Assembly (NCBI RefSeq): GCF_900609065.1
Contig: NZ_UXAU01000010.1
Coordinates: 1-64,000, forward strand
Origin: Arthrobacter ulcerisalmonis
Lineage (GTDB): Bacteria > Actinomycetota > Actinomycetes > Actinomycetales > Micrococcaceae
Length of the DNA stretch: 64,000 bases
Reading direction: 5' to 3'
This document shows positions 1 through 64,000 of this stretch, in pieces; position 1 is the first letter of the stretch, and every line of letters begins with the position of its first letter. Position numbers and translations under genes: made by a program. The notes under the pieces are model-generated. The model was given only the letters and a program-made list of their open reading frames with translations, was not told the DNA's origin and searched no databases.

Positions 1-31
1 GCTCCCGCGTATACCCCGGCGTCCCAGTCAT
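1..31 (-). CDS. 5' end of a divergent gene cut by the window edge
   Basis: On the minus strand an ATG at 31 opens a frame MTGTPGYTRE that runs to the window edge without a stop. A GGAGG sits 7 nt upstream of it, an ideal ribosome binding site, and a GTG at 34 is in the same frame. Only ten residues are visible, so no function can be assigned. It would be transcribed away from pheA. Confidence 0.3.
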   Translation of the reverse strand, partial: MTGTPGYTRE

Positions 32-172
32 CACCAGGCCTCCTCACTAATCAGCGAATGACTCACAACCAGCCTGGCAAAGAGGGTTAGCGCTACCTAC
101 TTGGGGACGGGCTCGGGCACCGACCGGCGTCGCAGTTGGGCGGGTGGGCGCAGGCGTGAAAGCATACGACTC

Positions 173-1027
173 ATGGCCCAAAAGATTGCGTACCAGGGTG
201 AGCCCGGCGCCAACTCAAATATCGCGTGTCAACAGATGTATCCCCAGATGGAAAGCGTCCCGTGCGCCAGTTTCGAGGACGCCTTCGAACTGGTATCCAG
301 CGGCGAGGCAGAGTTGGCGATGATCCCCATCGAGAACTCCATTGCCGGCCGGGTCGCCGACATCCACGTTCTGCTCCCCCAGTCGAAGCTGCAGATCGTC
401 GGCGAGTTTTTCCTCCCCATCCATTTCGACCTCATGGGCATCCCCGGCAGCTCCATCGAGGGCGCAACCGAGGTCCACAGCCACATTCACGCCCTTGGCC
501 AGTGCCGCAAGCTCATCCGCGAGGCGGGCCTCCGTCCCGTCATCGCGGGGGACACCGCCGGTTCCGCCCGCGAAGTCAGCGAGTGGAATGACCCGCGCAA
601 GCTATCCCTCGCCCCGCCCATGGCCGCCCAGATCTACGGCCTCGAGGTGCTGGCAACACGAGTGGAGGACGATCCCTCCAACACCACGCGGTTCGTGGTC
701 TTGGCCCGCGAAACGGAACTGCCAGCTCGCCCCGACATCTCCGGCTTGGCCGTGACCAGCTTCGTTTTCCGCGTCCGCAACGTCCCCTCCGCGCTCTACA
801 AGGCGCTGGGCGGTTTCGCCACCAACGGCGTCAACATGACCCGGCTCGAGAGCTACATGGTGGGCGACGAGTTTGCGGCCACCATGTTCATGGCCGACGT
901 CGAAGCGCACCCCGAGGACGTGCCGCTGAAGCTCGCGCTGGAGGAACTGGAATTCTTCACCACCGAGGTGCGCATCCTCGGCGTCTACTCGGCAGCCGAA
1001 TTCCGCAAGGCCGCCCTCGCCGGCTGA
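173..1027 (+). CDS. pheA: Prephenate dehydratase
   Basis: Converts prephenate to phenylpyruvate in phenylalanine synthesis (cytosol). The 284-residue protein has an N-terminal prephenate dehydratase domain (about 3-180), with the catalytic NTTRF segment near residue 168, followed by a C-terminal ACT domain (about 195-275). I chose ATG 173 (MAQKIAYQGEPGANS) because the family consensus begins there; the upstream in-frame extension to 101 looks noncoding. In the ACT domain the usual phenylalanine-binding ESRP motif reads ESYM, a form I associate with alphaproteobacterial enzymes, so feedback behaviour may differ. A strong terminator follows the stop, so this is probably a single-gene unit. Confidence 0.95.
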   Translation: MAQKIAYQGEPGANSNIACQQMYPQMESVPCASFEDAFELVSSGEAELAMIPIENSIAGRVADIHVLLPQSKLQIVGEFFLPIHFDLMGIPGSSIEGATEVHSHIHALGQCRKLIREAGLRPVIAGDTAGSAREVSEWNDPRKLSLAPPMAAQIYGLEVLATRVEDDPSNTTRFVVLARETELPARPDISGLAVTSFVFRVRNVPSALYKALGGFATNGVNMTRLESYMVGDEFAATMFMADVEAHPEDVPLKLALEELEFFTTEVRILGVYSAAEFRKAALAG

Positions 1028-1037
1028 TCCGCTTCTG

Positions 1038-1086
1038 GGGCCGGTCGACGACGGCAGCCACCTGGGGTGCCGTCGTCGACCGGCCC
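1038..1086 (+). terminator. Strong hairpin terminator after pheA
   Basis: A perfect 19-bp inverted repeat (arms 1038-1056 and 1068-1086, 11-nt loop) starts 10 nt after the pheA stop and is followed by TTGT. It would end pheA transcription and insulate the MFS promoter that begins directly after it. Confidence 0.8.
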
Positions 1087-1116
1087 TTGTCACCCTTCGG
1101 GCTGCACTGATAGCGT
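1087..1116 (+). promoter_or_regulatory. Candidate sigma-70 promoter of the MFS gene
   Basis: TTGTCA (1087-1092), an 18-nt spacer and TAGCGT (1111-1116) form a plausible -35/-10 pair. Transcription would start near 1123, just before the palindrome at 1124-1143. This is a pattern match only. Confidence 0.4.
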
Positions 1117-1123
1117 CTTCATC

Positions 1124-1143
1124 GTCCGTGAACGTTCACGGAC
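1124..1143. promoter_or_regulatory. 20-bp perfect palindrome, probable repressor operator
   Basis: The sequence GTCCGTGAACGTTCACGGAC is a perfect dyad with no spacer. It lies at the predicted transcription start and 28 nt before the GTG of the MFS gene. Size and position fit a TetR-type operator that blocks transcription when bound. No regulator gene is adjacent, so the binding protein must be encoded elsewhere. Confidence 0.55.
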
Positions 1144-1170
1144 ATCCCACTTTTCCGATCGGATTCCCGC

Positions 1171-2478
1171 GTGTCCATTGCCTCCCCCCGGCCGCCCGTC
1201 CCCGTCGCCGCACGGCGGGCACGGATCGCCGTCGGAATCCTGTTCTTCACCAACGGCGCCTTGTTCGCCAACCTGTTGCCGCGCTACCCCCAGATCAAGG
1301 AAGACCTTGAGCTGAGCAACGCCGCGTTCGGTGCCGCCGTCGCAGCGTTCCCCCTGGGCGCATTGATTCTCGGCCTCAGCGCTGGGCTGTTGATCCGCAG
1401 GTTCCGGTCCTCCCGCGTGGCTGTGGTGGGCACACTGCTGACGGCTGTTGGCATCGTGGTGGCAGGAAACGCGCCAAGCTGGACAGTGCTGGCGGTCGCT
1501 TTCTTCCTGGCCGGCTCCATGGACGCCATCACCGACGTCGCCCAGAACTCGCACGGACTCCGGGTGCAACGCCTGTATGGCCGATCAATCATCAATTCGT
1601 TCCACGCCGTCTGGTCGCTCGGCGCCGTGACGGGCGGCATCATGGGCGCCGCCGCAGCTCAGCTGGAAATCCCGCTGCTGCAGCACCTCCTCATCTCGGC
1701 GGTGGTCCTCGGCGCAGCCGCGCTGGGCTCACTCCGCCTGCTCCTCGCCGGCCCGGAACCTACGGGCGAACCCGATGTTGCCGCTAGCGTGGCCCCCTCC
1801 GGTAACAGCCCTGCGGGCACGACGACGGCGGCCCCGCAGGCACGCAACCGCACCTTACCGCCGCGGGTGCTCGCCGCCGTCGGCCGCTACGGGGTCCTGC
1901 TCGCACTGGTGGTGATCGCCTCCTCCGGCGCGATCGTCGAGGACGCTGGTAGCTCGTGGTCGGCGATCTACCTATCGGGCTTGGGCTCAACAGCGTTTGT
2001 GGCGGGGCTCGGCTTCATTGCGCTGCAGGGCATGCAGTTCATCGGCCGGATTCTGGGCGACCAGATGGTGGACCGGTTCGGCCAGCGGGCAGTGGCCCGG
2101 GCTGGCGGGTTTACCGTGTTGGTGGGCATGGGGTCGGCCCTCGCATTTCCGTCGGTGGCGGGCACGGTGATCGGCCTGGGACTGGCCGGTTTCGGTGTAG
2201 CCACACTGATCCCTGCCGCCATGCACGCTGCCGACGAGCTTCCCGGCCTCGCGCCCGGCGCCGGTCTCACTGTTGTCGGCTGGCTGCTGCGGGTGGGCTT
2301 CCTGGCGTCGCCACCCATCGTGGGTCTGATCGCCGACGCCTCCTCGCTGCGGCTGGGACTTCTCTTTGTGCCGGCCGCTGGACTCCTAGTGCTGCTGTTC
2401 GCCCGCGTCCTGGCAACCCGCGCAGTTAAGCCGACGGCGGAGCCCGAGCAGGCGCAGGCTCCGGCGGTCCGCAGCTGA
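1171..2478 (+). CDS. MFS transporter
   Basis: A 435-residue integral membrane protein of the major facilitator superfamily with about 12 hydrophobic segments, the usual length. The N-terminal half begins RIAVGILFFTNGALFANLLPR. The central loop (about residues 205-230) is rich in Ala, Pro and Thr, as in many actinobacterial MFS proteins. The substrate cannot be read from sequence; efflux of a small molecule is the default inference. The start is a GTG at 1171 with a weak ribosome binding site. The palindrome at 1124-1143 suggests ligand-induced expression, typical of exporters. Confidence 0.88.
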   Translation: MSIASPRPPVPVAARRARIAVGILFFTNGALFANLLPRYPQIKEDLELSNAAFGAAVAAFPLGALILGLSAGLLIRRFRSSRVAVVGTLLTAVGIVVAGNAPSWTVLAVAFFLAGSMDAITDVAQNSHGLRVQRLYGRSIINSFHAVWSLGAVTGGIMGAAAAQLEIPLLQHLLISAVVLGAAALGSLRLLLAGPEPTGEPDVAASVAPSGNSPAGTTTAAPQARNRTLPPRVLAAVGRYGVLLALVVIASSGAIVEDAGSSWSAIYLSGLGSTAFVAGLGFIALQGMQFIGRILGDQMVDRFGQRAVARAGGFTVLVGMGSALAFPSVAGTVIGLGLAGFGVATLIPAAMHAADELPGLAPGAGLTVVGWLLRVGFLASPPIVGLIADASSLRLGLLFVPAAGLLVLLFARVLATRAVKPTAEPEQAQAPAVRS

Positions 2479-2510
2479 ACCGCTGCCCCCGTCCTGCCTC
2501 GGCAGCGCCG

Positions 2511-3182
2511 CTAGACGTCCTCGGGCAGAACGAGGTCGGACTCCCGCACCACATACGCATCCAAGTCCGGCGCTGAAAGGATCCGGCCGGCTGTGGCCAG
2601 GTCGGTGCCGACGATCAGGCTCCGGGCGTAGATGTCCTGGCCAACGCACCACTGAAGGTCGTCCGGCCACCAGTACATCGGCACGCGGCCACTCCCCACC
2701 TGTGGCACCAACGGTGTTCCCTGAGGATCCACCAAGGGTCCTGAGTAGAGCACCATCTCCCGCGCGGACGGCGAAAAGTCAACGACCGACTGCCCGGGCT
2801 CGTCGGCATACCCTGCCCAGGTAGCAAAGTTGTAGATACCGGGACCTGCCTCCAACGCGCGGATCAGGGCGGTTGCGAGCTGGGGATGCGGGTTGCCCAT
2901 CTCCGGCTCGGCCCACGAAACAGCCGGCCGCGGAGGGAACCGGCGATCAGCCAGCGCAGTCACCTCGTCCCACTGCGTCCAAGGGTGGGCCTCTAGGTCA
3001 TTCGCTGCCAAGACCGACCGCCAAGACACCGCAGAACCATCCGTGCCAGCCATGGGGTTGAGGAGACGGACGTACCGGTCGTAGCCCGGCGGGACGAAAG
3101 CGGTCACCAGCTGCCCCACCGCATCCAGTGCGGCGGCCAGGCGCACACCCGGCGTCGTCGTGGTAGCAGGAGTGAGGCTCAT
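2511..3182 (-). CDS. Hypothetical protein (223 aa)
   Basis: I do not recognise the family. The 223-residue protein appears soluble, has no signal peptide or membrane segment, and is rich in Trp, Pro and acidic residues. It contains WRSVLAANDLEAHPWTQW near residues 56-73 and a WWPDDLQWCVGQD segment near 171-183. The codon pattern is that of a real high-GC gene. It follows ppk2 on the same strand after only 12 nt, so the two are probably co-transcribed. A role linked to polyphosphate cannot be inferred from this alone. Confidence 0.75.
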   Translation of the reverse strand: MSLTPATTTTPGVRLAAALDAVGQLVTAFVPPGYDRYVRLLNPMAGTDGSAVSWRSVLAANDLEAHPWTQWDEVTALADRRFPPRPAVSWAEPEMGNPHPQLATALIRALEAGPGIYNFATWAGYADEPGQSVVDFSPSAREMVLYSGPLVDPQGTPLVPQVGSGRVPMYWWPDDLQWCVGQDIYARSLIVGTDLATAGRILSAPDLDAYVVRESDLVLPEDV

Positions 3183-3194
3183 CCCGCCATCACA

Positions 3195-4100
3195 TCACAC
3201 GTGGGTGGCGGCCATCCCTGGCGCTTCGCCGTTTTCGAAGATCCGCGCAGCGGAGCCAATGATTTTGCTGTCCGGCGTGGCCACGAGCTCAACGTCTTTG
3301 CCGTCGTAGTCGAAGCGGTGCAGCACGTGCCGCATGGCCTCAATGCGGGCACGCTTCTTGTCGTTACTCTTGACCACGGTCCACGGTGCCCAGCTGGTGT
3401 CAGTTGCCAGGAACATCGATTCCTTCGCCCGAGTGTATGAGTCCCATTTGTCGAGGGAGGCCAAGTCCATGGGCGAGAGCTTCCATTGCCGGACCGGGTC
3501 AACCTGCCTGATGGCGAACCGTGTCAGCTGTTCGGTCCGAGACACCGAGAACCAGAATTTGACGATGTCGATCCCGTCATCGGTGAGCACCTGCTCGAAC
3601 GCTGGGGCCTGGGTCAGGAAACCGCGGTACTGCTCATCCGTGCAGAAGCTCATCACACGTTCCACGCCAGCCCGGTTGTACCAGGACCTGTCGAACATCA
3701 CCATCTCCCCTGCGGCCGGCAGGTGCGCCACATAGCGTTGGAAGTACCACTGCGACTGCTCGCGCTCACTGGGCTTTTCGAGCGCAACAACGTGCGCGCC
3801 GCGGGGATTCAGGTGCTCCATGAACCGTTTGATCGTTCCGCCCTTGCCCGCGGCGTCGCGGCCCTCAAAGACGAGGACCAGACGGCGGCCGCTGGCTTTG
3901 ATCCAGTTCTGCAGCTTCAGCAGCTCGATCTGCAGCAGGCGTTTTTCCATCTCGTACTGCTCCCGGGACATCCGCTCGGAGTACGGGTAGCCCTCGCGCC
4001 ACGTGTCGACGGGGGTCCCGTCCGGGGAGACGAGGATCGGATCGTCGTCTTCTTCGTCGATCACTGAGAAGCCGTGGTGCGTGAGGTCAAAAACGTTCAT
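3195..4100 (-). CDS. ppk2: Polyphosphate kinase 2 family protein
   Basis: Uses polyphosphate to phosphorylate nucleoside di- or monophosphates, or the reverse. The 301-residue single-domain protein has the PPK2 P-loop GRDAAGKGG at residues 80-88, the FDRSWYNRAGVERVM Walker-B/lid region at about 136-150 and a conserved C-terminal WTVVKSNDKKRAR segment near 240-252. Length fits a one-domain (class I-like) enzyme; the preferred nucleotide cannot be told. It lies downstream of the heat-shock operon, separated from hspR by 108 nt with a hairpin, and is followed closely by an unknown gene. Confidence 0.94.
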   Translation of the reverse strand: MNVFDLTHHGFSVIDEEDDDPILVSPDGTPVDTWREGYPYSERMSREQYEMEKRLLQIELLKLQNWIKASGRRLVLVFEGRDAAGKGGTIKRFMEHLNPRGAHVVALEKPSEREQSQWYFQRYVAHLPAAGEMVMFDRSWYNRAGVERVMSFCTDEQYRGFLTQAPAFEQVLTDDGIDIVKFWFSVSRTEQLTRFAIRQVDPVRQWKLSPMDLASLDKWDSYTRAKESMFLATDTSWAPWTVVKSNDKKRARIEAMRHVLHRFDYDGKDVELVATPDSKIIGSAARIFENGEAPGMAATHV

Positions 4101-4181
4101 GCCCAGAACATACGGTCACATCATGAACAACCCGTGAACTCCCCGCACCCACCGGTTCCTCCCCCTCACCGTAGGGAACGC

Positions 4182-4204
4182 GCGACGGCGGCACTCGCCG
4201 TCGC
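4182..4204 (-). terminator. Hairpin downstream of hspR
   Basis: A 9-bp GC-rich inverted repeat (GCGACGGCG / CGCCGTCGC, 5-nt loop) lies just after the hspR stop. No T-tract follows on the minus strand, so termination is plausible but could be partial, which would let ppk2 share some heat-shock transcription. Confidence 0.4.
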
Positions 4205-4208
4205 CGGG

Positions 4209-4634
4209 TTAACTCCCCAAGGCTCGGGGGTGCCACACCACGACGGCCTGGGATCGGGCGCGGGGGCGTTGCCCGCGGGCGAGGCTGATGACGTCCCCTG
4301 CCGCACCGGCGGCAAAGATGCGGGAGTCGAACGATTGCGGTCGGCGGTCCAGTTCCTCGGCCAGTTCAGTGACGCGGCGCTGCAGGGCGGCGACCTGGTT
4401 TTCCAGCTCGAGGATGCGCTTGATCCCCTCCAGCGAGACGCCCTCCTGCGACAGTCGCTGGACTTCGCGCAGCACATTGATGTCCCGCTGCGAATACCGG
4501 CGGGACTTGCCCGGCGCCCGGCTCGGCGAAACGAGCCCCAAGCGGTCGTACTGGCGAAGCGTCTGCGGATGCATGTCCGCCAGTTCGGCCGCCACGGAGA
4601 TCACAAAAATTGGCTGGTCAGCACTGATGTCCAC
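4209..4634 (-). CDS. hspR: Heat-shock repressor HspR (MerR family)
   Basis: Represses the dnaK operon by binding HAIR sites, with DnaK as co-repressor in studied actinobacteria. The 141-residue protein has a MerR-type winged helix (about residues 10-78) including HPQTLRQYDRLGLVSPSR and SRRYSQRDINVL. A predicted coiled coil follows (about 75-100, ELENQVAALQRRVTELAEEL). It is the last gene of dnaK-grpE-dnaJ-hspR, starting 15 nt after the dnaJ stop. Its expected operators are visible upstream of dnaK (8295-8366), which closes an autoregulatory loop. Confidence 0.95.
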   Translation of the reverse strand: MDISADQPIFVISVAAELADMHPQTLRQYDRLGLVSPSRAPGKSRRYSQRDINVLREVQRLSQEGVSLEGIKRILELENQVAALQRRVTELAEELDRRPQSFDSRIFAAGAAGDVISLARGQRPRARSQAVVVWHPRALGS

Positions 4635-4649
4635 TGCCCACCTCCGCTT

Positions 4650-5627
4650 TTAGAGCCGGGCCTTTGCGGCCAGGCCCTCTCGAACGTCGGCGTCGGACGT
4701 CGCCTCGGCAAAAGCCTTGACCGCCGCCTCGGCATCCTTGCTCAGGTTTTTGGGCACCGCGACGTCGATCGTCACCAGCAGGTCGCCGGTCGCCTTCGAC
4801 GTGGTCACGCCTTTGCCCTTCACCCGCAGGGTTCGCCCCGACGGGGTGCCGGCGGGGACGCGGACCCGCACTTTTTCGCCGTCGAGCGTGGGCACTTCGA
4901 TGTCTGCACCCAGAGCAGCTTCGGGGAAGGTGACGGGGACATGGATCCGCAGGTTGTCGCCGTCGCGCGTGTAAAAGTCGTGGGGTTTCACGGAGACCGC
5001 CACCATGAGGTCGCCATTTCCGGCGGCACCGGGCTGGCCCTTGCCGCGGACGCGGACCTTCTGGCCGTCCTTGATGCCGGCCGGAACGCGGACGTCGATG
5101 ACTTCGCCGTTCGGTTCGCGCAGGCCGATGGTGGTGCCGCGGATGGAACCGGAGAACGAGATGCTGGTGGTAGCCGTGCGGTCTGCACCCTTCTGCGGAC
5201 GGCGTTGCTGGAAGCCGGGTTGACCGCCAAAGCCGCCACCGAAGAGGTCGGCGAATTCGGGCGGAATGCCGCCGGAAGAGGGGTTGACACCGCCAGGCTG
5301 CCGGCCGGTATTGCCGTTGAAGAGGCCACCGAACATGTCCTCGAAGCCGCCACTGCCGCCAGCGTTGCCGCCCGGGGCGAACCGGGCGCCGCCGCCCATG
5401 GCCCGGATGGCGTCGTACTGCTGGCGCTGATCGGCGTCGGACAAGACTGAATACGCCTCGGAGATGTCCTTGAACTTCTTCTCGGACGCGGGGTTGCCAG
5501 CATTCGTGTCCGGGTGATGCTGGCGCGCGAGCTTCCGGTACGCCTTCTTGATGTCAGCGTCGGAAGCGTCCTTGGCGATGCCAAGGATCGCGTAAAAGTC
5601 CTTGTCCACCCAGTCCTGGCTAGCCAA
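4650..5627 (-). CDS. dnaJ: DnaJ-type co-chaperone without zinc finger
   Basis: Stimulates DnaK ATPase and delivers substrates. The 325-residue protein has an N-terminal J domain (about 8-72) with HPD at 38-40, a Gly/Phe-rich linker (about 78-140) and a two-part C-terminal substrate-binding region. The CxxCxGxG zinc-finger repeats are absent, so it is a type II (CbpA-like) J protein although it sits in the dnaK operon. Length is shorter than zinc-containing DnaJ1 (about 380-395 aa). It is separated from grpE by 119 nt carrying a perfect 17-bp hairpin, and followed by hspR. Confidence 0.93.
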   Translation of the reverse strand: MASQDWVDKDFYAILGIAKDASDADIKKAYRKLARQHHPDTNAGNPASEKKFKDISEAYSVLSDADQRQQYDAIRAMGGGARFAPGGNAGGSGGFEDMFGGLFNGNTGRQPGGVNPSSGGIPPEFADLFGGGFGGQPGFQQRRPQKGADRTATTSISFSGSIRGTTIGLREPNGEVIDVRVPAGIKDGQKVRVRGKGQPGAAGNGDLMVAVSVKPHDFYTRDGDNLRIHVPVTFPEAALGADIEVPTLDGEKVRVRVPAGTPSGRTLRVKGKGVTTSKATGDLLVTIDVAVPKNLSKDAEAAVKAFAEATSDADVREGLAAKARL

Positions 5628-5686
5628 TGGCGTTTCCTTTCAAAAGTACAAAAAGCTTTAAGGCGAGATTACCGCCAGCGCGGAGG

Positions 5687-5727
5687 CCGGGCATGGGGCG
5701 GTGCAGAGTCCACCGCCCCATGCCCGG
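5687..5727 (-). other. Perfect 17-bp intercistronic hairpin between grpE and dnaJ
   Basis: The arms CCGGGCATGGGGCGGTG (5687-5703) and 5711-5727 are exact reverse complements with a 7-nt loop. The structure lies in the grpE-dnaJ gap. It lacks a T-tract on the minus strand, so it could be an attenuator, an mRNA-processing site or a 3' stability element that raises DnaK/GrpE over DnaJ/HspR. Confidence 0.7.
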
Positions 5728-5746
5728 CGTTGCGCATTGGTGGCGA

Positions 5747-6373
5747 TCAGGCCGGAACGGCCACGATCACCTGTGCGGCCCGTAGGACGCGGTCGCCTGA
5801 CTTGTAGCCGGCGCGAAGGACCTGGCTGACGGTGTCAACCTCAATGTCCTCGCCGGGCTGCTGGATGAGGGCCTCGTGGATGGTGGGATCAAACCCCACC
5901 CCGGTCTCATCGATGCGGACCAGGCCGTAGGTCTTCAGCGCGGTCTCCAGCTTGGTGGCGATCGCGGCGAAGGGTCCATCGGCCAGGTCACCGTGCTGGC
6001 GGGCTGCGTCAACGTCGTCCAGGACCGGCAGCAGCGAGTTCAGGACGCCAATGACGGCCATCTCTCCCGCCACGGCGCGGTCACGTTCGACGCGCTTGCG
6101 GTAGTTGACGTACTCGGCCTGCAGGCGCAGCAGATCGTTCTTGAGCTCTGCTGCTTCTGCTGTGCTTGCGCCCTGCGCTACCGATTCCTCGGCTGGAACC
6201 TCGACGCCGTTAAGGATTTCCTCGGCCTGGGCCAAGGCATCCCCATCGGAGTCTGCCGGGGTGCCGGCCGGGTCGCCGGGAGCAGCGGGGGTACCCTGCT
6301 GCTCCTCGGCTCCCGAGCCTGCCGCATGGTTCGCCGAAGAGTTGTGCTCTTCCTCGTTACCGTGGTGCGGCAT
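5747..6373 (-). CDS. grpE: Nucleotide exchange factor GrpE
   Basis: Promotes ADP release from DnaK. The 208-residue protein has an Ala/Gly/Glu-rich disordered N-terminus (about 1-65), a long helical region AAELKNDLLRLQAEYVNYRKR (starting near residue 75) with the conserved YxNYRKR motif, and the C-terminal beta domain with VGFDPTIHEAL and VLRAGYKSGDRVLRAAQV. It starts 2 nt after the dnaK stop, so the two are tightly coupled. A stable hairpin follows the gene. Confidence 0.95.
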   Translation of the reverse strand: MPHHGNEEEHNSSANHAAGSGAEEQQGTPAAPGDPAGTPADSDGDALAQAEEILNGVEVPAEESVAQGASTAEAAELKNDLLRLQAEYVNYRKRVERDRAVAGEMAVIGVLNSLLPVLDDVDAARQHGDLADGPFAAIATKLETALKTYGLVRIDETGVGFDPTIHEALIQQPGEDIEVDTVSQVLRAGYKSGDRVLRAAQVIVAVPA

Positions 6374-6375
6374 GA

Positions 6376-8277
<1,902 letters not shown>

Positions 8278-8294
8278 TTACTGGCGCCCAATCA

Positions 8295-8340
8295 TTGAGC
8301 GTTCTGCACTCAACTTTACTCAGGGCCGTTCACTTGTCAA
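8295..8340 (-). promoter_or_regulatory. dnaK promoter with HAIR operator 1
   Basis: Read on the minus strand, TTGACA (8340-8335), a 16-nt spacer and TAAAGT (8318-8313) form a near-consensus sigma-70 promoter. The first HAIR (HspR-associated inverted repeat), TTGAG-N9-CTCAA at 8295-8313, overlaps the end of the -10 and the predicted start near 8306. It matches the known HspR target CTTGAGT-N7-ACTCAAG in its core. HspR bound here would block open-complex formation. Confidence 0.85.
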
Positions 8341-8376
8341 TCCATAGTTGAGTGCAATCCGCTCAACTATGGATTG
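8338..8376. promoter_or_regulatory. HAIR operator 2 inside a 15-bp-arm palindrome
   Basis: A second HAIR, TTGAGT-N7-GCTCAA (8348-8366), lies just upstream of the -35. It is embedded in a longer perfect dyad: CAATCCATAGTTGAG (8338-8352) and its exact complement at 8362-8376 around a 9-nt centre. The HAIR core alone needs only 5-6 bp arms, so the extension is extra symmetry. The outer arm overlaps TTGACA. Confidence 0.8.
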
Positions 8377-8627
8377 CAGACCGTGGGTTCGGGCGCGAAA
8401 AGTGCGGATTTCCGGGGAATTTCCGGGCAGATGTGCGCGACGGCGACTCGCAGTTTCGCTACAGGAGAACGTTTCGTCGGACTACTTTGCCCCGGACGGA
8501 GTTTGCCAAACGGATAGCCAGATAGGGCTTGCCAATCAGAAAGCCGATAGAGGCGGCACCTGAAAGTTCCCGCAACACTCTGCGACGGGGCGTTCCTCTG
8601 CCCCGATACACTCGTAATGGGGGGGAT

Positions 8628-8720
8628 ATGACGCAAAAGATTAGTGGGGGGAGCTGCAGCAGCTTCGCCACGGACTTCCAAGGCGACACCTCTAGCTACG
8701 TAAGGCCGGTGGCCGGCTAG
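8628..8720 (+). CDS. Possible 30-residue small protein coupled to the next gene
   Basis: An ATG at 8628 is preceded by a strong purine tract (GGGGGGAT) and encodes about 30 residues starting MTQKISGGSCSSFATDF. Its TAG stop overlaps the GTG start of the next gene by one base (TAGTG), suggesting translational coupling. No known family. TACACT (8607-8612) is a candidate -10. The rest of the gap, 8377-8606, shows nothing I can name. It could be a leader peptide or chance. Confidence 0.35.
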   Translation: MTQKISGGSCSSFATDFQGDTSSYVRPVAG

Positions 8721-9274
8721 TGCGCATGGGGACAAAACGTGGTCGGGATTCAGGATCGATGGTTGCAGGCTTGGGGTTCGGCATCGGAGCAGCGGTAGCC
8801 GGTTGGTTCGCAATTGGCCCCGATCATCTGGTCTTCGCCATCGTGGCGCAATGCGGCATCCTCTTCATGGCGCTCCTTGTGGGACCCTCCCTGGTCGATG
8901 TCGGGCGGTCCCGATACCGGGTCAAAAGCGTTGAGCCGCGAATCTACGCCTTGCTAGGCGTTGAGTTTCTCCGCCGTGCCCTCGACATCGCGGGATGGAA
9001 TCGGATCATCAAGCAAATGCGTCAAATGGAGGACGGCCGGTCGGGACTCTCAAACTTCCTTAGGGGAACTGAGAAGTCAGAGACGGGGCACCTCCTTGGC
9101 ATTGTCGCTACCCTTCTGCTGGGTATCGCTGCCGCGGCTACGGCTCATCCGCAGGGAGCCGTTCAGATACTGCTCGTTGGCTTGGTGCTGCACGGATACC
9201 CGGTCATGATCCAGCGTATGGTGCGTTTCAAAATCATCAATCGTCGGACCCGCATCAACAGAGGTGCCCGATGA
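8720..9274 (+). CDS. Small integral membrane protein of unknown function
   Basis: A 184-residue protein with about four hydrophobic segments (roughly 14-32, 38-56, 124-142 and 146-162) and a very basic C-terminus (KIINRRTRINRGAR). The segments RRALDIAGWNRIIK and HGYPVMIQRMVR faintly recall CrtO-type acyltransferase-like membrane proteins, but this is weak. The start is GTG 8720 or ATG 8726; the GTG overlaps the stop of a 30-codon ORF. It is convergent with the ArsR gene. No function can be assigned. Confidence 0.7.
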   Translation: MRMGTKRGRDSGSMVAGLGFGIGAAVAGWFAIGPDHLVFAIVAQCGILFMALLVGPSLVDVGRSRYRVKSVEPRIYALLGVEFLRRALDIAGWNRIIKQMRQMEDGRSGLSNFLRGTEKSETGHLLGIVATLLLGIAAAATAHPQGAVQILLVGLVLHGYPVMIQRMVRFKIINRRTRINRGAR

Positions 9275-9348
9275 ACGGCCTCCACACGTACTGAACCGCG
9301 ACAAATGCCGCCCGAAGCGACCTCCATCGCGCAGCGCGGCGCCCAGCC

Positions 9349-9672
9349 TCAGCCGCCAGAGGGAGTGTCCAGCACAGCGGCCAGGAGACCCGGGAACCGA
9401 GCCTCCAGGTCCTCGGATCGCAGACTCAGTCGGCGACCGCGGCCATTGGCTTCATTGCGGATCACGCCAGCCTCACGCAGGACCTTCATCAAGTGCGACT
9501 TGGTGGATTTCGGCATGTCCGGGATGCTCAGCGAGCAATCGGCCATGTCCATGGCGCCGGACCTGAGTTGGCGAACCACGTCCAGCCGCTCCGGATCGCT
9601 CAACGCGAAAAGCACTCCGGTCAGGAGCAGGTCATCTCGGTCAGGATGCGGTAGGTTCGCCGTCGTCGCCAC
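9349..9672 (-). CDS. ArsR-family transcriptional regulator
   Basis: A 107-residue winged-helix protein. The HTH region (about residues 22-85) reads SDPERLDVVRQLRSG, then MPKSTKSHLMKVLREAGVI as the recognition helix, and NGRGRRLSLRSEDLEARFPG as the wing. There is no cysteine cluster typical of metal-sensing ArsR proteins, so a non-metal effector is more likely. It is divergent from an MFS exporter, and two copies of a TTCGA-N6-TYGAA dyad lie between them. The pair is therefore a probable self-regulated efflux module. Confidence 0.88.
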   Translation of the reverse strand: MATTANLPHPDRDDLLLTGVLFALSDPERLDVVRQLRSGAMDMADCSLSIPDMPKSTKSHLMKVLREAGVIRNEANGRGRRLSLRSEDLEARFPGLLAAVLDTPSGG

Positions 9673-9674
9673 GG

Positions 9675-9735
9675 TTCGACTTTAGTTGAACCATTGGCGA
9701 AATGCCAGTACGCTGACACTTCGAGTTATTTCGAA
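9675..9735. promoter_or_regulatory. Two matching 16-bp operators between ArsR and MFS genes
   Basis: TTCGA-CTTTAG-TTGAA (9675-9690) and TTCGA-GTTATT-TCGAA (9720-9735) share the dyad TTCGA-N6-TYGAA, with centres 45 bp apart. The first lies 3 nt before the ArsR start codon, the second 34 nt before the MFS ATG. They are the best candidates for binding by the divergent ArsR-family protein. Confidence 0.65.
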
Positions 9736-9768
9736 CCAAAGCTCTTGGGCATTTCCCTGTGGGCCAAC

Positions 9769-11058
9769 ATGAAGGTGGCAGTTTTGACGCTCTCCCCCGG
9801 AACCGGACGCCAGGAAACACGGCGGCGGCTAGGCTTCGGCCTCATCGCCGCAGCCACGGCAGCCATGATGGCCGGCGCCAGCGCACCGTCACCCTTCTAT
9901 CCCACGCTCCAGGAGCAACTCCACCTGCTGCCGGTTGCCACCACGGGCGTCTTCGCCGTCTACGCGGTGGCACTGCTTGCAGCCCTCTTGGTCTTCGGGT
10001 CCATTTCCGACCACCTGGGACGGCGGCCGGTCATCAGCGCGGCATTCATCCTGCTGGCGGCCAGCGTGACAGCCTTCCTCCTTGCGGATTCCCTTACCAT
10101 GCTCCTGGTGGCCAGGGTCCTGCAAGGAATAGCCAGTGGGGTGTTGCTGACCACCCTCTCGGCAGCCATTGCTGATCTCGAATCCAAAGACAGCCCCGGT
10201 GCCAGCGCAGCCTGGAACACCGTGGCCCCGCTGGGCGGCCTGGCACTGGGAGCGCTGGCCTCAGGCCTGCTCCTCGACCTGTTGGCAGAGCCCCGGGCCC
10301 TGGTTTTCATCTCCCTTTCGGTGCTCTACGTGGTGTTTGCCGGCCTGGTTTGGGCCGCGCCGGAAACGTCGCCCCGGATCACCGGCTGGGCAGCGTCACT
10401 CAAACCGCACGTGAGCATCCCGGCAGCGGCCCGAGGCGCCTTCATTTCTGGCACACCTGCGGTGTTCGCAGGGTGGGCCACCGGTGGTTTGTACCTTTCC
10501 CTCGGCGCAGCCATTGTCCACGGCACCTTCGGGATCCAGGAACACCTCTGGCAAGGCATTGTCATCACCGCCCTTGCTGGCACGGGAGCCATCACGGCCG
10601 CTGTGCTGCACCATTTCCCCGCACGCACCATCACGATTTTTGGGACCAGCGCGCTGGCAACCGGAACTGCGCTGAGCATGATTGCGCTCAGCCTGGGCTC
10701 GTTCCCGCTCTTCCTCGCCACGGTGGTGGTTGCGGGCGCAGGGTTTGGCACCGCGTTCATGGGCGTGATCCGCTCCATCAGCCCACTGGTGGCGGATCAC
10801 GAGCGGGCAGGCACGTTTGCTGCACTGTTCGTGGTGGCTTACACAGCGTTCGGCATCCCCGCCGTCCTGGCCGGGCTGCTGGCTCCCATCCTCTCGCTGC
10901 CCACCACCACCTACCTCTATGGCGGCATTGTGACGGTACTTGCGGCGTTCGCAGCGCTCAGCAGGGCGCGAAGCCGCGACCCGAAAGACGCTTCGGGCGA
11001 GGCGGACAAGATTGACGGGCTGGCCCTCAGCAGGGCCACCGCCGATACCCACCCGTAG
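9769..11058 (+). CDS. MFS transporter next to an ArsR regulator
   Basis: A 429-residue major facilitator with about 12 membrane segments. The A-type motif SDHLGRRPVISAAFILLAASVTA follows segment 2 (near residues 78-100), and segment 1 contains GASAPSPFYPTLQEQL. These features are common in drug:H+ antiporter-like exporters. I chose ATG 9769 (MKVAVLTLSP) because the upstream in-frame extension runs into the operator at 9720-9735. The substrate is unknown. Expression is probably relieved when the divergent ArsR protein releases the two operators. Confidence 0.9.
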   Translation: MKVAVLTLSPGTGRQETRRRLGFGLIAAATAAMMAGASAPSPFYPTLQEQLHLLPVATTGVFAVYAVALLAALLVFGSISDHLGRRPVISAAFILLAASVTAFLLADSLTMLLVARVLQGIASGVLLTTLSAAIADLESKDSPGASAAWNTVAPLGGLALGALASGLLLDLLAEPRALVFISLSVLYVVFAGLVWAAPETSPRITGWAASLKPHVSIPAAARGAFISGTPAVFAGWATGGLYLSLGAAIVHGTFGIQEHLWQGIVITALAGTGAITAAVLHHFPARTITIFGTSALATGTALSMIALSLGSFPLFLATVVVAGAGFGTAFMGVIRSISPLVADHERAGTFAALFVVAYTAFGIPAVLAGLLAPILSLPTTTYLYGGIVTVLAAFAALSRARSRDPKDASGEADKIDGLALSRATADTHP

Positions 11059-11063
11059 TCAGT

Positions 11064-11408
11064 TCATCCCTCGTCGGCGCCTGAAACCACTCCGGCGTTG
11101 CCGTAGTCGCCGTCTTCATAGTTGCCGTGGCCTGCTTTGTGCCGGCCTTCCTTGTTGGCAACCACCCCAGCGGCACCGTAGTCCCCTTCTTCGTACTCGC
11201 CGTCGTCGCCGTCTCCAGCTGGCGTGGCACGGTCCCCGACGATGCCCGCGGCGCCGTAATCGCCGTCGTCGTATTCGCCCTCCGCGGCCGGGGCGGTACC
11301 TACAGCACCCGCTTTTCCGTAGTCGCCCTCGGTGTATTGGCCATCGTGGCCGGTCTCCGCGGGCTCCTGGCGTTCCGCCGTCGATCCATGCTCAGTGTCT
11401 TTGCTCAT
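11064..11408 (-). CDS. Acidic four-repeat protein with GDYG motif
   Basis: A 114-residue, highly acidic, Gly/Asp/Tyr-rich protein with no membrane segment or signal peptide. It holds four imperfect 15-residue repeats at residues 23-37, 44-58, 70-84 and 95-109, consensus G-[EQN]-Y-x-[ED]-G-D-Y-G-x-A-G-x-V. They are separated by Ala/Asp/Gly-rich linkers of 6 to 11 residues. I do not recognise the family. It lies downstream of the MMPL exporter on the same strand but beyond a hairpin, and is convergent with the MFS gene 5 nt away. Confidence 0.75.
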   Translation of the reverse strand: MSKDTEHGSTAERQEPAETGHDGQYTEGDYGKAGAVGTAPAAEGEYDDGDYGAAGIVGDRATPAGDGDDGEYEEGDYGAAGVVANKEGRHKAGHGNYEDGDYGNAGVVSGADEG

Positions 11409-11466
11409 TGGTCGTCACTTCCTCGTGGACAGCGCACCCGGACAGCACGCGCTTTTGCAGTCTACG

Positions 11467-11509
11467 TCCGGGCGGGCGAAGGTGTCAGGGAAACCTTCGT
11501 CCGCCCGGA
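11467..11509 (-). terminator. Hairpin after the MMPL gene
   Basis: A 17-bp stem with one G-T pair (arms 11467-11483 and 11493-11509, 9-nt loop) lies 14 nt past the MMPL stop. It is a probable terminator separating MMPL from the GDYG-repeat gene, though no T-tract follows. Confidence 0.6.
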
Positions 11510-11522
11510 ATGACGGCGCCGC

Positions 11523-13718
11523 CTACCGGCCGGCTTCCAGCACTTCCGCAACATGCTTGCCATGGTGCTCACCCGTATCCGGAACCTCGCGGCCCAATTT
11601 GCTGGGCCACCAGATCTTCGCGCCGAGATCGTAGGCCAACGCCGGAACCAGCAGCGAGCGAACCAGGACAGTGTCCAGCAGCACGCCGAACGCCACAATG
11701 AAGGCCAACTGCGCCAGGAACATGATGGGGATGATGCCCAGCGCGGCGAAGGTTGCCGCCAGGACCACGCCGGCGGAGGTGATGACGCCACCGGTCACCA
11801 CCAGGCCGCGCAGGATCCCGGCCCGGGTCCCGTGCTTCAGCGACTCCTCCCGGACCCTGCTCATCAAGAAGATGTTGTAGTCAACGCCCAAGGCCACGAG
11901 GAACACGAAGCCGAACAGCGGCACCGTGGCGTCGGCCCCCGGGAACCCCAGGATGTTGTTGAAGACGAAAGCGGCAACACCCATGGCGGCACCGTAGGAC
12001 AGGACCACGGAGAGCACCAGCAGGATGGGCGCCACGACGGAGCGCAGCAGCAACATCAGGATGAAGAAGATCACCACCAGGATGATGGGGATGATGATGA
12101 CCAGGTCGCGCTGGGCGGTGCTATTGGTATCCAGCGCCGTGGCCGTGACGCCGCCTACCAGCGCGCTCGGGTCCACGTTCTTCGCGTCGACGCGGAGGGT
12201 CTTGACGGTTTCCTCCGCCTCCAGCGAGTCAGCGGCGTTGCTCAGGGTGGCGTTGATCAGCACCCTGCCTTCGCGGACGTCCGGATCGCTGGGAGTCCCC
12301 GGGGCACCCGTGATGGGCACGCTGCCCGCAGCCAACAGGTAGGCGTCACCCACGCCGTCGGCCGCCTTCACCGCGGCCAGCACCTCCTGGGCCTTGCCCT
12401 GGTCAGCGACGACGACGGCGGGGCTGCCGCTGCCGGCGTCGAAATGGCGCGCCAACGCGTCCTGGCCGTCCACAGCGTTCGACGCCGTGAGGATAACTGC
12501 GGTCTGCGGCACGCCGTTGGCCTTCAGTTGCAGCAGGCCGCCGGCAGCGACGACGAGCAGCAGAACCGATCCCACCCAGACAATGCGCGGGCGGCGGGAC
12601 ACCAACGAGCCAGTGGCGCGCCAGATCCCCTTCTGGCCTTCAAGGCCGGTGACCAGTTCTGGTTCGCGCTGATCCGCTGGCACCAGCTTGGGCCGGAAAG
12701 GCCAGAACGCGGCCCGCCCGAAGAGCGCCATCAACGCCGGCAGCAGCGTGAGGGCTGCGAAGAGCGCGCATAGGATGCCCGCAGCGGCCACCGGGCCGAG
12801 TGCCTTGTTGGAATTGAGGTCGGAGAAGAGCAGGCACAAGAGCGCGATGATTACGGTGGCGCCCGAGGCCAGGATGGGCTCGAAAGACGCCTTCCAGGCC
12901 GTGAGGACCGCCGCGGTGCGGTTGGTAGTGTGCGTCAGTGCCTCACGGAAACGGGCCACAAAGAGCAGTGCGTAGTCAGTCGCCGCACCAATGACCAGGA
13001 TGGAGAGGATGCCTTGGCTTTGGCCGTTCAACTGGATCCAGCCCGCCTTGGCCATGCCGAAGACCAACAAGATGGCCGCGCAGAGAGCAAACACAGAGGT
13101 GAACAGCACCACGATTGGAAGCAGCAGCGACCGATAAACGATGAGCAGGATGACGAACACGGCGCCCAAAGCCACCAACAGAAGGATCCCGTCAATGCCG
13201 GCGAACGCGGCGGTGAGGTCAGCGGCCAGACCAGCCGGCCCTGTGACGTAGGTCTGCATGCCCTCCGGTGCACCCGCCGCCACGGTGTCGCGCAGTTCCT
13301 TGACCGCATCCTTCAACTCGCCCGAGGAACTGATGGGCGCCACAAACTGCACGGCGCGGCCGTCCTGGGACGGGATGGGACCGATCACGGTGCTGCCCAA
13401 CTTCAAATCGGTCAGCTCATTTTTCAGCGCTGCCACCTGGCCCAGCTGGGCCGGCGTCAAGGGATCGGCATTTTCGAGCACAATAATGCCGGGCACTTCA
13501 TCAGAGTCGCGGAACTTGGCCTGCCAATCCTGGGCTGCCGTGGCCTCCGCGCTCGCGGGTAGGAACGACGCCTGATCGTTGGAGGAAACTTCGTCCAACC
13601 GGCCAAATGTGGGGCCGCCAATGCCGGCCACCACCAACCAGGTCAGAACCAACAGAACAGGGATGAGCCAGCGCAGCCAGAACGGGACTCGTTCCAGTTT
13701 CGGTTGTTTCGGTTTCAT
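11523..13718 (-). CDS. MMPL/RND-family transporter
   Basis: A 731-residue membrane exporter of the MMPL class (hydrophobe/amphiphile efflux, mycobacterial MmpL- and YdfJ-like). It has one membrane segment, an extracellular domain, five or six segments, a second extracellular domain and five or six more segments. The duplicated motifs GAATDYALLFVARFREAL (near 245) and ALGVDYNIFLMSRVREE (near 610) carry the intramembrane Asp-Tyr pairs used for proton coupling. It is divergent from a MarR regulator with an 8-3-8 palindrome between them, 45 nt before its start, so repression by MarR and induction by a toxic compound are likely. Confidence 0.93.
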   Translation of the reverse strand: MKPKQPKLERVPFWLRWLIPVLLVLTWLVVAGIGGPTFGRLDEVSSNDQASFLPASAEATAAQDWQAKFRDSDEVPGIIVLENADPLTPAQLGQVAALKNELTDLKLGSTVIGPIPSQDGRAVQFVAPISSSGELKDAVKELRDTVAAGAPEGMQTYVTGPAGLAADLTAAFAGIDGILLLVALGAVFVILLIVYRSLLLPIVVLFTSVFALCAAILLVFGMAKAGWIQLNGQSQGILSILVIGAATDYALLFVARFREALTHTTNRTAAVLTAWKASFEPILASGATVIIALLCLLFSDLNSNKALGPVAAAGILCALFAALTLLPALMALFGRAAFWPFRPKLVPADQREPELVTGLEGQKGIWRATGSLVSRRPRIVWVGSVLLLVVAAGGLLQLKANGVPQTAVILTASNAVDGQDALARHFDAGSGSPAVVVADQGKAQEVLAAVKAADGVGDAYLLAAGSVPITGAPGTPSDPDVREGRVLINATLSNAADSLEAEETVKTLRVDAKNVDPSALVGGVTATALDTNSTAQRDLVIIIPIILVVIFFILMLLLRSVVAPILLVLSVVLSYGAAMGVAAFVFNNILGFPGADATVPLFGFVFLVALGVDYNIFLMSRVREESLKHGTRAGILRGLVVTGGVITSAGVVLAATFAALGIIPIMFLAQLAFIVAFGVLLDTVLVRSLLVPALAYDLGAKIWWPSKLGREVPDTGEHHGKHVAEVLEAGR

Positions 13719-13762
13719 GGCGCCTTCCGGGCAGTGGCGTGAATATTTGTTCCAGCCTAGAC

Positions 13763-13781
13763 TATCTCCATGATGGAGATA
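13763..13781. promoter_or_regulatory. MarR-type operator
   Basis: TATCTCCA-TGA-TGGAGATA is a perfect 8-bp-arm dyad lying between the divergent MMPL and MarR genes. On the minus strand a TAGTCT hexamer, a candidate -10 for MMPL, overlaps its end. Position and size fit MarR binding. Confidence 0.65.
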
Positions 13782-13888
13782 ATCGCCAGTAGGCGTTCTT
13801 CACAGCAACGGACAGACTGCTTCTAGTACTATCCGTCAGTACGGCCAGAGCACTTCGGCTCTGGGTGATTCCACCGGAAGGGGTGATC

Positions 13889-14437
13889 GTGGCAGCCAAG
13901 GACACCAATCGACCGGGCGCCGCGGACGCATCCTCCGCCGACCCGATTCCAGCGACAGGCACACCCGGGCCACCGTCCACCATGCATCCGCTCATCAGGC
14001 TGCTCCAGGAGTTCACCCTGGAGGCCAACCGGTACGTCGAGGCTGCCGGCGGAAAGCAGGACATGCACCGGACCGATCTGAATGCGTTGGCGGTGATCAT
14101 GCGGCACACCGCCAAGGGAAACGTGGTGACACCAGGGCTCTTGCGCAAGGAACTGCACCTGAGCTCACCTGCCACTACCGCCCTGGTGGACCGCCTCGAC
14201 CTCTCCGGGCACGTGGTCCGCGAGCGGCACGGCACCGACCGGCGCCAAATTCAGCTGAAGATGACGCCCAAGGCTTTCCGGGATGGCGGCGCGATCTTCG
14301 CACCACTGTCGCGCACCATGATGGGAGCCATGTCCACTTTCAGCGACGATGAGCTGGCCACTGTCACCCGCTTCATGGCCGCCATGGTGGATGCCACCGT
14401 GGATGCCCGGGCAGAGCACACCAGTCCCCCGGCATGA
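13889..14437 (+). CDS. MarR-family transcriptional regulator
   Basis: A 182-residue winged-helix regulator. The HTH lies at about 80-130, with VVTPGLLRKELHLSSPATTALVDRLD as the recognition region and the wing SGHVVRERHGTDRRQIQLKMT. The N-terminus (about 1-35) is disordered and Ala/Pro-rich. I chose GTG 13889 because GGAAGGGG lies 5 nt upstream; an earlier GTG at 13865 is possible. It is divergent from the MMPL exporter and probably represses it and itself through the palindrome at 13763-13781. Confidence 0.9.
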   Translation: MAAKDTNRPGAADASSADPIPATGTPGPPSTMHPLIRLLQEFTLEANRYVEAAGGKQDMHRTDLNALAVIMRHTAKGNVVTPGLLRKELHLSSPATTALVDRLDLSGHVVRERHGTDRRQIQLKMTPKAFRDGGAIFAPLSRTMMGAMSTFSDDELATVTRFMAAMVDATVDARAEHTSPPA

Positions 14438-14509
14438 GCTGTGGTGCGGCCCAAACTCGACGGGTCCACCCGCCAAACGTCCGCGCGTCAGCGCCAGCTA
14501 AGCGAGCGG

Positions 14510-15022
14510 TCAGCCTTGCTGCGCGGCCCACTCGTCCACGCGGCGGTTGCTCTCCGCTTCCGAGAGATCCTCCACCCGCATCATGATGGACCACCGCACG
14601 CCAAACGGATCGCGGATACTGGCGTACCGGTCACCGGAAACGAAGGTACTGAGCGGCTCCCGGATGGTGGCGCCCGCTGCCTGCGCGCGCTGCACCAAAG
14701 CATCGGCGTCCTCGCAGTAGAAGCCCAGGGAGTAGCAGTCGTCTTCGCCAACTGGCGACGGAACCAAGTGATAATCGGCGTTCGGCTCACCCAGTTGCAA
14801 GCGCCCGTGCCCCAGTTCGAGTTCGGCGTGGACCACCACCCCACCCATCTCCGTGCTGCCCACCAGCCGCGCCCCGAAGACGTCCTGGTAGAAGGCAATG
14901 GCGTCCTTGGCGTGGGGAATCGAGAGGAACGGCGTCAGGGACGTTGATCCGTTGGGAATGCCGTGGGTGGTGTGCTCACCGTGGGCGGCAGTGTTCGCTT
15001 CGGGGCTTGTAGTATCTGTCAT
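14510..15022 (-). CDS. VOC-family (glyoxalase/PhnB-like) protein
   Basis: A 170-residue protein of the vicinal oxygen chelate fold. After a Thr/His-rich N-terminus (1-27) it shows two beta-alpha-beta-beta-beta modules: SLTPFLSIPHAKDAIAFYQDVF (about 28-49) and YSLGFYCEDADALVQRAQAAG (near 95-115). The ending DPFGVRWSIM is typical of PhnB-like proteins. Members include dioxygenases, resistance proteins and binding proteins, so the reaction is unknown. I prefer ATG 15022 (MTDTTSPEA). It is convergent with marR and divergent from the frameshifted AraC gene. Confidence 0.87.
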   Translation of the reverse strand: MTDTTSPEANTAAHGEHTTHGIPNGSTSLTPFLSIPHAKDAIAFYQDVFGARLVGSTEMGGVVVHAELELGHGRLQLGEPNADYHLVPSPVGEDDCYSLGFYCEDADALVQRAQAAGATIREPLSTFVSGDRYASIRDPFGVRWSIMMRVEDLSEAESNRRVDEWAAQQG

Positions 15023-15088
15023 GCCACTGACGCTACGCCCGCCGTCCGGGGACACGCTTGGAGATTCGCGACACGAAGGGATGGGTCC

Positions 15089-15912
15089 GTGGAACAGTCA
15101 TTTCAGGGGATTCTCTACCCCGCCCGGCTGCCCACCTTTCACCGGATTCCAGCGCCGCCCGCCGTCGCGGACTGGGTCCAGTGGTTTTGGATTCCTGAGT
15201 GGAACATCGAACCTGGCCGCACCTCCCGCCAGCACCTGATCGCCTTCCCCAACTCGAACCTGGTGGTGGAACCAGACGGCGTTGCCCTTTCCGGCCCGTC
15301 CACCCGGGCATCGCACCGGGACTTGAGCGGGCAGGGCTGGGCCGTCGGCGCGCTGCTGCGCCCGGCAGCGGTTCCGCTGTTCAGCTCCGACCCCGCCAGC
15401 CTGCGAGACAAGGAAGTGGCGTTCCCAGCGAATGTCCTGCACGGCCCGGTTTCGGCGGCCATGGCCGCTGGCGCCGCGTCCGACGCCGGTACCCACCGGG
15501 AGCAGGCAGTCCACGCCTTTGTTGGGTGGCTGGCTGCGTTGGCGGGACCTGCCGCGTCGGCCGAGGCCTTGCTGGCCAACAGACTCTTGGCCGTCATTGA
15601 TACGGAGCCGGACCTGACACGCATCGAAGACGTAGCGAGCGTGTTGGCAGTATCGCCGCGAACACTGCAGCGGCTGGCCAAGAGTACATCGGTCTAGGCC
15701 CCGCCGAGCTGATTCGGCGCAGGAGGCTGCAGGAAGCGGCGGAGACGACGCGGCTGGATCCCGCCGTCGACCTTTCAGCCCTTGCGGCCGAACTGGGCTA
15801 CGCAGACCACGCACACCTGACCCATGACTTCCAGAAGTATCTTGGCTTCACGCCCACGACGTACCGCCGAGCGGTTGGCGATTCCGCCACGGGCCAGCCG
15901 GCACACGAATAA
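15089..15912 (+). pseudogene. AraC-family regulator interrupted by a frameshift
   Basis: Reading from GTG 15089 (GAAGGGA 7 nt upstream) gives an N-terminal effector domain and the first HTH helix, VLAVSPRTLQRLAK, then leaves frame and stops at 15697. The other frame continues as YIGLGPAELIRRRRLQEAAE, then LSALAAELGYADHAHLTHDF and FTPTTYRR to a stop at 15912. Together these make a normal AraC protein of about 274 residues. One base is missing near 15685, where AAGAGTAC probably read AAGAGGTAC. It is either a recent null mutation or a sequencing error. Confidence 0.82.
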
Positions 15913-16038
15913 GGCGAACAGCGCCACCGGTTTTTCGACGACTGTTGAAAAAAGAAGTGGGCGACGCTAATCTGGAAGGACTGTGCTCCAGGACACATTC
16001 CCGGGGCTGGTCTCGACCCACCAGGCGTCAGGATGGTC

Positions 16039-17007
16039 ATGCCTCCCTCAGCAGCAGCTCCACCACAGCCTCAGCAGCTCATCTCGAGTGTTGCCACCTC
16101 GTTTGACCACTGGCGGCACCTCGTGGCGGAATCCTTCGTGCCGCTGGCCGCCCAAACCCGCGACCCAGACGGCTTCCATGGAACGCTGCGGTCCCGGACC
16201 CTGGACCGGATGTCCATCGTGGAGGTCTCGGCCACGTCGCACGAGGTGCACCGCACCCCAGCCCTCATCGCCAGGGCCAGCGAGCGCTATTTCAAGCTCA
16301 ACCTGCAATTGGAGGGCACTGGCCTGCTGATCCAGGACAACCGCGAGGCGGTCCTGCGCCCCGGCGACCTGGCCATCTACGACACCAGCAAGCCGTATAC
16401 CCTTTCCTTCGAGGAAAACGCCCGGCTCATGGTGATCATGTTCCCGTGCGATGCCCTGGCCCTGCCCACTGACTATGTGGGCCAACTCGCCGCCGTCCGG
16501 ATGGCAGGTAACACTGGCCTGAGCGGAATTGTGGGTCAGTTCATTGCCCAACTGGCAGGCAACCTTGATGTGCTCAGCGGTCCGAGCGGCTCGCGGCTGG
16601 CGGCCAACGCCCTGGACCTGGTGTCCACCATGCTGCACGGCGAGATGGACTTGGCCCCCGACCGGATGCGACCCCAGGCCTTGCTGGCCGTCTCCGCCCG
16701 GGAATACATCGACGCCAACCTTTCTGACCCGCAGCTTTCCCCCGCCAGTATCGCCGCCGCCCATTTCATCTCCACCCGCCAGCTCCACAAAATCTTCCAC
16801 GAGTCCGGTTCCACGGTGGCGGGCTGGATCAGGAGTCAACGGCTCGACGGCGCCCGTCGCGACCTGCAAGACCCGCTCCATGCTGGAAAACCCGTGGGCG
16901 CCGTGGCCGCCCGCTGGGGATTCGTGGACGCCGCGCACTTCAGCCGCACTTTCCGCGATGCTTACGGCATCTCCCCCAGCGATTGGCGCCGCGGCGTCCG
17001 GGCCTGA
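16039..17007 (+). CDS. AraC-family regulator with cupin-like ligand domain
   Basis: About 322 residues. The N-terminal AraC-binding-like domain (about 20-190) includes YFKLNLQLEGTGLLIQDNREAVLRPGDLAIYDTSKPYTLSF. The C-terminal AraC HTH (about 215-318) contains ISTRQLHKIFHESGSTVAGWI and AARWGFVDAAHFSRTFRDAYGISPSDWRRG. This architecture resembles regulators of amine, amide and aromatic catabolism. The start is ATG 16039 (AGGA 5 nt upstream) or ATG 16033 in the same frame. It faces the amino-acid permease convergently, so a link to the permease/ALDH pair is possible but unproven. Confidence 0.92.
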   Translation: MPPSAAAPPQPQQLISSVATSFDHWRHLVAESFVPLAAQTRDPDGFHGTLRSRTLDRMSIVEVSATSHEVHRTPALIARASERYFKLNLQLEGTGLLIQDNREAVLRPGDLAIYDTSKPYTLSFEENARLMVIMFPCDALALPTDYVGQLAAVRMAGNTGLSGIVGQFIAQLAGNLDVLSGPSGSRLAANALDLVSTMLHGEMDLAPDRMRPQALLAVSAREYIDANLSDPQLSPASIAAAHFISTRQLHKIFHESGSTVAGWIRSQRLDGARRDLQDPLHAGKPVGAVAARWGFVDAAHFSRTFRDAYGISPSDWRRGVRA

Positions 17008-17226
17008 GTTTTCGCACCGTTCTCGCGGATGTTGAATTCTCTGGGCTTGTTGCTGGCACCCCACGGGCAGGATTCGCTGCCTGGGAGCGGGAAGTATCCG
17101 GATCCCGACAGCTCACGTCGGCTGCCTGGAGTGGCTGGTACGAGGAAGAGGCCTGACGGGCGGGGCCTCCTGACGCCCCAGCCCGCCACGGCTACCGTCC
17201 ACAGCTGCGGACCGCAGCCCGCGCAC

Positions 17227-18681
17227 TCAGGCGGGCTGCCGCCGTCGTTGGATGACCACCTCCACCACGACGCCCGCCGCATAGACCACCGGAACGCTGG
17301 CCAACAGGGCCGTTGCGGTTCCAGCGCTGCCGCCAATGAGTGCGGTGAAGTTGCCCACCACCAGCGACAGCACCCAGATGAGGAGGATGGCGCCCGCAAC
17401 GGGTGCGATCCGTGTCTGCAAGAGCTTGCCCGGCTCGGGATTCTGGCTGAAATACCTGACCACGGCCGCCGAGCAGAGGATGTAGAGGACCAACAGGGCC
17501 GCCACGGCGAGGCCGCTGAACCAGGAGAAGAGGCTGAGGACCGGGTCCAGGCCCGCCACGGCGAACGGCATGACGAACAGTACGGCCAACGCGGTCTGGA
17601 TCCACGCGGCTACGGCGGGTGCGCGGTGCCGGTTGGTGCGTGCGATGGCCGCAGGCAGCGAACCGCGCAGCGCCAGGGAATGCAGGTAGCGGTTGATGCC
17701 ATTATGGAAGGCTACGATCCCCGCCAAGAGCGAGGTGACCAGCAGGACGCCGGTGAGCACTCCCGCCCAGGGGCCGAACAATTCCACCATGGGACCGAGG
17801 ACAAACGTGGTGGAATCACCGGATTCCAACGCCGCTCCAGCTGCGGCCATCACCTGGGACGGCCCGTAGTAGCTCACCAGGGTCCAGGAAATGAAGGCGA
17901 AGAAGACAGAGATGACGCCCACCGAAAGGTAGGTGGCCCGGGCCACGGTGCGCTGCGGGTCTTTGGCCTCCGCAGAGTAGATGGCGGTGGATTCAAAACC
18001 GAACATGGACGCGACGGCGAACATGATGGCCACGCCCGGGGCACCGGCGGCAATCGCGTCCGGGGCGAAGGACGAGGCAAGGCTGAGCCCTTCCGGACCG
18101 CCGCCGCGGAACAACACGGTGAAGCCAAACACCAGGAGCACCGCAACTTCCAGGCTCACCAGGACGGACAGGACGCGGGCCCCGAGTTCAATGTTCAACG
18201 AACCCAGCACCTGAACCCCCGCCATGGTCACCAACGCCAGCACCCACCACGGCACCCCGATCCCCACCGAGGCGAGGAGGCCGGAAAACGCAGCCCCATA
18301 CAGGCCGTACATGGCCGCCTGAATGGTGTTGTAGGCCAGCAACGCCAGCCATGCGGTGCCGGCTCCCGTCTTTGGCCCGAACGCCGCGGTCACGTACGCG
18401 TAAAACGCCCCATTGGCTCGAATTCTGCGGCTCATGGCCACAAAACCCACGGCAAAGATGGCGATCACGACGCCGACAATCAAATACGCGCCCGGCGCGC
18501 CGGCGCCGTTGCCCAAAGCCGCCGCGAGCGGCGCGGCCCCTACGATTCCGGTCAGGGGCGCTTGTGCGGAGAGAACGAAGAAGAGGATGCCCAGCACGCC
18601 AATACTGCCCGAGCGCAGCGCGGTGGAATGGTCCTTGCCGGCGGCCTCATCGGTTCGAGGCTCGGAATTCGAAATGCTCAT
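17227..18681 (-). CDS. APC-family amino-acid permease
   Basis: A 484-residue membrane protein with about 12 hydrophobic segments and the APC consensus in segment 1 (LRSGSIGVLGILFFVLSAQAP) and near MSRRIRANGAFYAYVTAAFG. It probably imports an amino acid or amine with a proton. It is divergent from an aldehyde dehydrogenase across 242 nt that hold two inverted repeats, which suggests a shared inducible uptake-and-oxidation system, for example for an amine whose aldehyde is then oxidised. The exact substrate cannot be read. Confidence 0.91.
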   Translation of the reverse strand: MSISNSEPRTDEAAGKDHSTALRSGSIGVLGILFFVLSAQAPLTGIVGAAPLAAALGNGAGAPGAYLIVGVVIAIFAVGFVAMSRRIRANGAFYAYVTAAFGPKTGAGTAWLALLAYNTIQAAMYGLYGAAFSGLLASVGIGVPWWVLALVTMAGVQVLGSLNIELGARVLSVLVSLEVAVLLVFGFTVLFRGGGPEGLSLASSFAPDAIAAGAPGVAIMFAVASMFGFESTAIYSAEAKDPQRTVARATYLSVGVISVFFAFISWTLVSYYGPSQVMAAAGAALESGDSTTFVLGPMVELFGPWAGVLTGVLLVTSLLAGIVAFHNGINRYLHSLALRGSLPAAIARTNRHRAPAVAAWIQTALAVLFVMPFAVAGLDPVLSLFSWFSGLAVAALLVLYILCSAAVVRYFSQNPEPGKLLQTRIAPVAGAILLIWVLSLVVGNFTALIGGSAGTATALLASVPVVYAAGVVVEVVIQRRRQPA

Positions 18682-18763
18682 TGGATCCCTTTTCTGGCGG
18701 TCGGTGGTGCTGGATAGCTCAGCTTGGCACCCGCGAGCGCGCAGGTTTTGTCAGGCAGCGATC

Positions 18764-18848
18764 AATCCTTGTCCTTCAGCGCAAGGGTGGGCCGGGGAAC
18801 ATTTTTGTTCACTCTTCGCCAACAGTCCTGCACCAGGAGACAAGGATT
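18764..18848. promoter_or_regulatory. Inverted repeats in the permease/ALDH control region
   Basis: A 10-bp inverted repeat, AATCCTTGTC (18764-18773) and GACAAGGATT (18839-18848), brackets a compact dyad GAACA-TTTT-TGTTC (18797-18810). The arms are 75 bp apart, about seven helical turns, and could be paired operators with an internal second site. The cognate regulator is not identified; the AraC gene at 16039 is a candidate. Confidence 0.45.
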
Positions 18849-18923
18849 TGACGCGAAAGGGCAGGAGACTGGTGGCACGTCGTCGGGTTGGCCGACGCCT
18901 TGCCTACTCGAAGTGGAGTAACA

Positions 18924-20333
18924 GTGGAAACCTACGAAGCGCTGCTGGCGTCCATCACCCCGCAATCCGGAGCAACCCGCACCATCCTTGATCCGGCCAC
19001 CGGCGGGGCGGTCGGCGAGGCTCCCGTCCACACCGTCGAGGACCTGGACGCCGCCGTCACAGCTGCTGCGGCAGCACAGCCCGCGTGGGCTGCGTTGGGG
19101 CACGACGCCCGGTCCGCCGCGCTCCTCAAAGCAGCCGACGCCGTCGAACGCTCCGCTGAGGAACTCGCCCAGCTGCTCTCCCGGGAGCAGGGCAAACCGC
19201 TCAACGGCCCCAACGCGCGGTTCGAGGTAGGCGCGTGCGCCGCCTGGCTGCGTGCGGCTGCTGGCACGCCATTACCCACCGAGACGGTGGTGGACGACGG
19301 CGAAACCCGGGCCGAGCTGCACTACCGGCCCATCGGCGTCGTCGGGGCGATTGGTCCCTGGAACTGGCCCATGATGATCACCGTCTGGCAGATCGCCCCC
19401 GCGCTGCGGATGGGCAACGCCATCGTGGTCAAACCCTCCGAATACACCCCACTGAGCGTGTTGGCGCTGGTCAAGGTCATCAACCAGGAACTCCCCGAGG
19501 GTCTGCTGTCGGTAGTGTCCGGCGGCCGCGACGTCGGCGAGGCGTTGGCTGCGCACCCCGCAATCGGCAAGATCATGTTCACCGGCTCCACCGCCACGGG
19601 CAAGGCCATCATCAAGTCCTCCGCCGATACCGTGAAGCGGCTGACCCTGGAACTCGGCGGCAACGACGCCGGGATCGTGCTGCCCGACGCGGACCCCAAG
19701 ACCATCGCCCAAGACCTTTTCTGGGGCGCCTTCATCAACACCGGCCAGACTTGTGCGGCGCTCAAGCGGCTCTACGTGCACGACTCCCTGTACGAGGCAG
19801 TCTGCAGCGAGCTCGTGGCCGTGGCCGCCGCCATGCCGATGGGCAACGGCCTGGACGAGAACAACGTGCTCGGTCCGCTGCAGAACCGCCAGCAGTACAC
19901 CGTCGTGGCGGATCTCGTGGAAGCTGCCCGCGACTCCGGCGCCCGGATTCTGCTCGGCGGCAACCCGGACGCGAACCAGCCCGGCAACTTCTACCCCACC
20001 ACCCTAGTGGCGGACATCGACAACCAGAACCCGCTGGTAGCCCAGGAACAGTTCGGCCCCGCACTGCCCATCATCCGCTACAGCACCGTGGACGAGGCGG
20101 TAGCCATGGCCAACGCGCTCGACGTCGGGCTAGGCGCCTCCGTCTGGTCAGCCGACCTCGGCGCGGCCCGGGAAGTCGCCGCCCGCATCCAGGCCGGCAC
20201 CGTCTGGATCAACAAGCACGGCGCTGTGGATCCCCGTGTCCCCTTCGGCGGCGCCAAGCAGTCCGGCTACGGGTTGGAGTTCGGCGTTGAAGGCCTCAAG
20301 GCACTCGGCGTCCCGCAGGTGATCAACGGCTAG
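18924..20333 (+). CDS. NAD(P)-dependent aldehyde dehydrogenase
   Basis: Oxidises an aldehyde to the acid. The 469-residue protein has the ALDH-fold nucleotide-binding segment IGVVGAIGPWNWPMMITVWQ (starting near 138), general base Glu243 in LELGGND and catalytic Cys277 in NTGQTCAALKR. FVNP-like and C-terminal conserved blocks are present (EQFGPALPII, VPFGGAKQSGYGLEFGVEG). I chose GTG 18924 with GTGGAG a few bases upstream. It is divergent from the permease, so the aldehyde may derive from an imported amine or amino acid. Confidence 0.93.
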   Translation: METYEALLASITPQSGATRTILDPATGGAVGEAPVHTVEDLDAAVTAAAAAQPAWAALGHDARSAALLKAADAVERSAEELAQLLSREQGKPLNGPNARFEVGACAAWLRAAAGTPLPTETVVDDGETRAELHYRPIGVVGAIGPWNWPMMITVWQIAPALRMGNAIVVKPSEYTPLSVLALVKVINQELPEGLLSVVSGGRDVGEALAAHPAIGKIMFTGSTATGKAIIKSSADTVKRLTLELGGNDAGIVLPDADPKTIAQDLFWGAFINTGQTCAALKRLYVHDSLYEAVCSELVAVAAAMPMGNGLDENNVLGPLQNRQQYTVVADLVEAARDSGARILLGGNPDANQPGNFYPTTLVADIDNQNPLVAQEQFGPALPIIRYSTVDEAVAMANALDVGLGASVWSADLGAAREVAARIQAGTVWINKHGAVDPRVPFGGAKQSGYGLEFGVEGLKALGVPQVING

Positions 20334-20359
20334 GCCCACCTCCTCCGAGCCTTCCCCGC

Positions 20360-20416
20360 CGAGATGGCACGTCGTGGCGATGTTGCCCCCAAGCATTGCC
20401 TTTAAATGCCATCTCG
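20360..20416. repeat. Long-loop inverted repeat after the ALDH gene
   Basis: CGAGATGGCA (20360-20369) and TGCCATCTCG (20407-20416) form a 10-bp stem with a 37-nt loop. It could be a terminator or a dispersed intergenic repeat unit. The string TGGCACGTCGT next to it also occurs at about 18873 upstream of the same gene. Confidence 0.4.
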
Positions 20417-20449
20417 CGCGGGGGTTATGCCGGGCGGTACCGTAAGGAA

Positions 20450-21268
20450 ATGAGCGACGAACTGCCCCAGGAAGACGTCTATTCGCATGGTCATCACGAG
20501 TCGGTGGTCCGCGCCCACGCTGCTAGGACTGCCGAAAACTCCGCGGCATTCGTCCTGCCCCATTTGAACCCCGGGATAACGCTGCTCGACGTCGGCTGCG
20601 GGCCCGGCAGCATCACCTGCGATTTCGCCTCAATGATCGCGCCAGGGCATGTCACGGGGATCGACCGCTCCCCGGAGGTGATTCGGCAGGCGCAGGCCCT
20701 CGCCGCTGAACGGGATGTCCGCAACGTGGACTTCGTGGCCGGCAACATCTACGACCTTGAGTTCAACGACGGAACGTTCGACGTCGTTCACGCCCACCAG
20801 GTGCTCCAGCACCTGACCGACCCGGTCGAAGCCCTCCGAGAGATGCGCAGGGTCGCTAAACCCGGGGGCATCGTGGCCATCCGAGACGCCGACTTCCACG
20901 GCATGAGTTGGTATCCGGCCTTTCCCGAACTCGACGAGTGGATGGCGCTCTACCAGCGGATTGCCCGGCGCAACGATGCAGAGCCCGACGCCGGCCGTCG
21001 ACTCGTTTCCTGGGCACAGTCCGCGGGATTCACGGATGTGGCGCCCACCAGCAGCAACTGGCTTTACGCCACCGATCAGCAACGCCGCTGGCAGGCCCGG
21101 GTCTGGAGTGAACGGGTGCTGCACTCGGCTTTCGGGGAGCAGGCACTGGAATACGGTTTCGCCAATCCGTCGGACCTAGCGCGCATTTCGGCGGGTTGGC
21201 ACCGCTGGGGTTCCACCCACGACGGCTGGTTCCTGATTCCCAACGGGGAGGTCATCGCACGGGCCTGA
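20450..21268 (+). CDS. Class I SAM-dependent methyltransferase
   Basis: A 272-residue Rossmann methyltransferase. Motif I is LLDVGCGPGSITCDFA (about residues 44-59), followed by GIDRSPEVIRQAQALA and motif II/III DVVHAHQVLQHLTDPVEALREM and VAKPGGIVAIRD. This is typical of UbiE/BioC-like small-molecule methyltransferases. The acceptor is unknown. The ATG at 20450 follows AAGGAA, and the frame upstream looks noncoding. It precedes a LysE-type exporter on the same strand by 31 nt. Confidence 0.9.
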   Translation: MSDELPQEDVYSHGHHESVVRAHAARTAENSAAFVLPHLNPGITLLDVGCGPGSITCDFASMIAPGHVTGIDRSPEVIRQAQALAAERDVRNVDFVAGNIYDLEFNDGTFDVVHAHQVLQHLTDPVEALREMRRVAKPGGIVAIRDADFHGMSWYPAFPELDEWMALYQRIARRNDAEPDAGRRLVSWAQSAGFTDVAPTSSNWLYATDQQRRWQARVWSERVLHSAFGEQALEYGFANPSDLARISAGWHRWGSTHDGWFLIPNGEVIARA

Positions 21269-21299
21269 GGCAGTGTGCGCTCACCCGTAAGCTTGGCTG

Positions 21300-21923
21300 G
21301 TGCAAATATCGCTTTGGCTGGCCCTGGTGGGTGCAGGCTTTCTGATCAGCTTCACTCCCGGCGCGGGCGCCATCAACACCATGAACAACGCGCTGAGCGC
21401 CGGCTTCCGCCGTTCCATGTGGGGCATCCTGGGCCAACAAGTGGCGCTGGTCATCCACGTGCTGATTGTTGCCCTAGGCGTAGGGGTCCTGGTGTCCAGC
21501 TCGCCGATCGCTTTCAATGTCATCCGTTACGCTGGCGCCGCGTACTTGGTCTACTTGGGGATCCGTCAGTTCCTCAGCAAGCCAGACCCGGCCGAGCTCG
21601 AGTCGGGGGCCCTCCAGAACGAACCGGCGTGGTCAATTTTCCGCAGGGGTTTGTGGGTCAACCTGCTCAACCCCAAGGCGATCGTCTTCTTCCTCGCCTT
21701 CATGCCACAGTTCATTCGGCCCGACGAACCGCTGCTCGGCCAATATGCAGTGCTGACGGCCACGGTGGTGGTGATCGACATCCTGGTCATGTGGTTCTTC
21801 TTCGCGGCTGGAGCCCGGTCCTTCTACCGGTTCACCAAGACCCCCCGGGGACAGGTGGTCCTCAGCAAGGTCTTCGGCGTCCTGTTCGTCGCTGTGGGAA
21901 TCCTGCTGGCGTTCATCCATTAG
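21300..21923 (+). CDS. LysE/RhtB-family exporter
   Basis: A 207-residue membrane protein with six hydrophobic segments and the family signature FLISFTPGAGAINTMNNALSAGFRRSMWGILGQQVAL near the N-terminus (about 13-49), plus GLWVNLLNPKAIVFFLAFMPQF (about 117-138). These proteins export amino acids or derivatives such as homoserine lactone or threonine. The start is a GTG. It follows the methyltransferase closely and may share its transcript; substrate unknown. Confidence 0.91.
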   Translation: MQISLWLALVGAGFLISFTPGAGAINTMNNALSAGFRRSMWGILGQQVALVIHVLIVALGVGVLVSSSPIAFNVIRYAGAAYLVYLGIRQFLSKPDPAELESGALQNEPAWSIFRRGLWVNLLNPKAIVFFLAFMPQFIRPDEPLLGQYAVLTATVVVIDILVMWFFFAAGARSFYRFTKTPRGQVVLSKVFGVLFVAVGILLAFIH

Positions 21924-22041
21924 CGCGCCAGGCAGGCTCATCTCCGGAACTCCCCAGCGCCTGTCACGTAACTTTACAACTTAGTCAATTATTGTGAACA
22001 GGGTCCTAGCCAACGGCGGCGTGAACGCGCATGCTAGAGCC

Positions 22042-22575
22042 ATGAACTCAACGCCGAGCCCATACCGCGTCATAACCGTCTGCACCGGCAATATCTGCCG
22101 GTCGCCCATGGCCCAAATTATGCTCACCGAAGCCCTGCCCCGGGAGGGCCTTGCCACGCTGGTCGCCGTGGACTCTGCGGGCACCACGGGCTACGAAGCC
22201 GGCAGGCCCATTGACCCCAGGGCTGCGCGCAGGTTGGCCGCTACCCAGCTGAGTTCAGACCAGCACGTGGCCCGCGAGTGGCAGCCGGAGTGGTTCCGTG
22301 AGCGCGATTTGATCCTGGCCCTTGATGTGGACCACTATGCGTGGCTCAGCCAAGCGGCCCCTGACGGCGAATCGCTGCGGAAGATCCGCATGCTCCGCAG
22401 CTTCGACCCAACCATGGCCGGCTCGGACCTACTGGACCAAGGCATTGAGGACCCCTGGTACGGCGGTCGCGCAGATTTCGACATCGTCTGGCACCAGATC
22501 CGCGCCGCACTGCCGGGACTCGTGGCGCATTTGCGGGCAGCGCCCCAGAAGGAACCGCATCTCAGCTCGCTTTGA
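22042..22575 (+). CDS. Low-molecular-weight protein-tyrosine phosphatase
   Basis: A 177-residue cytosolic phosphatase. The phosphate-binding loop C-T-G-N-I-C-R-S sits at residues 14-21 (CX5R, nucleophile Cys14) and the general-acid DPWYGG near residue 146. It hydrolyses phosphotyrosine and in some actinobacteria works with capsule/exopolysaccharide kinases, but no partner kinase is present here. ATG 22042 is preferred over GTG 21994 because conserved sequence begins at the phosphate loop. The Zur-controlled gene follows after 64 nt under its own promoter. Confidence 0.92.
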   Translation: MNSTPSPYRVITVCTGNICRSPMAQIMLTEALPREGLATLVAVDSAGTTGYEAGRPIDPRAARRLAATQLSSDQHVAREWQPEWFRERDLILALDVDHYAWLSQAAPDGESLRKIRMLRSFDPTMAGSDLLDQGIEDPWYGGRADFDIVWHQIRAALPGLVAHLRAAPQKEPHLSSL

Positions 22576-22610
22576 CTGCTTCGGAAGCGACGAAAAGGCA
22601 CGTTTCTAGT

Positions 22611-22633
22611 TGAGAATGATTCTCATGTAAACT
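22611..22633 (+). promoter_or_regulatory. Zur box overlapping a leaderless promoter
   Basis: TGAGAAT-G-ATTCTCA (22611-22625) is a perfect 7-1-7 dyad of the actinobacterial Zur type. TAAACT (22628-22633) just after it is a candidate -10 element, which would place the start at about 22640 on an ATG. Zn-loaded Zur bound between -35 and -10 would block transcription; zinc starvation would release it. Confidence 0.75.
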
Positions 22634-22639
22634 ATGGGA

Positions 22640-23770
22640 ATGGATCTTCTCCTCATCAGTTCCCTCGATGGACTCTGCCGTCAGCAAGCTTGTGAAGAAA
22701 TAGCTGCAGCGCACCCCGGCAGCGTGCTCGTTGTCCACGATCTGCTCGAGGATGGGTTAGTGATCCGGCGCATCTACCAAGACTCGACCCTGGTAGAGCG
22801 GACAGAGACCACCTTGGAGCACGGTTGCCTCAGCTGCGTGCTGCGACTTGACCTTGTTCCGACGGTGGAACGCCTTCTCAAGGATGCTCCTCGGCCCATC
22901 GTCGTCAGCCTCCCGCCAACTGTCCCCGCGGCTCTGGCGGTTGACGCCCTCAACCGAGGCCTTGGGCACGCCGCCGAGGTGGCTGCCGTGGTTGTGGCCT
23001 GCGCTGCCGACGCACTCGAGGATCATCTCTGGGATGCCCACACCTTGTTCGAATCGGGTTTCACCCCCATCGCCAGCGATGACCGCACCGCCGGCGAGTT
23101 TCTGCTCGGTGAACTCGATTTCGCCGAGACAGTGCTCTTGGCCGCACCGGAGATCGTACCCGTCAATCCTGCCGACGTGGAGCGTGGCAGGCATCTTCTC
23201 CGTGAGCTTGCAGCGCATGCCCACCTCGCCGAGAAGGCGACCCGCCTGCGACCCGGCCGCTTCAACTACGCCACATCCTTGGCGAGGACCCTTCCTGGTG
23301 CGGTCCACCCACCTCGGGGCGGACCGCGCCAGCGCAGCGCCGCTGCGTCGAAGGACCCGAAGCCCCGACAGCCCGCCGCCGTTGGGCCTGGGGCATCGCC
23401 GTTCACCACTGTTTTCCACTCGGCCCACCGACCGCTTCACCCTGGTCGCTTCCGCGAGGCGTTGGGCTCCTTGGCGGCCGGCTGCTGCGTGCTGCGCGGC
23501 CACGTCTGGATGGCTTCGGCGCCTGAGTGCCGGATAGCCGTCCAGGGCATCGGTCCCCGCGTCTGGCTGGAGAATATCGGCGCGTGGCCAGCAAAGTCTG
23601 CCGAAATGCGCGACGGCGGCCACTCCACAGCTGTTTCGGCCACCGGCGAGGGACTCGACGCGGCAGAAATCTTCGCGCTGCTCACCGCCTGCGAACTGAC
23701 GGACGCGGAAATGTCGGCGCTCAACAGCTCATCAGCAGCCAATCAACCACTAGAGAAGGAGACACCATGA
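22640..23770 (+). CDS. COG0523 (CobW-like) protein that has lost its P-loop
   Basis: About 376 residues. COG0523 proteins are GTPase metallochaperones used under zinc limitation. The N-terminus has the right layout, but the Walker A GxxGxGK is missing ([15 protein letters not shown] instead). The metal-binding motif is GCLSC at 62-66, close to the canonical CxCC, and the C-terminal CobW_C domain is recognisable ([20 protein letters not shown], starting near 254). It therefore may bind metal without GTP hydrolysis; the mycobacterial Zur-regulated protein Rv0106 is, as I recall, similarly built. A second ATG at 22634 is possible. It overlaps rpmJ by 4 nt. Confidence 0.85.
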
Positions 23771-23889
23771 AAGTCAGGAATTCGTTGCGGGCCCTGAAGA
23801 AGATCCCGGGCGCACAGATAGTGCGACGCCGCGGGCGGACCTTCGTCATCAACAAGTTGAACCCCCGGATGAAAGCCCGGCAAGGTTAG
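23767..23889 (+). CDS. rpmJ: Zinc-independent ribosomal protein L36 paralogue
   Basis: A 40-residue bL36. It begins [15 protein letters not shown] and ends NPRMKARQG, the L36 frame, but every zinc-ligand cysteine of canonical L36 is absent. Such C-minus copies replace the zinc form when zinc is scarce, freeing zinc from ribosomes. The ATG overlaps the COG0523 stop (ATGA), so the pair is one operon under the Zur box at 22611. It is too short to be called alone but unmistakable in composition and context. Confidence 0.93.
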
Positions 23890-23905
23890 CTGTACGCTCT
23901 AAGCC

Positions 23906-25957
23906 ATGAGCCCAGCCCCCGTCATCATCGCCATCGACGGGCGCTCGGGCGCAGGGAAGACCACACTGGCAGTCGAAATGGCGGCGCACCTGCGCGCACA
24001 CCACCGCGTGTCCCTCTTCCATCTGGAGGACATCTACCCGGGCTGGAACGGGCTGGCCGCCGGCATTGAACGCTACGTGGCTACAGTTCTGCAGCCTCTG
24101 GTCCGCGGCGAGGCGGCAACGTGGACCAGCTGGGACTGGGCTAGGCACTACGACGGCGAACCCCGCGTCACGCTGCCGGCCGAAATCGTGATTGTGGAAG
24201 GGGTGGGCGCGGCGGCGGCCACTGCCCGGCCCTTCCTCAGCGCGGTCATCTGGGCTGAGTCGCCGGCGGACCTTCGTCGGGCCCGGGCCATCAACCGTGA
24301 CGGCGCCACGTACGAACCTTTCTGGGAGCAATGGGCGGCCCAGGAAGATGCTTGGCTTGAAACTGACGATGTCCCACAACAGGCCGGCATTCGGCTGCAA
24401 AATCCCGCGGACGGCACCGCGCCGCAGCAGATCCTGAACCTGCTGCCCTACCTTCCTGCGCTGTCAGGTGTGCTGGCCCCGGAACTGTCAGCCCGGCAGG
24501 CGCTGCGGCTCCATGCCGAGCGGCTCGACCTCACCCCGAATGCCTCGGAGCTCTTCCACACCCTTTACGGCCAATCACCGCGGGCAGTGTGGCTGGACTC
24601 GTCCGACGCAGGCAACCCGGGCGCCGGTTCCAGGAGCCGGTTCAGCATCATGGCCGACGACGGCGGCACGTTCGGCCAGTACGCCACACACCGTTCCGGG
24701 AACACCACCGTCAGCGCGCGAGACGCCGTCGCCACAGTGCCGGGAGGCTTCTTCCGGTGGCTGCACAGTGTCTGGGGCCGCCGCGCCGTCCGAACACCCG
24801 AAGACTATCCCGGCCAGTTCACGCTCGGGTGGCTTGGCTACCTTGGCTATGAACTGAAGCGGGAGACGGGCGGATCCGACCAGAACGCGACCACCCCTGA
24901 CGCCGCCCTGATCTTCGCAGGGCGGGCAGTAGTGCTGGACCATAGCGAGAATTCCGTGTGGCTCCTCGGCCTAGACGCTCCTGACCTAGACCCGTGGTTG
25001 CAGGTTGCCCGATCCGCCGTGGCGAACGCATGCACCGCCCTTACTGGCACCGACACAGCGGCACTAAATGCTGCCCCGAACTTCCGGAGCCGCGACACCG
25101 GCATCGAATACAGGCGGAAAGTTCGAGCCGCGCAGCGGGAGATCGCTGACGGCAACTCCTACGAGGTGTGCCTGACCACATCCCTTGCAGCAACTGTGGC
25201 GGCCGGCGATTTCGATCCCTGGCCGCACTACCTCCGGCTGCGGAGCAGCAACCCTGCCCCGTTTGCCAGCTACCTGGCCTTCGACGGCCTCGCTGTGGCC
25301 AGCACGTCGCCTGAACGTTTCCTCCGGATCGCGTCCGACGGTGCGATGCGGGCCGAGCCTATCAAGGGCACCCGGCGCCGGGGCGCCACCGCCGCTGATG
25401 ACGACGTGCTGAGGGCTGACCTTGCGTCCTCCCCGAAAGACCGGGCCGAGAACATCATGATCGTTGACTTGCTCCGTAACGATCTCAGCCACTTTGCGGT
25501 CCCCGGTTCGGTGACGGTCAGCCGGCTTTGCGCCATTGAAAGCTATGCCACGGTGCACCAGATGGTCAGCACCATTGATGCTCACCTGCAGCCAGGTTCG
25601 GCGCGGGCGGAGGCGGTTGCCGCCTGCTTTCCTGCTGGCTCCATGACAGGTGCCCCTAAGATCAGCACCATGGCCATCCTGGATACGTTGGAGGACGGCC
25701 CCCGTGGACTGTACTCAGGAGCCATTGGTTACTTTTCGCTCAACGGCGCCACGGACCTCGCCGTGGCCATCAGGACGCTGGTTGCCTCCCAGCACTCGGA
25801 AGATGACGCCAGCGCTCATGATGTCCATCTGAGTCTCGGCGTGGGCGGCGCGATTACCGCCGATTCAGTCCCTGAGGACGAGTACCAGGAAATCCGGACC
25901 AAGGCCTTTGGCGTCCTGTCAGCCCTGGGCACCGAATTCCCCAACGACAACGGCTAG
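23906..25957 (+). CDS. pabB: P-loop kinase-like domain fused to aminodeoxychorismate synthase I (PabB)
   Basis: A 683-residue fusion. Residues 1-180 are a P-loop NTPase resembling uridine/shikimate-type kinases: IIAIDGRSGAGKTTLA with Walker A at 12-19, HLEDIYPGWNGL near 36-47, and EIVIVEGVGAA as Walker B. Residues about 230-683 are a chorismate-binding enzyme with EPIKGTRRRG near 483 and PAGSMTGAPK near 575, making aminodeoxychorismate for folate. No PabA glutamine amidotransferase is attached; pabC lies 1.6 kb downstream. The role of the kinase domain is unknown. Confidence 0.9.
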   Translation: MSPAPVIIAIDGRSGAGKTTLAVEMAAHLRAHHRVSLFHLEDIYPGWNGLAAGIERYVATVLQPLVRGEAATWTSWDWARHYDGEPRVTLPAEIVIVEGVGAAAATARPFLSAVIWAESPADLRRARAINRDGATYEPFWEQWAAQEDAWLETDDVPQQAGIRLQNPADGTAPQQILNLLPYLPALSGVLAPELSARQALRLHAERLDLTPNASELFHTLYGQSPRAVWLDSSDAGNPGAGSRSRFSIMADDGGTFGQYATHRSGNTTVSARDAVATVPGGFFRWLHSVWGRRAVRTPEDYPGQFTLGWLGYLGYELKRETGGSDQNATTPDAALIFAGRAVVLDHSENSVWLLGLDAPDLDPWLQVARSAVANACTALTGTDTAALNAAPNFRSRDTGIEYRRKVRAAQREIADGNSYEVCLTTSLAATVAAGDFDPWPHYLRLRSSNPAPFASYLAFDGLAVASTSPERFLRIASDGAMRAEPIKGTRRRGATAADDDVLRADLASSPKDRAENIMIVDLLRNDLSHFAVPGSVTVSRLCAIESYATVHQMVSTIDAHLQPGSARAEAVAACFPAGSMTGAPKISTMAILDTLEDGPRGLYSGAIGYFSLNGATDLAVAIRTLVASQHSEDDASAHDVHLSLGVGGAITADSVPEDEYQEIRTKAFGVLSALGTEFPNDNG

Positions 25958-25966
25958 GAAGCGCTC

Positions 25967-27442
25967 CTACTGAACTGTGGCCGTCAATCGGGCCACGTTG
26001 TCGACGTAGCGAGCTGCTAGCGGACGATTGACCCAAGCGTCGAGCTGGAGCTCTTTGGAAATGCCCCGGTACGTGTCCTCGACGGCCCGCATCTTGGCCA
26101 CCATGTCGGCGCCCAGTAGCATGACGGAAACTTCCATGTTCAGCGAGAAGGAGCGCATGTCCATATTGCTGGAGCCCAAGACCGCAACCTCCTCGTCAAT
26201 GGTGAAATGCTTCGCGTGCAGGACCAGCGGCGCCTTGTACAAGTAGATGCGTACCCCTGCTGACAGCAGCGCCTCGTAGTACGACCGTTGCGCATGATGC
26301 ACTAGGAACTGGTCTCCCTTTTCTGAGACGAAGAGTTCCACATCCACCCCGCGTTGCGCGGCGGTCGTGATCGCGTAGAGCAGGGAGTCGTCAGGGACAA
26401 AGTAGGGGCTGCAGATGGAGATTCGACGCTGCGCCGAGTAGATCAACGTGTTGAAGAGCCGCAGATTGTTTTCCGTGATGAACCCGGGCCCGCTGGGCAC
26501 CACCTGGGCTGTGATGGCGCCTGGAGTGATGTTCGGTGGCAGCTGCAACTGGTCTTCAAGGGACTCGTCTGTCTCGCTCAACCAGTCAGTAGCGAACACC
26601 ACGTTGAGGGTCGTGACCACAGGTCCTCGCAGGCAAGCCATCAACTCAACCCACTCCCGGCCTGCCTTGCGGTGCCGTGGGTTGTTATATGAGGGTTCGA
26701 TCAGGTTCTGTGACCCAGTGAAAGCCACTTCACCATCGATGACCAGGATCTTCCGGTGGTTCCGCAGGTCGGGGCGACGCCACTGGCCGTGGATGGGGAG
26801 CAGCGGCAACATCCGCCGCCACTGGATCTTTCCGCTCCGGAGCCTGGCCAACAGCGTCCGATACCCCTTGACGCGCAGCGTTCCAATGTGGTCGAAGAGG
26901 AGCCGGACAGCGACGCCACGCTCTGCAGCTTCCTCAAGCGCAGTGAGCAGCGGATCAGTGATGTGGTCCGAACTCATGATGTAGAACTCGGCGTTGACGA
27001 ACTTCTTGGCGTTCCGGACAGCGTCGGTCATGGCTGCAATAGAGTCCGGGTAGCCGGGAATGAGGTCCACAGAGTTGCCGTCCACCATGGGCAGGGATCC
27101 CAGCCGCCGGTTAAGTTCGCCTGCCGACTTCACCCATTCCGGACCCTCGAAGTGACTCTCCGCGGCCGCCAGCGAAGACAAACCAGCACGGACTCGCTCG
27201 TTGACGTCCTGCTGCTGCTCGCGGCGGCGACTAGACAATTTGAAGTTACCAAAGAGCAGAAACAGCACGATGCCCACGAAGGGGATGAAGAAGATTCCCA
27301 GCAGCCACGCCATGGCGGTGGTAGGGCGCCGGTTGCCCGGGATGATGCCAATGGCCAGGACTCGGATGGCAAAATCGGCTACGGCTAGAACGGTCACTAC
27401 CCACGCTGGCGCAGTGCCGGCTAGCGAAAATGGCCACAACAC
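25967..27442 (-). CDS. cls: Cardiolipin synthase
   Basis: Joins two phosphatidylglycerols (or PG and CDP-diacylglycerol) to make cardiolipin at the membrane. The 491-residue phospholipase-D superfamily protein has two N-terminal membrane segments (about 10-30 and 38-60, with PGNRRPTTAMAWLLGIFFIPFVG). Two HKD motifs follow: HRKILVIDGEVAFTGSQNL near 230 and HAKHFTIDEEVAVLGSSNMD near 408. Length fits bacterial ClsA. It lies convergent to pabB (9-nt gap) and divergent from pabC. Confidence 0.94.
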   Translation of the reverse strand: MLWPFSLAGTAPAWVVTVLAVADFAIRVLAIGIIPGNRRPTTAMAWLLGIFFIPFVGIVLFLLFGNFKLSSRRREQQQDVNERVRAGLSSLAAAESHFEGPEWVKSAGELNRRLGSLPMVDGNSVDLIPGYPDSIAAMTDAVRNAKKFVNAEFYIMSSDHITDPLLTALEEAAERGVAVRLLFDHIGTLRVKGYRTLLARLRSGKIQWRRMLPLLPIHGQWRRPDLRNHRKILVIDGEVAFTGSQNLIEPSYNNPRHRKAGREWVELMACLRGPVVTTLNVVFATDWLSETDESLEDQLQLPPNITPGAITAQVVPSGPGFITENNLRLFNTLIYSAQRRISICSPYFVPDDSLLYAITTAAQRGVDVELFVSEKGDQFLVHHAQRSYYEALLSAGVRIYLYKAPLVLHAKHFTIDEEVAVLGSSNMDMRSFSLNMEVSVMLLGADMVAKMRAVEDTYRGISKELQLDAWVNRPLAARYVDNVARLTATVQ

Positions 27443-27531
27443 GAGAACCCCCGGAAGACGAGCGCCCGACGGACGGATTCCGGCCGGCGTCAGCCCAGCT
27501 TATAGGCGCGGCCCCGCACTAAGCTGGAGCC

Positions 27532-28458
27532 ATGACCTCTCCTACCCCCGTGGTTCTTGTTTTCCTTGACCCTGCAGTGCCTGATGGCAGGCTGGCGGAC
27601 GCGTCCCAGCCACAGCTGATGGTTACGGATCAAGGAGCCACCCGGGGCGATGGAATCTTCGAAACGATGTTGGCCGTGGACGGCACCGTCCGGAAGATGC
27701 AGGCCCACCTGGATCGGCTAGCGGGCTCAGGCGAAGCCCTGGACCTAGCAGTTCCAGATGCCGACCAGTGGCGTCGGGCCATCGCCACCGGCTTGGAATC
27801 CCACACCTCGCAACACGGGCCACAGGGGCCAGGCCACGAACTCGTGGTCAAACTGGTCCTGACGCGGGGGCCAGAGGGCGCTGCCGGCCCCACCGCGTGG
27901 GTGCAAGTGTCTCCGGTGGGTGACATGGGCAAGCGCCAGCGGGAAGCGGGCATTGACGTGATCCTCCTTGATCGTGGGTATGACAGTGGAGCGGCAGAAC
28001 GGGCGCCGTGGCTCCTCATGGGCGCCAAGACCCTCTCCTACGCCGTCAATATGGCGGCCCTGCGCTATGCGCACGCTCAGGGTGCCGACGACGTCATTTT
28101 CTACTCCTCCGATGGTCGGGTCTTGGAGGGCCCCACGTCTACGGTGCTCCTTGCCCATGTGGAAAAGTCCGACGACGGCACCCAGACCAAGCGCCTCATC
28201 ACTCCGCAGTTGGATAGCGGCATCCTCGCAGGTACCTCGCAGGGGGCCCTATTCAAGGCAGCTAAAGCTGCCGGTTGGGAGCTCGGCTACGGTCCGCTGG
28301 AACCGCAGGACCTGTTAGACGCAGACGCCGTGTGGCTGATCTCCAGCGTGCGCCTGCTCGCCCCGGTCAACCGGATTGATGGTCAAGCTATCGGCACTCG
28401 CGCCACCCAAGCGGAACTCACCAAAGAGTTGACACAGCTTTTGGCCGGCACCGAGTAA
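27532..28458 (+). CDS. pabC: Aminodeoxychorismate lyase / class IV aminotransferase
   Basis: Releases pyruvate from 4-amino-4-deoxychorismate to give p-aminobenzoate for folate synthesis. The 308-residue fold-type IV PLP protein has MVTDQGATRGDGIFETMLAVDG near residues 27-48, the catalytic lysine in MGAKTLSYAVNMAALRYAH (Lys near 166), and GRVLEGPTSTVLLAH. Branched-chain or D-amino-acid aminotransferase is the alternative, but nearby pabB favours PabC. It is divergent from cls, with 89 nt between them. Confidence 0.85.
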   Translation: MTSPTPVVLVFLDPAVPDGRLADASQPQLMVTDQGATRGDGIFETMLAVDGTVRKMQAHLDRLAGSGEALDLAVPDADQWRRAIATGLESHTSQHGPQGPGHELVVKLVLTRGPEGAAGPTAWVQVSPVGDMGKRQREAGIDVILLDRGYDSGAAERAPWLLMGAKTLSYAVNMAALRYAHAQGADDVIFYSSDGRVLEGPTSTVLLAHVEKSDDGTQTKRLITPQLDSGILAGTSQGALFKAAKAAGWELGYGPLEPQDLLDADAVWLISSVRLLAPVNRIDGQAIGTRATQAELTKELTQLLAGTE

Positions 28459-28462
28459 GGCC

Positions 28463-29164
28463 TCACTCCGCAGCATGCGCTGACAACTGCACTTCAAGCC
28501 CCGTCAGCAGAATCGCCAGCCCCTGATCCAATTCAGCAACGCCGTCATAGTCCGCCAGGTCGGCCGCCATGGCGCGAAGCCGCGGAAACTCCTTAGCCGG
28601 TAAGCGGTGCAGGCCCAGCCGCAGAAGGGCCTCGTTTTCGTCCACGTCAACCACGAACTCCTGCAGTTCGTTCAAGATGTGACCATAGAGGTAGCCGTAG
28701 TAGGCCCGGTAGACGTGCAAAGCCTGTGCTGGAGCAAATCCTGCCTCAATCAGCAGGTCCAGAATCTGTTCCAGGGGGCGCAGGGTGCCGAGCGGCCGTA
28801 ACCCCAGCGGTGTGGACAGCGGCCGGGTCACCAGCAATGGCACCACGTTGGGATGCTCTAGGGCCAGCAGCCGCAGTCTGTGGGCGATGTCCCGGAGCTG
28901 GGCTTTCCAGTCGGATCCGCTTGCGGTGACTTCCAGCTGGTCCAGCACCAGCTCTAGGACGCCATCAAGCAGCGCCGAACGGTTCTGAGCGTACCGGTAA
29001 AGACTCATGGGATCCCTGCCAAGCTCTTGGCCAAGCTTTCGCATGGTCAAGGACTCCAACCCACCCGCATCCAGCAGGGCCAAGGCGGTGGTCAGCACCA
29101 GCTCGCGGCTGAGCCGCGCTTTCGGCTGGGTCGCATCGGCCTGGGGGGTTGTGGCGGGAGCCAT
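28463..29164 (-). CDS. TetR-family transcriptional regulator
   Basis: A 233-residue regulator. The N-terminal HTH (about 16-65) reads SRELVLTTALALLDAGGLESLTMRKLGQELGRDPMSLYRYAQNR, and the C-terminal ligand domain is helical and of the TetR_C type. ATG 29164 is preferred to the TTG at 29188. A TCTAC-AAC-GTAGA dyad at 29235-29247 lies 70 nt upstream with related half-sites on either side, so the gene probably represses itself. Target genes beyond itself are not evident. Confidence 0.91.
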   Translation of the reverse strand: MAPATTPQADATQPKARLSRELVLTTALALLDAGGLESLTMRKLGQELGRDPMSLYRYAQNRSALLDGVLELVLDQLEVTASGSDWKAQLRDIAHRLRLLALEHPNVVPLLVTRPLSTPLGLRPLGTLRPLEQILDLLIEAGFAPAQALHVYRAYYGYLYGHILNELQEFVVDVDENEALLRLGLHRLPAKEFPRLRAMAADLADYDGVAELDQGLAILLTGLEVQLSAHAAE

Positions 29165-29234
29165 GGAATCCGTTCTGAGTCGAGGCAAATGCTGGGCGAG
29201 CGGCGCTTGCCGGTTTGCCTATCTACGGGTAAAG

Positions 29235-29247
29235 TCTACAACGTAGA
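29235..29247. promoter_or_regulatory. Probable TetR operator
   Basis: TCTAC-AAC-GTAGA is a perfect 5-3-5 dyad upstream of the tetR gene. Extra copies of its halves lie close by: TATCTACG at 29219-29226 and AACGTAGA at 29291-29298. Clustered partial sites suggest cooperative binding. Confidence 0.5.
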
Positions 29248-29399
29248 TAGTTCCTATGCCTCGCAATACTAGCAAAAATTGTCAAGCATCAACGTAGACA
29301 TACAGCGGAACCACCTACCCTCTCCTGCTGAGTGCAAGCACTGAGGATCGCTGCTGTAGCCGAACGGCGGCATCACGCACCGAGCGAAGGGACGCCGTG

Positions 29400-29654
29400 A
29401 TGGCACATTCGCAGTTTGACACTTTCCTTGCCGAAGCCACCCAACGAGATACCGTCGCGGAAACCAGCCTGGACCGTGACCGCCTGTATGGGCTGTACAC
29501 CAGCTGGTGCTTCATCAACCAGCATGCGCCCGGACCCGAATCGAGCTTTTGGGCAGCCATGAAGGGTCGCGTGACGCCGGGCCGCAACGGTCTGCGCATG
29601 AAGGGCCCAGCGGCAACGAACTACATCATGGCCAGCTTCCCCGGCCTGGTCTAG
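29400..29654 (+). CDS. Hypothetical protein (84 aa)
   Basis: A small soluble protein of 84 residues containing DRDRLYGLYTSWCFINQHAPGPESSFWAAM near 25-54 and GLRMKGPAATNYIMASFPGLV at the end. The helix pattern and the basic, aromatic C-terminus loosely recall a winged-helix domain, but I do not recognise a family. AAGGGA lies 10 nt upstream of ATG 29400; a GTG at 29397 is adjacent. A clear rho-independent terminator at 29699-29745 follows, so it appears to be a single-gene transcript. Confidence 0.7.
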   Translation: MAHSQFDTFLAEATQRDTVAETSLDRDRLYGLYTSWCFINQHAPGPESSFWAAMKGRVTPGRNGLRMKGPAATNYIMASFPGLV

Positions 29655-29698
29655 CCACATCCCCGGCCACAACGCCGGACACGCCAGCAGTTCCCACG

Positions 29699-29745
29699 AA
29701 AGCCCGGCATCGGCCAGCTACCCCCAGCCGCCCGTGCCGGGCTTT
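29699..29745 (+). terminator. Rho-independent terminator
   Basis: AAAGCCCGGCA (29699-29709) pairs with TGCCGGGCTTT (29735-29745), an 11-bp stem with a 25-nt loop, ending in TTTT. It closes the 84-residue gene and isolates the SAM-IV leader that begins 100 nt later. Confidence 0.7.
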
Positions 29746-29844
29746 TGCATGCCCGGCAGACACCGCACGCGGCGGCGGACCTTCAATGACGGATCATGAC
29801 GGCGGCAATCCACGGTCGACGCCAGCAAGTGTTACGTTTTGCGT

Positions 29845-29925
29845 GAGTAATGAGTACCGGCTTCCAGCCCTGACTGGCCGGTCGGCAACCCTCCTTCCAC
29901 GGCGGGGTGCCTCAGGTGAATACTC
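29845..29925 (+). ncRNA. SAM-IV riboswitch
   Basis: The leader of DUF1737-rhodanese-metZ carries the SAM-IV hallmarks in order: an outer stem GAGTA (29845-29849) with TACTC (29921-29925), ATGAGT, a CCAG/CTGG hairpin, GGTCGGCAACCCTCC, and GGCGGGGTGCC followed by GGTGAA. This class, known from actinobacteria, binds S-adenosylmethionine and turns off sulfur-assimilation genes. About 50 nt separate it from the first start codon, so control may be at translation or transcription. Confidence 0.85.
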
Positions 29926-29974
29926 GGCATATCGAAAATCCTCGAGTTGCAAGCGTGAGAAAAGGAGATCCGTC

Positions 29975-30226
29975 GTGTCCGACGCACCCGAAATAAAACT
30001 GTCATACCGCCTCATCACCGGCCCTGATAACCGCGAGTTTTGTGAGCGGATCTCATCCGCCCTGGCAGACGGCTACATACTGCACGGGAACCCGGCAGCA
30101 ACTTTCAACGGGACAAGCGTCATCGTGGCGCAGGCGGTGGTGTTGCCTGCCGCGATCGCAGCGGCAGACGCTGCCGTGGCCACTGCCGTGGACAGCCTCG
30201 AGTTCGACGGCGAGGGCCACGCATGA
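29975..30226 (+). CDS. DUF1737 domain protein
   Basis: An 83-residue protein. Residues 9-45 match the DUF1737 pattern, LSYRLITGPDNREFCERISSALADGYILHGNPAATFNG, and the C-terminus is Ala-rich (VVLPAAIAAADAAVA). The function of DUF1737 is unknown. The GTG at 29975 is preceded by AAAGGAG. It is the first gene behind the SAM-IV riboswitch and overlaps the rhodanese start by 4 nt, so it is probably linked to sulfur or methionine metabolism here, by context only. Confidence 0.85.
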   Translation: MSDAPEIKLSYRLITGPDNREFCERISSALADGYILHGNPAATFNGTSVIVAQAVVLPAAIAAADAAVATAVDSLEFDGEGHA

Positions 30227-30633
30227 GTTACGCTGGCGACCTGGATCCCCACGCAGCGTGGGCCAAGCTGGAGCAGGGCGCCATCCTGGTGGATGTTCGC
30301 ACCGAAGCCGAGTGGGCCCACATTGGGATTCCTGACACGAAGGCCACCGAGAACGATCCCTTGTTCATCCAATGGACGTTGCCTGGCGGAGTCTCGAATC
30401 CGAACTTCCTCACGGACCTGCTGCAACAAGCGCCGGAAGCTGACGGAGCCGAACTGCTTTTCCTTTGCCGGTCCGGCCAGCGCTCCATCGCGGCAGCTAC
30501 CGCAGCAACGCAGGCCGGATTCACCGCCTACAACGTACTCGAGGGCTTCGAGGGCGAACCCGATCGCTATGGCGAACGAAGCGTCAATGGGTGGAAGAAC
30601 CGAGGCCTGCCCACCAACCTGGGCATCGGCTAG
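30223..30633 (+). CDS. Rhodanese-domain sulfurtransferase
   Basis: A 136-residue single-domain rhodanese. The start of the fold is WAKLEQGAILVDVRTEAEWAHIGIPDTKA, and the active-site loop is LLFLCRSGQRSIAAA with the persulfide cysteine near residue 86. Rhodaneses carry sulfane sulfur to acceptors. The stop codon TAG is followed directly by the metZ ATG with no gap, so sulfur delivery to or from the MetZ reaction is a reasonable inference. It is part of the SAM-IV-controlled operon. Confidence 0.93.
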   Translation: MSYAGDLDPHAAWAKLEQGAILVDVRTEAEWAHIGIPDTKATENDPLFIQWTLPGGVSNPNFLTDLLQQAPEADGAELLFLCRSGQRSIAAATAATQAGFTAYNVLEGFEGEPDRYGERSVNGWKNRGLPTNLGIG

Positions 30634-31842
30634 ATGGGTTTCAACGACGCCGCCGCCGACTGGAACCCCGACACCCAGGCCGTCCGCGGTGGACTTGACC
30701 GCACGGCCTTCCAGGAAACCAGCGAAGCTGTCTTCCTGAACTCAGGGTTCGTCTATGAATCAGCGGCCGCGGCAGAACGCGCCTTCACGGGCGAAGATGA
30801 GCGCTTTGTCTACTCCCGGTACGGCAACCCCTCCGTGGCGACCTTCCAGGAGCGACTGCGCCTGCTGGAGGGAACCGAAGCGTGCTTTGCCACAGCGTCT
30901 GGAATGGCGGCAGTCTTCGCCGCGCTGGGCGCTTTGTTGGCAGCCGGCGACCGGGTAGTAGCGTCCCGATCCCTCTTCGGATCCTGCTTCGTCATCCTGA
31001 ACGAGATCCTGCCCCGCTGGGGTGTGGAAACAGTTTTTGTCGACGGACCGGACCTGGACCAGTGGCGCGAGGCCCTGTCGCAGCCCACCACGGCAGTCTT
31101 TTTCGAGTCGCCCTCAAACCCCATGCAGGAAATTGTTGATATCAGGGCCGTCAGCGACCTTGCCCATGCCGCCGGCGCAACGGTGGTGGTGGACAACGTC
31201 TTCGCCACCCCACTCCTGCAACGCTGCGGTAAGTTCGGCGCGGACGTGGTGGTGTACTCGGGAACCAAGCACATTGACGGCCAGGGCCGGGTGCTGGGGG
31301 GAGCCATCCTGGGGACCAAAGACTTCATCAACGGACCCGTGAAGCAACTCATGCGCCACACCGGACCTTCGCTGTCACCATTCAACGCCTGGGTGCTGAC
31401 CAAGGGGTTGGAGACTATGGCGTTGCGGGTGAACCATTCCTCAACAACCGCCCTGCGGATCGCCGAGTGGCTGGAGCAGCAACCCGCAGTCAACTGGGTA
31501 CGGTACCCGCTGCTCGCCTCGCACCCGCAACACGAACTTGCCGCCCGGCAGATGCGCGCCGGTGGGACAGTGCTGACGCTGGAGTTGGCCTCGGGACCCT
31601 CCGTGAGCGGTAAGGACGCAGCCTTCGCCCTGTTGGACGGCCTGCGCATCATCGACATTTCGAACAACCTCGGCGACTCGAAATCGTTGATTACGCACCC
31701 GGCCACCACGACCCACCGGGCCATGGGCCCGGAGGGTAGGGCCGCGATCGGCCTGAGTGACGGCGTCGTACGTCTTTCCGTTGGGCTAGAAGATCCCGAG
31801 GACCTGATCCGCGACCTGGAGCAGGCACTCAAGCAGATCTAG
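30634..31842 (+). CDS. metZ: O-succinylhomoserine sulfhydrylase
   Basis: Makes homocysteine from O-succinylhomoserine and sulfide in methionine synthesis (PLP enzyme, Cys/Met metabolism family). The 402-residue protein has the PLP lysine in VYSGTKHIDGQGRVLGG (Lys212), the NPSVATFQERLRLLEGTE motif near residue 66 and the C-terminal HPATTTHRAMGPEGRAAIGLSDGVVRLSVGLED. The wording HIDGQGR is characteristic of MetZ rather than MetB. It is the third gene of the SAM-IV operon. Acetylated substrate use cannot be excluded. Confidence 0.93.
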   Translation: MGFNDAAADWNPDTQAVRGGLDRTAFQETSEAVFLNSGFVYESAAAAERAFTGEDERFVYSRYGNPSVATFQERLRLLEGTEACFATASGMAAVFAALGALLAAGDRVVASRSLFGSCFVILNEILPRWGVETVFVDGPDLDQWREALSQPTTAVFFESPSNPMQEIVDIRAVSDLAHAAGATVVVDNVFATPLLQRCGKFGADVVVYSGTKHIDGQGRVLGGAILGTKDFINGPVKQLMRHTGPSLSPFNAWVLTKGLETMALRVNHSSTTALRIAEWLEQQPAVNWVRYPLLASHPQHELAARQMRAGGTVLTLELASGPSVSGKDAAFALLDGLRIIDISNNLGDSKSLITHPATTTHRAMGPEGRAAIGLSDGVVRLSVGLEDPEDLIRDLEQALKQI

Positions 31843-31851
31843 CCGCCCGCG

Positions 31852-33375
31852 TCAGTCTTGGAAGTATTCAATCTTGGCGCCGATGGTGTTCAGCCGCTCG
31901 GCCAGGTCCTCGTAGCCGCGCTCAATGACGTAGATATTGCGCAGCTCGGAGACACCGCGGGCGGCCAGCATGGCCAAAAGGAGGCAGGCTGCCGGTCGCA
32001 GCGCTGGCGGGCAGCCGACCTCCGCGGCGCGCCACTTGGTGGGCCCTTGGACGTAGATCCGGTGCGGGTCCAGCAATTGCACCTGCGCACCCAGCCGGTT
32101 TAGTTCGGTCAGGTAGATGGCCCGGTTTTCGTAGACCCAATCGTGGATCATCGTCTGGCCGGTAGCGTTGGCCGCGATGACTGCGAAGAACGGCAGGTTA
32201 TCGATGTTCAATCCCGGGAACGGCATCGGGTGGATTTTGTCCTCCGGCGCCTTGAGCTCCGAGGGCTTGGTGGTCACATCAACCAGCCGGGTCCGGCCGT
32301 TGCGGGCCATGTACTCCCCGGAAACTTCCAGCTGCTGCCCCATTTGGCCCAGGGTTGCCAGCTCGATTTCCATGAACTCAATGGGGACCCGCCGGACCGT
32401 GACCTCTGAGTTGGTGACGATCCCGGCGGTAATCAGGCTCATCGCTTCAATAGGGTCCTCGGACGGGAAGTATTCGATCTGGGCATCAATATGCGGGCGG
32501 CCGGTGATCCGCAGAGTGGTGGTGCCCACGCCGGCGATCACGACGCCGAGCATCTGCAGGTAGAAGCACAGGTCCTGCACCATGTAGTTAGGGCTGGCGT
32601 TCCGGATGACCGTGGTGCCGCGGCGGTGCGCAGCCGCCATGATGGCGTTCTCGGTGACAGTGTCCCCGCGTTCGCTGAGCACGAAGGACCTGTCGAGTGA
32701 ATCGGGTTCCGGCGCCTGGACACTGTAGAAACCGGCGGTTGCTTCGACCGACAAACCGTACTGGCGCAGCGCCTGCATATGCGGCTCCACCGTCCGGGTG
32801 CCAAGGTCGCAACCACCGGCGTAGGGCAGTCGGTACTCGTTGGCCTCATCCAACAGCGGGCCAAGCAGCATGATGACGCTGCGGGTGCGGCGGGCAGCCT
32901 CAACGTCCATGGCGTCCAGGTTGAGGACCGCTGGCCGGCGAAGCTGCAGGTCAGTGTCGTTCAGCCACGTGCATTCGACGCCGATGCTCGTGAGCACCTC
33001 GACAATCCGGTTGACTTCCTCGATCCGGGCCAGCCGCCGGAGCACGGTGGTCCCACGGTTGATGAGGCTAGCGCACAGTAGGGCCACGCCAGCGTTCTTG
33101 CTGCTGTTGACATCGACAGCGCCGGACAGGGTCCTGCCGCCTTCAACCCGGAGGTGCGTCATGGGCTGCCTGCCAACATTGACAATGCTGCGCTCGAAGA
33201 TGGTTTCCAGCCGCTGGATCATCTTCAGGCTGAGGTTTTGTTTGCCCTGCTCCATCCGGGCAACGGCACTCTGGCTGGTACCCAGCTCAGTGGCCAACTG
33301 GCCCTGCGTCCAGCCCTTCTCGCTGCGGGCATCCCGCAACATGGCAGCAACGTGTTCAACGGTCTCCTGAGTCAT
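31852..33375 (-). CDS. XRE helix-turn-helix fused to a MurA-like enolpyruvyl transferase
   Basis: A 507-residue fusion. Residues 8-60 are an XRE HTH: LRDARSEKGWTQGQLATELGTSQSAVARMEQGK. Residues about 75-507 are the two-domain EPSP/MurA fold that transfers enolpyruvate to UDP-GlcNAc in peptidoglycan synthesis. Catalytic residues are kept: Lys93 in VNSSKNAG and Cys189 in AGGCDLGTRTVEPHM (the fosfomycin target). Whether it acts as enzyme, regulator or both is unknown; another MurA probably exists elsewhere. Its stop is 10 nt from metZ, convergent. Confidence 0.9.
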   Translation of the reverse strand: MTQETVEHVAAMLRDARSEKGWTQGQLATELGTSQSAVARMEQGKQNLSLKMIQRLETIFERSIVNVGRQPMTHLRVEGGRTLSGAVDVNSSKNAGVALLCASLINRGTTVLRRLARIEEVNRIVEVLTSIGVECTWLNDTDLQLRRPAVLNLDAMDVEAARRTRSVIMLLGPLLDEANEYRLPYAGGCDLGTRTVEPHMQALRQYGLSVEATAGFYSVQAPEPDSLDRSFVLSERGDTVTENAIMAAAHRRGTTVIRNASPNYMVQDLCFYLQMLGVVIAGVGTTTLRITGRPHIDAQIEYFPSEDPIEAMSLITAGIVTNSEVTVRRVPIEFMEIELATLGQMGQQLEVSGEYMARNGRTRLVDVTTKPSELKAPEDKIHPMPFPGLNIDNLPFFAVIAANATGQTMIHDWVYENRAIYLTELNRLGAQVQLLDPHRIYVQGPTKWRAAEVGCPPALRPAACLLLAMLAARGVSELRNIYVIERGYEDLAERLNTIGAKIEYFQD

Positions 33376-33382
33376 GCTCCGA

Positions 33383-33388
33383 AATATA
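33383..33388 (-). promoter_or_regulatory. Candidate leaderless -10 of the HTH-MurA gene
   Basis: On the minus strand TATATT (33388-33383) lies 7 nt before the ATG at 33375, the spacing expected for transcription beginning at the start codon. A GGAG in between is too close to act as a ribosome binding site. No clear -35 is visible. Confidence 0.4.
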
Positions 33389-33529
33389 TCATGAATGAGT
33401 TATTGGCCGACGAACTACGCGCCCAAGGCGGAGCGGATCGACCAAATCATGCTTGATTGCGGAGCAGAGTACCCGGACCATGGGATACGGCTGGGCATGC
33501 AAGGTTCCGTAGCGCCCACACCGGCAGCG

Positions 33530-34330
33530 CTACTCCCCCAGCCACACCATATTCCATGTGCCAGCAGAAACCGCGGCGGTCACTGCTGCCGCCGCAATCA
33601 GCAGCCCGCCCGCCACCACCCAGACGTCCAGCACACTGTAGGTGGATACCCGCGCCCACGTGCGCTGGCCGCCGCCGAAGCCGCGGGCCTCCATGGTCAC
33701 CGCGAGCCGAGACGCACGTCGGATGGCCTGGACCAAGAGGCCGAAACTTTGGCCCAGGGTGGCCTTGATCCGTTGCGGTACGCTGCCGCGCGAGCCCACG
33801 CCGCGGGCGCGGCGGGCCATTCCGATGGTCTGCCACTCCTCGGCCATCAATCCCACCAGTCGCATGGCCGCCAAGGTGCCCAGTACAAAACGGTGCGGTA
33901 GCCGGGCCTTCTGCGCCAGGGCGTCTGCTAGATCCGTCGGATCCGTGCAGCTCATCAGCAGCACTGCGGGGAGCGCGATCGCCAGGCCGCGGAGGAAGAA
34001 CCCGGCGCCGGTCTCGAGTGAGCCCTCGCTCATGGTCCAAATCCCGACGTCGAGCAGCGTCCGCCCGCTGTCTGCCGCCAATATTGAGGTGCTCCAGCCG
34101 CCAATGGCTGCTGCGATGATCAGCGGCCAGCCGCGCTGCCACAAAAGTGCCAAGGTGAGGCCAGCCAGCGGAAACAATAGCAACTCGAAGACCAGCGCCA
34201 CCGAGGCGGAGACCCAGTCGATGGACAGTGCCAGCACCAGGGTGATCAGAAAGACGGCGGCGAATTTGCTGAGCGGATTGGCCCGGGTGAGAAGAGCTTG
34301 GCTGCCGCGCAGGTTCAGTTCCTGCCTCAT
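33530..34330 (-). CDS. ykoC: ECF transporter T component (YkoC-like)
   Basis: The 266-residue energy-coupling transmembrane protein of a CbiQ/EcfT family transporter. It has five or six hydrophobic segments and the coupling-helix motif ARRARGVGSRGSVPQRIKATLG (about residues 190-211), whose Ala-Arg-Gly triads dock on the ATPase. It starts 4 nt inside the ATPase gene's end. A cobalt role is unlikely because the operon has a TPP riboswitch; thiamine or hydroxymethylpyrimidine (HMP) uptake fits better. Confidence 0.88.
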   Translation of the reverse strand: MRQELNLRGSQALLTRANPLSKFAAVFLITLVLALSIDWVSASVALVFELLLFPLAGLTLALLWQRGWPLIIAAAIGGWSTSILAADSGRTLLDVGIWTMSEGSLETGAGFFLRGLAIALPAVLLMSCTDPTDLADALAQKARLPHRFVLGTLAAMRLVGLMAEEWQTIGMARRARGVGSRGSVPQRIKATLGQSFGLLVQAIRRASRLAVTMEARGFGGGQRTWARVSTYSVLDVWVVAGGLLIAAAAVTAAVSAGTWNMVWLGE

Positions 34331-35862
34331 GGCGCCACCCGCTCCGGGGCGGACAGCCGAAGCTCCGCCCCTCCCAGTGCTGCCGTGAATTCAGCGTCGT
34401 GGGTCACGGAGACCACGGCAGTTCCGGCGTCGAGCATTTCCACGAGGAAGGATGCGAGCTCGGCCCAAGTCAACGCATCCTGGCCGAACGTTGGTTCGTC
34501 GAGGATCAGGACGCGCGGGCTGGCGGCCAGCACGGTGGCCACGGACAGCCTGCGTTTTTCGCCGCCGGACAAGGTGTAGGGATTCGCATCCACCAAGGCG
34601 GTGAGCCGGAGCCGCTCCAACAGTTCGTCCACCCGGTCCTCGCCACGCCCCAGATGGCGTGGGCCAAAGCGTAGCTCGTCGAGGACATTGCCGGTGACAA
34701 ACTGGTGCTCGGGTTCCTGGAAAACAGTCCCTATCCGGGAAATCAACTGTTCGGCCTTCCACCGGTATGGATCGATCCCGGCGCCACGGCTCAACTCTGG
34801 TGCGGCAGACACCGTTCCGGCCACCGGCTCCAACAAGCCTGCCAGGGTGAGCGCGAAGGTTGATTTTCCTGCACCGTTAGGGCCCGTGACGGCCAAGGCC
34901 TGGCCAGCTCGAACCTGGGCGACAATGTCCTCTTGGACCGGCGTTGGCGGGATTTTACGGAAGCCGCTGCGCCGCGGCCGCTCCCGGGAGACGGCAAGGC
35001 CTTCTGCGGCCAGCAGTAGGTCACCGGCTCCGGCTGCCGCGGGTGCGTGGGCTCGGGTGGCAGGAACGTGCCCCGGCACCCAGACACCCGCAGCGACCAG
35101 CATGGACTTCGCCGCAGCCAACACCTCGGCCGGTGGGCCATCGAGTAACACCGCAGAATCCGTGGTGGATCCTGGCTGCAGGACCACAATCCGGTCCACG
35201 GCGTCCTTCCAGATCGCCACCCGGTGCTCCACCACCACCAGCGTGGCCCCCGTGGCGTCCACGCAACGCGCCACGGCATCACGGACGTCCAGCACACCGT
35301 CGGGGTCCAGGTTGGCGGTGGGCTCGTCCAGCAGGATCAGCCCGGGTTGCATGGCCAAGATCCCGGCCAGTGCCAGGCGTTGCTTCTGGCCGCCGGATAA
35401 GGCAGCGGTGGGGTGCTCCAGCGGAAGGTGGGAGAGCCCAACGTCGGCCAGCGCCTGATGCACGCGGGCCCAGATCTCGTCGCGGGGCACCGCCAGGTTC
35501 TCGGCACCGAACGCCACGTCGTCCCCTACGCGCGAGAGGACTACCTGAGTCTCCGGGTCCTGTTGCATCAGCCCTGCTCGGCCGCGTTGGGCGCGCGGCG
35601 AATGGCCGTCCAGCAGGAGCGAGCCTGACTCGTCGGAGTCGCCCGCGTCGTCGTTGCTATCCCCTAGCACCCCGGCGAGGGCGTGCAGCAGCGTGGATTT
35701 ACCGGCGCCGGAAGGGCCCAGCAGGAGCACCCGCTCCCCCGGCTGGATGTCCAGGTCGAGGGAACGGACTGCTGGTGCGGTCCTGCCAGCGTGCCGCCAG
35801 CCCCAGCCGCGGGCTGTGACGGCGGCCGGGCGGGGCAGTGCGTCGGATTGGTAGGCAGGCAT
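34327..35862 (-). CDS. ykoD: ECF transporter double ATPase (YkoD-like)
   Basis: A 511-residue protein with two fused ABC ATPase domains. The first has Walker A LGPSGAGKST near 45, signature LSGGQKQR and Walker B LILLDEPTANLD. The second has TGPNGAGKST near 320, LSGGEKRR and VLILDEPTFGQD. Its ATG at 35862 overlaps the stop of the S component (TGATG). The longer open frame further upstream is antisense to the reading of ykoE and is not translated. It powers vitamin uptake by the YkoE S component. Confidence 0.94.
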   Translation of the reverse strand: MPAYQSDALPRPAAVTARGWGWRHAGRTAPAVRSLDLDIQPGERVLLLGPSGAGKSTLLHALAGVLGDSNDDAGDSDESGSLLLDGHSPRAQRGRAGLMQQDPETQVVLSRVGDDVAFGAENLAVPRDEIWARVHQALADVGLSHLPLEHPTAALSGGQKQRLALAGILAMQPGLILLDEPTANLDPDGVLDVRDAVARCVDATGATLVVVEHRVAIWKDAVDRIVVLQPGSTTDSAVLLDGPPAEVLAAAKSMLVAAGVWVPGHVPATRAHAPAAAGAGDLLLAAEGLAVSRERPRRSGFRKIPPTPVQEDIVAQVRAGQALAVTGPNGAGKSTFALTLAGLLEPVAGTVSAAPELSRGAGIDPYRWKAEQLISRIGTVFQEPEHQFVTGNVLDELRFGPRHLGRGEDRVDELLERLRLTALVDANPYTLSGGEKRRLSVATVLAASPRVLILDEPTFGQDALTWAELASFLVEMLDAGTAVVSVTHDAEFTAALGGAELRLSAPERVAP

Positions 35863-36485
35863 CAGGCGAAGACGGGCTCGGTGGCGGCCTTTCGGGAGGC
35901 GAAAGCGCCGAGGACACCGGTCTTGGCCAAGCCGCGGGTGGCGAGCCAAGACAGGCCGCCGGCAATGATGGCGCCAGAGATTGCGGTGAAGACGATATAG
36001 GCCAGCTTGTCGCCACCGGAGTACGCGATATTCCAACCCCACGGGGCAAACGAATCGTTCAGGCCGCAGAAGAAGCCTGCGGCAGCGCCGGCCAGCAGGG
36101 CGACCGGTAGGTTGAACTTCCGGTACACGAAGATGGCGAAGAGTATTTCTGCGCCGAGGCCCTGCACGAAGCCGGAGAACAGCACGGAGGCACCGTACTG
36201 CGAGCCCATGAACAGTTCGCCAGTGGCCGCGATGGTTTCGCAAAACAGTGCGGCGCCCGGCTTGCGGATGATCAGCATGCCCAAGACAGCAGGAATCATC
36301 CACCCCCCGGCCAACAGGCCGGTCAGGGGCGGGTAGACGGCATTCATCGGGGCCGAAACAGCAGCAGCACCCTGGGACCATGCCCAGAAAATGATGCCGC
36401 CGGTGATGGCCAGCAAAGCCGCCACCACGATGTCCACAACGCGCCAGGATTTAGTGGTGCTCTTTTTGATTACTGCAGTGCTCAT
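35862..36485 (-). CDS. ykoE: ECF transporter S component (YkoE-like, thiamine/HMP)
   Basis: The substrate-binding membrane subunit, 207 residues, with about five or six hydrophobic segments. Features such as IIFWAWSQGAAAVSAPMNAVYPPLTGLLAGGWMIPAVL near 31-68 and FVQGLGAEILFAIFVYRKFN fit the YkoE family. The first gene of YkoE-D-C, it sits directly downstream of a TPP riboswitch, so the substrate is thiamine or its HMP precursor, inferred from riboswitch and family. Confidence 0.9.
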   Translation of the reverse strand: MSTAVIKKSTTKSWRVVDIVVAALLAITGGIIFWAWSQGAAAVSAPMNAVYPPLTGLLAGGWMIPAVLGMLIIRKPGAALFCETIAATGELFMGSQYGASVLFSGFVQGLGAEILFAIFVYRKFNLPVALLAGAAAGFFCGLNDSFAPWGWNIAYSGGDKLAYIVFTAISGAIIAGGLSWLATRGLAKTGVLGAFASRKAATEPVFA

Positions 36486-36561
36486 GAATGTCCTCCTGAG
36501 GAACAGGAGGGGGAAGTTGCGGCGGTGGCTGGTGCCACTGTTTACCGCGTACTTCGAGAAC

Positions 36562-36682
36562 TCGACTCCCTTGCGCCGGTACTAACCGGATCAGGTTCGA
36601 GGGTCTGCGGATGCCCGCACTCTCAGCGCCCACCTGCAACGACTGGCCGTGACCAGTGCCCGACGGCGGCGCTCCCCTGTCG
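36562..36682 (-). ncRNA. TPP riboswitch (THI element)
   Basis: Read on the minus strand the leader begins ACAGGGGAGCGCC near 36682, contains CTGAGA (36626-36621), then ACCCTCGAACCTGATCCGG and TAGTACCGGCGCAAGGGAG toward 36562. These are the conserved core segments of the thiamine pyrophosphate riboswitch. The YkoE start is about 77 nt further on. It lowers expression of the transporter when thiamine pyrophosphate is plentiful. Confidence 0.92.
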
Positions 36683-36828
36683 TTGATTGTTGACGTTGTT
36701 AATCTTGCCCGGTTGGGCGTGCCCAGTTTACACCTGGGGTGCACCGAAGCGCCGGGTGCGCTGGCGAATTCGCCGTAGATGACCGATAGGCTAGGGAAAG
36801 GAATGCTGTCTGCGCATAAGGAGTACCA

Positions 36829-37089
36829 ATGAATCTCTTCATCAAGCTGCTGGGCATGGGCCTTAGCCTGGGCGCCGGCTTCGTTGGCACCAAGCTGGTC
36901 AACACGGTCTGGGAAAAATCCACCGGGAACCAGCCGCCGTCCGGCAAGGAAGACACCGCCACCAGCCTGCGCTCGGCGCTGACCTTTGCCTTGATCTCCG
37001 CAGGCGTCAGCACCGTCATCCAGGTCCTGACCAGCCGCGGCACGCAGCGCGCCATCGAGCGCTTCGCCAAGAGCACCGACATCGTCTAG
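36829..37089 (+). CDS. DUF4235 membrane protein
   Basis: An 86-residue protein. MNLFIKLLGMGLSLGAGFVGTKLV is an N-terminal membrane segment followed by SALTFALISAGVSTVIQVLTSRGTQRAIER, the DUF4235 pattern common in actinobacteria. Function unknown; it probably sits in the cytoplasmic membrane with two segments. AAGGAG lies 3 nt before ATG 36829, and TAGGCT at 36787-36792 is a candidate -10. A hairpin at 37096-37143 follows. It is divergent from ykoE and convergent with the Mrp operon. Confidence 0.88.
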   Translation: MNLFIKLLGMGLSLGAGFVGTKLVNTVWEKSTGNQPPSGKEDTATSLRSALTFALISAGVSTVIQVLTSRGTQRAIERFAKSTDIV

Positions 37090-37095
37090 CCAGCT

Positions 37096-37143
37096 CGACG
37101 GGTCGCCAGCCCTGCGCCCAGCGTCCAAGCTGGCGGCCCGTCG
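37096..37143 (+). terminator. Hairpin after DUF4235
   Basis: CGACGGGTCGCCAGC (37096-37110) pairs with 37129-37143 as a 15-bp stem with one T-G pair and an 18-nt loop, starting 7 nt after the stop. It is GC-rich with no T-tract and probably serves as a terminator for the plus-strand gene. Confidence 0.5.
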
Positions 37144-37213
37144 CCCAACCTTGCGGCGCGGCGCCAAGATTCGGGGCACCTAAACTCCCGTCGCACCCCG
37201 CTGACCTCGCCTA

Positions 37214-37245
37214 GCGACGCCGCCCGCCTCAGCGGGCGGCGTCGC
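37214..37245 (-). terminator. Perfect 14-bp terminator hairpin overlapping the mrpG stop
   Basis: GCGACGCCGCCCGC (37214-37227) and its exact complement at 37232-37245 form a 14-bp stem around a 4-nt loop. The mrpG stop codon (37229-37231) lies in the loop, so the last five codons are part of the stem. It ends the Mrp operon. Confidence 0.65.
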
Positions 37246-37663
37246 CGGCTTGGCGCTGTCCGGCAGCTTCCTCATCGGCGTCGTCGTCAGCGGCCTTGGC
37301 AGCGGCCCTCTGCACCACTTCCTCCAGCTCATCGGAGCTGAGGAGTTCCCGGTGCAGGTGCTTGGTGCGGTAGCCCGCCCGGCCCACCATGTGGGCGGAG
37401 ACGGGGACAGTGAGCAGCTGGAAGATCCACGCCACCACCAGGACAGGCCACACCCACACCGTGCGCATCTGCAGGCCGATGGCCGCCAGCAGGAGGAACA
37501 AGCCAAGGACTTGCGGCTTGGTGGCTGCGTGCATGCGGCTGAGCAGGTCCGGGAAACGCAGCAGCCCAATGGCCGCGCCGAGCGACATCACGGCGCCCAC
37601 CACCATGAAGATGGCAGAAACCAGGTCTATCCAGGCGTCACCAGTGCTGAGATCAAGATTCAT
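37229..37663 (-). CDS. mrpG: Na+/H+ antiporter subunit MrpG
   Basis: A 144-residue membrane subunit of the Mrp complex with three hydrophobic segments (about 10-32, 40-60 and 65-85). The family motif GLLRFPDLLSRMHAATKPQVLG is near 30-51. The C-terminal tail (about 105-144) is Ala/Asp/Glu-rich, longer than usual. Start ATG 37663 overlaps mrpF by 11 nt; the longer frame to 37690 lies within mrpF. Last gene of the operon; its stop is inside a terminator loop. Confidence 0.9.
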   Translation of the reverse strand: MNLDLSTGDAWIDLVSAIFMVVGAVMSLGAAIGLLRFPDLLSRMHAATKPQVLGLFLLLAAIGLQMRTVWVWPVLVVAWIFQLLTVPVSAHMVGRAGYRTKHLHRELLSSDELEEVVQRAAAKAADDDADEEAAGQRQAGDAAR

Positions 37664-37931
37664 TGGGCGCCTGCCTCCTGTCGGCCACAAAACGGGCCAC
37701 GGTCACGGAGCCGATGAATCCGATGACGGAGATCGCCACCACCAGCATCATGTTGTTGAGGTGGCGGTTGACGGCCATGTCCACGCACAGCGCGCCGCCC
37801 AGGATGGCCAGCAGGACGTCGGAGGCCAGCACCCGGTCCAGCAGGGACGGACCCCGGGCTATGCGGATGATGGCGCCGGCTGCAGCCAGCGAAAAGACCA
37901 CCGAAGCCACCACCAAAACTAGCTGCATCAT
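37653..37931 (-). CDS. mrpF: Na+/H+ antiporter subunit MrpF
   Basis: A 92-residue membrane protein with three hydrophobic segments and the MrpF pattern RIARGPSLLDRVLASDVLLAILGGALC near 23-49. Mrp is a multi-subunit Na+(K+)/H+ antiporter that exports sodium against protons in alkaline or salt stress. The ATG at 37931 overlaps the mrpE stop by 4 nt, so translation is coupled. Length is normal for the family. Confidence 0.93.
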   Translation of the reverse strand: MMQLVLVVASVVFSLAAAGAIIRIARGPSLLDRVLASDVLLAILGGALCVDMAVNRHLNNMMLVVAISVIGFIGSVTVARFVADRRQAPNES

Positions 37932-38473
37932 GCGGTTGCCTCCATCTGGAGCTGTTCGAGTTCTTCGCGGGTTCCCATGATCCGGATCAGATCGGCTTCG
38001 ATGCTCCGCACCTCGGCCTTGAGCTTGGCGACGTCCTCGGGGGTGGAGATGTTGATGGCGTGCAAGTAGAGCGTGGAGGTTGACCGGTCCACCTCCACCA
38101 CCAGTGAGCCCGGAATCAGGGAAATGACGTGGCCCACGGCGGTGACCATGAGGTCTTGGTGGCTGCGCAGCGTTACTGCCACCACGGCGTTGGTGACCTT
38201 GGGTCCGCGCGCCAGGGCAAGGCCCAGCACCTGGAAGCTCGCTACCACCACCTTGCCCAGGAACATCAGTCCGAAGGGGATGGCATGGCGGATGTTGAAC
38301 CTGCCGCTCAGCTCAACCGGTGGCAGGTAGAAGAGCCGTGCCACGGCCACCGCCAGTAGGGCGCCGAAGAGAAGGTTGCCCGGGCTGAAGTCCTGCCAGA
38401 GGGCACCCCAGACAATCACCAGCCAGACCAACAGTGGCAGCTCTTGGCGGAGGGAGATGCGTTGCCGGCTCAT
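37928..38473 (-). CDS. mrpE: Na+/H+ antiporter subunit MrpE
   Basis: A 181-residue protein with an N-terminal two-segment membrane domain (about 10-45) and the MrpE region LPPVELSGRFNIRHAIPFGLMFLGKVVVASFQV near 50-82, then ALVDVTLRSHQDLMV-like and ISLIPGSLVVEVDRSTSTLYLHAI (about 115-140). The tail from 150 is charged and helical. It overlaps mrpD and mrpF by 4 nt each. Assembly role in the Mrp complex. Confidence 0.93.
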   Translation of the reverse strand: MSRQRISLRQELPLLVWLVIVWGALWQDFSPGNLLFGALLAVAVARLFYLPPVELSGRFNIRHAIPFGLMFLGKVVVASFQVLGLALARGPKVTNAVVAVTLRSHQDLMVTAVGHVISLIPGSLVVEVDRSTSTLYLHAINISTPEDVAKLKAEVRSIEADLIRIMGTREELEQLQMEATA

Positions 38474-40119
38474 TTCCCTCCTCGAAGTGCAGGGGCGGGC
38501 GGTACTACTGTGTCCTCGCCGAAGACGGCGTGGATGTAGGGCGTACGGTCCAGCATTTCCTGCGCCGCACGGTCCGACAGCTCAAAGAGCGGACCGGCGA
38601 AAACAGTGAGGGCTACGCCCACGGCTACCAGGCCAACGGTTGATCCCACCATGGTGCGGGGCATCAAGGTGTTGCGGCGGGCCGTGCTGGTGCGCTTGGT
38701 GAGCATCATGCCGGACCGGCCGTTCCCGTCCGGGTCTGCCACCAACTCCACCTCGTTGGGGTCCGCCAACAGGACGGGGTCCGGGTGGTCAGCGTCCGTG
38801 GGACGGCGCCAGAAGGCCCGGTTCCAGACCCTGGCAATGGCCAGCAGGGTGAGCAGGCTGGTCACCACGCCACCGATCACCAGCGCGTAGGCCAGCGGGG
38901 TGCCGAGTTGCACGCCAGCCTGCAACAATCCCACCTTGCCCAAGAAGCCGGAGAATGGTGGGATTCCCGCGAGGTTCATGGCGGGGATGAAGAACAGCAG
39001 GGCCAGGAGCGGCGAGAGTTTGGCCAACCCACCCAGCCGGTCGATCGAGGAACTGCCACCGCGGCGTTCAATCAGGCCCGTGACCAGGAACAAGCTGGTC
39101 TGGATGGTGATATGGTGCGCCACGTAAAATATTGCCGCGCCCAAGCCCACCCGCGAGGACATGGCCAGGCCGAACACCATGTAGCCGATGTGGCTGACCA
39201 GGGTGAAGGACAGCAGGCGCTTGATGTCGCTCTGCGCAAGCGCACCGAGGATTCCCACCACCATGGTCAGCAGCGCCACCACCATCAAGGGCGTGTTCAG
39301 CGAATCTCCCGGGAACAGCAGGGTTTCGGTGCGGACCATGGCATACACGCCCACTTTGGTCAGCAGGCCAGCGAACACGGCAGTGACCGGCGCGGGCGCC
39401 GTCGGGTAGGAGTCCGGGAGCCAGAACGAGAGGGGGAAGACGGCGGCCTTGATACCGAACGCCACCAGCAGCATGACGTGCAGGAGTGTCTGCGTGCCCT
39501 GGTCCAACTGGCCCAGTTTGATGGACAGGTCCGCCATGTTCACGGTGCCCGTGGCCCCGTAGATCATGGCAATAGAAATCAGGAAGAGCACTGAGGACAC
39601 CACGGACACCACTACGTAGGTGACTCCTGCGCGGATCCGTGGTCCGGTTCCGCCCAGTGTCATCAGCACATAACTTGCCGTCAGCAAGATCTCGAACCCG
39701 ACGTACAGGTTGAAGAGGTCCCCGGACAGGAAGGCGTTGGAGACACCCGCCACCAGGATGAGGTAGGTGGGGTGGAAAATCGAGACGGGCGCATCGTGAT
39801 CGCCGTCGGCCATGCCCTGCCCGGTGGCGTACACCAGGACGGCGAGGCTCACGGCCGAGGAAACCACCAGCATCAACGAGGAGAACTGGTCCACCACCAG
39901 CACAATGCCGTACGGGGGAATCCAGCCGCCCAGGGTCACCGCAAAGGTGCCGCCGTCCCAGACACTGGCCAGCAGGAAGCACTCGAGGAGGAGGGTCAGC
40001 GACAACATGCCGATGCTGACGGCCCGCTGCATCCGGGTGTGCCGGATCAGCAGGAAGGTCAGGGCCGCACCCAGGATGGGAAGTACGACGGCGAGTGGCG
40101 CCAGGGAGGCCAGGTTCAC
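38470..40119 (-). CDS. mrpD: Na+/H+ antiporter subunit MrpD
   Basis: A 549-residue subunit homologous to NADH dehydrogenase subunits NuoM/N, with about 14 membrane segments. The family motif SGDLFNLYVGFEILLTASYVLMTLGG is near 126-150, with the proton-path Glu in FE, and LLSFTLVSHIGYMVFGLAM is near 308-326. An insertion at about 440-490 (DADHPDPVLLADPNEVELVADPDG) is acidic and not typical. Ends are coupled by 4-nt overlaps to mrpC and mrpE. It carries ion translocation with MrpA. Confidence 0.95.
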   Translation of the reverse strand: MNLASLAPLAVVLPILGAALTFLLIRHTRMQRAVSIGMLSLTLLLECFLLASVWDGGTFAVTLGGWIPPYGIVLVVDQFSSLMLVVSSAVSLAVLVYATGQGMADGDHDAPVSIFHPTYLILVAGVSNAFLSGDLFNLYVGFEILLTASYVLMTLGGTGPRIRAGVTYVVVSVVSSVLFLISIAMIYGATGTVNMADLSIKLGQLDQGTQTLLHVMLLVAFGIKAAVFPLSFWLPDSYPTAPAPVTAVFAGLLTKVGVYAMVRTETLLFPGDSLNTPLMVVALLTMVVGILGALAQSDIKRLLSFTLVSHIGYMVFGLAMSSRVGLGAAIFYVAHHITIQTSLFLVTGLIERRGGSSSIDRLGGLAKLSPLLALLFFIPAMNLAGIPPFSGFLGKVGLLQAGVQLGTPLAYALVIGGVVTSLLTLLAIARVWNRAFWRRPTDADHPDPVLLADPNEVELVADPDGNGRSGMMLTKRTSTARRNTLMPRTMVGSTVGLVAVGVALTVFAGPLFELSDRAAQEMLDRTPYIHAVFGEDTVVPPAPALRGGK

Positions 40120-40700
40120 TTTGCGTCTCCTTCCGGGTCAGGGTTTACGTTCAGGGAGCCGGGCTGTTCTTCCGCGGCTGCCTTATGGGCGGGCAGTTCG
40201 GTGGCGCCTGCCACGACGGTGGCCTGCTGGCCGCCGTCGGGTTCGCTGTGGTTGGAAATTTCGGCGCCGTCCGTTCCCACCATGGTGAGCGGGAACTCGG
40301 ACGTTTCGATGGGGATCTCGGCGTCGTCCTCGGCGTCGAAGCTGGGGGTTTCGGCGACGCGCCTATCCTCAAGGTCGTCCTGGATCTCATCCTGGCGGGC
40401 CAGGACCCAGGTCCGGTAAATGATGCCCAGCATGAAGGCGGTAACGGCGAAGGAAATCACGATCGACGTCAGGATGAGGGCCTGGGGCAGCGGGTCGCTG
40501 TAATCCTGGGCGGCCGTCTCTTTCGAGAAGAGCGGCGCCAGCCCGGCGTAACCGCCGGTCGCCAGGATGAGCAGGTTGGTGGCGTTGGCCAGCAACATCA
40601 AACCCAGCAGCACCCTGGTGAGGCTGCGTTCCAGGATCAGGTAGATGCCGCAGGCGTACAGGGCTCCCATGACGAGCAGGAGGGTCAGGTTGACGCTCAT
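40116..40700 (-). CDS. mrpC: Na+/H+ antiporter subunit MrpC with long acidic tail
   Basis: A 194-residue protein. Residues 1-105 are the NuoK-like core with three membrane segments (LILERSLTRVLLGLMLLANATNLLIL near 20-45 and PLPQALILTSIVISFAVTAFML near 66-90). The remaining about 85 residues form a hydrophilic tail rich in Glu, Asp and Pro, longer than the usual MrpC (about 115 aa). The tail is predicted cytoplasmic. The start overlaps the mrpA stop by 4 nt. Confidence 0.93.
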   Translation of the reverse strand: MSVNLTLLLVMGALYACGIYLILERSLTRVLLGLMLLANATNLLILATGGYAGLAPLFSKETAAQDYSDPLPQALILTSIVISFAVTAFMLGIIYRTWVLARQDEIQDDLEDRRVAETPSFDAEDDAEIPIETSEFPLTMVGTDGAEISNHSEPDGGQQATVVAGATELPAHKAAAEEQPGSLNVNPDPEGDAK

Positions 40701-43700
40701 GAATGGGCCTTTGCAGTGGTTGCAGCGCCGGGATCGGTTGCCGGCTCGGCGGACGGGACGCTTTCCTGGTCTTCCTGGTCTTCTTCAGCGGCGGCAAGGG
40801 AGCGCTCATCGAAGTGTTCGTCAATTTCTGCGCCCAAGCTGCGCAGCACGTCGAGGACCAGGCCCACCACCACAATGTAGACACCGATATCGAAGATGGT
40901 GGACGTGACGAACTTGATGTCGCCAAACACGGGGAGCCAGAACTCCACAATGGCGGTCTGGAAGACCTGGCCGCCCAGCAGGAGCGGGGCGATTCCGGAG
41001 AACACTGCCACGGCCAGGCCGATGCCCAGCAATCCACCAGCACTCACCGTGGTGGCTTCGCGGAGTTCGAAGCGGCCACCCGCCAGATACCGGATGGTCA
41101 GTGCCAGGCCAGCGGTCAGGCCGCCAGCGAAGCCGCCACCGGGCAGGTTATGCCCAGCCAACAGGAGATAGAGCGAGAAGATCACCATGGAGTGGAAGAT
41201 CAGCCGGGTGACCACCTCAAAGATGATGGAGCGGCGCTCGGGGGCCATGGTCCGGCCCGCCACGATCCAGGCGTCCCGGACGGCGGAGGCGAACTTGCGG
41301 CTGACCGCGAGCGCTGCGCCGTCGCGGGAGCTGGGATCCACTCCGCGATAACGCCCCACCGTGCCCTCGGCTACCGAGGCTGACATTTGCAATCGGTCAC
41401 CGCGACCACGGACGAAGATGAGGCTGGCGACGCCGGTGGCAGCTAGGGCCAGGACGGTGATTTCACCGAACGTATCCCAGGCGCGGATGTCCACCAGCGT
41501 CACGTTGACGATGTTCAGGCCGCCACCGCCCTCGTAGGCCAGCTGCGGGAATTCCAGCGAAATGGGGGTGGCGATCCGCGACCCCATGGCGTAGATGGCG
41601 GCAAACACCATGGTGGTGCCGAAAGCCAGGCCGATGATGACGCGGACAATCCGGTACCGGCCGCCGGTGCGGTCGCGGAGTTCGGCCGGCAGGCTACGCA
41701 TGCCCAGGACGAAGGCCACCAGCACGATGGTTTCCACCAGCATCTGGGTGAGGGCCAGGTCGGGGGCGCCCTGCAACGCGAACATCAACGCAATGCCGTA
41801 GCCGGTGACGGAGACCATGAGCACTGCCAGGAAGCGCTTGTTGGCCTTGACCGCGGCGAGTGCGCCGATGACGATGCCCGCGCCCACCACCAATTGCAGC
41901 GGCGAGCCGGGGTCCACCAGGTAAATGCCGTCCGGGAGCGGCTTGCCGGAGAAGATGATGACCAGCAGCGGCAGGATGAACGCCATGCTGAGGATCACGG
42001 AAAGGTAGAAGTACAGCGAACCACGCTGTGTACGGCCGGTGACCCAGACGGCAACATCGTCCAGGGCGCCGATGGTCAACTGGTAGCCACGGTCGCCATC
42101 CACCCAGGCGGGTACCCGGGACTGGGCCCGGGCCACGGCATTGCGGCCAAAGTACATGGCCAGGCCCAAGGCAAAGGTGAGGGCCGTCAGCCCGAGCGCC
42201 GGGGTCAGCCCGTGCCACAACGCCAGGTGGCCTGCCTGCTCGGCGGGCGTCCCGGCGTCGGCCGCTGTTGAGGCGAACAGCGCCGCGTACGGCTGGATCC
42301 AGGCGTCCACCGGGACCGGCCACAGCCCGTACGCGATGGTGAGGACGCTGAGCAGGGCAGGGGCGGCCAGGAACGCGGGGCTGATGGCCTTGAACGGCGT
42401 GGGCTCCACGCCGGGCTTGACCGCGAAGGCGCCCCACATGAACCGGGCACTGTAGGCGAAGGTCAGGACGGAGCCCAGGACCAGCCCCACCAGGACCACC
42501 ATGGCCCACGGCCCGGCGTCTGGCTCGGTGGCGTAGTGGACGAACGCTTCAAGGACAGATTCCTTGGCCACGAAGCCGCCCAGCAGCGGAATTCCTGCCA
42601 TGGATGCGGCCCCAATACCGGCCACAATCGCCAGGGCGCGGGAGGACCGGAAAACACCTGACAGTTTGCGGACGTCACGGGTACCGGATTGGTGGTCGAT
42701 GATTCCAACCACCAGGAAGAGCGTGGCCTTGAACAACCCGTGCGCCAAGAGCATGGCCAGGCCGGCCAGGGCAGCGTCCGGAGTACCCAGGCCCACCACC
42801 ATGGTGAGGAAGCCGAGCTGGCTGACGGTGCCGTACGCGAGGATGAGTTTGATGTCCGTCTGACGCAGAGCGCGGTAGCCGCCCACCAGCATGGTGGCCA
42901 GGCCCAGCCCCAACACCACGCCGTACCAATACTGTGTTTCGGAGAAGCCGGGGGCCAGCCGGGCCACCAGGTAGATGCCGGCCTTCACCATAGCGGCAGC
43001 GTGCAGGTAGGCGCTGACCGGGGTGGGTGCCGCCATGGCGCCGGGGAGCCAGAAGTGGAAGGGCAGCAGCGCGGACTTGGTGATCGCGCCGACCAGGATG
43101 AGGACGACGGCGGTACTCACCAGGGCGCCGGACGTTCCGGAGACCAGCTCTGGCGCCATCGCCATGATGCTGGAGATCCGGTAGGTCCCGGCCGTGAAGC
43201 CAAGCATGATGATGCCCACCAGCATGGCCAGGCCGCCAGCTGTGGTGATGATGAGAGCTTGCAGGGCAGAGCGCCGGGCGGCCAATCTGGTGCGGGCGAA
43301 ACCGATCAGAAGGTAGGAAAGGATGGTGGTCAGTTCCCAGAAGATGAACAGCAGGAGAAGATCATCTGCCACCACCAGGCCAAACATGGCGCCGGCAAAC
43401 GCCAACAGTTGCGCACCGAAACCGCCGAGGTCCTGGTCCTTCTTCTTGAAGTACTTGGCACAGTAGATCAGAACCAGGGCACCCACGCCCAGGACCAAGA
43501 GGGACAGCACCCACGCGAGCGCGTCCATTCGGAAGGCAAACTCAAGGTTGAGGCCCGGAACCCACGGCTGGACGTGCATTATTGCCCCGGCGTCGGAGTA
43601 GATCGCGTTGTGCTGCAGGAGCAGCCAGACAAAGGATCCAGCCGGCACTGCGGCCAAGGCGTAGAAAGCATTCCGGCCCCACGCTCTGAACAGCAGCGGC

Positions 43701-43744
43701 GCGAGAACAGCCACCGTAAAGTGCACGGCCAGGACTGTAATCAA
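40697..43744 (-). CDS. mrpA: Na+/H+ antiporter subunit MrpA fused with MrpB
   Basis: About 1015 residues. The N-terminal 800 form a NuoL-like MrpA with about 20 membrane segments ([17 protein letters not shown] near 136 and [29 protein letters not shown] near 235). The C-terminus contains MrpB ([33 protein letters not shown]). The best start is TTG 43744 (LITVLAVHF), with GGAG 6 nt upstream; the open frame reaches TTG 43855, but a -10 TAAACT at 43827-43822 lies inside that extension. First gene of mrpA-C-D-E-F-G. Confidence 0.93.
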   Translation of the reverse strand: [1015 protein letters not shown]

Positions 43745-43937
43745 GGGCTTCTCCGCAACGTCAGGAATTCGATGGTCAAAAGTTGGAGCAGGCGGCAAAA
43801 ATGTTGGGTTTGGGAGACTCCAGTTTATCAACTCCCCGCGCCCAATCCTTAACAAAGCGCCGCAACAGGCGCATAATGCCCCGGCATGACGGGGCGTTGC
43901 GGGTCAGCTGTTCGCCACAGGCGGATACGATGCAGCT

Positions 43938-45341
43938 ATGAACAGCGCGAATGCGTCTGAAGCCGCGCAGCCGGCCTCCGAACTCGACTCCGGCAACCAG
44001 GTTTCCAGCAAGGGAAGAATCGTGGCATGGGCGGCGTGGGACTGGGGCTCTGCGGCCTTCAATGCGGTCATGACCACCTTTGTCTTCACCGTCTACCTGA
44101 CCTCGAACGCGTTTGGTGGCGAAGACCAGGCCTCGGCTGTCCTTGGCGGCGCATTGGCCATCGCCGGCTTGGCGATTGCCCTGCTGGCACCTGTCACCGG
44201 GCAGCGTTCGGACGCCGGCGGCAGGCGGAAGCTGTGGCTCGGCGTCAACACTGCGGCCGTGGCTGTGCTCACTGCCCTGTGCTTCTTCGTCTACCCGGAA
44301 CCCGAGTTCCTGCTCCTGGGCGTCTCCCTGATCGCGTTAGGCAACATCTTCTTTGAGTTTGCCGGTGTGAACTACAACGCCATGCTGGTGCAGATCTCAA
44401 CACCAGCAAACATCGGCAAGGTCAGCGGCATCGGCTGGGGCGCCGGCTACCTGGGCGGCATTGTTGCGCTCCTGGTGGTCCTGCAACTGTTTGTGCAGCC
44501 CAGCTTTGTTTGGTTTGGCGCTTCCACGGATGCCAGCCTGAACATTCGGCTGGTGGCAGTTTTCTCCGCGCTGTGGTTCTTCATCTTCGCCCTGCCCGTC
44601 CTCTTCGCGGTCCCCGAGATTCCAGCGCCGACCAAATCGGCAAAGCTGGGCTTCATCGCCAGTTACGGGCTGCTGTTACGCCGGATCAAGGCGATGTACA
44701 AGACCAGCCCACACACCATCTATTTCCTGCTGGCGAGCGCCGTGTTCCGCGACGGGCTTGCTGCGGTGTTCACTTTTGGCGGCATCATCGCTGCGGGCAC
44801 CTTTGGCTTCAGCCTCCCCCAGGTCATCTTCTTCGCCATTTTCGGCAACGTGGTGGCAGCAGTGGGCGCCGTGGTGGGCGGCTTCCTGGATGACAAGGTG
44901 GGGCCCAAGGCAGTGATCGTCGTGTCGTTGCTGGGCCTGCTGGTTGCCGGCACCGTCATCCTGGTCCTCGGCAATGCCGACTACACCTTCTTTGGCATGG
45001 CGTGGGCGGGCAGCACCACGTTCTGGGTGTTTGGGCTCTTCCTCTGCCTGTTCGTGGGTCCGGCCCAGTCGTCGTCGCGCGCTTACCTGGCGCGGCTGGC
45101 ACCGCACGGCGAATCCGGCGAACTCTTTGGCCTGTACGCCACCACCGGCCGCGCCGTCAGTTTCCTGGCACCGGCCCTCTTCACCCTCTGCATCGCGGTA
45201 GCCACGCCCCTGGTAGCGGACGGCGAGGCGCAACGGTGGGGGATTCTGGGCATCATGGTGGTGCTGCTGGCTGGCCTGCTGGTGTTGCTGCCGGTGAAGT
45301 CGCCCGCCAAGGCGCCGATCGCCGTCGTTCCTGCCTCCTGA
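43938..45341 (+). CDS. MFS transporter, UMF1 (Atg22-like) family
   Basis: A 467-residue membrane protein with about 12 segments. The start KGRIVAWAAWDWGSAAFNAVMTTFVFTVYL (near residues 25-54) is the hallmark of the UMF1/Atg22-like group, together with ALGNIFFEFAGVNYNAMLVQISTPANIGKVSGIGWGAGYLGGI. Eukaryotic Atg22 releases amino acids from vacuoles; bacterial substrates are unknown. It is divergent from the Mrp operon by 193 nt and precedes the KhtT/KhtU pair by 66 nt on the same strand. Confidence 0.9.
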   Translation: MNSANASEAAQPASELDSGNQVSSKGRIVAWAAWDWGSAAFNAVMTTFVFTVYLTSNAFGGEDQASAVLGGALAIAGLAIALLAPVTGQRSDAGGRRKLWLGVNTAAVAVLTALCFFVYPEPEFLLLGVSLIALGNIFFEFAGVNYNAMLVQISTPANIGKVSGIGWGAGYLGGIVALLVVLQLFVQPSFVWFGASTDASLNIRLVAVFSALWFFIFALPVLFAVPEIPAPTKSAKLGFIASYGLLLRRIKAMYKTSPHTIYFLLASAVFRDGLAAVFTFGGIIAAGTFGFSLPQVIFFAIFGNVVAAVGAVVGGFLDDKVGPKAVIVVSLLGLLVAGTVILVLGNADYTFFGMAWAGSTTFWVFGLFLCLFVGPAQSSSRAYLARLAPHGESGELFGLYATTGRAVSFLAPALFTLCIAVATPLVADGEAQRWGILGIMVVLLAGLLVLLPVKSPAKAPIAVVPAS

Positions 45342-45407
45342 GGACCTGGTACGGGGACACCTACCGGCCCGCCCCACGGACGGGTTCAGAGTTATAGGCT
45401 TTAGCCC

Positions 45408-45890
45408 ATGAACGTGGATGAGACAGACCTTCCGGGCCTCGGCCGGCGGAAGGATTTCATGACGGCGACGGGTCGCCGGATTGGCGTAGTGGAATTGCGG
45501 GAAGGCCAGACGGAACTGATCGTCTCCACGTGGGACGATCCCGATACCTGCCAGGCTTCCATCCCGCTGACCAGCGACGAAGCCGCCACCCTGGGCAATC
45601 TCCTGGGCGGCCAGCACCTTGCCATGAAACTCGCAGAAGAACACCGGGAGATCCCCGGGATCGTGACCCGGCAATTCTCGATCGCCCCCGGCTCACCCTT
45701 CCAGGACCAGCCCATGGGCAAAGCCAGCATCCGGACCCGGTGCGGGGTGTCCATCGTGGCCATCATGCGCGAGGGCGAAGTCCTGCCCTCCCCTGCTCCA
45801 GACGCAGTCCTGCACACCGGGGACTTGTTGGTTGCAGTTGGCACCCAGGAGGGCCTCGACTCAGCGGCCAATATCCTGCGCAACGGCTGA
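45408..45890 (+). CDS. khtT: Cation:proton antiporter regulatory subunit (KhtT-like)
   Basis: A 160-residue soluble protein. Residues about 80-158 are a TrkA_C domain (IAPGSPFQDQPMGKASIRTRCGVSIVAIMREGEVLPSP, then LHTGDLLVAVGTQEGL) that binds nucleotides such as cyclic di-AMP in related proteins. The N-terminal half (GVVELREGQTELIVSTW) is the KhtT-type beta domain. It probably gates the K+/H+ antiporter encoded 5 nt downstream. Start ATG 45408. Confidence 0.88.
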   Translation: MNVDETDLPGLGRRKDFMTATGRRIGVVELREGQTELIVSTWDDPDTCQASIPLTSDEAATLGNLLGGQHLAMKLAEEHREIPGIVTRQFSIAPGSPFQDQPMGKASIRTRCGVSIVAIMREGEVLPSPAPDAVLHTGDLLVAVGTQEGLDSAANILRNG

Positions 45891-45895
45891 CGCCT

Positions 45896-47095
45896 GTGGA
45901 CCCATTGGCCTTGACCCTGGTTGAACTGGGGGCCGTTGTCTTCTGCCTGGGCCTCCTGGCTCGACTGGCAGGGCGGATCGGCATGTCCCCCATCCCGTTC
46001 TATCTCTTGGGCGGCCTTGCTTTTGGTGCTGGCGGCATCATCAAACTCGATGGCATGAAGGAGTTTGCGCACCTCTCCGGCGAGATCGGCGTGATCCTGC
46101 TCCTGTTAATGCTTGGTTTGGAATATACGGCTCGTGAGCTGTTTACCGGGCTGCGCAGGTCTTGGCAGGCCGGCGTGCTGGACCTGGTGTTGAACTTCGT
46201 CCCCGGGGCCGCGCTGGCGCTGCTGCTCGGCTGGGGTGGTGTGGGGGCCATGGTGATGGGCGGCGTGACGTACATATCGTCGTCCGGTATCGCCGCCAAG
46301 GTGATGACGGACCTTGGCCGGTTGGGTAACCGCGAGACGCCAGTGGTCCTCTCGATCCTGGTGTTCGAGGACCTGGCCATGGCGGTCTACCTCCCCATCC
46401 TGACGGCCACTCTGGCAGGCGTCAGCTTCCTGGGCGGCCTCACGGCCGTGGGGATCGCGCTTGCTGTGGTGACCCTGGTGCTGATGGTGGCCCTCCGGCA
46501 CGGACATCGGGTATCCAAGGCAGTACACAGCGAGAATTCCGAGGTGTTCCTGCTGAACCTGCTGGGAGCCGCACTCCTGGTGGCTGGCGTGGCGTCGGCC
46601 ATGCAAGTCTCGGCCGCTGTGGGCGCATTCATGCTGGGCATCGCAATTTCCGGCGCCACGGCACACAACGCCACCCGCATCCTGGAACCCCTGCGCGACC
46701 TGTTTGCGGCGATCTTCTTCGTCGCCTTCGGGCTGAACACGGACCCTACGTCCATTCCGCCGGTGCTTGGTTGGGCGCTGGTCTTGGCCATTGTCACCGC
46801 GGCTACCAAGATGCTGACCGGCATCTGGGCCGCGAAGCGCGCCGGGATCGCCCGGCCCGGCCGCTTCCGGGCCGGCGCTGCGCTGATTGCGCGTGGCGAG
46901 TTCTCGATTGTCATCGCCGGGCTCGCTGTGGCCTCCGGCGTGGTTCCCGCCGACCTCGCGGCCCTTGCCACCGCGTACGTGCTGATCATGGCCGTCTTGG
47001 GGCCGCTGGCCGCCCGCTATGTGGAGCCGGTAGTCAAAGCCTTCGCCGCTCGGCCGCAGCGCCCCAACGAAGGCGTGGTTCCCGCGCGGGGCTGA
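45896..47095 (+). CDS. khtU: Cation:proton antiporter (KhtU/CPA2-like)
   Basis: A 399-residue CPA2 membrane antiporter with about 12 segments. It has [39 protein letters not shown] (about 5-43) and motifs ELTARELFT-like and AALIARGEFSIVIAGLAVASG (near 325-345). GTG 45896 is chosen because it directly follows the khtT stop after 5 nt; the longer open frame to 45530 lies inside khtT. With KhtT it probably exports K+ for H+. It joins Mrp in a monovalent-cation cluster. Confidence 0.91.
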   Translation: MDPLALTLVELGAVVFCLGLLARLAGRIGMSPIPFYLLGGLAFGAGGIIKLDGMKEFAHLSGEIGVILLLLMLGLEYTARELFTGLRRSWQAGVLDLVLNFVPGAALALLLGWGGVGAMVMGGVTYISSSGIAAKVMTDLGRLGNRETPVVLSILVFEDLAMAVYLPILTATLAGVSFLGGLTAVGIALAVVTLVLMVALRHGHRVSKAVHSENSEVFLLNLLGAALLVAGVASAMQVSAAVGAFMLGIAISGATAHNATRILEPLRDLFAAIFFVAFGLNTDPTSIPPVLGWALVLAIVTAATKMLTGIWAAKRAGIARPGRFRAGAALIARGEFSIVIAGLAVASGVVPADLAALATAYVLIMAVLGPLAARYVEPVVKAFAARPQRPNEGVVPARG

Positions 47096-47178
47096 GTCGC
47101 CGGCGTCGTGAGCGGCCTCCAGGACCATGGACCGGCGTCGCGATTTCCGCTGCGGGACGGACGACGGCGGCTGGCCGG

Positions 47179-47754
47179 CTAGATCTCGGTGCGGTGGAAG
47201 TTGAGGTGGCTGCGGCTGGCCGTGGGGCCGCGCTGGCCCTGGTACCGGTTGCCGTAGGCGCCTGAGCCGTAGGGGTGCTCTGCCGCGGAGGTGAGCCGGA
47301 AGAAGCAGAGCTGACCGATTTTCATACCCGGCCACAGCTTGATGGGCAGCGTGGCCATGTTGGAGAGCTCCAGCGTGACGTGGCCGGAGAAGCCGGGGTC
47401 AATAAACCCGGCGGTGGAGTGCGTCAGGAGGCCCAGCCGGCCCAGGGACGACTTGCCTTCGAGGCGTGCGGCGACGTCGTCGGGCAGGGTGACGGTCTCA
47501 TACGTGGAGCCGAGGACGAACTCCCCCGGGTGCAGGATGAACGCCTCGCCTTGCTCAACTTCCACCAGTCGGGTGAGCTCGGGCTGTTCCTGCGCCGGAT
47601 CGATGTGGGCGTACTTGTGGTTGTCGAAAAGCCGGAAGAACTTGTCGATCCGGACGTCCACGGACGACGGTTGGATCATCGCCGGCTCGAACGGTTCCAG
47701 CACGATTCGTTGGGAGTCTATTTCGGCACGTATATCGCGGTCAGAGATCAGCAC
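47179..47754 (-). CDS. dcd: dCTP deaminase
   Basis: Converts dCTP to dUTP, and in actinobacterial enzymes also hydrolyses it to dUMP for thymidylate synthesis. The 191-residue protein has the trimeric dUTPase-like fold with [31 protein letters not shown] near 111-141 (catalytic Glu in TLELS) and the N-terminal [13 protein letters not shown]. Length matches the family. It is divergent from the CAP/FG-GAP gene across 132 nt. Confidence 0.96.
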
Positions 47755-47795
47755 GCTCCCAAATTACCGCATTGACTGTGAGCGGGCATTTTTCG

Positions 47796-47824
47796 TTGTT
47801 GCAAGAGCCTGGTGGGGCTAATGT
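47796..47824 (+). promoter_or_regulatory. Candidate promoter of the CAP/FG-GAP gene
   Basis: TTGTTG (47796-47801), a 17-nt spacer and TAATGT (47819-47824) make a good -35/-10 pair. Transcription would start near 47831. This places the start codon GTG 47887 after a 56-nt leader and rules against the longer frame beginning at 47812. Confidence 0.5.
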
Positions 47825-47886
47825 TACAGAAGATACTTGGCGCCGGATGGTCTCCCGGATGGCCCAACCTACCCTGGGGATATTTC

Positions 47887-49734
47887 GTGAATAAATTCGT
47901 GGCGCCTGCCTGTGTCGGCATGCTCTGTGCGTTGGCGTTGGTCTCATCCACTGCGGGCACGGTCCCGGACCGGCTGGTTGGGCAGCAGTCCGCGGTCTCG
48001 GCGGGTCCGTTGACGGACAGCTCGACCGCACCGGCGTCCGACGACGGCGCGTCCGCCCCTGTGCCAAACACCGGTGGAGTGCCGCTTGAGGCCGCCGCTA
48101 GCGCCGGGCAGCAGGACCAGCCAGCCGGGCCCGCAGCCAGTACCGCGAAACGTGACCCGGGAGTGCTGGGCGCGCCCCGTCCGGCTACCGTTGCCCCCGC
48201 CGTTATAGCTCCTTCCGAGGTCGAGCCCGTCGGTTCGAAACCAGCACCTGCACCGGCCACGGCGCCCGCGCCAACCCCAGCACCCGCGCCAACCCCGCCG
48301 CCCGCCGGGCCCGCAGCCGAGCAGCCCACTGTTGTGCCGCCGTCGGAGGTTCCGGTGCCTGACGTGCCGTCCATCGACCCTCTTTGGGGTCCGGATGGCG
48401 AGGCCCAGGCCCCCAACCAGGTTAGGCGCTTCGCAGCACCTGAGGCGGCCCCCGCAGAAGCGCCACCAGCGGCACGCGCCTTGGTGGCCGACAGCAACGC
48501 GGCAGCAATCCTGACGGTCTTCACCAAAATCAACGAATACCGCGCCTCGCGGGGCCTCAACCCGCTGAAGTACAACGCCACGGTGGCTGGCCTGGCGCAG
48601 GAATGGTCCAACAACATCGCGTCCCGGGAAGTCATCGAACACCGGGCCAACTTCTGGACCGACCCCCGGGCGCTGAAGCCGAATAACGGAGCCGGCGAGG
48701 TCATTGCCATCCGCACCGACCGGGACGCCGCCCAGCTCGTTGAATGGTGGAAGGGGTCGCCGGGCCACAACGCGATGCTCCTTGATCCGCGCTTCAACGT
48801 CATGGGCGCGGGCATCACCTACACCGATCGGCAATACAGAATCTGGGGCGTGGTCAATTTCTTCGGCTACACCACCCTCCCCGCAGGCACCACGAATGGC
48901 CCCGGTGGGAGCGTTGCCCCGCCGGTAACGCCGACACCAACGACTAACCTCTGCGAGGCCATCCCCAACAACGCGCCGCCCAGGTGGATCCTTTCCGGCG
49001 CCGCGATCAAGGGCCCGGCTGACCTGGTCTCCATCAACGGGTCCGGCCAGCTGATCAACCGGCCGGCAACCGGTCCGCGAACGTACGGCGCGGGCCAAGT
49101 TATTGGTTCTGGCTTTGGCAGTGCCAAAGAAGTCTTTGTGACGGACTGGAACCTGGACGGCGCCTACGATCTCCTCACCCAGTGGAACAACGGCGAGCTG
49201 ACGCTTCATGCCGGAAAACCTGGCGGCGGCTTTGAAGCTCCGGTCACCTTGGGCCGAAGCGGCTGGCAGCCGCTCACCTTGACCGTTGGCCCCTGGTGCG
49301 ACAGCAACAGATTTCCACAGATTCTGGCCTTGGACGGGGCCGGGAACCTCTATCACTACCCCAACAAGGGCATGGGCGACCTATCCGTTCGTTCTGCCGT
49401 GGGCACCGTAGGTGCCGCCAAGAAGCTGGCCATGGTTGACTACGACGCCGATGGCTTCCAGGACGTCGTCGCGCTCCGCGCCGACGGCTCAGCCCAGCTC
49501 TTCCGAGGCTCGGGAACCACCGCCTTCCGCGCGGAGGCACGTCCTGTCGTCGCGACAGGGTGGGGTGATGTCACCGGCATCAGGGCGCTGCGTGGCGTGA
49601 CGGCGCAAAACTCGATAGGCCTAGCCCTGCGACGGGCCGGCGACGTGGTGCAGTACTGGGACTTGAGCACCGGCAAGCTGGCCTCGCCGTCGAACATTGC
49701 TGGTCCCTGGACCGGACTGCGCCTGGCGCAGTAG
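47887..49734 (+). CDS. Secreted CAP-domain protein with FG-GAP repeats
   Basis: About 615 residues. A signal peptide (VNKFVAPACVGMLCALALVSSTAG) is followed by a long disordered Ala/Pro/Thr-rich stretch (about 30-200). The CAP/SCP domain (about 207-338) includes RASRGLNPLKYNATVAGLAQEWSNNI, EHRANFW and SPGHNAMLLDPRFNVMGAGI. Two or more FG-GAP/VCBS repeats (DWNLDGAYDLL near 418, DYDADGFQDVV near 518) form a probable beta-propeller. Likely extracellular or cell-wall-associated; function unknown, perhaps binding a glycan or lipid. Confidence 0.88.
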   Translation: MNKFVAPACVGMLCALALVSSTAGTVPDRLVGQQSAVSAGPLTDSSTAPASDDGASAPVPNTGGVPLEAAASAGQQDQPAGPAASTAKRDPGVLGAPRPATVAPAVIAPSEVEPVGSKPAPAPATAPAPTPAPAPTPPPAGPAAEQPTVVPPSEVPVPDVPSIDPLWGPDGEAQAPNQVRRFAAPEAAPAEAPPAARALVADSNAAAILTVFTKINEYRASRGLNPLKYNATVAGLAQEWSNNIASREVIEHRANFWTDPRALKPNNGAGEVIAIRTDRDAAQLVEWWKGSPGHNAMLLDPRFNVMGAGITYTDRQYRIWGVVNFFGYTTLPAGTTNGPGGSVAPPVTPTPTTNLCEAIPNNAPPRWILSGAAIKGPADLVSINGSGQLINRPATGPRTYGAGQVIGSGFGSAKEVFVTDWNLDGAYDLLTQWNNGELTLHAGKPGGGFEAPVTLGRSGWQPLTLTVGPWCDSNRFPQILALDGAGNLYHYPNKGMGDLSVRSAVGTVGAAKKLAMVDYDADGFQDVVALRADGSAQLFRGSGTTAFRAEARPVVATGWGDVTGIRALRGVTAQNSIGLALRRAGDVVQYWDLSTGKLASPSNIAGPWTGLRLAQ

Positions 49735-49757
49735 GTCACGGGCCTCAGTGCGCGCGG

Positions 49758-50219
49758 TCAGGCGGCGGTCTGCAACTCCATGACCATCCGCAGGTTCTCC
49801 AACTGGGCTACGTCCGAGCGGAGGCCTCGCTGGATCAGCCTGCCACCGAACGCGGACCGGTTGAGGAAGCTGAACACGCCTTCCGGAACGGTGGCCAAGG
49901 CAAACCGGACTCGGGTCCCTTCGGCTTCGGAACTCAGATAGTAGCCACCCAGCCGCTGCGCGGGTCCAGAGACTGTCCGGAACTGGATCTCAGCCCCGGG
50001 GCGCGCCTCGGTGATTTCAAGTTCGGCCGGAATGCTCAGGCCTGATCTCCCCGCCACCATCTGGCGGTAGACGGCGCCTTTGGTCCCGGCTGAGCCCCGG
50101 GCTAGTTTCACCGTGCGGACACCGTCCCGCCACAGTGGAAGATTGGTCGCCTCCAGCAGGTACAGGTACACGGCCATGGCGTCACGCCGGATGAGGACCT
50201 CGTACTCTGCGGTTGCCAT
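49758..50219 (-). CDS. SRPBCC (START/Bet v1-like) family protein
   Basis: A 153-residue soluble protein with the polyketide-cyclase/dehydrase-like fold. The N-terminal EYEVLIRRDAMAVYLYLLEATNLPLWRDGVRTVKLARGS and central YYLSSEAEGTRVRFALATVPEGVF form the helix-grip pattern with a hydrophobic cavity. Such proteins bind lipids or small hydrophobic ligands; ligand unknown. It is convergent with the CAP gene (23-nt gap) and divergent from the tRNA. Confidence 0.87.
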   Translation of the reverse strand: MATAEYEVLIRRDAMAVYLYLLEATNLPLWRDGVRTVKLARGSAGTKGAVYRQMVAGRSGLSIPAELEITEARPGAEIQFRTVSGPAQRLGGYYLSSEAEGTRVRFALATVPEGVFSFLNRSAFGGRLIQRGLRSDVAQLENLRMVMELQTAA

Positions 50220-50457
50220 GGACTCTTCCTGCTGTTGCTGGTTGGGATACGTGTACTCGCGTCCCCCAACGCTGCTACCTTTTCAGGCTAACCAGCGCGG
50301 TGGGCCCTGTCCTACTCGACGCCGGGGACGTTATTGAAGAGTTACTGGATGACACAGCACCGTGACCTTTCGCTGCTGGTCCAGAGGGGCCAGAAACTGA
50401 GGTATGGTGAAACTCGTTGTTTTCGCTGGGATTTCTTCCATTTATGGGCTCCCCGCG

Positions 50458-50531
50458 CGGCTGTAGCTCAATGGTAGAGCGCTAGCTTCCCAAGCTTGAT
50501 ACGCGGGTTCGATTCCCGTCAGCCGCTCCAC
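50458..50531 (+). tRNA. tRNA-Gly (CCC)
   Basis: A complete cloverleaf with 7-bp acceptor GCGGCTG/CAGCCGC, D arm GCTC/GAGC, anticodon loop TTCCCAA (anticodon CCC), T arm GCGGG/CCCGT around TTCGATT, discriminator T and an encoded CCA (50529-50531). The second pair of the anticodon stem (CTAGC/GCTTG) is a U-U mismatch. The rest is regular, so I read it as functional. Confidence 0.95.
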
Positions 50532-50641
50532 ATTTCTTGCCGCCACTCGCGCCGGCAGCCAGCTCTCCCGTCCGGCCATTAGGTCCCCCCCGTGTAGGGT
50601 CGGAAGCCTGGAACCGCTTCGGTTCCGCTACAGGAGCAATC

Positions 50642-50782
50642 ATGGCTGACAAGTCCCCGCGTCAAGCAGCATCCAAAAAAGCCGGCAAGTCCATCAAGGA
50701 AAAGCGCGCAGACAAAAGGGCCGCCTCCGCGCCGGCCAGCTCCATTGACACCACCTCCAGCAAGGCAGCCAAAAAGAAGTGA
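50642..50782 (+). CDS. Tiny Lys/Ala-rich protein (46 aa)
   Basis: A 46-residue, strongly basic protein, MADKSPRQAASKKAGKSIKEKRADKRAAS and an Ala/Ser/Lys tail ending KAAKKK. Its composition resembles the Lys/Ala-rich tails of histone-like or ribosome-associated proteins. I do not recognise a family. A good ribosome binding site (ACAGGAG) precedes ATG 50642, and its TGA overlaps the GTG of carboxyethylornithine synthase (GTGA), so the two are coupled. Probably a real small protein. Confidence 0.65.
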   Translation: MADKSPRQAASKKAGKSIKEKRADKRAASAPASSIDTTSSKAAKKK

Positions 50783-51960
50783 GCGGCCAACCGACCCAGC
50801 TGAGCCTGGGCGTCCTGGCCTCCACGCGGAAACCTGACGAACGCCGTCTCCCTATCCACCCGCTGCATTTTGACCGGATCCCTGCGGAACTCCGGGCAAA
50901 TATCATCCTGGAGCAGGGCTACGGCGAGCGGTTCGGCGTCGGAGATGACCATTTGGCGGCCCTGGTGGGCAAAATCGCCACCAGGGAGGCACTGCTGGCG
51001 GAAGCCGACGTCGTACTCCTGCCGAAACCGCAGCCGGAAGACCTGGCGGAACTCCGGGACGGCCAGGTCTTGTGGGGATGGCCGCACTGTGTCCAAGATC
51101 GGGCCATCACCCAGTTGGCCATTGACAAGAAACTGACCCTGATCGCGTTTGAGGCCATGAACCACTGGGCCAGCGACGGTGGGTTCGGCCTTCACGTCTT
51201 CCACAAGAATAACGAACTGGCCGGCTACTGTTCGGTGCTGCACGCCCTGGCGCTCACGGGTTCCACCGGCGACTATGGCCGCCGGCTCAGCGCCGTGGTG
51301 ATCGGTTTTGGTGCCACCGCCCGCGGTGCGGTGACCGCGTTGAACGCCCACGGAATCCACGACGTGCAGGTGCTCACCAACCGCGGAATCGCTGCGGTGG
51401 GCGCCCCGATCCACTCAGTGAACATCGTCCAGTTTGACCACGACGACGAAGCCCCCTTCCTGAGCCAGGTCATCACCGAGCGGGGCCGGCTGCCGTTGGC
51501 GCCGTTCCTGGCGGAAAGCGACATTGTGGTCAACTGCACGCTGCAGGATCCCAACAATCCACTCACGTACCTCCGGACCGAAGACCTTGAGGCCTTCAGC
51601 CCCGGAAGCCTGATCGTGGACGTCTCCTGCGACGACGGTATGGGGTTCAGCTGGGCGCGCTCCACCACCTTTGCCGAACCGATGTTCACGGTGGGCCAGC
51701 ACATCAACTACTACGCGGTAGATCACAGCCCGTCCTACCTCTGGAATTCTTCCAGCTGGGAGATCAGCCAAGCCCTGTTGCCGTTCCTCGAACCCGTCAT
51801 GGGTGGTCCGGCTGAATGGGACCGTAACGAGACCTTGGCTCGGGCCATCGAAATTCGCGCCGGGGTTGTCCTGAACAAGGACGTACTTGAGTTCCAACAG
51901 CGGGAGGCGGACTATCCGCACGCCGCCAAGACTCAGGACGGTGCCAGCTTCCGGGAGTAG
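50779..51960 (+). CDS. N5-(carboxyethyl)ornithine synthase
   Basis: A 393-residue NADPH-dependent opine-dehydrogenase-like enzyme that condenses pyruvate with ornithine (or lysine). It is distantly related to alanine dehydrogenase and shows LGVLASTRKPDERRLPIHP at the start, HVFHKNNELAGYCSVLHAL near residue 137 and LSAVVIGFGATARGAVTALNAHG near 174 (GxGxxxxG nucleotide loop). Its GTG overlaps the small-protein stop by 4 nt. The product is a modified amino acid of uncertain role. It may act on a related substrate. Confidence 0.9.
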   Translation: MSGQPTQLSLGVLASTRKPDERRLPIHPLHFDRIPAELRANIILEQGYGERFGVGDDHLAALVGKIATREALLAEADVVLLPKPQPEDLAELRDGQVLWGWPHCVQDRAITQLAIDKKLTLIAFEAMNHWASDGGFGLHVFHKNNELAGYCSVLHALALTGSTGDYGRRLSAVVIGFGATARGAVTALNAHGIHDVQVLTNRGIAAVGAPIHSVNIVQFDHDDEAPFLSQVITERGRLPLAPFLAESDIVVNCTLQDPNNPLTYLRTEDLEAFSPGSLIVDVSCDDGMGFSWARSTTFAEPMFTVGQHINYYAVDHSPSYLWNSSSWEISQALLPFLEPVMGGPAEWDRNETLARAIEIRAGVVLNKDVLEFQQREADYPHAAKTQDGASFRE

Positions 51961-51997
51961 GGTCGAAAGAGAACTGAACCCGAAAGGAAGGACTGTC

Positions 51998-53248
51998 ATG
52001 ACGAAGGTTTTGGACGACGTTGCAGGGGTGGCGCAGGACCTCACCGGAGTTTACGAGGATCTGCATCAACATCCCGAACTCTCCGGAGCCGAAGTCAGGA
52101 CTGCGAGCATCGTGGCTGAACGGCTCGCCGGGTTGGGCTGGGAGGTCAGCAGCGGAGTCGGCGGGACCGGCGTCGTGGGTGTTTTGCGGAACGGCGACGG
52201 ACCCACCGTGATGCTTCGTGCCGACATGGACGGGCTACCCGTGCTGGAGAAGTCAGGGCTCGGCTACGCCAGCACGGCCCGCGGGACCAGCCCTTCCGGG
52301 GACGATGTTCCCGTCATGCATGCGTGCGGCCACGACGTCCACGTCACCTGCCTCCTTGGCGCGGCGACCCTTTTCGCTGCGAACCAGGATGCCTGGTCAG
52401 GGACCATCCTGGCCGTATTCCAGCCAGCCGAAGAAACCGGCGCCGGCGCCCGCGACATGGTGGCGGACGGCCTCTTTGACCGCTTTCCCGTGCCAGACGT
52501 AGTGCTGGGACAGCACGTCGCCCCGTTTCCGGCAGGCGCCCTGGGAGTGCATGCCGGACCTGCCTTCGCCGGGTCCGACAGTTTTTCGGTGACGCTCTTC
52601 GGCAGGAGCGGCCACGGCTCCCGGCCGGAAACCACGGTGGATCCTGTGGTGATGGCCGCCGCCACCATCCTCCGGCTGCAGGCGCTGGTGTCCCGCGAAG
52701 TCGGCGGCAACGAAACTGCTGTCCTCACCGTCGGCCAACTCCACGCCGGCACCAAAGACAACATCATCCCTGAAGAGGCCCGGCTGGGCATCAGCATGCG
52801 GACTGCCGATCCGGCAGTCCGGGAACGAATGATCAGTGGAATGACCCGCATCATTAACGGCGAGGCATCGGCTTCCGGCGCTCCCCAACCGCCCGCCATC
52901 GTCGCCGGGGAACACTTCCCGGTCGTGGTCAACGCCATCGATGCCACGGCTCGGGTGCGGGAAGCGTTCGCCGCGGAGTTGGGCGGCGCTATCGACCCAG
53001 GCCCGGTCACCGGCAGCGAAGACGTGGGGACCCTCGCCACAGCCGCTGGGGCTCCCCTGGTGTATTGGCTCCTGGGTGGCACCGATCCCGACGCTTACGG
53101 CAAGGCGGTCCAGGACGGGACAGTTGCGTCCACCATCCCGTCCAACCACTCCCCGCATTTTGCCCCGGTCATCCGCCCCACGCTCGACGCCGGAATCTCG
53201 GCGCTGGTGGTGGCAGCCTTCGCCTGGGTGGGAACACCCAAGCGCTAG
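51998..53248 (+). CDS. M20-family amidohydrolase/peptidase
   Basis: A 416-residue metallohydrolase (peptidase M20D: hippurate or N-acyl amino acid hydrolase type). The metal ligands are in LRADMDGLPVLEKSGLGY (about 73-90) and MHACGHDVHVTCLLGAA (about 107-123), with QPAEETGAGARDMVADGL near 142. ATG 51998 follows AAAGGAAGGA; the upstream open frame overlaps the synthase gene and is not used. It comes 37 nt after that synthase and may be co-transcribed. Substrate not known. Confidence 0.93.
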   Translation: MTKVLDDVAGVAQDLTGVYEDLHQHPELSGAEVRTASIVAERLAGLGWEVSSGVGGTGVVGVLRNGDGPTVMLRADMDGLPVLEKSGLGYASTARGTSPSGDDVPVMHACGHDVHVTCLLGAATLFAANQDAWSGTILAVFQPAEETGAGARDMVADGLFDRFPVPDVVLGQHVAPFPAGALGVHAGPAFAGSDSFSVTLFGRSGHGSRPETTVDPVVMAAATILRLQALVSREVGGNETAVLTVGQLHAGTKDNIIPEEARLGISMRTADPAVRERMISGMTRIINGEASASGAPQPPAIVAGEHFPVVVNAIDATARVREAFAAELGGAIDPGPVTGSEDVGTLATAAGAPLVYWLLGGTDPDAYGKAVQDGTVASTIPSNHSPHFAPVIRPTLDAGISALVVAAFAWVGTPKR

Positions 53249-53250
53249 GA

Positions 53251-54633
53251 TTATGCGGCCGCCGGCCGGCCCACGATCCGGAGGGGCCGGCGTCGGTCCT
53301 TCAAATCCACGGCGAGGTGCAGCGATCCTTTCCTGGCGAGCACGACGGCGATGGTCACGGCTGCGAGGACCGGCACCCCGCCTGCCACCAGCAAGGCAAC
53401 GTGTGGGTCCGCGTGCTCGGCAATCCAGCCGACCATGGGCCCGCCCAGCGCCTGGCCGCCGATAAGGACCATGATGTAGAGGCTCATCACTCGGCCGCGG
53501 ATGCCCATGTTGGCGCTGATCTGGACCAGCTGGTTGGACCCGGTCAGGAACATCAGGCACCAGAATCCGGAGAGCACCATGGCGGCGCCAAACCAGAGCA
53601 TTGATGGCATAAACGCCGCCAGGCACAGCATTGCCCCGTACATTCCGGCACAAAACACCACTGAGCGCAGCCGCAGTTGCCGGCGCCTGGTTGAGGCGAC
53701 AGCCCCCACCAGCGCACCGACGGCCACCAACGCGTTGAGGAACCCGTAGCCGCCGGCACCGATGTCATAGACGTGATCCGCAAACGCGGCCAGGATCACC
53801 GGCAGGCTCATGGCGAAGACGGCGATGAACCCCGCCATCAACCACGGCCAGTAAATGGTGGGCTTGCTCAGCGCGTAGCGCAGGCCCTCGCGGAGCATTC
53901 CCTTGGTTTTCGGGGCAGGCCGGCTGATGTGCAGCTGATCCTTCCGCAGCACCATCAGCATCACCACCGTGGAACAGCAGGCCGCGGCGTTAGCGGCGAA
54001 CGCCCACCCCGCGCCCACGGCAGTCAGTAGCAGTCCGGCGAGCGCCGGTCCGATCAAGCCGCCCAGTTGGAACGTGGTGGAGTTGACGCTGATCGCGTTA
54101 CGGAGGTAGCGGGGCCCCACCAATTCGTTCACGAACACCTGCCGCGCAGGCTGGTCCAGGACGGTGACCAAGCCCAGGAGGAGAGCGATGACGTAGACGT
54201 GCCACACCTCGATCCTGCCTGTCAGCGCCAGGATCGCCAGGGCTGCCGCCAGCATGGCGGCCAGGCTTTGGCACAGGATCAGGATTTTGCGCTTGGCGAA
54301 GCGGTCGGCCATCATGCCGCCCCAGGGCCCCAGCAAGAGCGAGGGCAGGAACTGGAGGGCCACGGTGAATCCCACCGCGGTGACCGAGCCGGAGAGCTCC
54401 AACACCAGCCAGTCCTGGGCGATCCGCTGCATCCACAGTGCCACCACGGCGATGAAGTGGCCGATCGCGAAGATCCGGAAGTTTGGCACCTGCAAGGAAA
54501 TGAAGGTATGCCGCCACGGCAGCCGCTCGGCGATCACCGGCACAGGTTGGGTGCGGACATCCAGCGGAGGCGCCGCGGCGGTGTCGATGATGGGCTGGCT
54601 GACGGTGGCCGACGACGGCGGTGGGGGTGCCAC
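53251..54633 (-). CDS. MFS transporter (EntS-like)
   Basis: A 460-residue MFS protein of the MFS_3/EntS-like type. It has about 12 segments with FRIFAIGHFIAVVALWMQRIAQDWLVLELSG near 52-82, GPWGGMMADRFAKRKILILCQS near 103-124 and DQPARQVFVNELVGPRYLRNAIS. The N-terminus is Pro-rich and starts GTG 54633. Members export siderophores, drugs or others. It ends 2 nt from the M20 stop (convergent) and is divergent from a LysR regulator. Confidence 0.92.
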   Translation of the reverse strand: MAPPPPSSATVSQPIIDTAAAPPLDVRTQPVPVIAERLPWRHTFISLQVPNFRIFAIGHFIAVVALWMQRIAQDWLVLELSGSVTAVGFTVALQFLPSLLLGPWGGMMADRFAKRKILILCQSLAAMLAAALAILALTGRIEVWHVYVIALLLGLVTVLDQPARQVFVNELVGPRYLRNAISVNSTTFQLGGLIGPALAGLLLTAVGAGWAFAANAAACCSTVVMLMVLRKDQLHISRPAPKTKGMLREGLRYALSKPTIYWPWLMAGFIAVFAMSLPVILAAFADHVYDIGAGGYGFLNALVAVGALVGAVASTRRRQLRLRSVVFCAGMYGAMLCLAAFMPSMLWFGAAMVLSGFWCLMFLTGSNQLVQISANMGIRGRVMSLYIMVLIGGQALGGPMVGWIAEHADPHVALLVAGGVPVLAAVTIAVVLARKGSLHLAVDLKDRRRPLRIVGRPAAA

Positions 54634-54697
54634 AGGAATTTCCTCAGGTTGAGTGGGCGGTTATGGATGCCTTCAACGCTATGGTGGGCCAGTGAAT

Positions 54698-54720
54698 TAT
54701 AGAGAGGTATTGTCCTTATA
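54698..54720. promoter_or_regulatory. Candidate LysR binding dyad between MFS and LysR genes
   Basis: A 23-bp imperfect dyad TATAnnGA-N7-TCnnTATA lies in the 134-nt gap between the divergent genes, 47 nt before the LysR ATG. LysR-type sites are typically such AT-rich interrupted dyads. It is the most symmetric sequence in the gap, but the match is loose. Confidence 0.35.
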
Positions 54721-54767
54721 ACTAGTATTACGATCCACAATGCAACGCTGACGTCACCGGGAGAGCC

Positions 54768-55622
54768 ATGTTTGAACCAGCCCAGTTGCGCTCGTTCTTG
54801 GCGGTGGCCGAGACCTTGAGCTTCACCAAAGCCGCCGACCGGCTCGGCCTGGCCCAACCCACCATCAGCCAGCACATCCGCAAGCTGGAAACTGCCGCGA
54901 AGCGAACCCTGATCAACCGGGACACCAGGGACGTCCGGCTCACGGACAACGGCGACGCCATGGCCGGGTTCGCCCGGACCATCCTTGCTGCGCACGATTC
55001 CGCGGCGCGCTACTTTTCGGGCTCGGCAATGCGCGGGCGGCTACGTTTCGGCACCGCGGATGACCTGGCCATCACCGGACTCCCAGGGATCCTGCGGGAA
55101 TTCCGGCAGGTTTATCCCCAGATCAACCTTGAACTCACTGTGGGCCAAAGCGACCAGCTCTACCGCAGGCTGAACGCCGGCCAACTGGACCTGGTGTTCG
55201 TCAAATGGGTATCCGGCGTCAATGACGGGACGGTGGTGCAGCAGGACACATTCTCCTGGATCGGAGTGGAGCAGACCGTCTTGGAACCTGGCGCTCCCGT
55301 TCCGCTCATCTCATACCCCGCGCCCAGCCTCAGCCGGAAACTGGCTATCGACGCTTTGGAAGCGCATGGGCGGACGTGGCGGATCACGTGTACCACCCGG
55401 CAGATCAGCGGCGTCTTGGCCGCCGTCCGGGCCGGGATCGGGGTTGCCGTCATGCCGTCCTCGTTGGTTCCCGACGATCTCCGGAACATCACCCGCCGCT
55501 TCGACCTGCCACCTGTTGGCGACGTTGACTTCACCCTGATCCGCAATCCCCTGGCCAACACCGAGATGGTGGACGCCCTGACCTCGGCAATCGTGGGGCG
55601 GGCCATCAAGCGGCAGAACTGA
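54768..55622 (+). CDS. LysR-family transcriptional regulator
   Basis: A 284-residue LysR protein. The HTH (about 4-62) is FEPAQLRSFLAVAETLSFTKAADRLGLAQPTISQHIRKLE, and the ligand domain (about 90-280) has two alpha/beta lobes. ATG 54768 follows GGGAGAG. It is divergent from the MFS gene and likely activates or represses it through a site near 54698-54720. The inducer is unknown. Confidence 0.93.
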   Translation: MFEPAQLRSFLAVAETLSFTKAADRLGLAQPTISQHIRKLETAAKRTLINRDTRDVRLTDNGDAMAGFARTILAAHDSAARYFSGSAMRGRLRFGTADDLAITGLPGILREFRQVYPQINLELTVGQSDQLYRRLNAGQLDLVFVKWVSGVNDGTVVQQDTFSWIGVEQTVLEPGAPVPLISYPAPSLSRKLAIDALEAHGRTWRITCTTRQISGVLAAVRAGIGVAVMPSSLVPDDLRNITRRFDLPPVGDVDFTLIRNPLANTEMVDALTSAIVGRAIKRQN

Positions 55623-55751
55623 CGGCCCGTCGACTTACGTGCTGGCCGAGCCCCAGGAGAACTCCCGGCCAGCCTGTATCAACGAAAACCATTGCTGGCC
55701 CGGGGTTGTTTGCCTATGCTGTTCCTCAGGGTCAAGCAGCAGGCCGTCCAG

Positions 55752-56114
55752 ATGACACGGACGCGCAGGCCAGGCTGGCGCATCCGGGATGGGAAAACTG
55801 TGAAAACTGTCCGGAATCTCCCCCAAGACCATGACCCCAGATGCCCTTCCGCCCCCACTCGGCCGGATCCCCATCACCCTGAGCCCGGCGCGGAATCCGC
55901 GGCCCACCCTTCGTCCTTGGCGGAAAACCCCACGTGCTCCGCCTGCAGCAGCGACGAGTTCATCTACCTCGAGTCCTTCAAGCCGCCGAGCTACGCGCCC
56001 GACGGCTCCGTCGCAGCCCTCGGCGAAGTCGCCTACACCTGCACCCGCTGCGAAACCTTCGCCGCCCATGCGGTGCCAGCTTCCTGGTCACCGCCGGGCT
56101 GGTACCTCGGCTAG
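55752..56114 (+). CDS. Zinc-ribbon-like hypothetical protein
   Basis: About 120 residues. The N-terminal half is basic then Pro/Ala-rich (to about residue 60). The C-terminus holds two CxxC pairs, CSACSSDEFIYLESFKPPSY and VAYTCTRCETFAAH, about 38 residues apart, as in a zinc ribbon. The start is uncertain (ATG 55752, or GTG 55800). No known family. The stop TAG shares the palindrome CTAG with the putA stop on the other strand. Confidence 0.65.
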   Translation: MTRTRRPGWRIRDGKTVKTVRNLPQDHDPRCPSAPTRPDPHHPEPGAESAAHPSSLAENPTCSACSSDEFIYLESFKPPSYAPDGSVAALGEVAYTCTRCETFAAHAVPASWSPPGWYLG

Positions 56115-59100
56115 ATCAGCCCAACCGAGAGGTGATTGGGCGTGCCAAACCGGTGCGCGGTGATGCTCACGGCCTGCTCGTGCAGGAAGGGCAGCAGTTC
56201 CACACGGCCCGCTTCCGTGACGGGGTTGGCGTAAATCGCCAGGTCAGGTCGTCCGCCGGTGGCGTGCGCCAAGGCACTGGCATCGCCGCCCAGCAGGCGG
56301 ATACGGGCCCCGGACAGTGCACCGGCCTTGGCGAGCCGGGACGCGGACGCCAACCAGTCGGCGTCGGACTCTACGGTGACACGGGCCCCCGCGTCCGCCA
56401 TGGCCGTGCGGAGACCGGCGGGAAGTTCGACGGCGGCAGACACCGTCAGCTTGCTGCCCGCCAAAACTCCAGCCGCCACAGTCCGCGCCAGGTCCGCCAG
56501 CGGCGCACCTTCGGCGAGTCGGATGGTGACGGGCAACGGCCGATACCGGAAGACGTTGCGTTCCGCGGACAAAGCCGAGACGTCCTTGGTTGCGCCGAAT
56601 TCCGCAGCCCAGGCAGCGGCGTCGGACGCTACGGCGCGCTGCAGTGCGGCATCCTCTGCGGGCGACAGGACCGCGGCGGCGGCAGCCACCACGCGCCGCA
56701 CCTCCGGGCTGCTGATTGCCGAGGGCGCGGAACTGGGCGCGGCTTCCCAGTTGCCCAGGCCTGCCAGGTAGTTTGGGCCGCCGGCCTTGGTTCCGGCGCC
56801 CACAGCCGATTTCTTCCAGCCGCCGAAGGGTTGGCGTTGCACGATTGCGCCCGTGATGCCCCGGTTGACGTAGAGGTTTCCGGCCTGGATGCCGTCCAGC
56901 CAGACCGCGAGCTCGTCGGGGTTCAGCGAGTGCAGGCCTGCGGTGAGCCCGTACTCGATCTGGTTTTGCAGGGCAATGGCCTCCTCCAGCGTTGCCGCCG
57001 TCATGACGCCGAGGACTGGCCCAAAGACTTCGGTGAGGTGGAAGAAGGAGCCGGGCTGCACGCCATGCCGCACTCCAGGACTCCACAACCGGCCGGATTC
57101 GTCCAACTTCTGTGGTTCGACAGCCCAGCTCTCTCCCGTTTCGAGGGTGGTGAGGGCGGTCAGCAGCTTGCCGGCCGCGGGCTCGATGATGGGGCCCATC
57201 TGGCTGGTGGGGTCCTGCGGGTAGCCCACCTTCAGTGAGGAAACGGCGTCCACCAGCTGGTTGTGGAACCGCCTGGATGTTGCCACCGAACCCACCAGGA
57301 TCACCAGCGAGGCTGCAGAGCATTTCTGCCCGGCGTGCCCAAACGCCGAGTAGGCCACATCTTTGGCGGCCAGGTCCAGGTCCGCGCTGGGGGTCACGAT
57401 AATGGCGTTCTTGCCGCTGGTTTCGGCCAGCAGGGGCAGGTCTGGGCGGAAGCTCCGGAACAGCTCAGCCGTTTCGTAGCCACCCGTGAGGATGACCCGG
57501 TCCACTGAGGGGTGGCTGATGAGCTGTTGGCCAAGTTCACGCTCACCCAACTGCACCATGGTGAGGACGCCGCGAGGCACGCCAGCGTCCCACAGGGCTT
57601 CCACCATCACGGCACCGCTGCGGGCGGCCTGCTTGGCAGGTTTGATGACGACGGCGGACCCCGCCGCGAGTGCCGCAAGGGTGGACCCTGCCGGGATGGC
57701 GACCGGGAAGTTCCACGGTGGGGTGACCACGGTGAGGTGGGCTGGGACGAAGGTGGCGCCGTCGACCGTTTCCAGTGCCCGGCCCGACTCTGCGTAGTAG
57801 TGCGCGAAGTCCACTGCCTCGCTGACCTCGGGATCGCCCTGATCGATGGTCTTGCCGGTTTCGCTGGCCATCACCTCGAGCAGGTCTGCCCGGCGGGCCT
57901 CCAGGAGGTCGCCGGCGCGGTGCAAGATCACGGCACGTTCTGCGGCGGTGAGCGCGCGCCATGCCTTTCCGGCGTCGACGGCGGTGTCGATGGCGGTGTT
58001 GAGCGCCGCCTCATCGCTGATCGTGGCGGCCTGGACTGCGGCATTACCGAGGACAGAGTCCGTGACCCGCGTCAACAGCTCCCGCCCCCACCGCCGGTTC
58101 GCTGGCAGCGAAGGATCGGTATCGGGAGTGTTCGCGAATCCTTCCGATACCGACGGCTGCGGTGCCAGGCTGCGGTCCTGCTGTCGGTTCGCGGGCGGGA
58201 CGGCGTCGTCGAGATCTTCCAGGGACGCCAGGAAGCGGCGCTCTTCACGGTCGAAAAGCTGCTCATTCTCGCTGAGCTCAAACACCGCTGACATGAAGTT
58301 GTCTTGGCTGGCACCTTCCTCGAGGCGGCGGATCAGGTAGGCAATCGCGACGTCGAACTCGGCCGGGTGCACCACCGGGGTGTACAGCAGGAGCGAGCCC
58401 ACATCCTTCTTGACTGCCTCAGCCTGGCCCTGCGCCATGCCCAGCAGCATCTCGAATTCGATCCCCTTTTCGACGCCGCGCTCCTTGGCGAGCAGCCAGG
58501 CGAAAGCAATGTCGAACAGGTTGTGTCCGGCCACGCCGATCCGGACGTTGCCGATCCGGGACGGATGCAGCGCGTAGTTGATCACGCGCTTGTAGCTGGT
58601 GTCCGAATCCTGCTTGGAACCCCACGTTGCCAAGGGCCAGTCGTGCAGTGAGGCCTCAACCTGCTCCATGGGCAGGTTGGCGCCCTTGACCACGCGGACC
58701 TTGATGGCTGCGCCGCCCTTGGCCCGGCGGTCTGCGGCCCAGTCCTGCAACCGAATCATGGCGGACAGGGCATCAGGCAGGTAGGCCTGCAGGACAATGC
58801 CCGCCTCCAAGTCCCTGAACTGCGGCTTGTCCAGGATCCTGGTGAACACGGCGATGGTCATGTCCAGGTCCTTGTACTCCTCCATGTCCAGGTTGATGAA
58901 CTTGGCCTTGTTTCCCGCTGTGGCGAACGCGGACGCACGGGAAAACAATGGCGTGAGCTTCGCGACGACGTGCTCCACTGCCTCGTCAAAAGCCCAAGCC
59001 GAGTGCGGGGCAACCGTGGCGGAGACCTTGATGGAAACGTAGTCCACATCCGGCCGGGCCAGAAGTGCATGGGTGCCTTCGAGTCGGCGCGCGGCTTCCC

Positions 59101-59614
59101 GCTCGCCCAGGACTGCTTCGCCGAGGAGGTTGACGTTGAGCTTGACACCGTCCTTGCGGATCTTCGCGATGGCGGGGCCCAACTTGGCATCGGTGGCGTC
59201 CACGATCAGGTGGCCCACCATTTCGCGCAGCACCTTCCGGGCAACGGGGATGACGACCTGGGGCAAGGCTGGCGCCAAAGCCCCACCCACCTGCACTGCA
59301 CGCCGCATGTACCAAGGCAGGAACGCGGGGACCTTCGGCGCCAAGGCTGCAAGGTTGCGGGCCGCCACGGCCAGGTCCTCCGGCCGAACCACCCCATCCA
59401 CGAATCCCACGGTGAACTCGAGGCCGGTAGGGTCTTTCAACACTCCGGCCAGCTGCTGGGCTGACGCGTCCACCGGAACCTTCGCTGCCTCTGTGAGCCA
59501 ATGCCGGACCAAGGCGACCGCCGCCGGAGCGAGGTTCTTGGCCTGCTGCACGTCGACGTCGGCCGTCAACGAAGCTGACTTGGCGACGGTCGATTCGGTA
59601 GCACTGGGGGTCAT
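56111..59614 (-). CDS. putA: Bifunctional proline dehydrogenase / glutamate semialdehyde dehydrogenase
   Basis: Oxidises proline to glutamate in two steps. About 1167 residues: an FAD proline dehydrogenase (barrel with KFINLDMEEYKDLDM near 240 and ADRRAKGGAAIKVRVVKGANL), then an ALDH domain with PPWNFPVAIPAGSTLAALAAG, LLAETSGKNAIIVTP and the catalytic cysteine in GHAGQKCSAASLVILVG, and a C-terminal extension after the ALDH. ATG 59614 (MTPSATESTVAK) is preferred to the upstream frame. A motif shared with the permease/LysR region lies at 59676-59702. Confidence 0.95.
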   Translation of the reverse strand: MTPSATESTVAKSASLTADVDVQQAKNLAPAAVALVRHWLTEAAKVPVDASAQQLAGVLKDPTGLEFTVGFVDGVVRPEDLAVAARNLAALAPKVPAFLPWYMRRAVQVGGALAPALPQVVIPVARKVLREMVGHLIVDATDAKLGPAIAKIRKDGVKLNVNLLGEAVLGEREAARRLEGTHALLARPDVDYVSIKVSATVAPHSAWAFDEAVEHVVAKLTPLFSRASAFATAGNKAKFINLDMEEYKDLDMTIAVFTRILDKPQFRDLEAGIVLQAYLPDALSAMIRLQDWAADRRAKGGAAIKVRVVKGANLPMEQVEASLHDWPLATWGSKQDSDTSYKRVINYALHPSRIGNVRIGVAGHNLFDIAFAWLLAKERGVEKGIEFEMLLGMAQGQAEAVKKDVGSLLLYTPVVHPAEFDVAIAYLIRRLEEGASQDNFMSAVFELSENEQLFDREERRFLASLEDLDDAVPPANRQQDRSLAPQPSVSEGFANTPDTDPSLPANRRWGRELLTRVTDSVLGNAAVQAATISDEAALNTAIDTAVDAGKAWRALTAAERAVILHRAGDLLEARRADLLEVMASETGKTIDQGDPEVSEAVDFAHYYAESGRALETVDGATFVPAHLTVVTPPWNFPVAIPAGSTLAALAAGSAVVIKPAKQAARSGAVMVEALWDAGVPRGVLTMVQLGERELGQQLISHPSVDRVILTGGYETAELFRSFRPDLPLLAETSGKNAIIVTPSADLDLAAKDVAYSAFGHAGQKCSAASLVILVGSVATSRRFHNQLVDAVSSLKVGYPQDPTSQMGPIIEPAAGKLLTALTTLETGESWAVEPQKLDESGRLWSPGVRHGVQPGSFFHLTEVFGPVLGVMTAATLEEAIALQNQIEYGLTAGLHSLNPDELAVWLDGIQAGNLYVNRGITGAIVQRQPFGGWKKSAVGAGTKAGGPNYLAGLGNWEAAPSSAPSAISSPEVRRVVAAAAAVLSPAEDAALQRAVASDAAAWAAEFGATKDVSALSAERNVFRYRPLPVTIRLAEGAPLADLARTVAAGVLAGSKLTVSAAVELPAGLRTAMADAGARVTVESDADWLASASRLAKAGALSGARIRLLGGDASALAHATGGRPDLAIYANPVTEAGRVELLPFLHEQAVSITAHRFGTPNHLSVGLI

Positions 59615-59675
59615 GGCGCGCCTCGTTCTCTGGTGTCCTTCGGGGGGTCTACTCATCAGTATGCGTTTCTAGTCA

Positions 59676-59702
59676 CATAAGATAAAGCGATGTTTTCTAA
59701 GC
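59676..59702 (-). promoter_or_regulatory. 27-bp motif shared with the permease/LysR region, copy 1
   Basis: The plus strand reads CATAAGATAAAGCGATGTTT then TCTAAGC. It aligns without gaps to 61390-61416 at 20 of 27 positions. Its centre is near position -38 relative to a candidate putA start about 59651 (-10 CATACT, 59663-59658), the place expected for a LysR-type activator. Confidence 0.6.
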
Positions 59703-59756
59703 AATACAGATTAGAAAAACCACCCCTTTTGAGCCCTCCCGAGCGTTACGACTTAA

Positions 59757-59805
59757 ACGCCAAACGCTCCAGCACTTTTGGCAAAAGTGCGGGAGCGTTC
59801 GGCGT
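59757..59805 (-). terminator. Long hairpin after the permease gene
   Basis: A hairpin of three stems (ACGCC/GGCGT, AACGCTCC/GGAGCGTT and GCACTTTT/AAAAGTGC, broken by two mismatches) with a 3-nt loop lies 28 nt past the permease stop. It ends the permease transcript before putA. Confidence 0.65.
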
Positions 59806-59832
59806 CGAAGGAACTGCATAGTCTCCGAAGGG

Positions 59833-61296
59833 CTACTCGGCGGGGCGCCGACCTGCCCGCGACTCGGAGTGCCGGGGGCTGTTCGGGTTCATCAGCGAAT
59901 TTCGCTTGCCGTAGGCGAAGTAGATGACCAACCCGATGACCAGCCAGACGCCGAACCGCACCCAGGTCTCCCAGTGGAGCTGGAACATCAGGAAGGCAGA
60001 AGCAAATACACCAAAGGCTGGGACTAGGGGCATGAGCGGGAGCCTGAACGTACGCGGGGCGTCGGGGCGCTTGTACCGGAAGATAATCACGGACAGGCAG
60101 ACCACCACGAACGCGGCCAGGATACCGATGTTGGTTAGGTCGGCCACCTCCTTGATGGGGAACACGCCGGCCAGGAACGCGGACGCAATACCGGCAATCC
60201 AGGTCACCCGCTGCGGCGTGCCAGACCGGTCAGTCTTGGCGAACCAGCCCGGCAGCAACCCATCGCGGCTCATGGCAAACCACACCCGGGTGACGCCCAG
60301 GAGGAACGTCAGCATGACCGTCAGGATGGAAAGGACGGCGAACACGGAGATGATGGTGGCAATGACCGGCAAGCCCACGCCGGTGAAGGCGGACGCGAAG
60401 CCAGCCTTGGGATCGATGTCCTTGTAGTTTTGCATTCCGGTGAGGACTAGGGTGGCAGCGACATACAGCAGCATGGCCACGATCAACGACAGGATGATGG
60501 CCTTGGGCATGTGCTTCTTGCCATCCTTGGCCTCTTCGGCGGCGGTACTCATGGCATCGTAGCCAAACACCGCGAAGAAGACAGTGGCGGAGCCAGCCAG
60601 CACGGGCCCAAATCCACTTGGCATGATCGGGTTGTAGTTATTGGTATCGATGTAGAAGACGCCCAGACCGATGATGAAGAGGATCAGGACGACCTTGATC
60701 GCCACCGCCACCAGCTCGAATCGGCCAAAGGCCTTGGTGCCGCGGGACAGGATCCACGTCACCAGCAGGCACACCAGGATTGCGGGAAGGTTGATCAGCC
60801 CGCCTTTTCCTTCGTCCGCTGTGGAGGTCATCCAGGTGGGCAGATGGACCCCGACGCCGGCAAGGAAAGCCTCGAGGTAGCCCGAGATTCCGATGGCCAC
60901 CACCGCCACAATGGCAATGTATTCGAGCAGCAGGTCCCAGCCGATAAACCAGCCGATCACCTCGCCCAAGGCCACATAGCCGTAGGTGTATGCGGAGCCG
61001 GCGCGGGGGATCATGCCGGCAAATTCGGCGTAGGACAATGCAGCGGCCGCCGATGCAAGTCCCGCGATCAGGAACGAGATCAAGACGGCGGGCCCCACGC
61101 CGGGGTTGCCGTCGCTGCCCGCCGCGACCAGGCCAGCCAGGGAGAAGATCCCGACGCCGATGATGCCACCCACGCCAATGGCGGTGAGTTGCCACAACCC
61201 CAGCGACTTGAACAACCCGCTGTGTTTGCTCTCTTCCTCGATGTCATCAATGGGCTTGCGCCTCATGATGGATTGGCTCATATCTTTAGCGCTCAT
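59833..61296 (-). CDS. APC-family amino-acid permease (CAT-like)
   Basis: A 487-residue permease with about 12 segments of the cationic-amino-acid-transporter type. It shows LGLWQLTAIGVGGIIGVGIFSLAGLVAAGSDG near 32-63 and SYAEFAGMIPRAGSAYTYGYVALGEVIGWFIGWDL near 84-118. The ATG at 61296 follows AGGAG; the 5' region up to 61338 is not used. It probably supplies an amino acid, and the motif shared with putA argues for proline or a related substrate. Confidence 0.92.
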   Translation of the reverse strand: MSAKDMSQSIMRRKPIDDIEEESKHSGLFKSLGLWQLTAIGVGGIIGVGIFSLAGLVAAGSDGNPGVGPAVLISFLIAGLASAAAALSYAEFAGMIPRAGSAYTYGYVALGEVIGWFIGWDLLLEYIAIVAVVAIGISGYLEAFLAGVGVHLPTWMTSTADEGKGGLINLPAILVCLLVTWILSRGTKAFGRFELVAVAIKVVLILFIIGLGVFYIDTNNYNPIMPSGFGPVLAGSATVFFAVFGYDAMSTAAEEAKDGKKHMPKAIILSLIVAMLLYVAATLVLTGMQNYKDIDPKAGFASAFTGVGLPVIATIISVFAVLSILTVMLTFLLGVTRVWFAMSRDGLLPGWFAKTDRSGTPQRVTWIAGIASAFLAGVFPIKEVADLTNIGILAAFVVVCLSVIIFRYKRPDAPRTFRLPLMPLVPAFGVFASAFLMFQLHWETWVRFGVWLVIGLVIYFAYGKRNSLMNPNSPRHSESRAGRRPAE

Positions 61297-61389
61297 GAAT
61301 GACTCCTGCGTGGGGTGCGACCCCGGCGCGGCGCCCACTGACGGCTGTGACGGGGGTTACTCGGTCCAAACAGTATGCAACCGCAATTC

Positions 61390-61416
61390 CATTAGATAAA
61401 GTGAATAATTCTAATC
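61390..61416. promoter_or_regulatory. 27-bp motif shared with putA, copy 2
   Basis: The plus strand reads CATTAGATAAAGTGAATAAT then TCTAATC, with an internal dyad ATTAG (61391-61395) and CTAAT (61411-61415). It lies between the divergent permease and LysR genes, 31 nt before the LysR ATG and 94 nt before the permease. A third half GTTAG follows at 61424-61428. It is the best candidate site for the LysR protein. Confidence 0.6.
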
Positions 61417-61446
61417 GATATTCGTTAGTTCACGTAAGGAATTTGT

Positions 61447-62400
61447 ATGCTCGACGTCCGCCGCCTGCGACTCCTCCGGGAGTTGAGCATCCGTGGCACG
61501 CTCGCGGAGGTGGCGGAGGCACTGCAGTACAGCCCGTCGTCGGTATCGCAGCAGTTGGCGCTTCTGGAGAAGGAAGCCGGAGTGGAGCTGCTCCGGAAAA
61601 CCGGCCGGCGGGTGCAACTGACTCCCCAGGCCGAAGTTCTGGTGGCCCACACGACTCAGCTCCTAGAGACGTTAGAACAGGCGGAGGCGGATCTGGCAGC
61701 GTCCCTCACCACTGTGACCGGGACGGTCCGGATTGCTGTATTCCAGACCGCCGCCCTAGCCTTGCTGCCCGAAACCTTGACCCGAATGGCCGGCACCTAC
61801 CCGGAAGTCCGGATCGAAATGATCCAGCGCGAGCCGGAAACGGCTCTCCACGAAACCTGGGCCCGCGACTTCGACCTGGTCATTGCCGAGCAGTACCCCG
61901 GACACGCAGCGCCGCACTACCCCGAATTGGACCGCCAGAAGTTGACCACCGATGCCATCCGCCTAGCCGTTCCGCCCGTGGACGACGGCGGCCCAACAGT
62001 TCGGTCCCTGGCAGACACGGCGCATCTCGCCTGGGTCATGGAACCCAGGGGCGCGGCATCGCGACACTGGGCGGAACAGGCCTGTCGCCGAGCAGGGTTT
62101 GAACCTGACGTGCGCTTCGAAACGGCCGATCTGCAGGCGCAGATCCGCCTGATTGAGTCTGGTAACGCCGTGGCACTCATGCCCGACCTGGTGTGGACCC
62201 GGCGACAAACCACCGCCACGCTGCTCGAATTACCGGGAGCGCCGCACCGGACCATCTTTACCTCGGTCCGGCATTCCAGTGCGCAACGGCCAGCCATCCT
62301 CGCCGCGCGGGAATCCCTTGCCGCGACGGCCGCAGCTGTTGCGGCCGAGCTTCTAGATCCGCCGATTGATGACAAAGAAGGCCGCCGCGCCGGTCAGTAG
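61447..62400 (+). CDS. LysR-family regulator (probable regulator of permease and putA)
   Basis: A 317-residue protein. The HTH (about 1-60) is MLDVRRLRLLRELSIRGTLAEVAEALQYSPSSVSQQLALLEKEAG, and the ligand domain includes GTVRIAVFQTAALALLPETLTRMAG. It is divergent from the permease, and a shared motif occurs at putA. The last 48 nt overlap convergently with the membrane gene on the other strand. By inference it activates proline or related amino-acid uptake and breakdown. The amino acid is not proven. Confidence 0.92.
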   Translation: MLDVRRLRLLRELSIRGTLAEVAEALQYSPSSVSQQLALLEKEAGVELLRKTGRRVQLTPQAEVLVAHTTQLLETLEQAEADLAASLTTVTGTVRIAVFQTAALALLPETLTRMAGTYPEVRIEMIQREPETALHETWARDFDLVIAEQYPGHAAPHYPELDRQKLTTDAIRLAVPPVDDGGPTVRSLADTAHLAWVMEPRGAASRHWAEQACRRAGFEPDVRFETADLQAQIRLIESGNAVALMPDLVWTRRQTTATLLELPGAPHRTIFTSVRHSSAQRPAILAARESLAATAAAVAAELLDPPIDDKEGRRAGQ

Positions 62401-62781
62401 TTCGGCAATAAGCAGGACCCCCAGAACCACCTCAACAGGCCCACCCAACGCGACCGCCACAATGGCAGCGCAGGTCAGCAGGAATGACGTCAGGCCCATC
62501 ACGGCGAGGGCGCGGGTTAGGACTGCGGATTCGCGCTCGTCCCCGGTTTGGGTGAACGCGCGCTCAAAGGTGGTCGCGCGCTGTGGCTGGCGACTGACGC
62601 GCCAGATGGCGAATCCGGCCAGTAGGATGCCGACGAATCCACCCACCAGGAACCCGTTGCCCATATTCCCCGGGCCATACTCGCGCAGTAGCAGCCCTGC
62701 TAGGACCACCGCCGCGAGCGCCACCAACAAGACGCCAATAATCAGCGGCTTGTGCTTGGCAAAGAGCTGTTCAGTCTGCAT
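62353..62781 (-). CDS. Small membrane protein next to an XRE regulator
   Basis: A 142-residue protein with four hydrophobic segments (about 12-32, 45-63, 85-105 and 112-135). The linker WRVSRQPQRATTFERAFTQTGDERESAVLTRALA at about 63-97 is cytoplasmic. ATG 62781 overlaps the XRE gene by 11 nt, a pair often seen together in actinobacteria. It may sequester or control the regulator. The 3' end overlaps LysR tail to tail by 48 nt. Function unknown. Confidence 0.82.
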   Translation of the reverse strand: MQTEQLFAKHKPLIIGVLLVALAAVVLAGLLLREYGPGNMGNGFLVGGFVGILLAGFAIWRVSRQPQRATTFERAFTQTGDERESAVLTRALAVMGLTSFLLTCAAIVAVALGGPVEVVLGVLLIAELLTGAAAFFVINRRI

Positions 62782-62962
62782 GGAAAATCTCCTCAACACT
62801 GCGATGGAAATGGCGGGCAATGGCAATAGCCAGTGGCAAGGACGGATCGTAGCGCCCCACCTCAATCGAATTCACGGTCTGCCGGGACACCTTCAGGACC
62901 TCGGCGAGTTCCCGCTGGGACACTCCCGCATCCTGGCGGAGTTCACGGATGTCGTTTCTCAT
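62771..62962 (-). CDS. XRE-family transcriptional regulator
   Basis: A 63-residue one-domain regulator: LRQDAGVSQRELAEVLKVSRQTVNSIEVGRYDPSLPLAIAIARHFHRSVEEIF. This is the short Cro/Xre type that often governs a partner membrane gene. The downstream gene overlaps by 11 nt. Palindromes at 62987-63030 lie upstream and are likely its operators. Confidence 0.92.
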   Translation of the reverse strand: MRNDIRELRQDAGVSQRELAEVLKVSRQTVNSIEVGRYDPSLPLAIAIARHFHRSVEEIFHAD

Positions 62963-62986
62963 CAGAGCTCCCGTTTAGTCAAGCGT

Positions 62987-63030
62987 GCTTGTCTTGACAA
63001 GCTTCCTTGACTCCCGGTCGACTGTCAAGG
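62987..63030. promoter_or_regulatory. Paired palindromes upstream of the XRE gene
   Basis: GCTTGTC-TT-GACAAGC (62987-63002) is a perfect 7-2-7 dyad. CCTTGAC (63005-63011) and GTCAAGG (63024-63030) make a second, wider repeat of related sequence. They lie 25 nt upstream of the XRE ATG, in the control region shared with panD. Confidence 0.55.
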
Positions 63031-63116
63031 GACCTTGTCATTCTGAGTCGGTCCTTCTGGACCGGTCGCCCTTGCAGCAGTTACCTCTGTCACAGCGACA
63101 GCAGGGGGTGTCGGCG

Positions 63117-63122
63117 TAGACT
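63117..63122 (+). promoter_or_regulatory. Candidate leaderless -10 of panD
   Basis: TAGACT at 63117-63122 lies 9 nt before the panD ATG at 63132, so transcription should begin at or within a few bases of the start codon. No Shine-Dalgarno is seen, which fits a leaderless mRNA. Confidence 0.45.
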
Positions 63123-63131
63123 GGCTTGGTT

Positions 63132-63563
63132 ATGAATCGAACAATTTTCAAGTCCAAAATCCACCGGGCCACCGTCACGCACGCCGACCTTCACTACGTA
63201 GGTTCGGTCACCGTAGACTTGGACCTGCTGGACGCCGCCGACATCCTGCCGGGCGAACTGGTGGCAATCGTGGACGTGACCAACGGCGCCCGCCTGGAGA
63301 CCTACACCATTGCGGGTGAACGCGGCTCCGGGGTGCTGGGTATCAACGGCCCGGCCGCCCACTTGGTCCAGGAAAACGACGTCGTCATCCTGATCACGTA
63401 CGCGCAGATGACCACGGAAGAGGCGCGGGCGTACGTTCCGCAGGTGGTGCATGTGGACGCGCAGAACCGGATCATCCAATTGGGGACGGATCCCGCCGAG
63501 GGAATCACGCCCGGCCTACTGCGGCCGCCGTTCGCTTTGGACAACTCAGCACTCCCCGCCTGA
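63132..63563 (+). CDS. panD: Aspartate 1-decarboxylase
   Basis: Makes beta-alanine for pantothenate and coenzyme A. The 143-residue pyruvoyl enzyme has the N-terminal [42 protein letters not shown]; self-cleavage occurs at the Gly-Ser of YVGS (residues 24-25), making the pyruvoyl group. The C-terminus is [10 protein letters not shown] and VITYAQM-type core. Length is normal. The TTG at 63126 is a less likely start. It is divergent from the XRE gene. Confidence 0.96.
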
Positions 63564-63572
63564 GCCTAGGCG

Positions 63573-63604
63573 CCGCCGTCCGGCCCCAGCCGTCCGGATG
63601 GCGG
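63573..63604 (+). terminator. Terminator hairpin after panD
   Basis: CCGCCGTCCGG (63573-63583) and CCGGATGGCGG (63594-63604) form an 11-bp stem with one G-T pair and a 10-nt loop, followed by TATTT. It begins 10 nt after the panD stop and precedes the AEC gene. Confidence 0.6.
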
Positions 63605-63734
63605 TATTTCGTCACGCGAACAAGCCCGCCGGCAATAAATCTGATTAGCTGGGATTCGTGACTCCCGATCCTAGGTTGCCGGCGCAGCCCATCGAAGGCA
63701 CGCCCCGGCATGCCAACGCCGCGATGGCAGCCTC

Positions 63735-64000
63735 GTGCTAGGCGTCCTAGCCGGTTTCTTCGTGGTCTGGGCCATCATCCTGGTGGGGTGGTTTGTCGGA
63801 AAACGCAACATCCTGGGCGAAAACGCCCGCCCCGTCCTCAGCGCATTGACGTTCTTCGTGGCCAGCCCGGCACTGCTGTTTGAGACGCTCAGCAAAGCCC
63901 ACCTCCAGGATGTATTTGCAGCGCCACTGCTGGTGGCGGCCGTCAGCGCGGCAGCTACGGCGCTGATCTTCTTCAGTGTGGCCAAGTTTTGGCTGGGGCG
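63735..64000 (+). CDS. AEC-family transporter, 5' part (cut by the window end)
   Basis: An open frame from GTG 63735 runs to the window end with no stop. It reads VLGVLAGFFVVWAIILVGWFVGKRNILGENARPVLSALTFFVASPALLFETLSKA, the first membrane segments of the auxin-efflux-carrier family (SBF/AEC fold). Typical length is about 310 residues; about 88 are visible. A ribosome binding site is weak, so the start is tentative. Substrate unknown. Confidence 0.85.
   Translation, partial: MLGVLAGFFVVWAIILVGWFVGKRNILGENARPVLSALTFFVASPALLFETLSKAHLQDVFAAPLLVAAVSAAATALIFFSVAKFWLG

Follow-up and report, generated by a model that had tools for sequence, protein, structure and literature searches.

The closest described relatives of the protein considered here are mycobacterial. 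Passages of a 2009 study (PMC2770081) present Rv0106 as a protein without the GTPase motifs that carries CXSC and probably has no GTPase activity. Rv0106 and MSMEG_6069 are described as Mrf (Mpy recruitment factor), a Zur-controlled factor that facilitates the binding of the hibernation protein Mpy to zinc-free ribosomes (PMC7174638, PMC13418864); zinc-dependent turnover by Clp is a further trait of Mrf. A 2020 report on M. smegmatis gives the CobW-like MSMEG_6069, or Mrf, as strongly controlled by Zur and zinc beside alternative ribosomal proteins (PMC7174638). Zur control is also reported for several of the COG0523 GTPases of the ZigA, YciC and CobW kind (PMC6103462). In PMC2823685, the Zur footprint consensus of Streptomyces coelicolor is given as TGAAAATGATTTTCA, leaderless transcripts with a Zur site over the core promoter are mapped in Corynebacterium glutamicum, RpmJ already appears in predicted Zur regulons and zur is reported beside a znuABC-type operon in Arthrobacter. 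The papers on Mrf that we found all concern mycobacteria, and our literature search found no work tying Arthrobacter, Zur, L36 and zinc together.

The window (the whole 64,000-nucleotide stretch of Arthrobacter ulcerisalmonis DNA analysed here) carries an operon that looks like a variant of the Mrf system. A first-pass annotation had taken it for a zinc-sparing module with a Zur-type box, a description that is borne out by a conserved box and by a cysteine-free L36 gene whose start overlaps the stop of the COG0523-like gene by 4 nt (ATGA). The features are as follows.

22611..22625, strand not assigned: predicted Zur box, TGAGAAT-G-ATTCTCA, a perfect 7-1-7 inverted repeat (sequence, conservation)
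22628..22633, plus strand: probable -10 hexamer TAAACT (sequence; TANNNT kept in 37 of 39 genes)
22640..23770, plus strand: Mrf-like, P-loop-less COG0523 protein of 376 amino acids with CobW_C (sequence, profile searches, trees)
22826..22837, plus strand: codons of CLSC (CxxC; C63-x-x-C66 counted from ATG 22640), a probable zinc site (sequence, conservation)
23754..23761, plus strand: Shine-Dalgarno-like AGAAGGAG before the L36 start (sequence)
23767..23889, plus strand: rpmJ2, a cysteine-free (type B, C-) L36 of 40 amino acids (profile models, sequence)

The first protein has its overall layout and CobW_C domain in common with ZigA, YciC and CobW, but differs from these GTPases in that it lacks the P-loop, the Walker B glutamate and NKxD, and in that CxSC replaces CxCC. 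It had been annotated as a COG0523-type protein that keeps GCLSC and has lost Walker A, and the searches agree. In Pfam, CobW_C scored over its cut-off (37 versus 22 bits) and the N-terminal nucleotide-binding cobW domain under it (13.5 versus 20.7 bits); the metal motif is CLSC within GCLSC, with the middle cysteine of the CxCC of COG0523 GTPases missing; and G-x4-GK[ST] is absent from all six frames of 22300-23905. There is therefore no hidden P-loop in another start or frame, the possibility against which the annotation had wished its reading to be checked. Over the P-loop region an aligned Mrf has TPVVLVAGQGD where a canonical protein has LPVTVLSGFLGAGKTT and the window column is LPP. Both P-loop-less groups, that of the window protein and that of Mrf, also show changes in the columns of Walker B and NKxD. 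The start at ATG 22640 is conserved in two relatives, L005 and L006; the ATG at 22634 given in the open reading frame list is GTG and GTC there, and was discarded as not conserved. At 23726-23770 the C terminus of the window protein does not share the DPFGL ending seen in L005 and L006, and the frame continues into the start of L36; this end of the protein may have been rebuilt here.

The best NCBIfam match is NF047431, the Mrf family, whose full name is 'ribosome hibernation factor-recruiting GTPase MRF' (E-value 1.5e-25; 90 bits, the cut-off being 375), with ZigA at 48 bits. By itself this match is weak evidence, because L080, a canonical ZigA-like protein with a P-loop, reaches 181.8 bits with NF047431 and thus outscores the window protein. 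AlphaFold2 models built from three-row alignments (window, L005 and L006) had a mean pLDDT of 48.9 for the whole protein and 59.2 for residues 1-205, and with these two poor models Foldseek returned no match at E <= 0.001: the top match of the whole, low-pLDDT model was the E. coli COG0523 protein YjiA (4ixm) at a non-significant E of 0.012, and residues 1-205 gave no sensible match. A PDB sequence search with the window protein yielded a single match, to a designed barrel (E 0.031), which was dismissed as not meaningful.

Two relatives were found among the named genomes, in Arthrobacter sp. Leaf141 and Pseudarthrobacter sp. NamE2, both Micrococcaceae; they are 61 and 58% identical to the window protein and group with it in the trees (support 99 in a quick 95-row tree and 100/99 in a 58-row tree). 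In relatives at 58-61% identity the frames are intact, and the CxxC and many invariant residues are kept. Matches to NF047431, canonical proteins included, occur at E <= 0.001 in 66 of the 197 genomes of the family, none of the 197 being over the cut-off, and in 141 of the 394 genomes of the class, of which 25 are over it. The loci that we read were the best 30 per search together with 39 added regions, one of them in the window's own genome, and so represent better-scoring matches and a hand-picked spread, not a random sample. They were sorted into 39 Micrococcaceae rows (window included), 25 Mrf rows over the cut-off, 23 other P-loop-less rows and 8 canonical rows; L085, L093, L094, L095, L097 and L098 were left out of the motif and neighbour counts by group and treated separately. 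A P-loop is present in all 8 canonical proteins and in 0/39, 0/25 and 0/23 of the Micrococcaceae, Mrf and other P-loop-less proteins, respectively, whose rows span 12 families of Actinomycetes. The CxxC is found in 39/39, 25/25 and 21/23 of the same groups and, as CxCC, in 8/8 canonical proteins. The further P-loop-less homologues with Zur boxes that the first-pass annotation had suggested looking for do occur in the Micrococcaceae, with no P-loop in any of the 39 and a Zur-type box before all of them. An E[ST][ST]G string in eight of the 39 Micrococcaceae proteins lies at position 297 or beyond in the open frame, and was rejected as not being at the Walker B position. Although NCBIfam names NF047431 a GTPase, a P-loop is found in 0/25 of its over-cut-off members, and the members read do not support that label for Mrf.

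Midpoint rooting of the quick 95-row tree put the canonical rows inside, and smaller row sets with outgroups were used for descent, from which the outgroup regions L119 and L120, with no match to the P-loop pattern, were left out. In the 58-row tree, with 13 P-loop COG0523 rows from Actinomycetes and Proteobacteria, the 45 P-loop-less rows, among them the window protein and Mrf, form one clade (100/100). With the P-loop, cysteine, Walker B and NKxD columns removed and eight CxxC-less rows added, all 53 P-loop-less rows again form one clade (100/99), within which the earlier 45 rows stay together (100/98). The window clade, of 17 rows, forms a separate branch (100/100), apart from the over-cut-off Mrf members; a grouping of the window clade and Mrf alone is rejected (AU p 3e-6), and the test does not reject a tree that sets the window clade on the canonical side of the remaining P-loop-less rows (AU p 0.29). 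The window branch may thus lie either within the P-loop-less clade or at its base. With the caveat of long branches and few COG0523 outgroups, the trees are most simply read as a single loss of the GTP site, in an actinobacterial ancestor from which Mrf and the window protein probably descend along different branches.

The P-loop and the middle cysteine look to have been lost in separate events, because L067 and L068, relatives of the named Streptomyces record L126, are P-loop-less and read NDCACC, with the CxCC cysteines kept. Seven COG0523-like proteins examined from other genera of the family (L093, L094, L095, L097, L098, L111 and L112) have neither a P-loop nor any CxxC; they score higher with the ZigA model than with the Mrf model, yet the tree puts them with the P-loop-less clade. 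At L093, L094, L111 and L112 the gene is divergent to a type B L36 gene, with a Zur-like box of one or two mismatches between them; L095 has a box and no L36 in the stretch, and L097 and L098 have neither. As the L36 link is present in four of the seven CxxC-less loci, zinc sensing by CxxC would not be essential to every L36-linked member, which makes this sister lineage a natural test of zinc sensing by CxxC.

The closest known system is Mrf itself (MSMEG_6069/Rv0106; NF047431). Like Mrf, the window protein is P-loop-less, has a CxxC, lies behind a Zur-type box near a gene for a zinc-free ribosomal protein and belongs to the same clade. However, it sits on a separate branch and under the family cut-off (90 versus 375 bits), and its partner is L36 rather than the L28, L33, S14, S18 and L31 of Mrf.

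At the promoter, the perfect TGAGAAT-G-ATTCTCA dyad noted in the first pass is exact: TGAGAATGATTCTCA stands at 22611-22625, 14 nt upstream of ATG 22640, and differs at 2 of 15 bases from TGAAAATGATTTTCA (PMC2823685). The site is the sole place in the 64-kb window with three or fewer mismatches to TGAGAATGATTCTCA, which as a palindrome is counted on both strands. Because 14 of 100 shuffles gave at least two matches at this loose threshold, the dyad is only moderately unusual from the window alone, and conservation is the stronger evidence. All 39 Micrococcaceae promoters, that of the window included, have a 15-mer with at most two mismatches to TGANAATNATTNTCA within the 45 nt before the start; in 37 of them 12-15 nt separate the box from the start, and a TANNNT ends 6-8 nt upstream of the start in 37 of the 39 genes. 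The exceptions to this layout are L096, L087 (box at 16 nt) and L024 (no TANNNT), of which L096 reflects the start codon chosen by the script, its near-copy L032 fitting the rules for both box and TANNNT. The Micrococcaceae layout is that of a predicted leaderless promoter with the operator directly upstream of the -10, and transcription would probably begin with the A of ATG 22640 or close to it. The impression of a leaderless promoter with the box beside the -10, formed from the window in the first pass, agrees with TAAACT at 22628-22633 and ATG 22640 here, and the layout recurs in most of the 39 genes. A scan of the locus for standard (sigma-70) -35/-10 promoters and terminators found none. 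The leaderless Zur promoters of C. glutamicum (PMC2823685) have a Zur site overlapping the core promoter and a start at the ATG, the layout predicted here; they serve other genes.

With at most one mismatch, TGANAATNATTNTCA occurs at three places in the genome (reversed control, 0): this promoter, the gap between the divergent genes aztA and aztB, and the inside of an unrelated open frame (C69:187266), which is probably chance. The 7-1-7 repeat thus stands at zinc-gene promoters, as expected of an actinobacterial Zur box, aztA/aztB being the second site; the box there has one mismatch, and both AztA and AztB are over their NCBIfam cut-offs. The aztA/aztB box, at G000:C51:33642-33656 (L116:2143-2157), lies near the start codons in the 46-bp gap between genes of a zinc ABC transporter. 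A Fur-family gene adjoins a znuABC-type operon in the same genome. The putative repressor is identified by its neighbour genes, because it is below every Zur model cut-off (42.2 versus 167 bits) and the znuABC-type stretch read holds no box with two or fewer mismatches. The regulatory side of the finding is expected, not new, since the consensus, the leaderless Zur transcripts and RpmJ in Zur regulons all stand in PMC2823685.

The second gene was annotated as an L36 without zinc ligands, and rightly so: it encodes no cysteine and scores over the cut-off with the type B model NF002021 (74.3 versus 70 bits) and under it with the ordinary rpmJ model (18.6 versus 22.7 bits). As with the rpmJ2 of E. 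coli and other bacteria (PMC6103462, Table 3), an L36 paralogue appears here under a Zur-type box; unlike those, the window rpmJ2 shares its operon with an Mrf-like gene. A second copy of L36, with the zinc ligands CxxC..C..H, is present in the same genome (G000:C35:23186-23296). Zinc-binding and zinc-free pairs were sought for L36, S14, L31, L28 and L33, and L36 is the only such pair among the five: S14, L31, L28 and L33 have one match each, without cysteine except for one in L28. The assembly, in 73 contigs, has a stated completeness of 99.94%, so that a missed ribosomal protein copy is unlikely but possible. Of the five tested, L36 is thus the one protein still open to a swap, in keeping with an operon that carries L36 alone. 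The sole matches for L28, L33, S14 and L31 (at G000:C36, that is L113, and G000:C66, that is L114) are cysteine-poor, zinc-free types, and the genome seems to have given up zinc for good in these four proteins. It also encodes one long HPF with both S30AE domains; this discriminates little, because 11 of 14 control genomes have HPF-type proteins too. Its only match to PF02492 is UreG (323 versus 204 bits).

Neighbouring genes set the P-loop-less proteins apart from the canonical ones. We looked for open reading frames resembling zinc-free-type L28, L31, L32, L33, L36, S14 and S18 (phmmer, E <= 1e-5, seven seeds, the seed families being confirmed for all seven, L36 among them), and found one in the fetched flank at 24/25 Mrf loci, at 37/38 Micrococcaceae loci (always L36, downstream) and at 17/23 other P-loop-less loci, a total of 78/86, compared with 3/8 canonical loci, in two of which the fetched stretch contains a P-loop-less gene as well. 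These neighbours mostly have no or one cysteine; 12 of the 170 have 2-4, at least partly from over-long starts assigned by the script. On Tsukamurella and Streptomyces plasmids (named records), the gene lies among rpsR, rpsN, rpmG, rpmB, type B L31 and rpmF. Conversely, a search of the family for type B L36 (E of 1e-15 or better, a threshold set at a gap in the list) found 78 places, spread over 77 genomes; an NF047431 match lies within 2.5 kb at 59 of these and not at the other 19. Five of the 66 genomes with an NF047431 match have no such type B L36.

We propose the following mechanism, to which we would assign a probability of roughly 0.55: a Zur-repressed zinc-starvation operon whose first gene encodes an Mrf-like factor that hibernates or remodels ribosomes with a swapped L36. 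As zinc falls, Zur would leave the dyad, and a leaderless mRNA would yield the Mrf-like protein together with the translationally coupled zinc-free L36, which would take the place of the zinc-binding L36 and so spare zinc. The Mrf-like protein descends from a COG0523 GTPase; it has lost the GTP motifs and retains CobW_C along with a CxxC, a probable zinc site. If Mrf is a guide, the protein with an empty CxxC would be stable, accumulate and help the long HPF onto L36-swapped ribosomes, thereby parking zinc-free ribosomes; when zinc returns, it would become zinc-bound and be removed. The frame of this model, namely the motifs and their losses, conservation, gene order, common descent and the presence of HPF and of an L36 with zinc ligands, is established here. 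That Zur binds the box, and that the protein binds zinc and ribosomes, recruits HPF and is turned over, we infer from Mrf.

The same facts could be read without the ribosome. The protein would then be a nucleotide-independent zinc chaperone or reservoir that hands the zinc of its CxxC to essential enzymes in starvation, with L36 merely a co-regulated saver. Descent from COG0523 metal proteins is in keeping with this, as are the CxxC in 39/39 proteins and the Zur-type box, and with UreG as the genome's only PF02492 match the role of a COG0523 chaperone would be vacant. Yet the P-loop, Walker B and NKxD are lost, the clade lies beside zinc-free-type ribosomal proteins at 78/86 loci against 3/8 for canonical proteins, and the CxxC-less sister lineage retains the L36 link at 4/7 loci, all of which makes the chaperone unlikely. 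We consider it unlikely, too, that the protein is an exchange factor that removes zinc-L36 or loads zinc-free L36 on the 50S subunit, instead of recruiting HPF. The Micrococcaceae partner is indeed L36 alone (37/38), type B L36 lies near an Mrf-like match at 59/78 places, and L36 is the sole pair of the five tested in this genome; against this, no Mrf-like match was detected within 2.5 kb at 19 of the 78 places, and loci of the Mrf, Streptomyces and Tsukamurella types have other ribosomal partners, so that no L36-specific chemistry is implied for the clade.

That the whole GTP site is gone might also suggest a functionless, decaying pseudo-enzyme, retained through translational coupling to L36. 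The intact frames, the CxxC and the many invariant residues in relatives that are 58-61% identical, along with the conserved promoter architecture, speak against decay, and we give this reading very little credence. The hibernation or remodelling factor remains our preferred reading. As a more tentative and somewhat doubtful extension, zinc exchange in Micrococcaceae ribosomes may be confined largely or wholly to L36 (with L28, L33, S14 and L31 zinc-free for good), and this minimal switch may include a dedicated, GTP-less COG0523 protein that acts on L36-swapped ribosomes only, by marking, remodelling or silencing them, the sister lineage doing likewise without the zinc-sensing CxxC.

The first-pass annotation had further argued that this branch probably works as a metal binder or scaffold in a new way. 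Such a role comes near to that reported for Mrf; the novelty falls away, as the Rv0106 type was described in 2009 in the passages cited above (PMC2770081), and the claimed new mechanism is mostly explained by Mrf. Within the literature searched, what seems new is the dedicated pairing with L36, a P-loop-less clade that is broad and apparently arose once, and its sister lineage without CxxC. New, too, is that among the five ribosomal proteins tested L36 alone has both a zinc and a zinc-free form. The 12 families of Actinomycetes and the one loss of the GTP site in the trees suggest that a ribosome-directed role may be old and general, and bacteria with a single swap would be simple systems in which to study the recognition of a zinc-free ribosome by such a factor.

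The next gene downstream (23906-25957) joins a kinase-like P-loop N terminus (a sub-threshold PRK match) to a PabB-like chorismate-binding enzyme, and the start of a gene of this type also follows L36 in L005 and L006.
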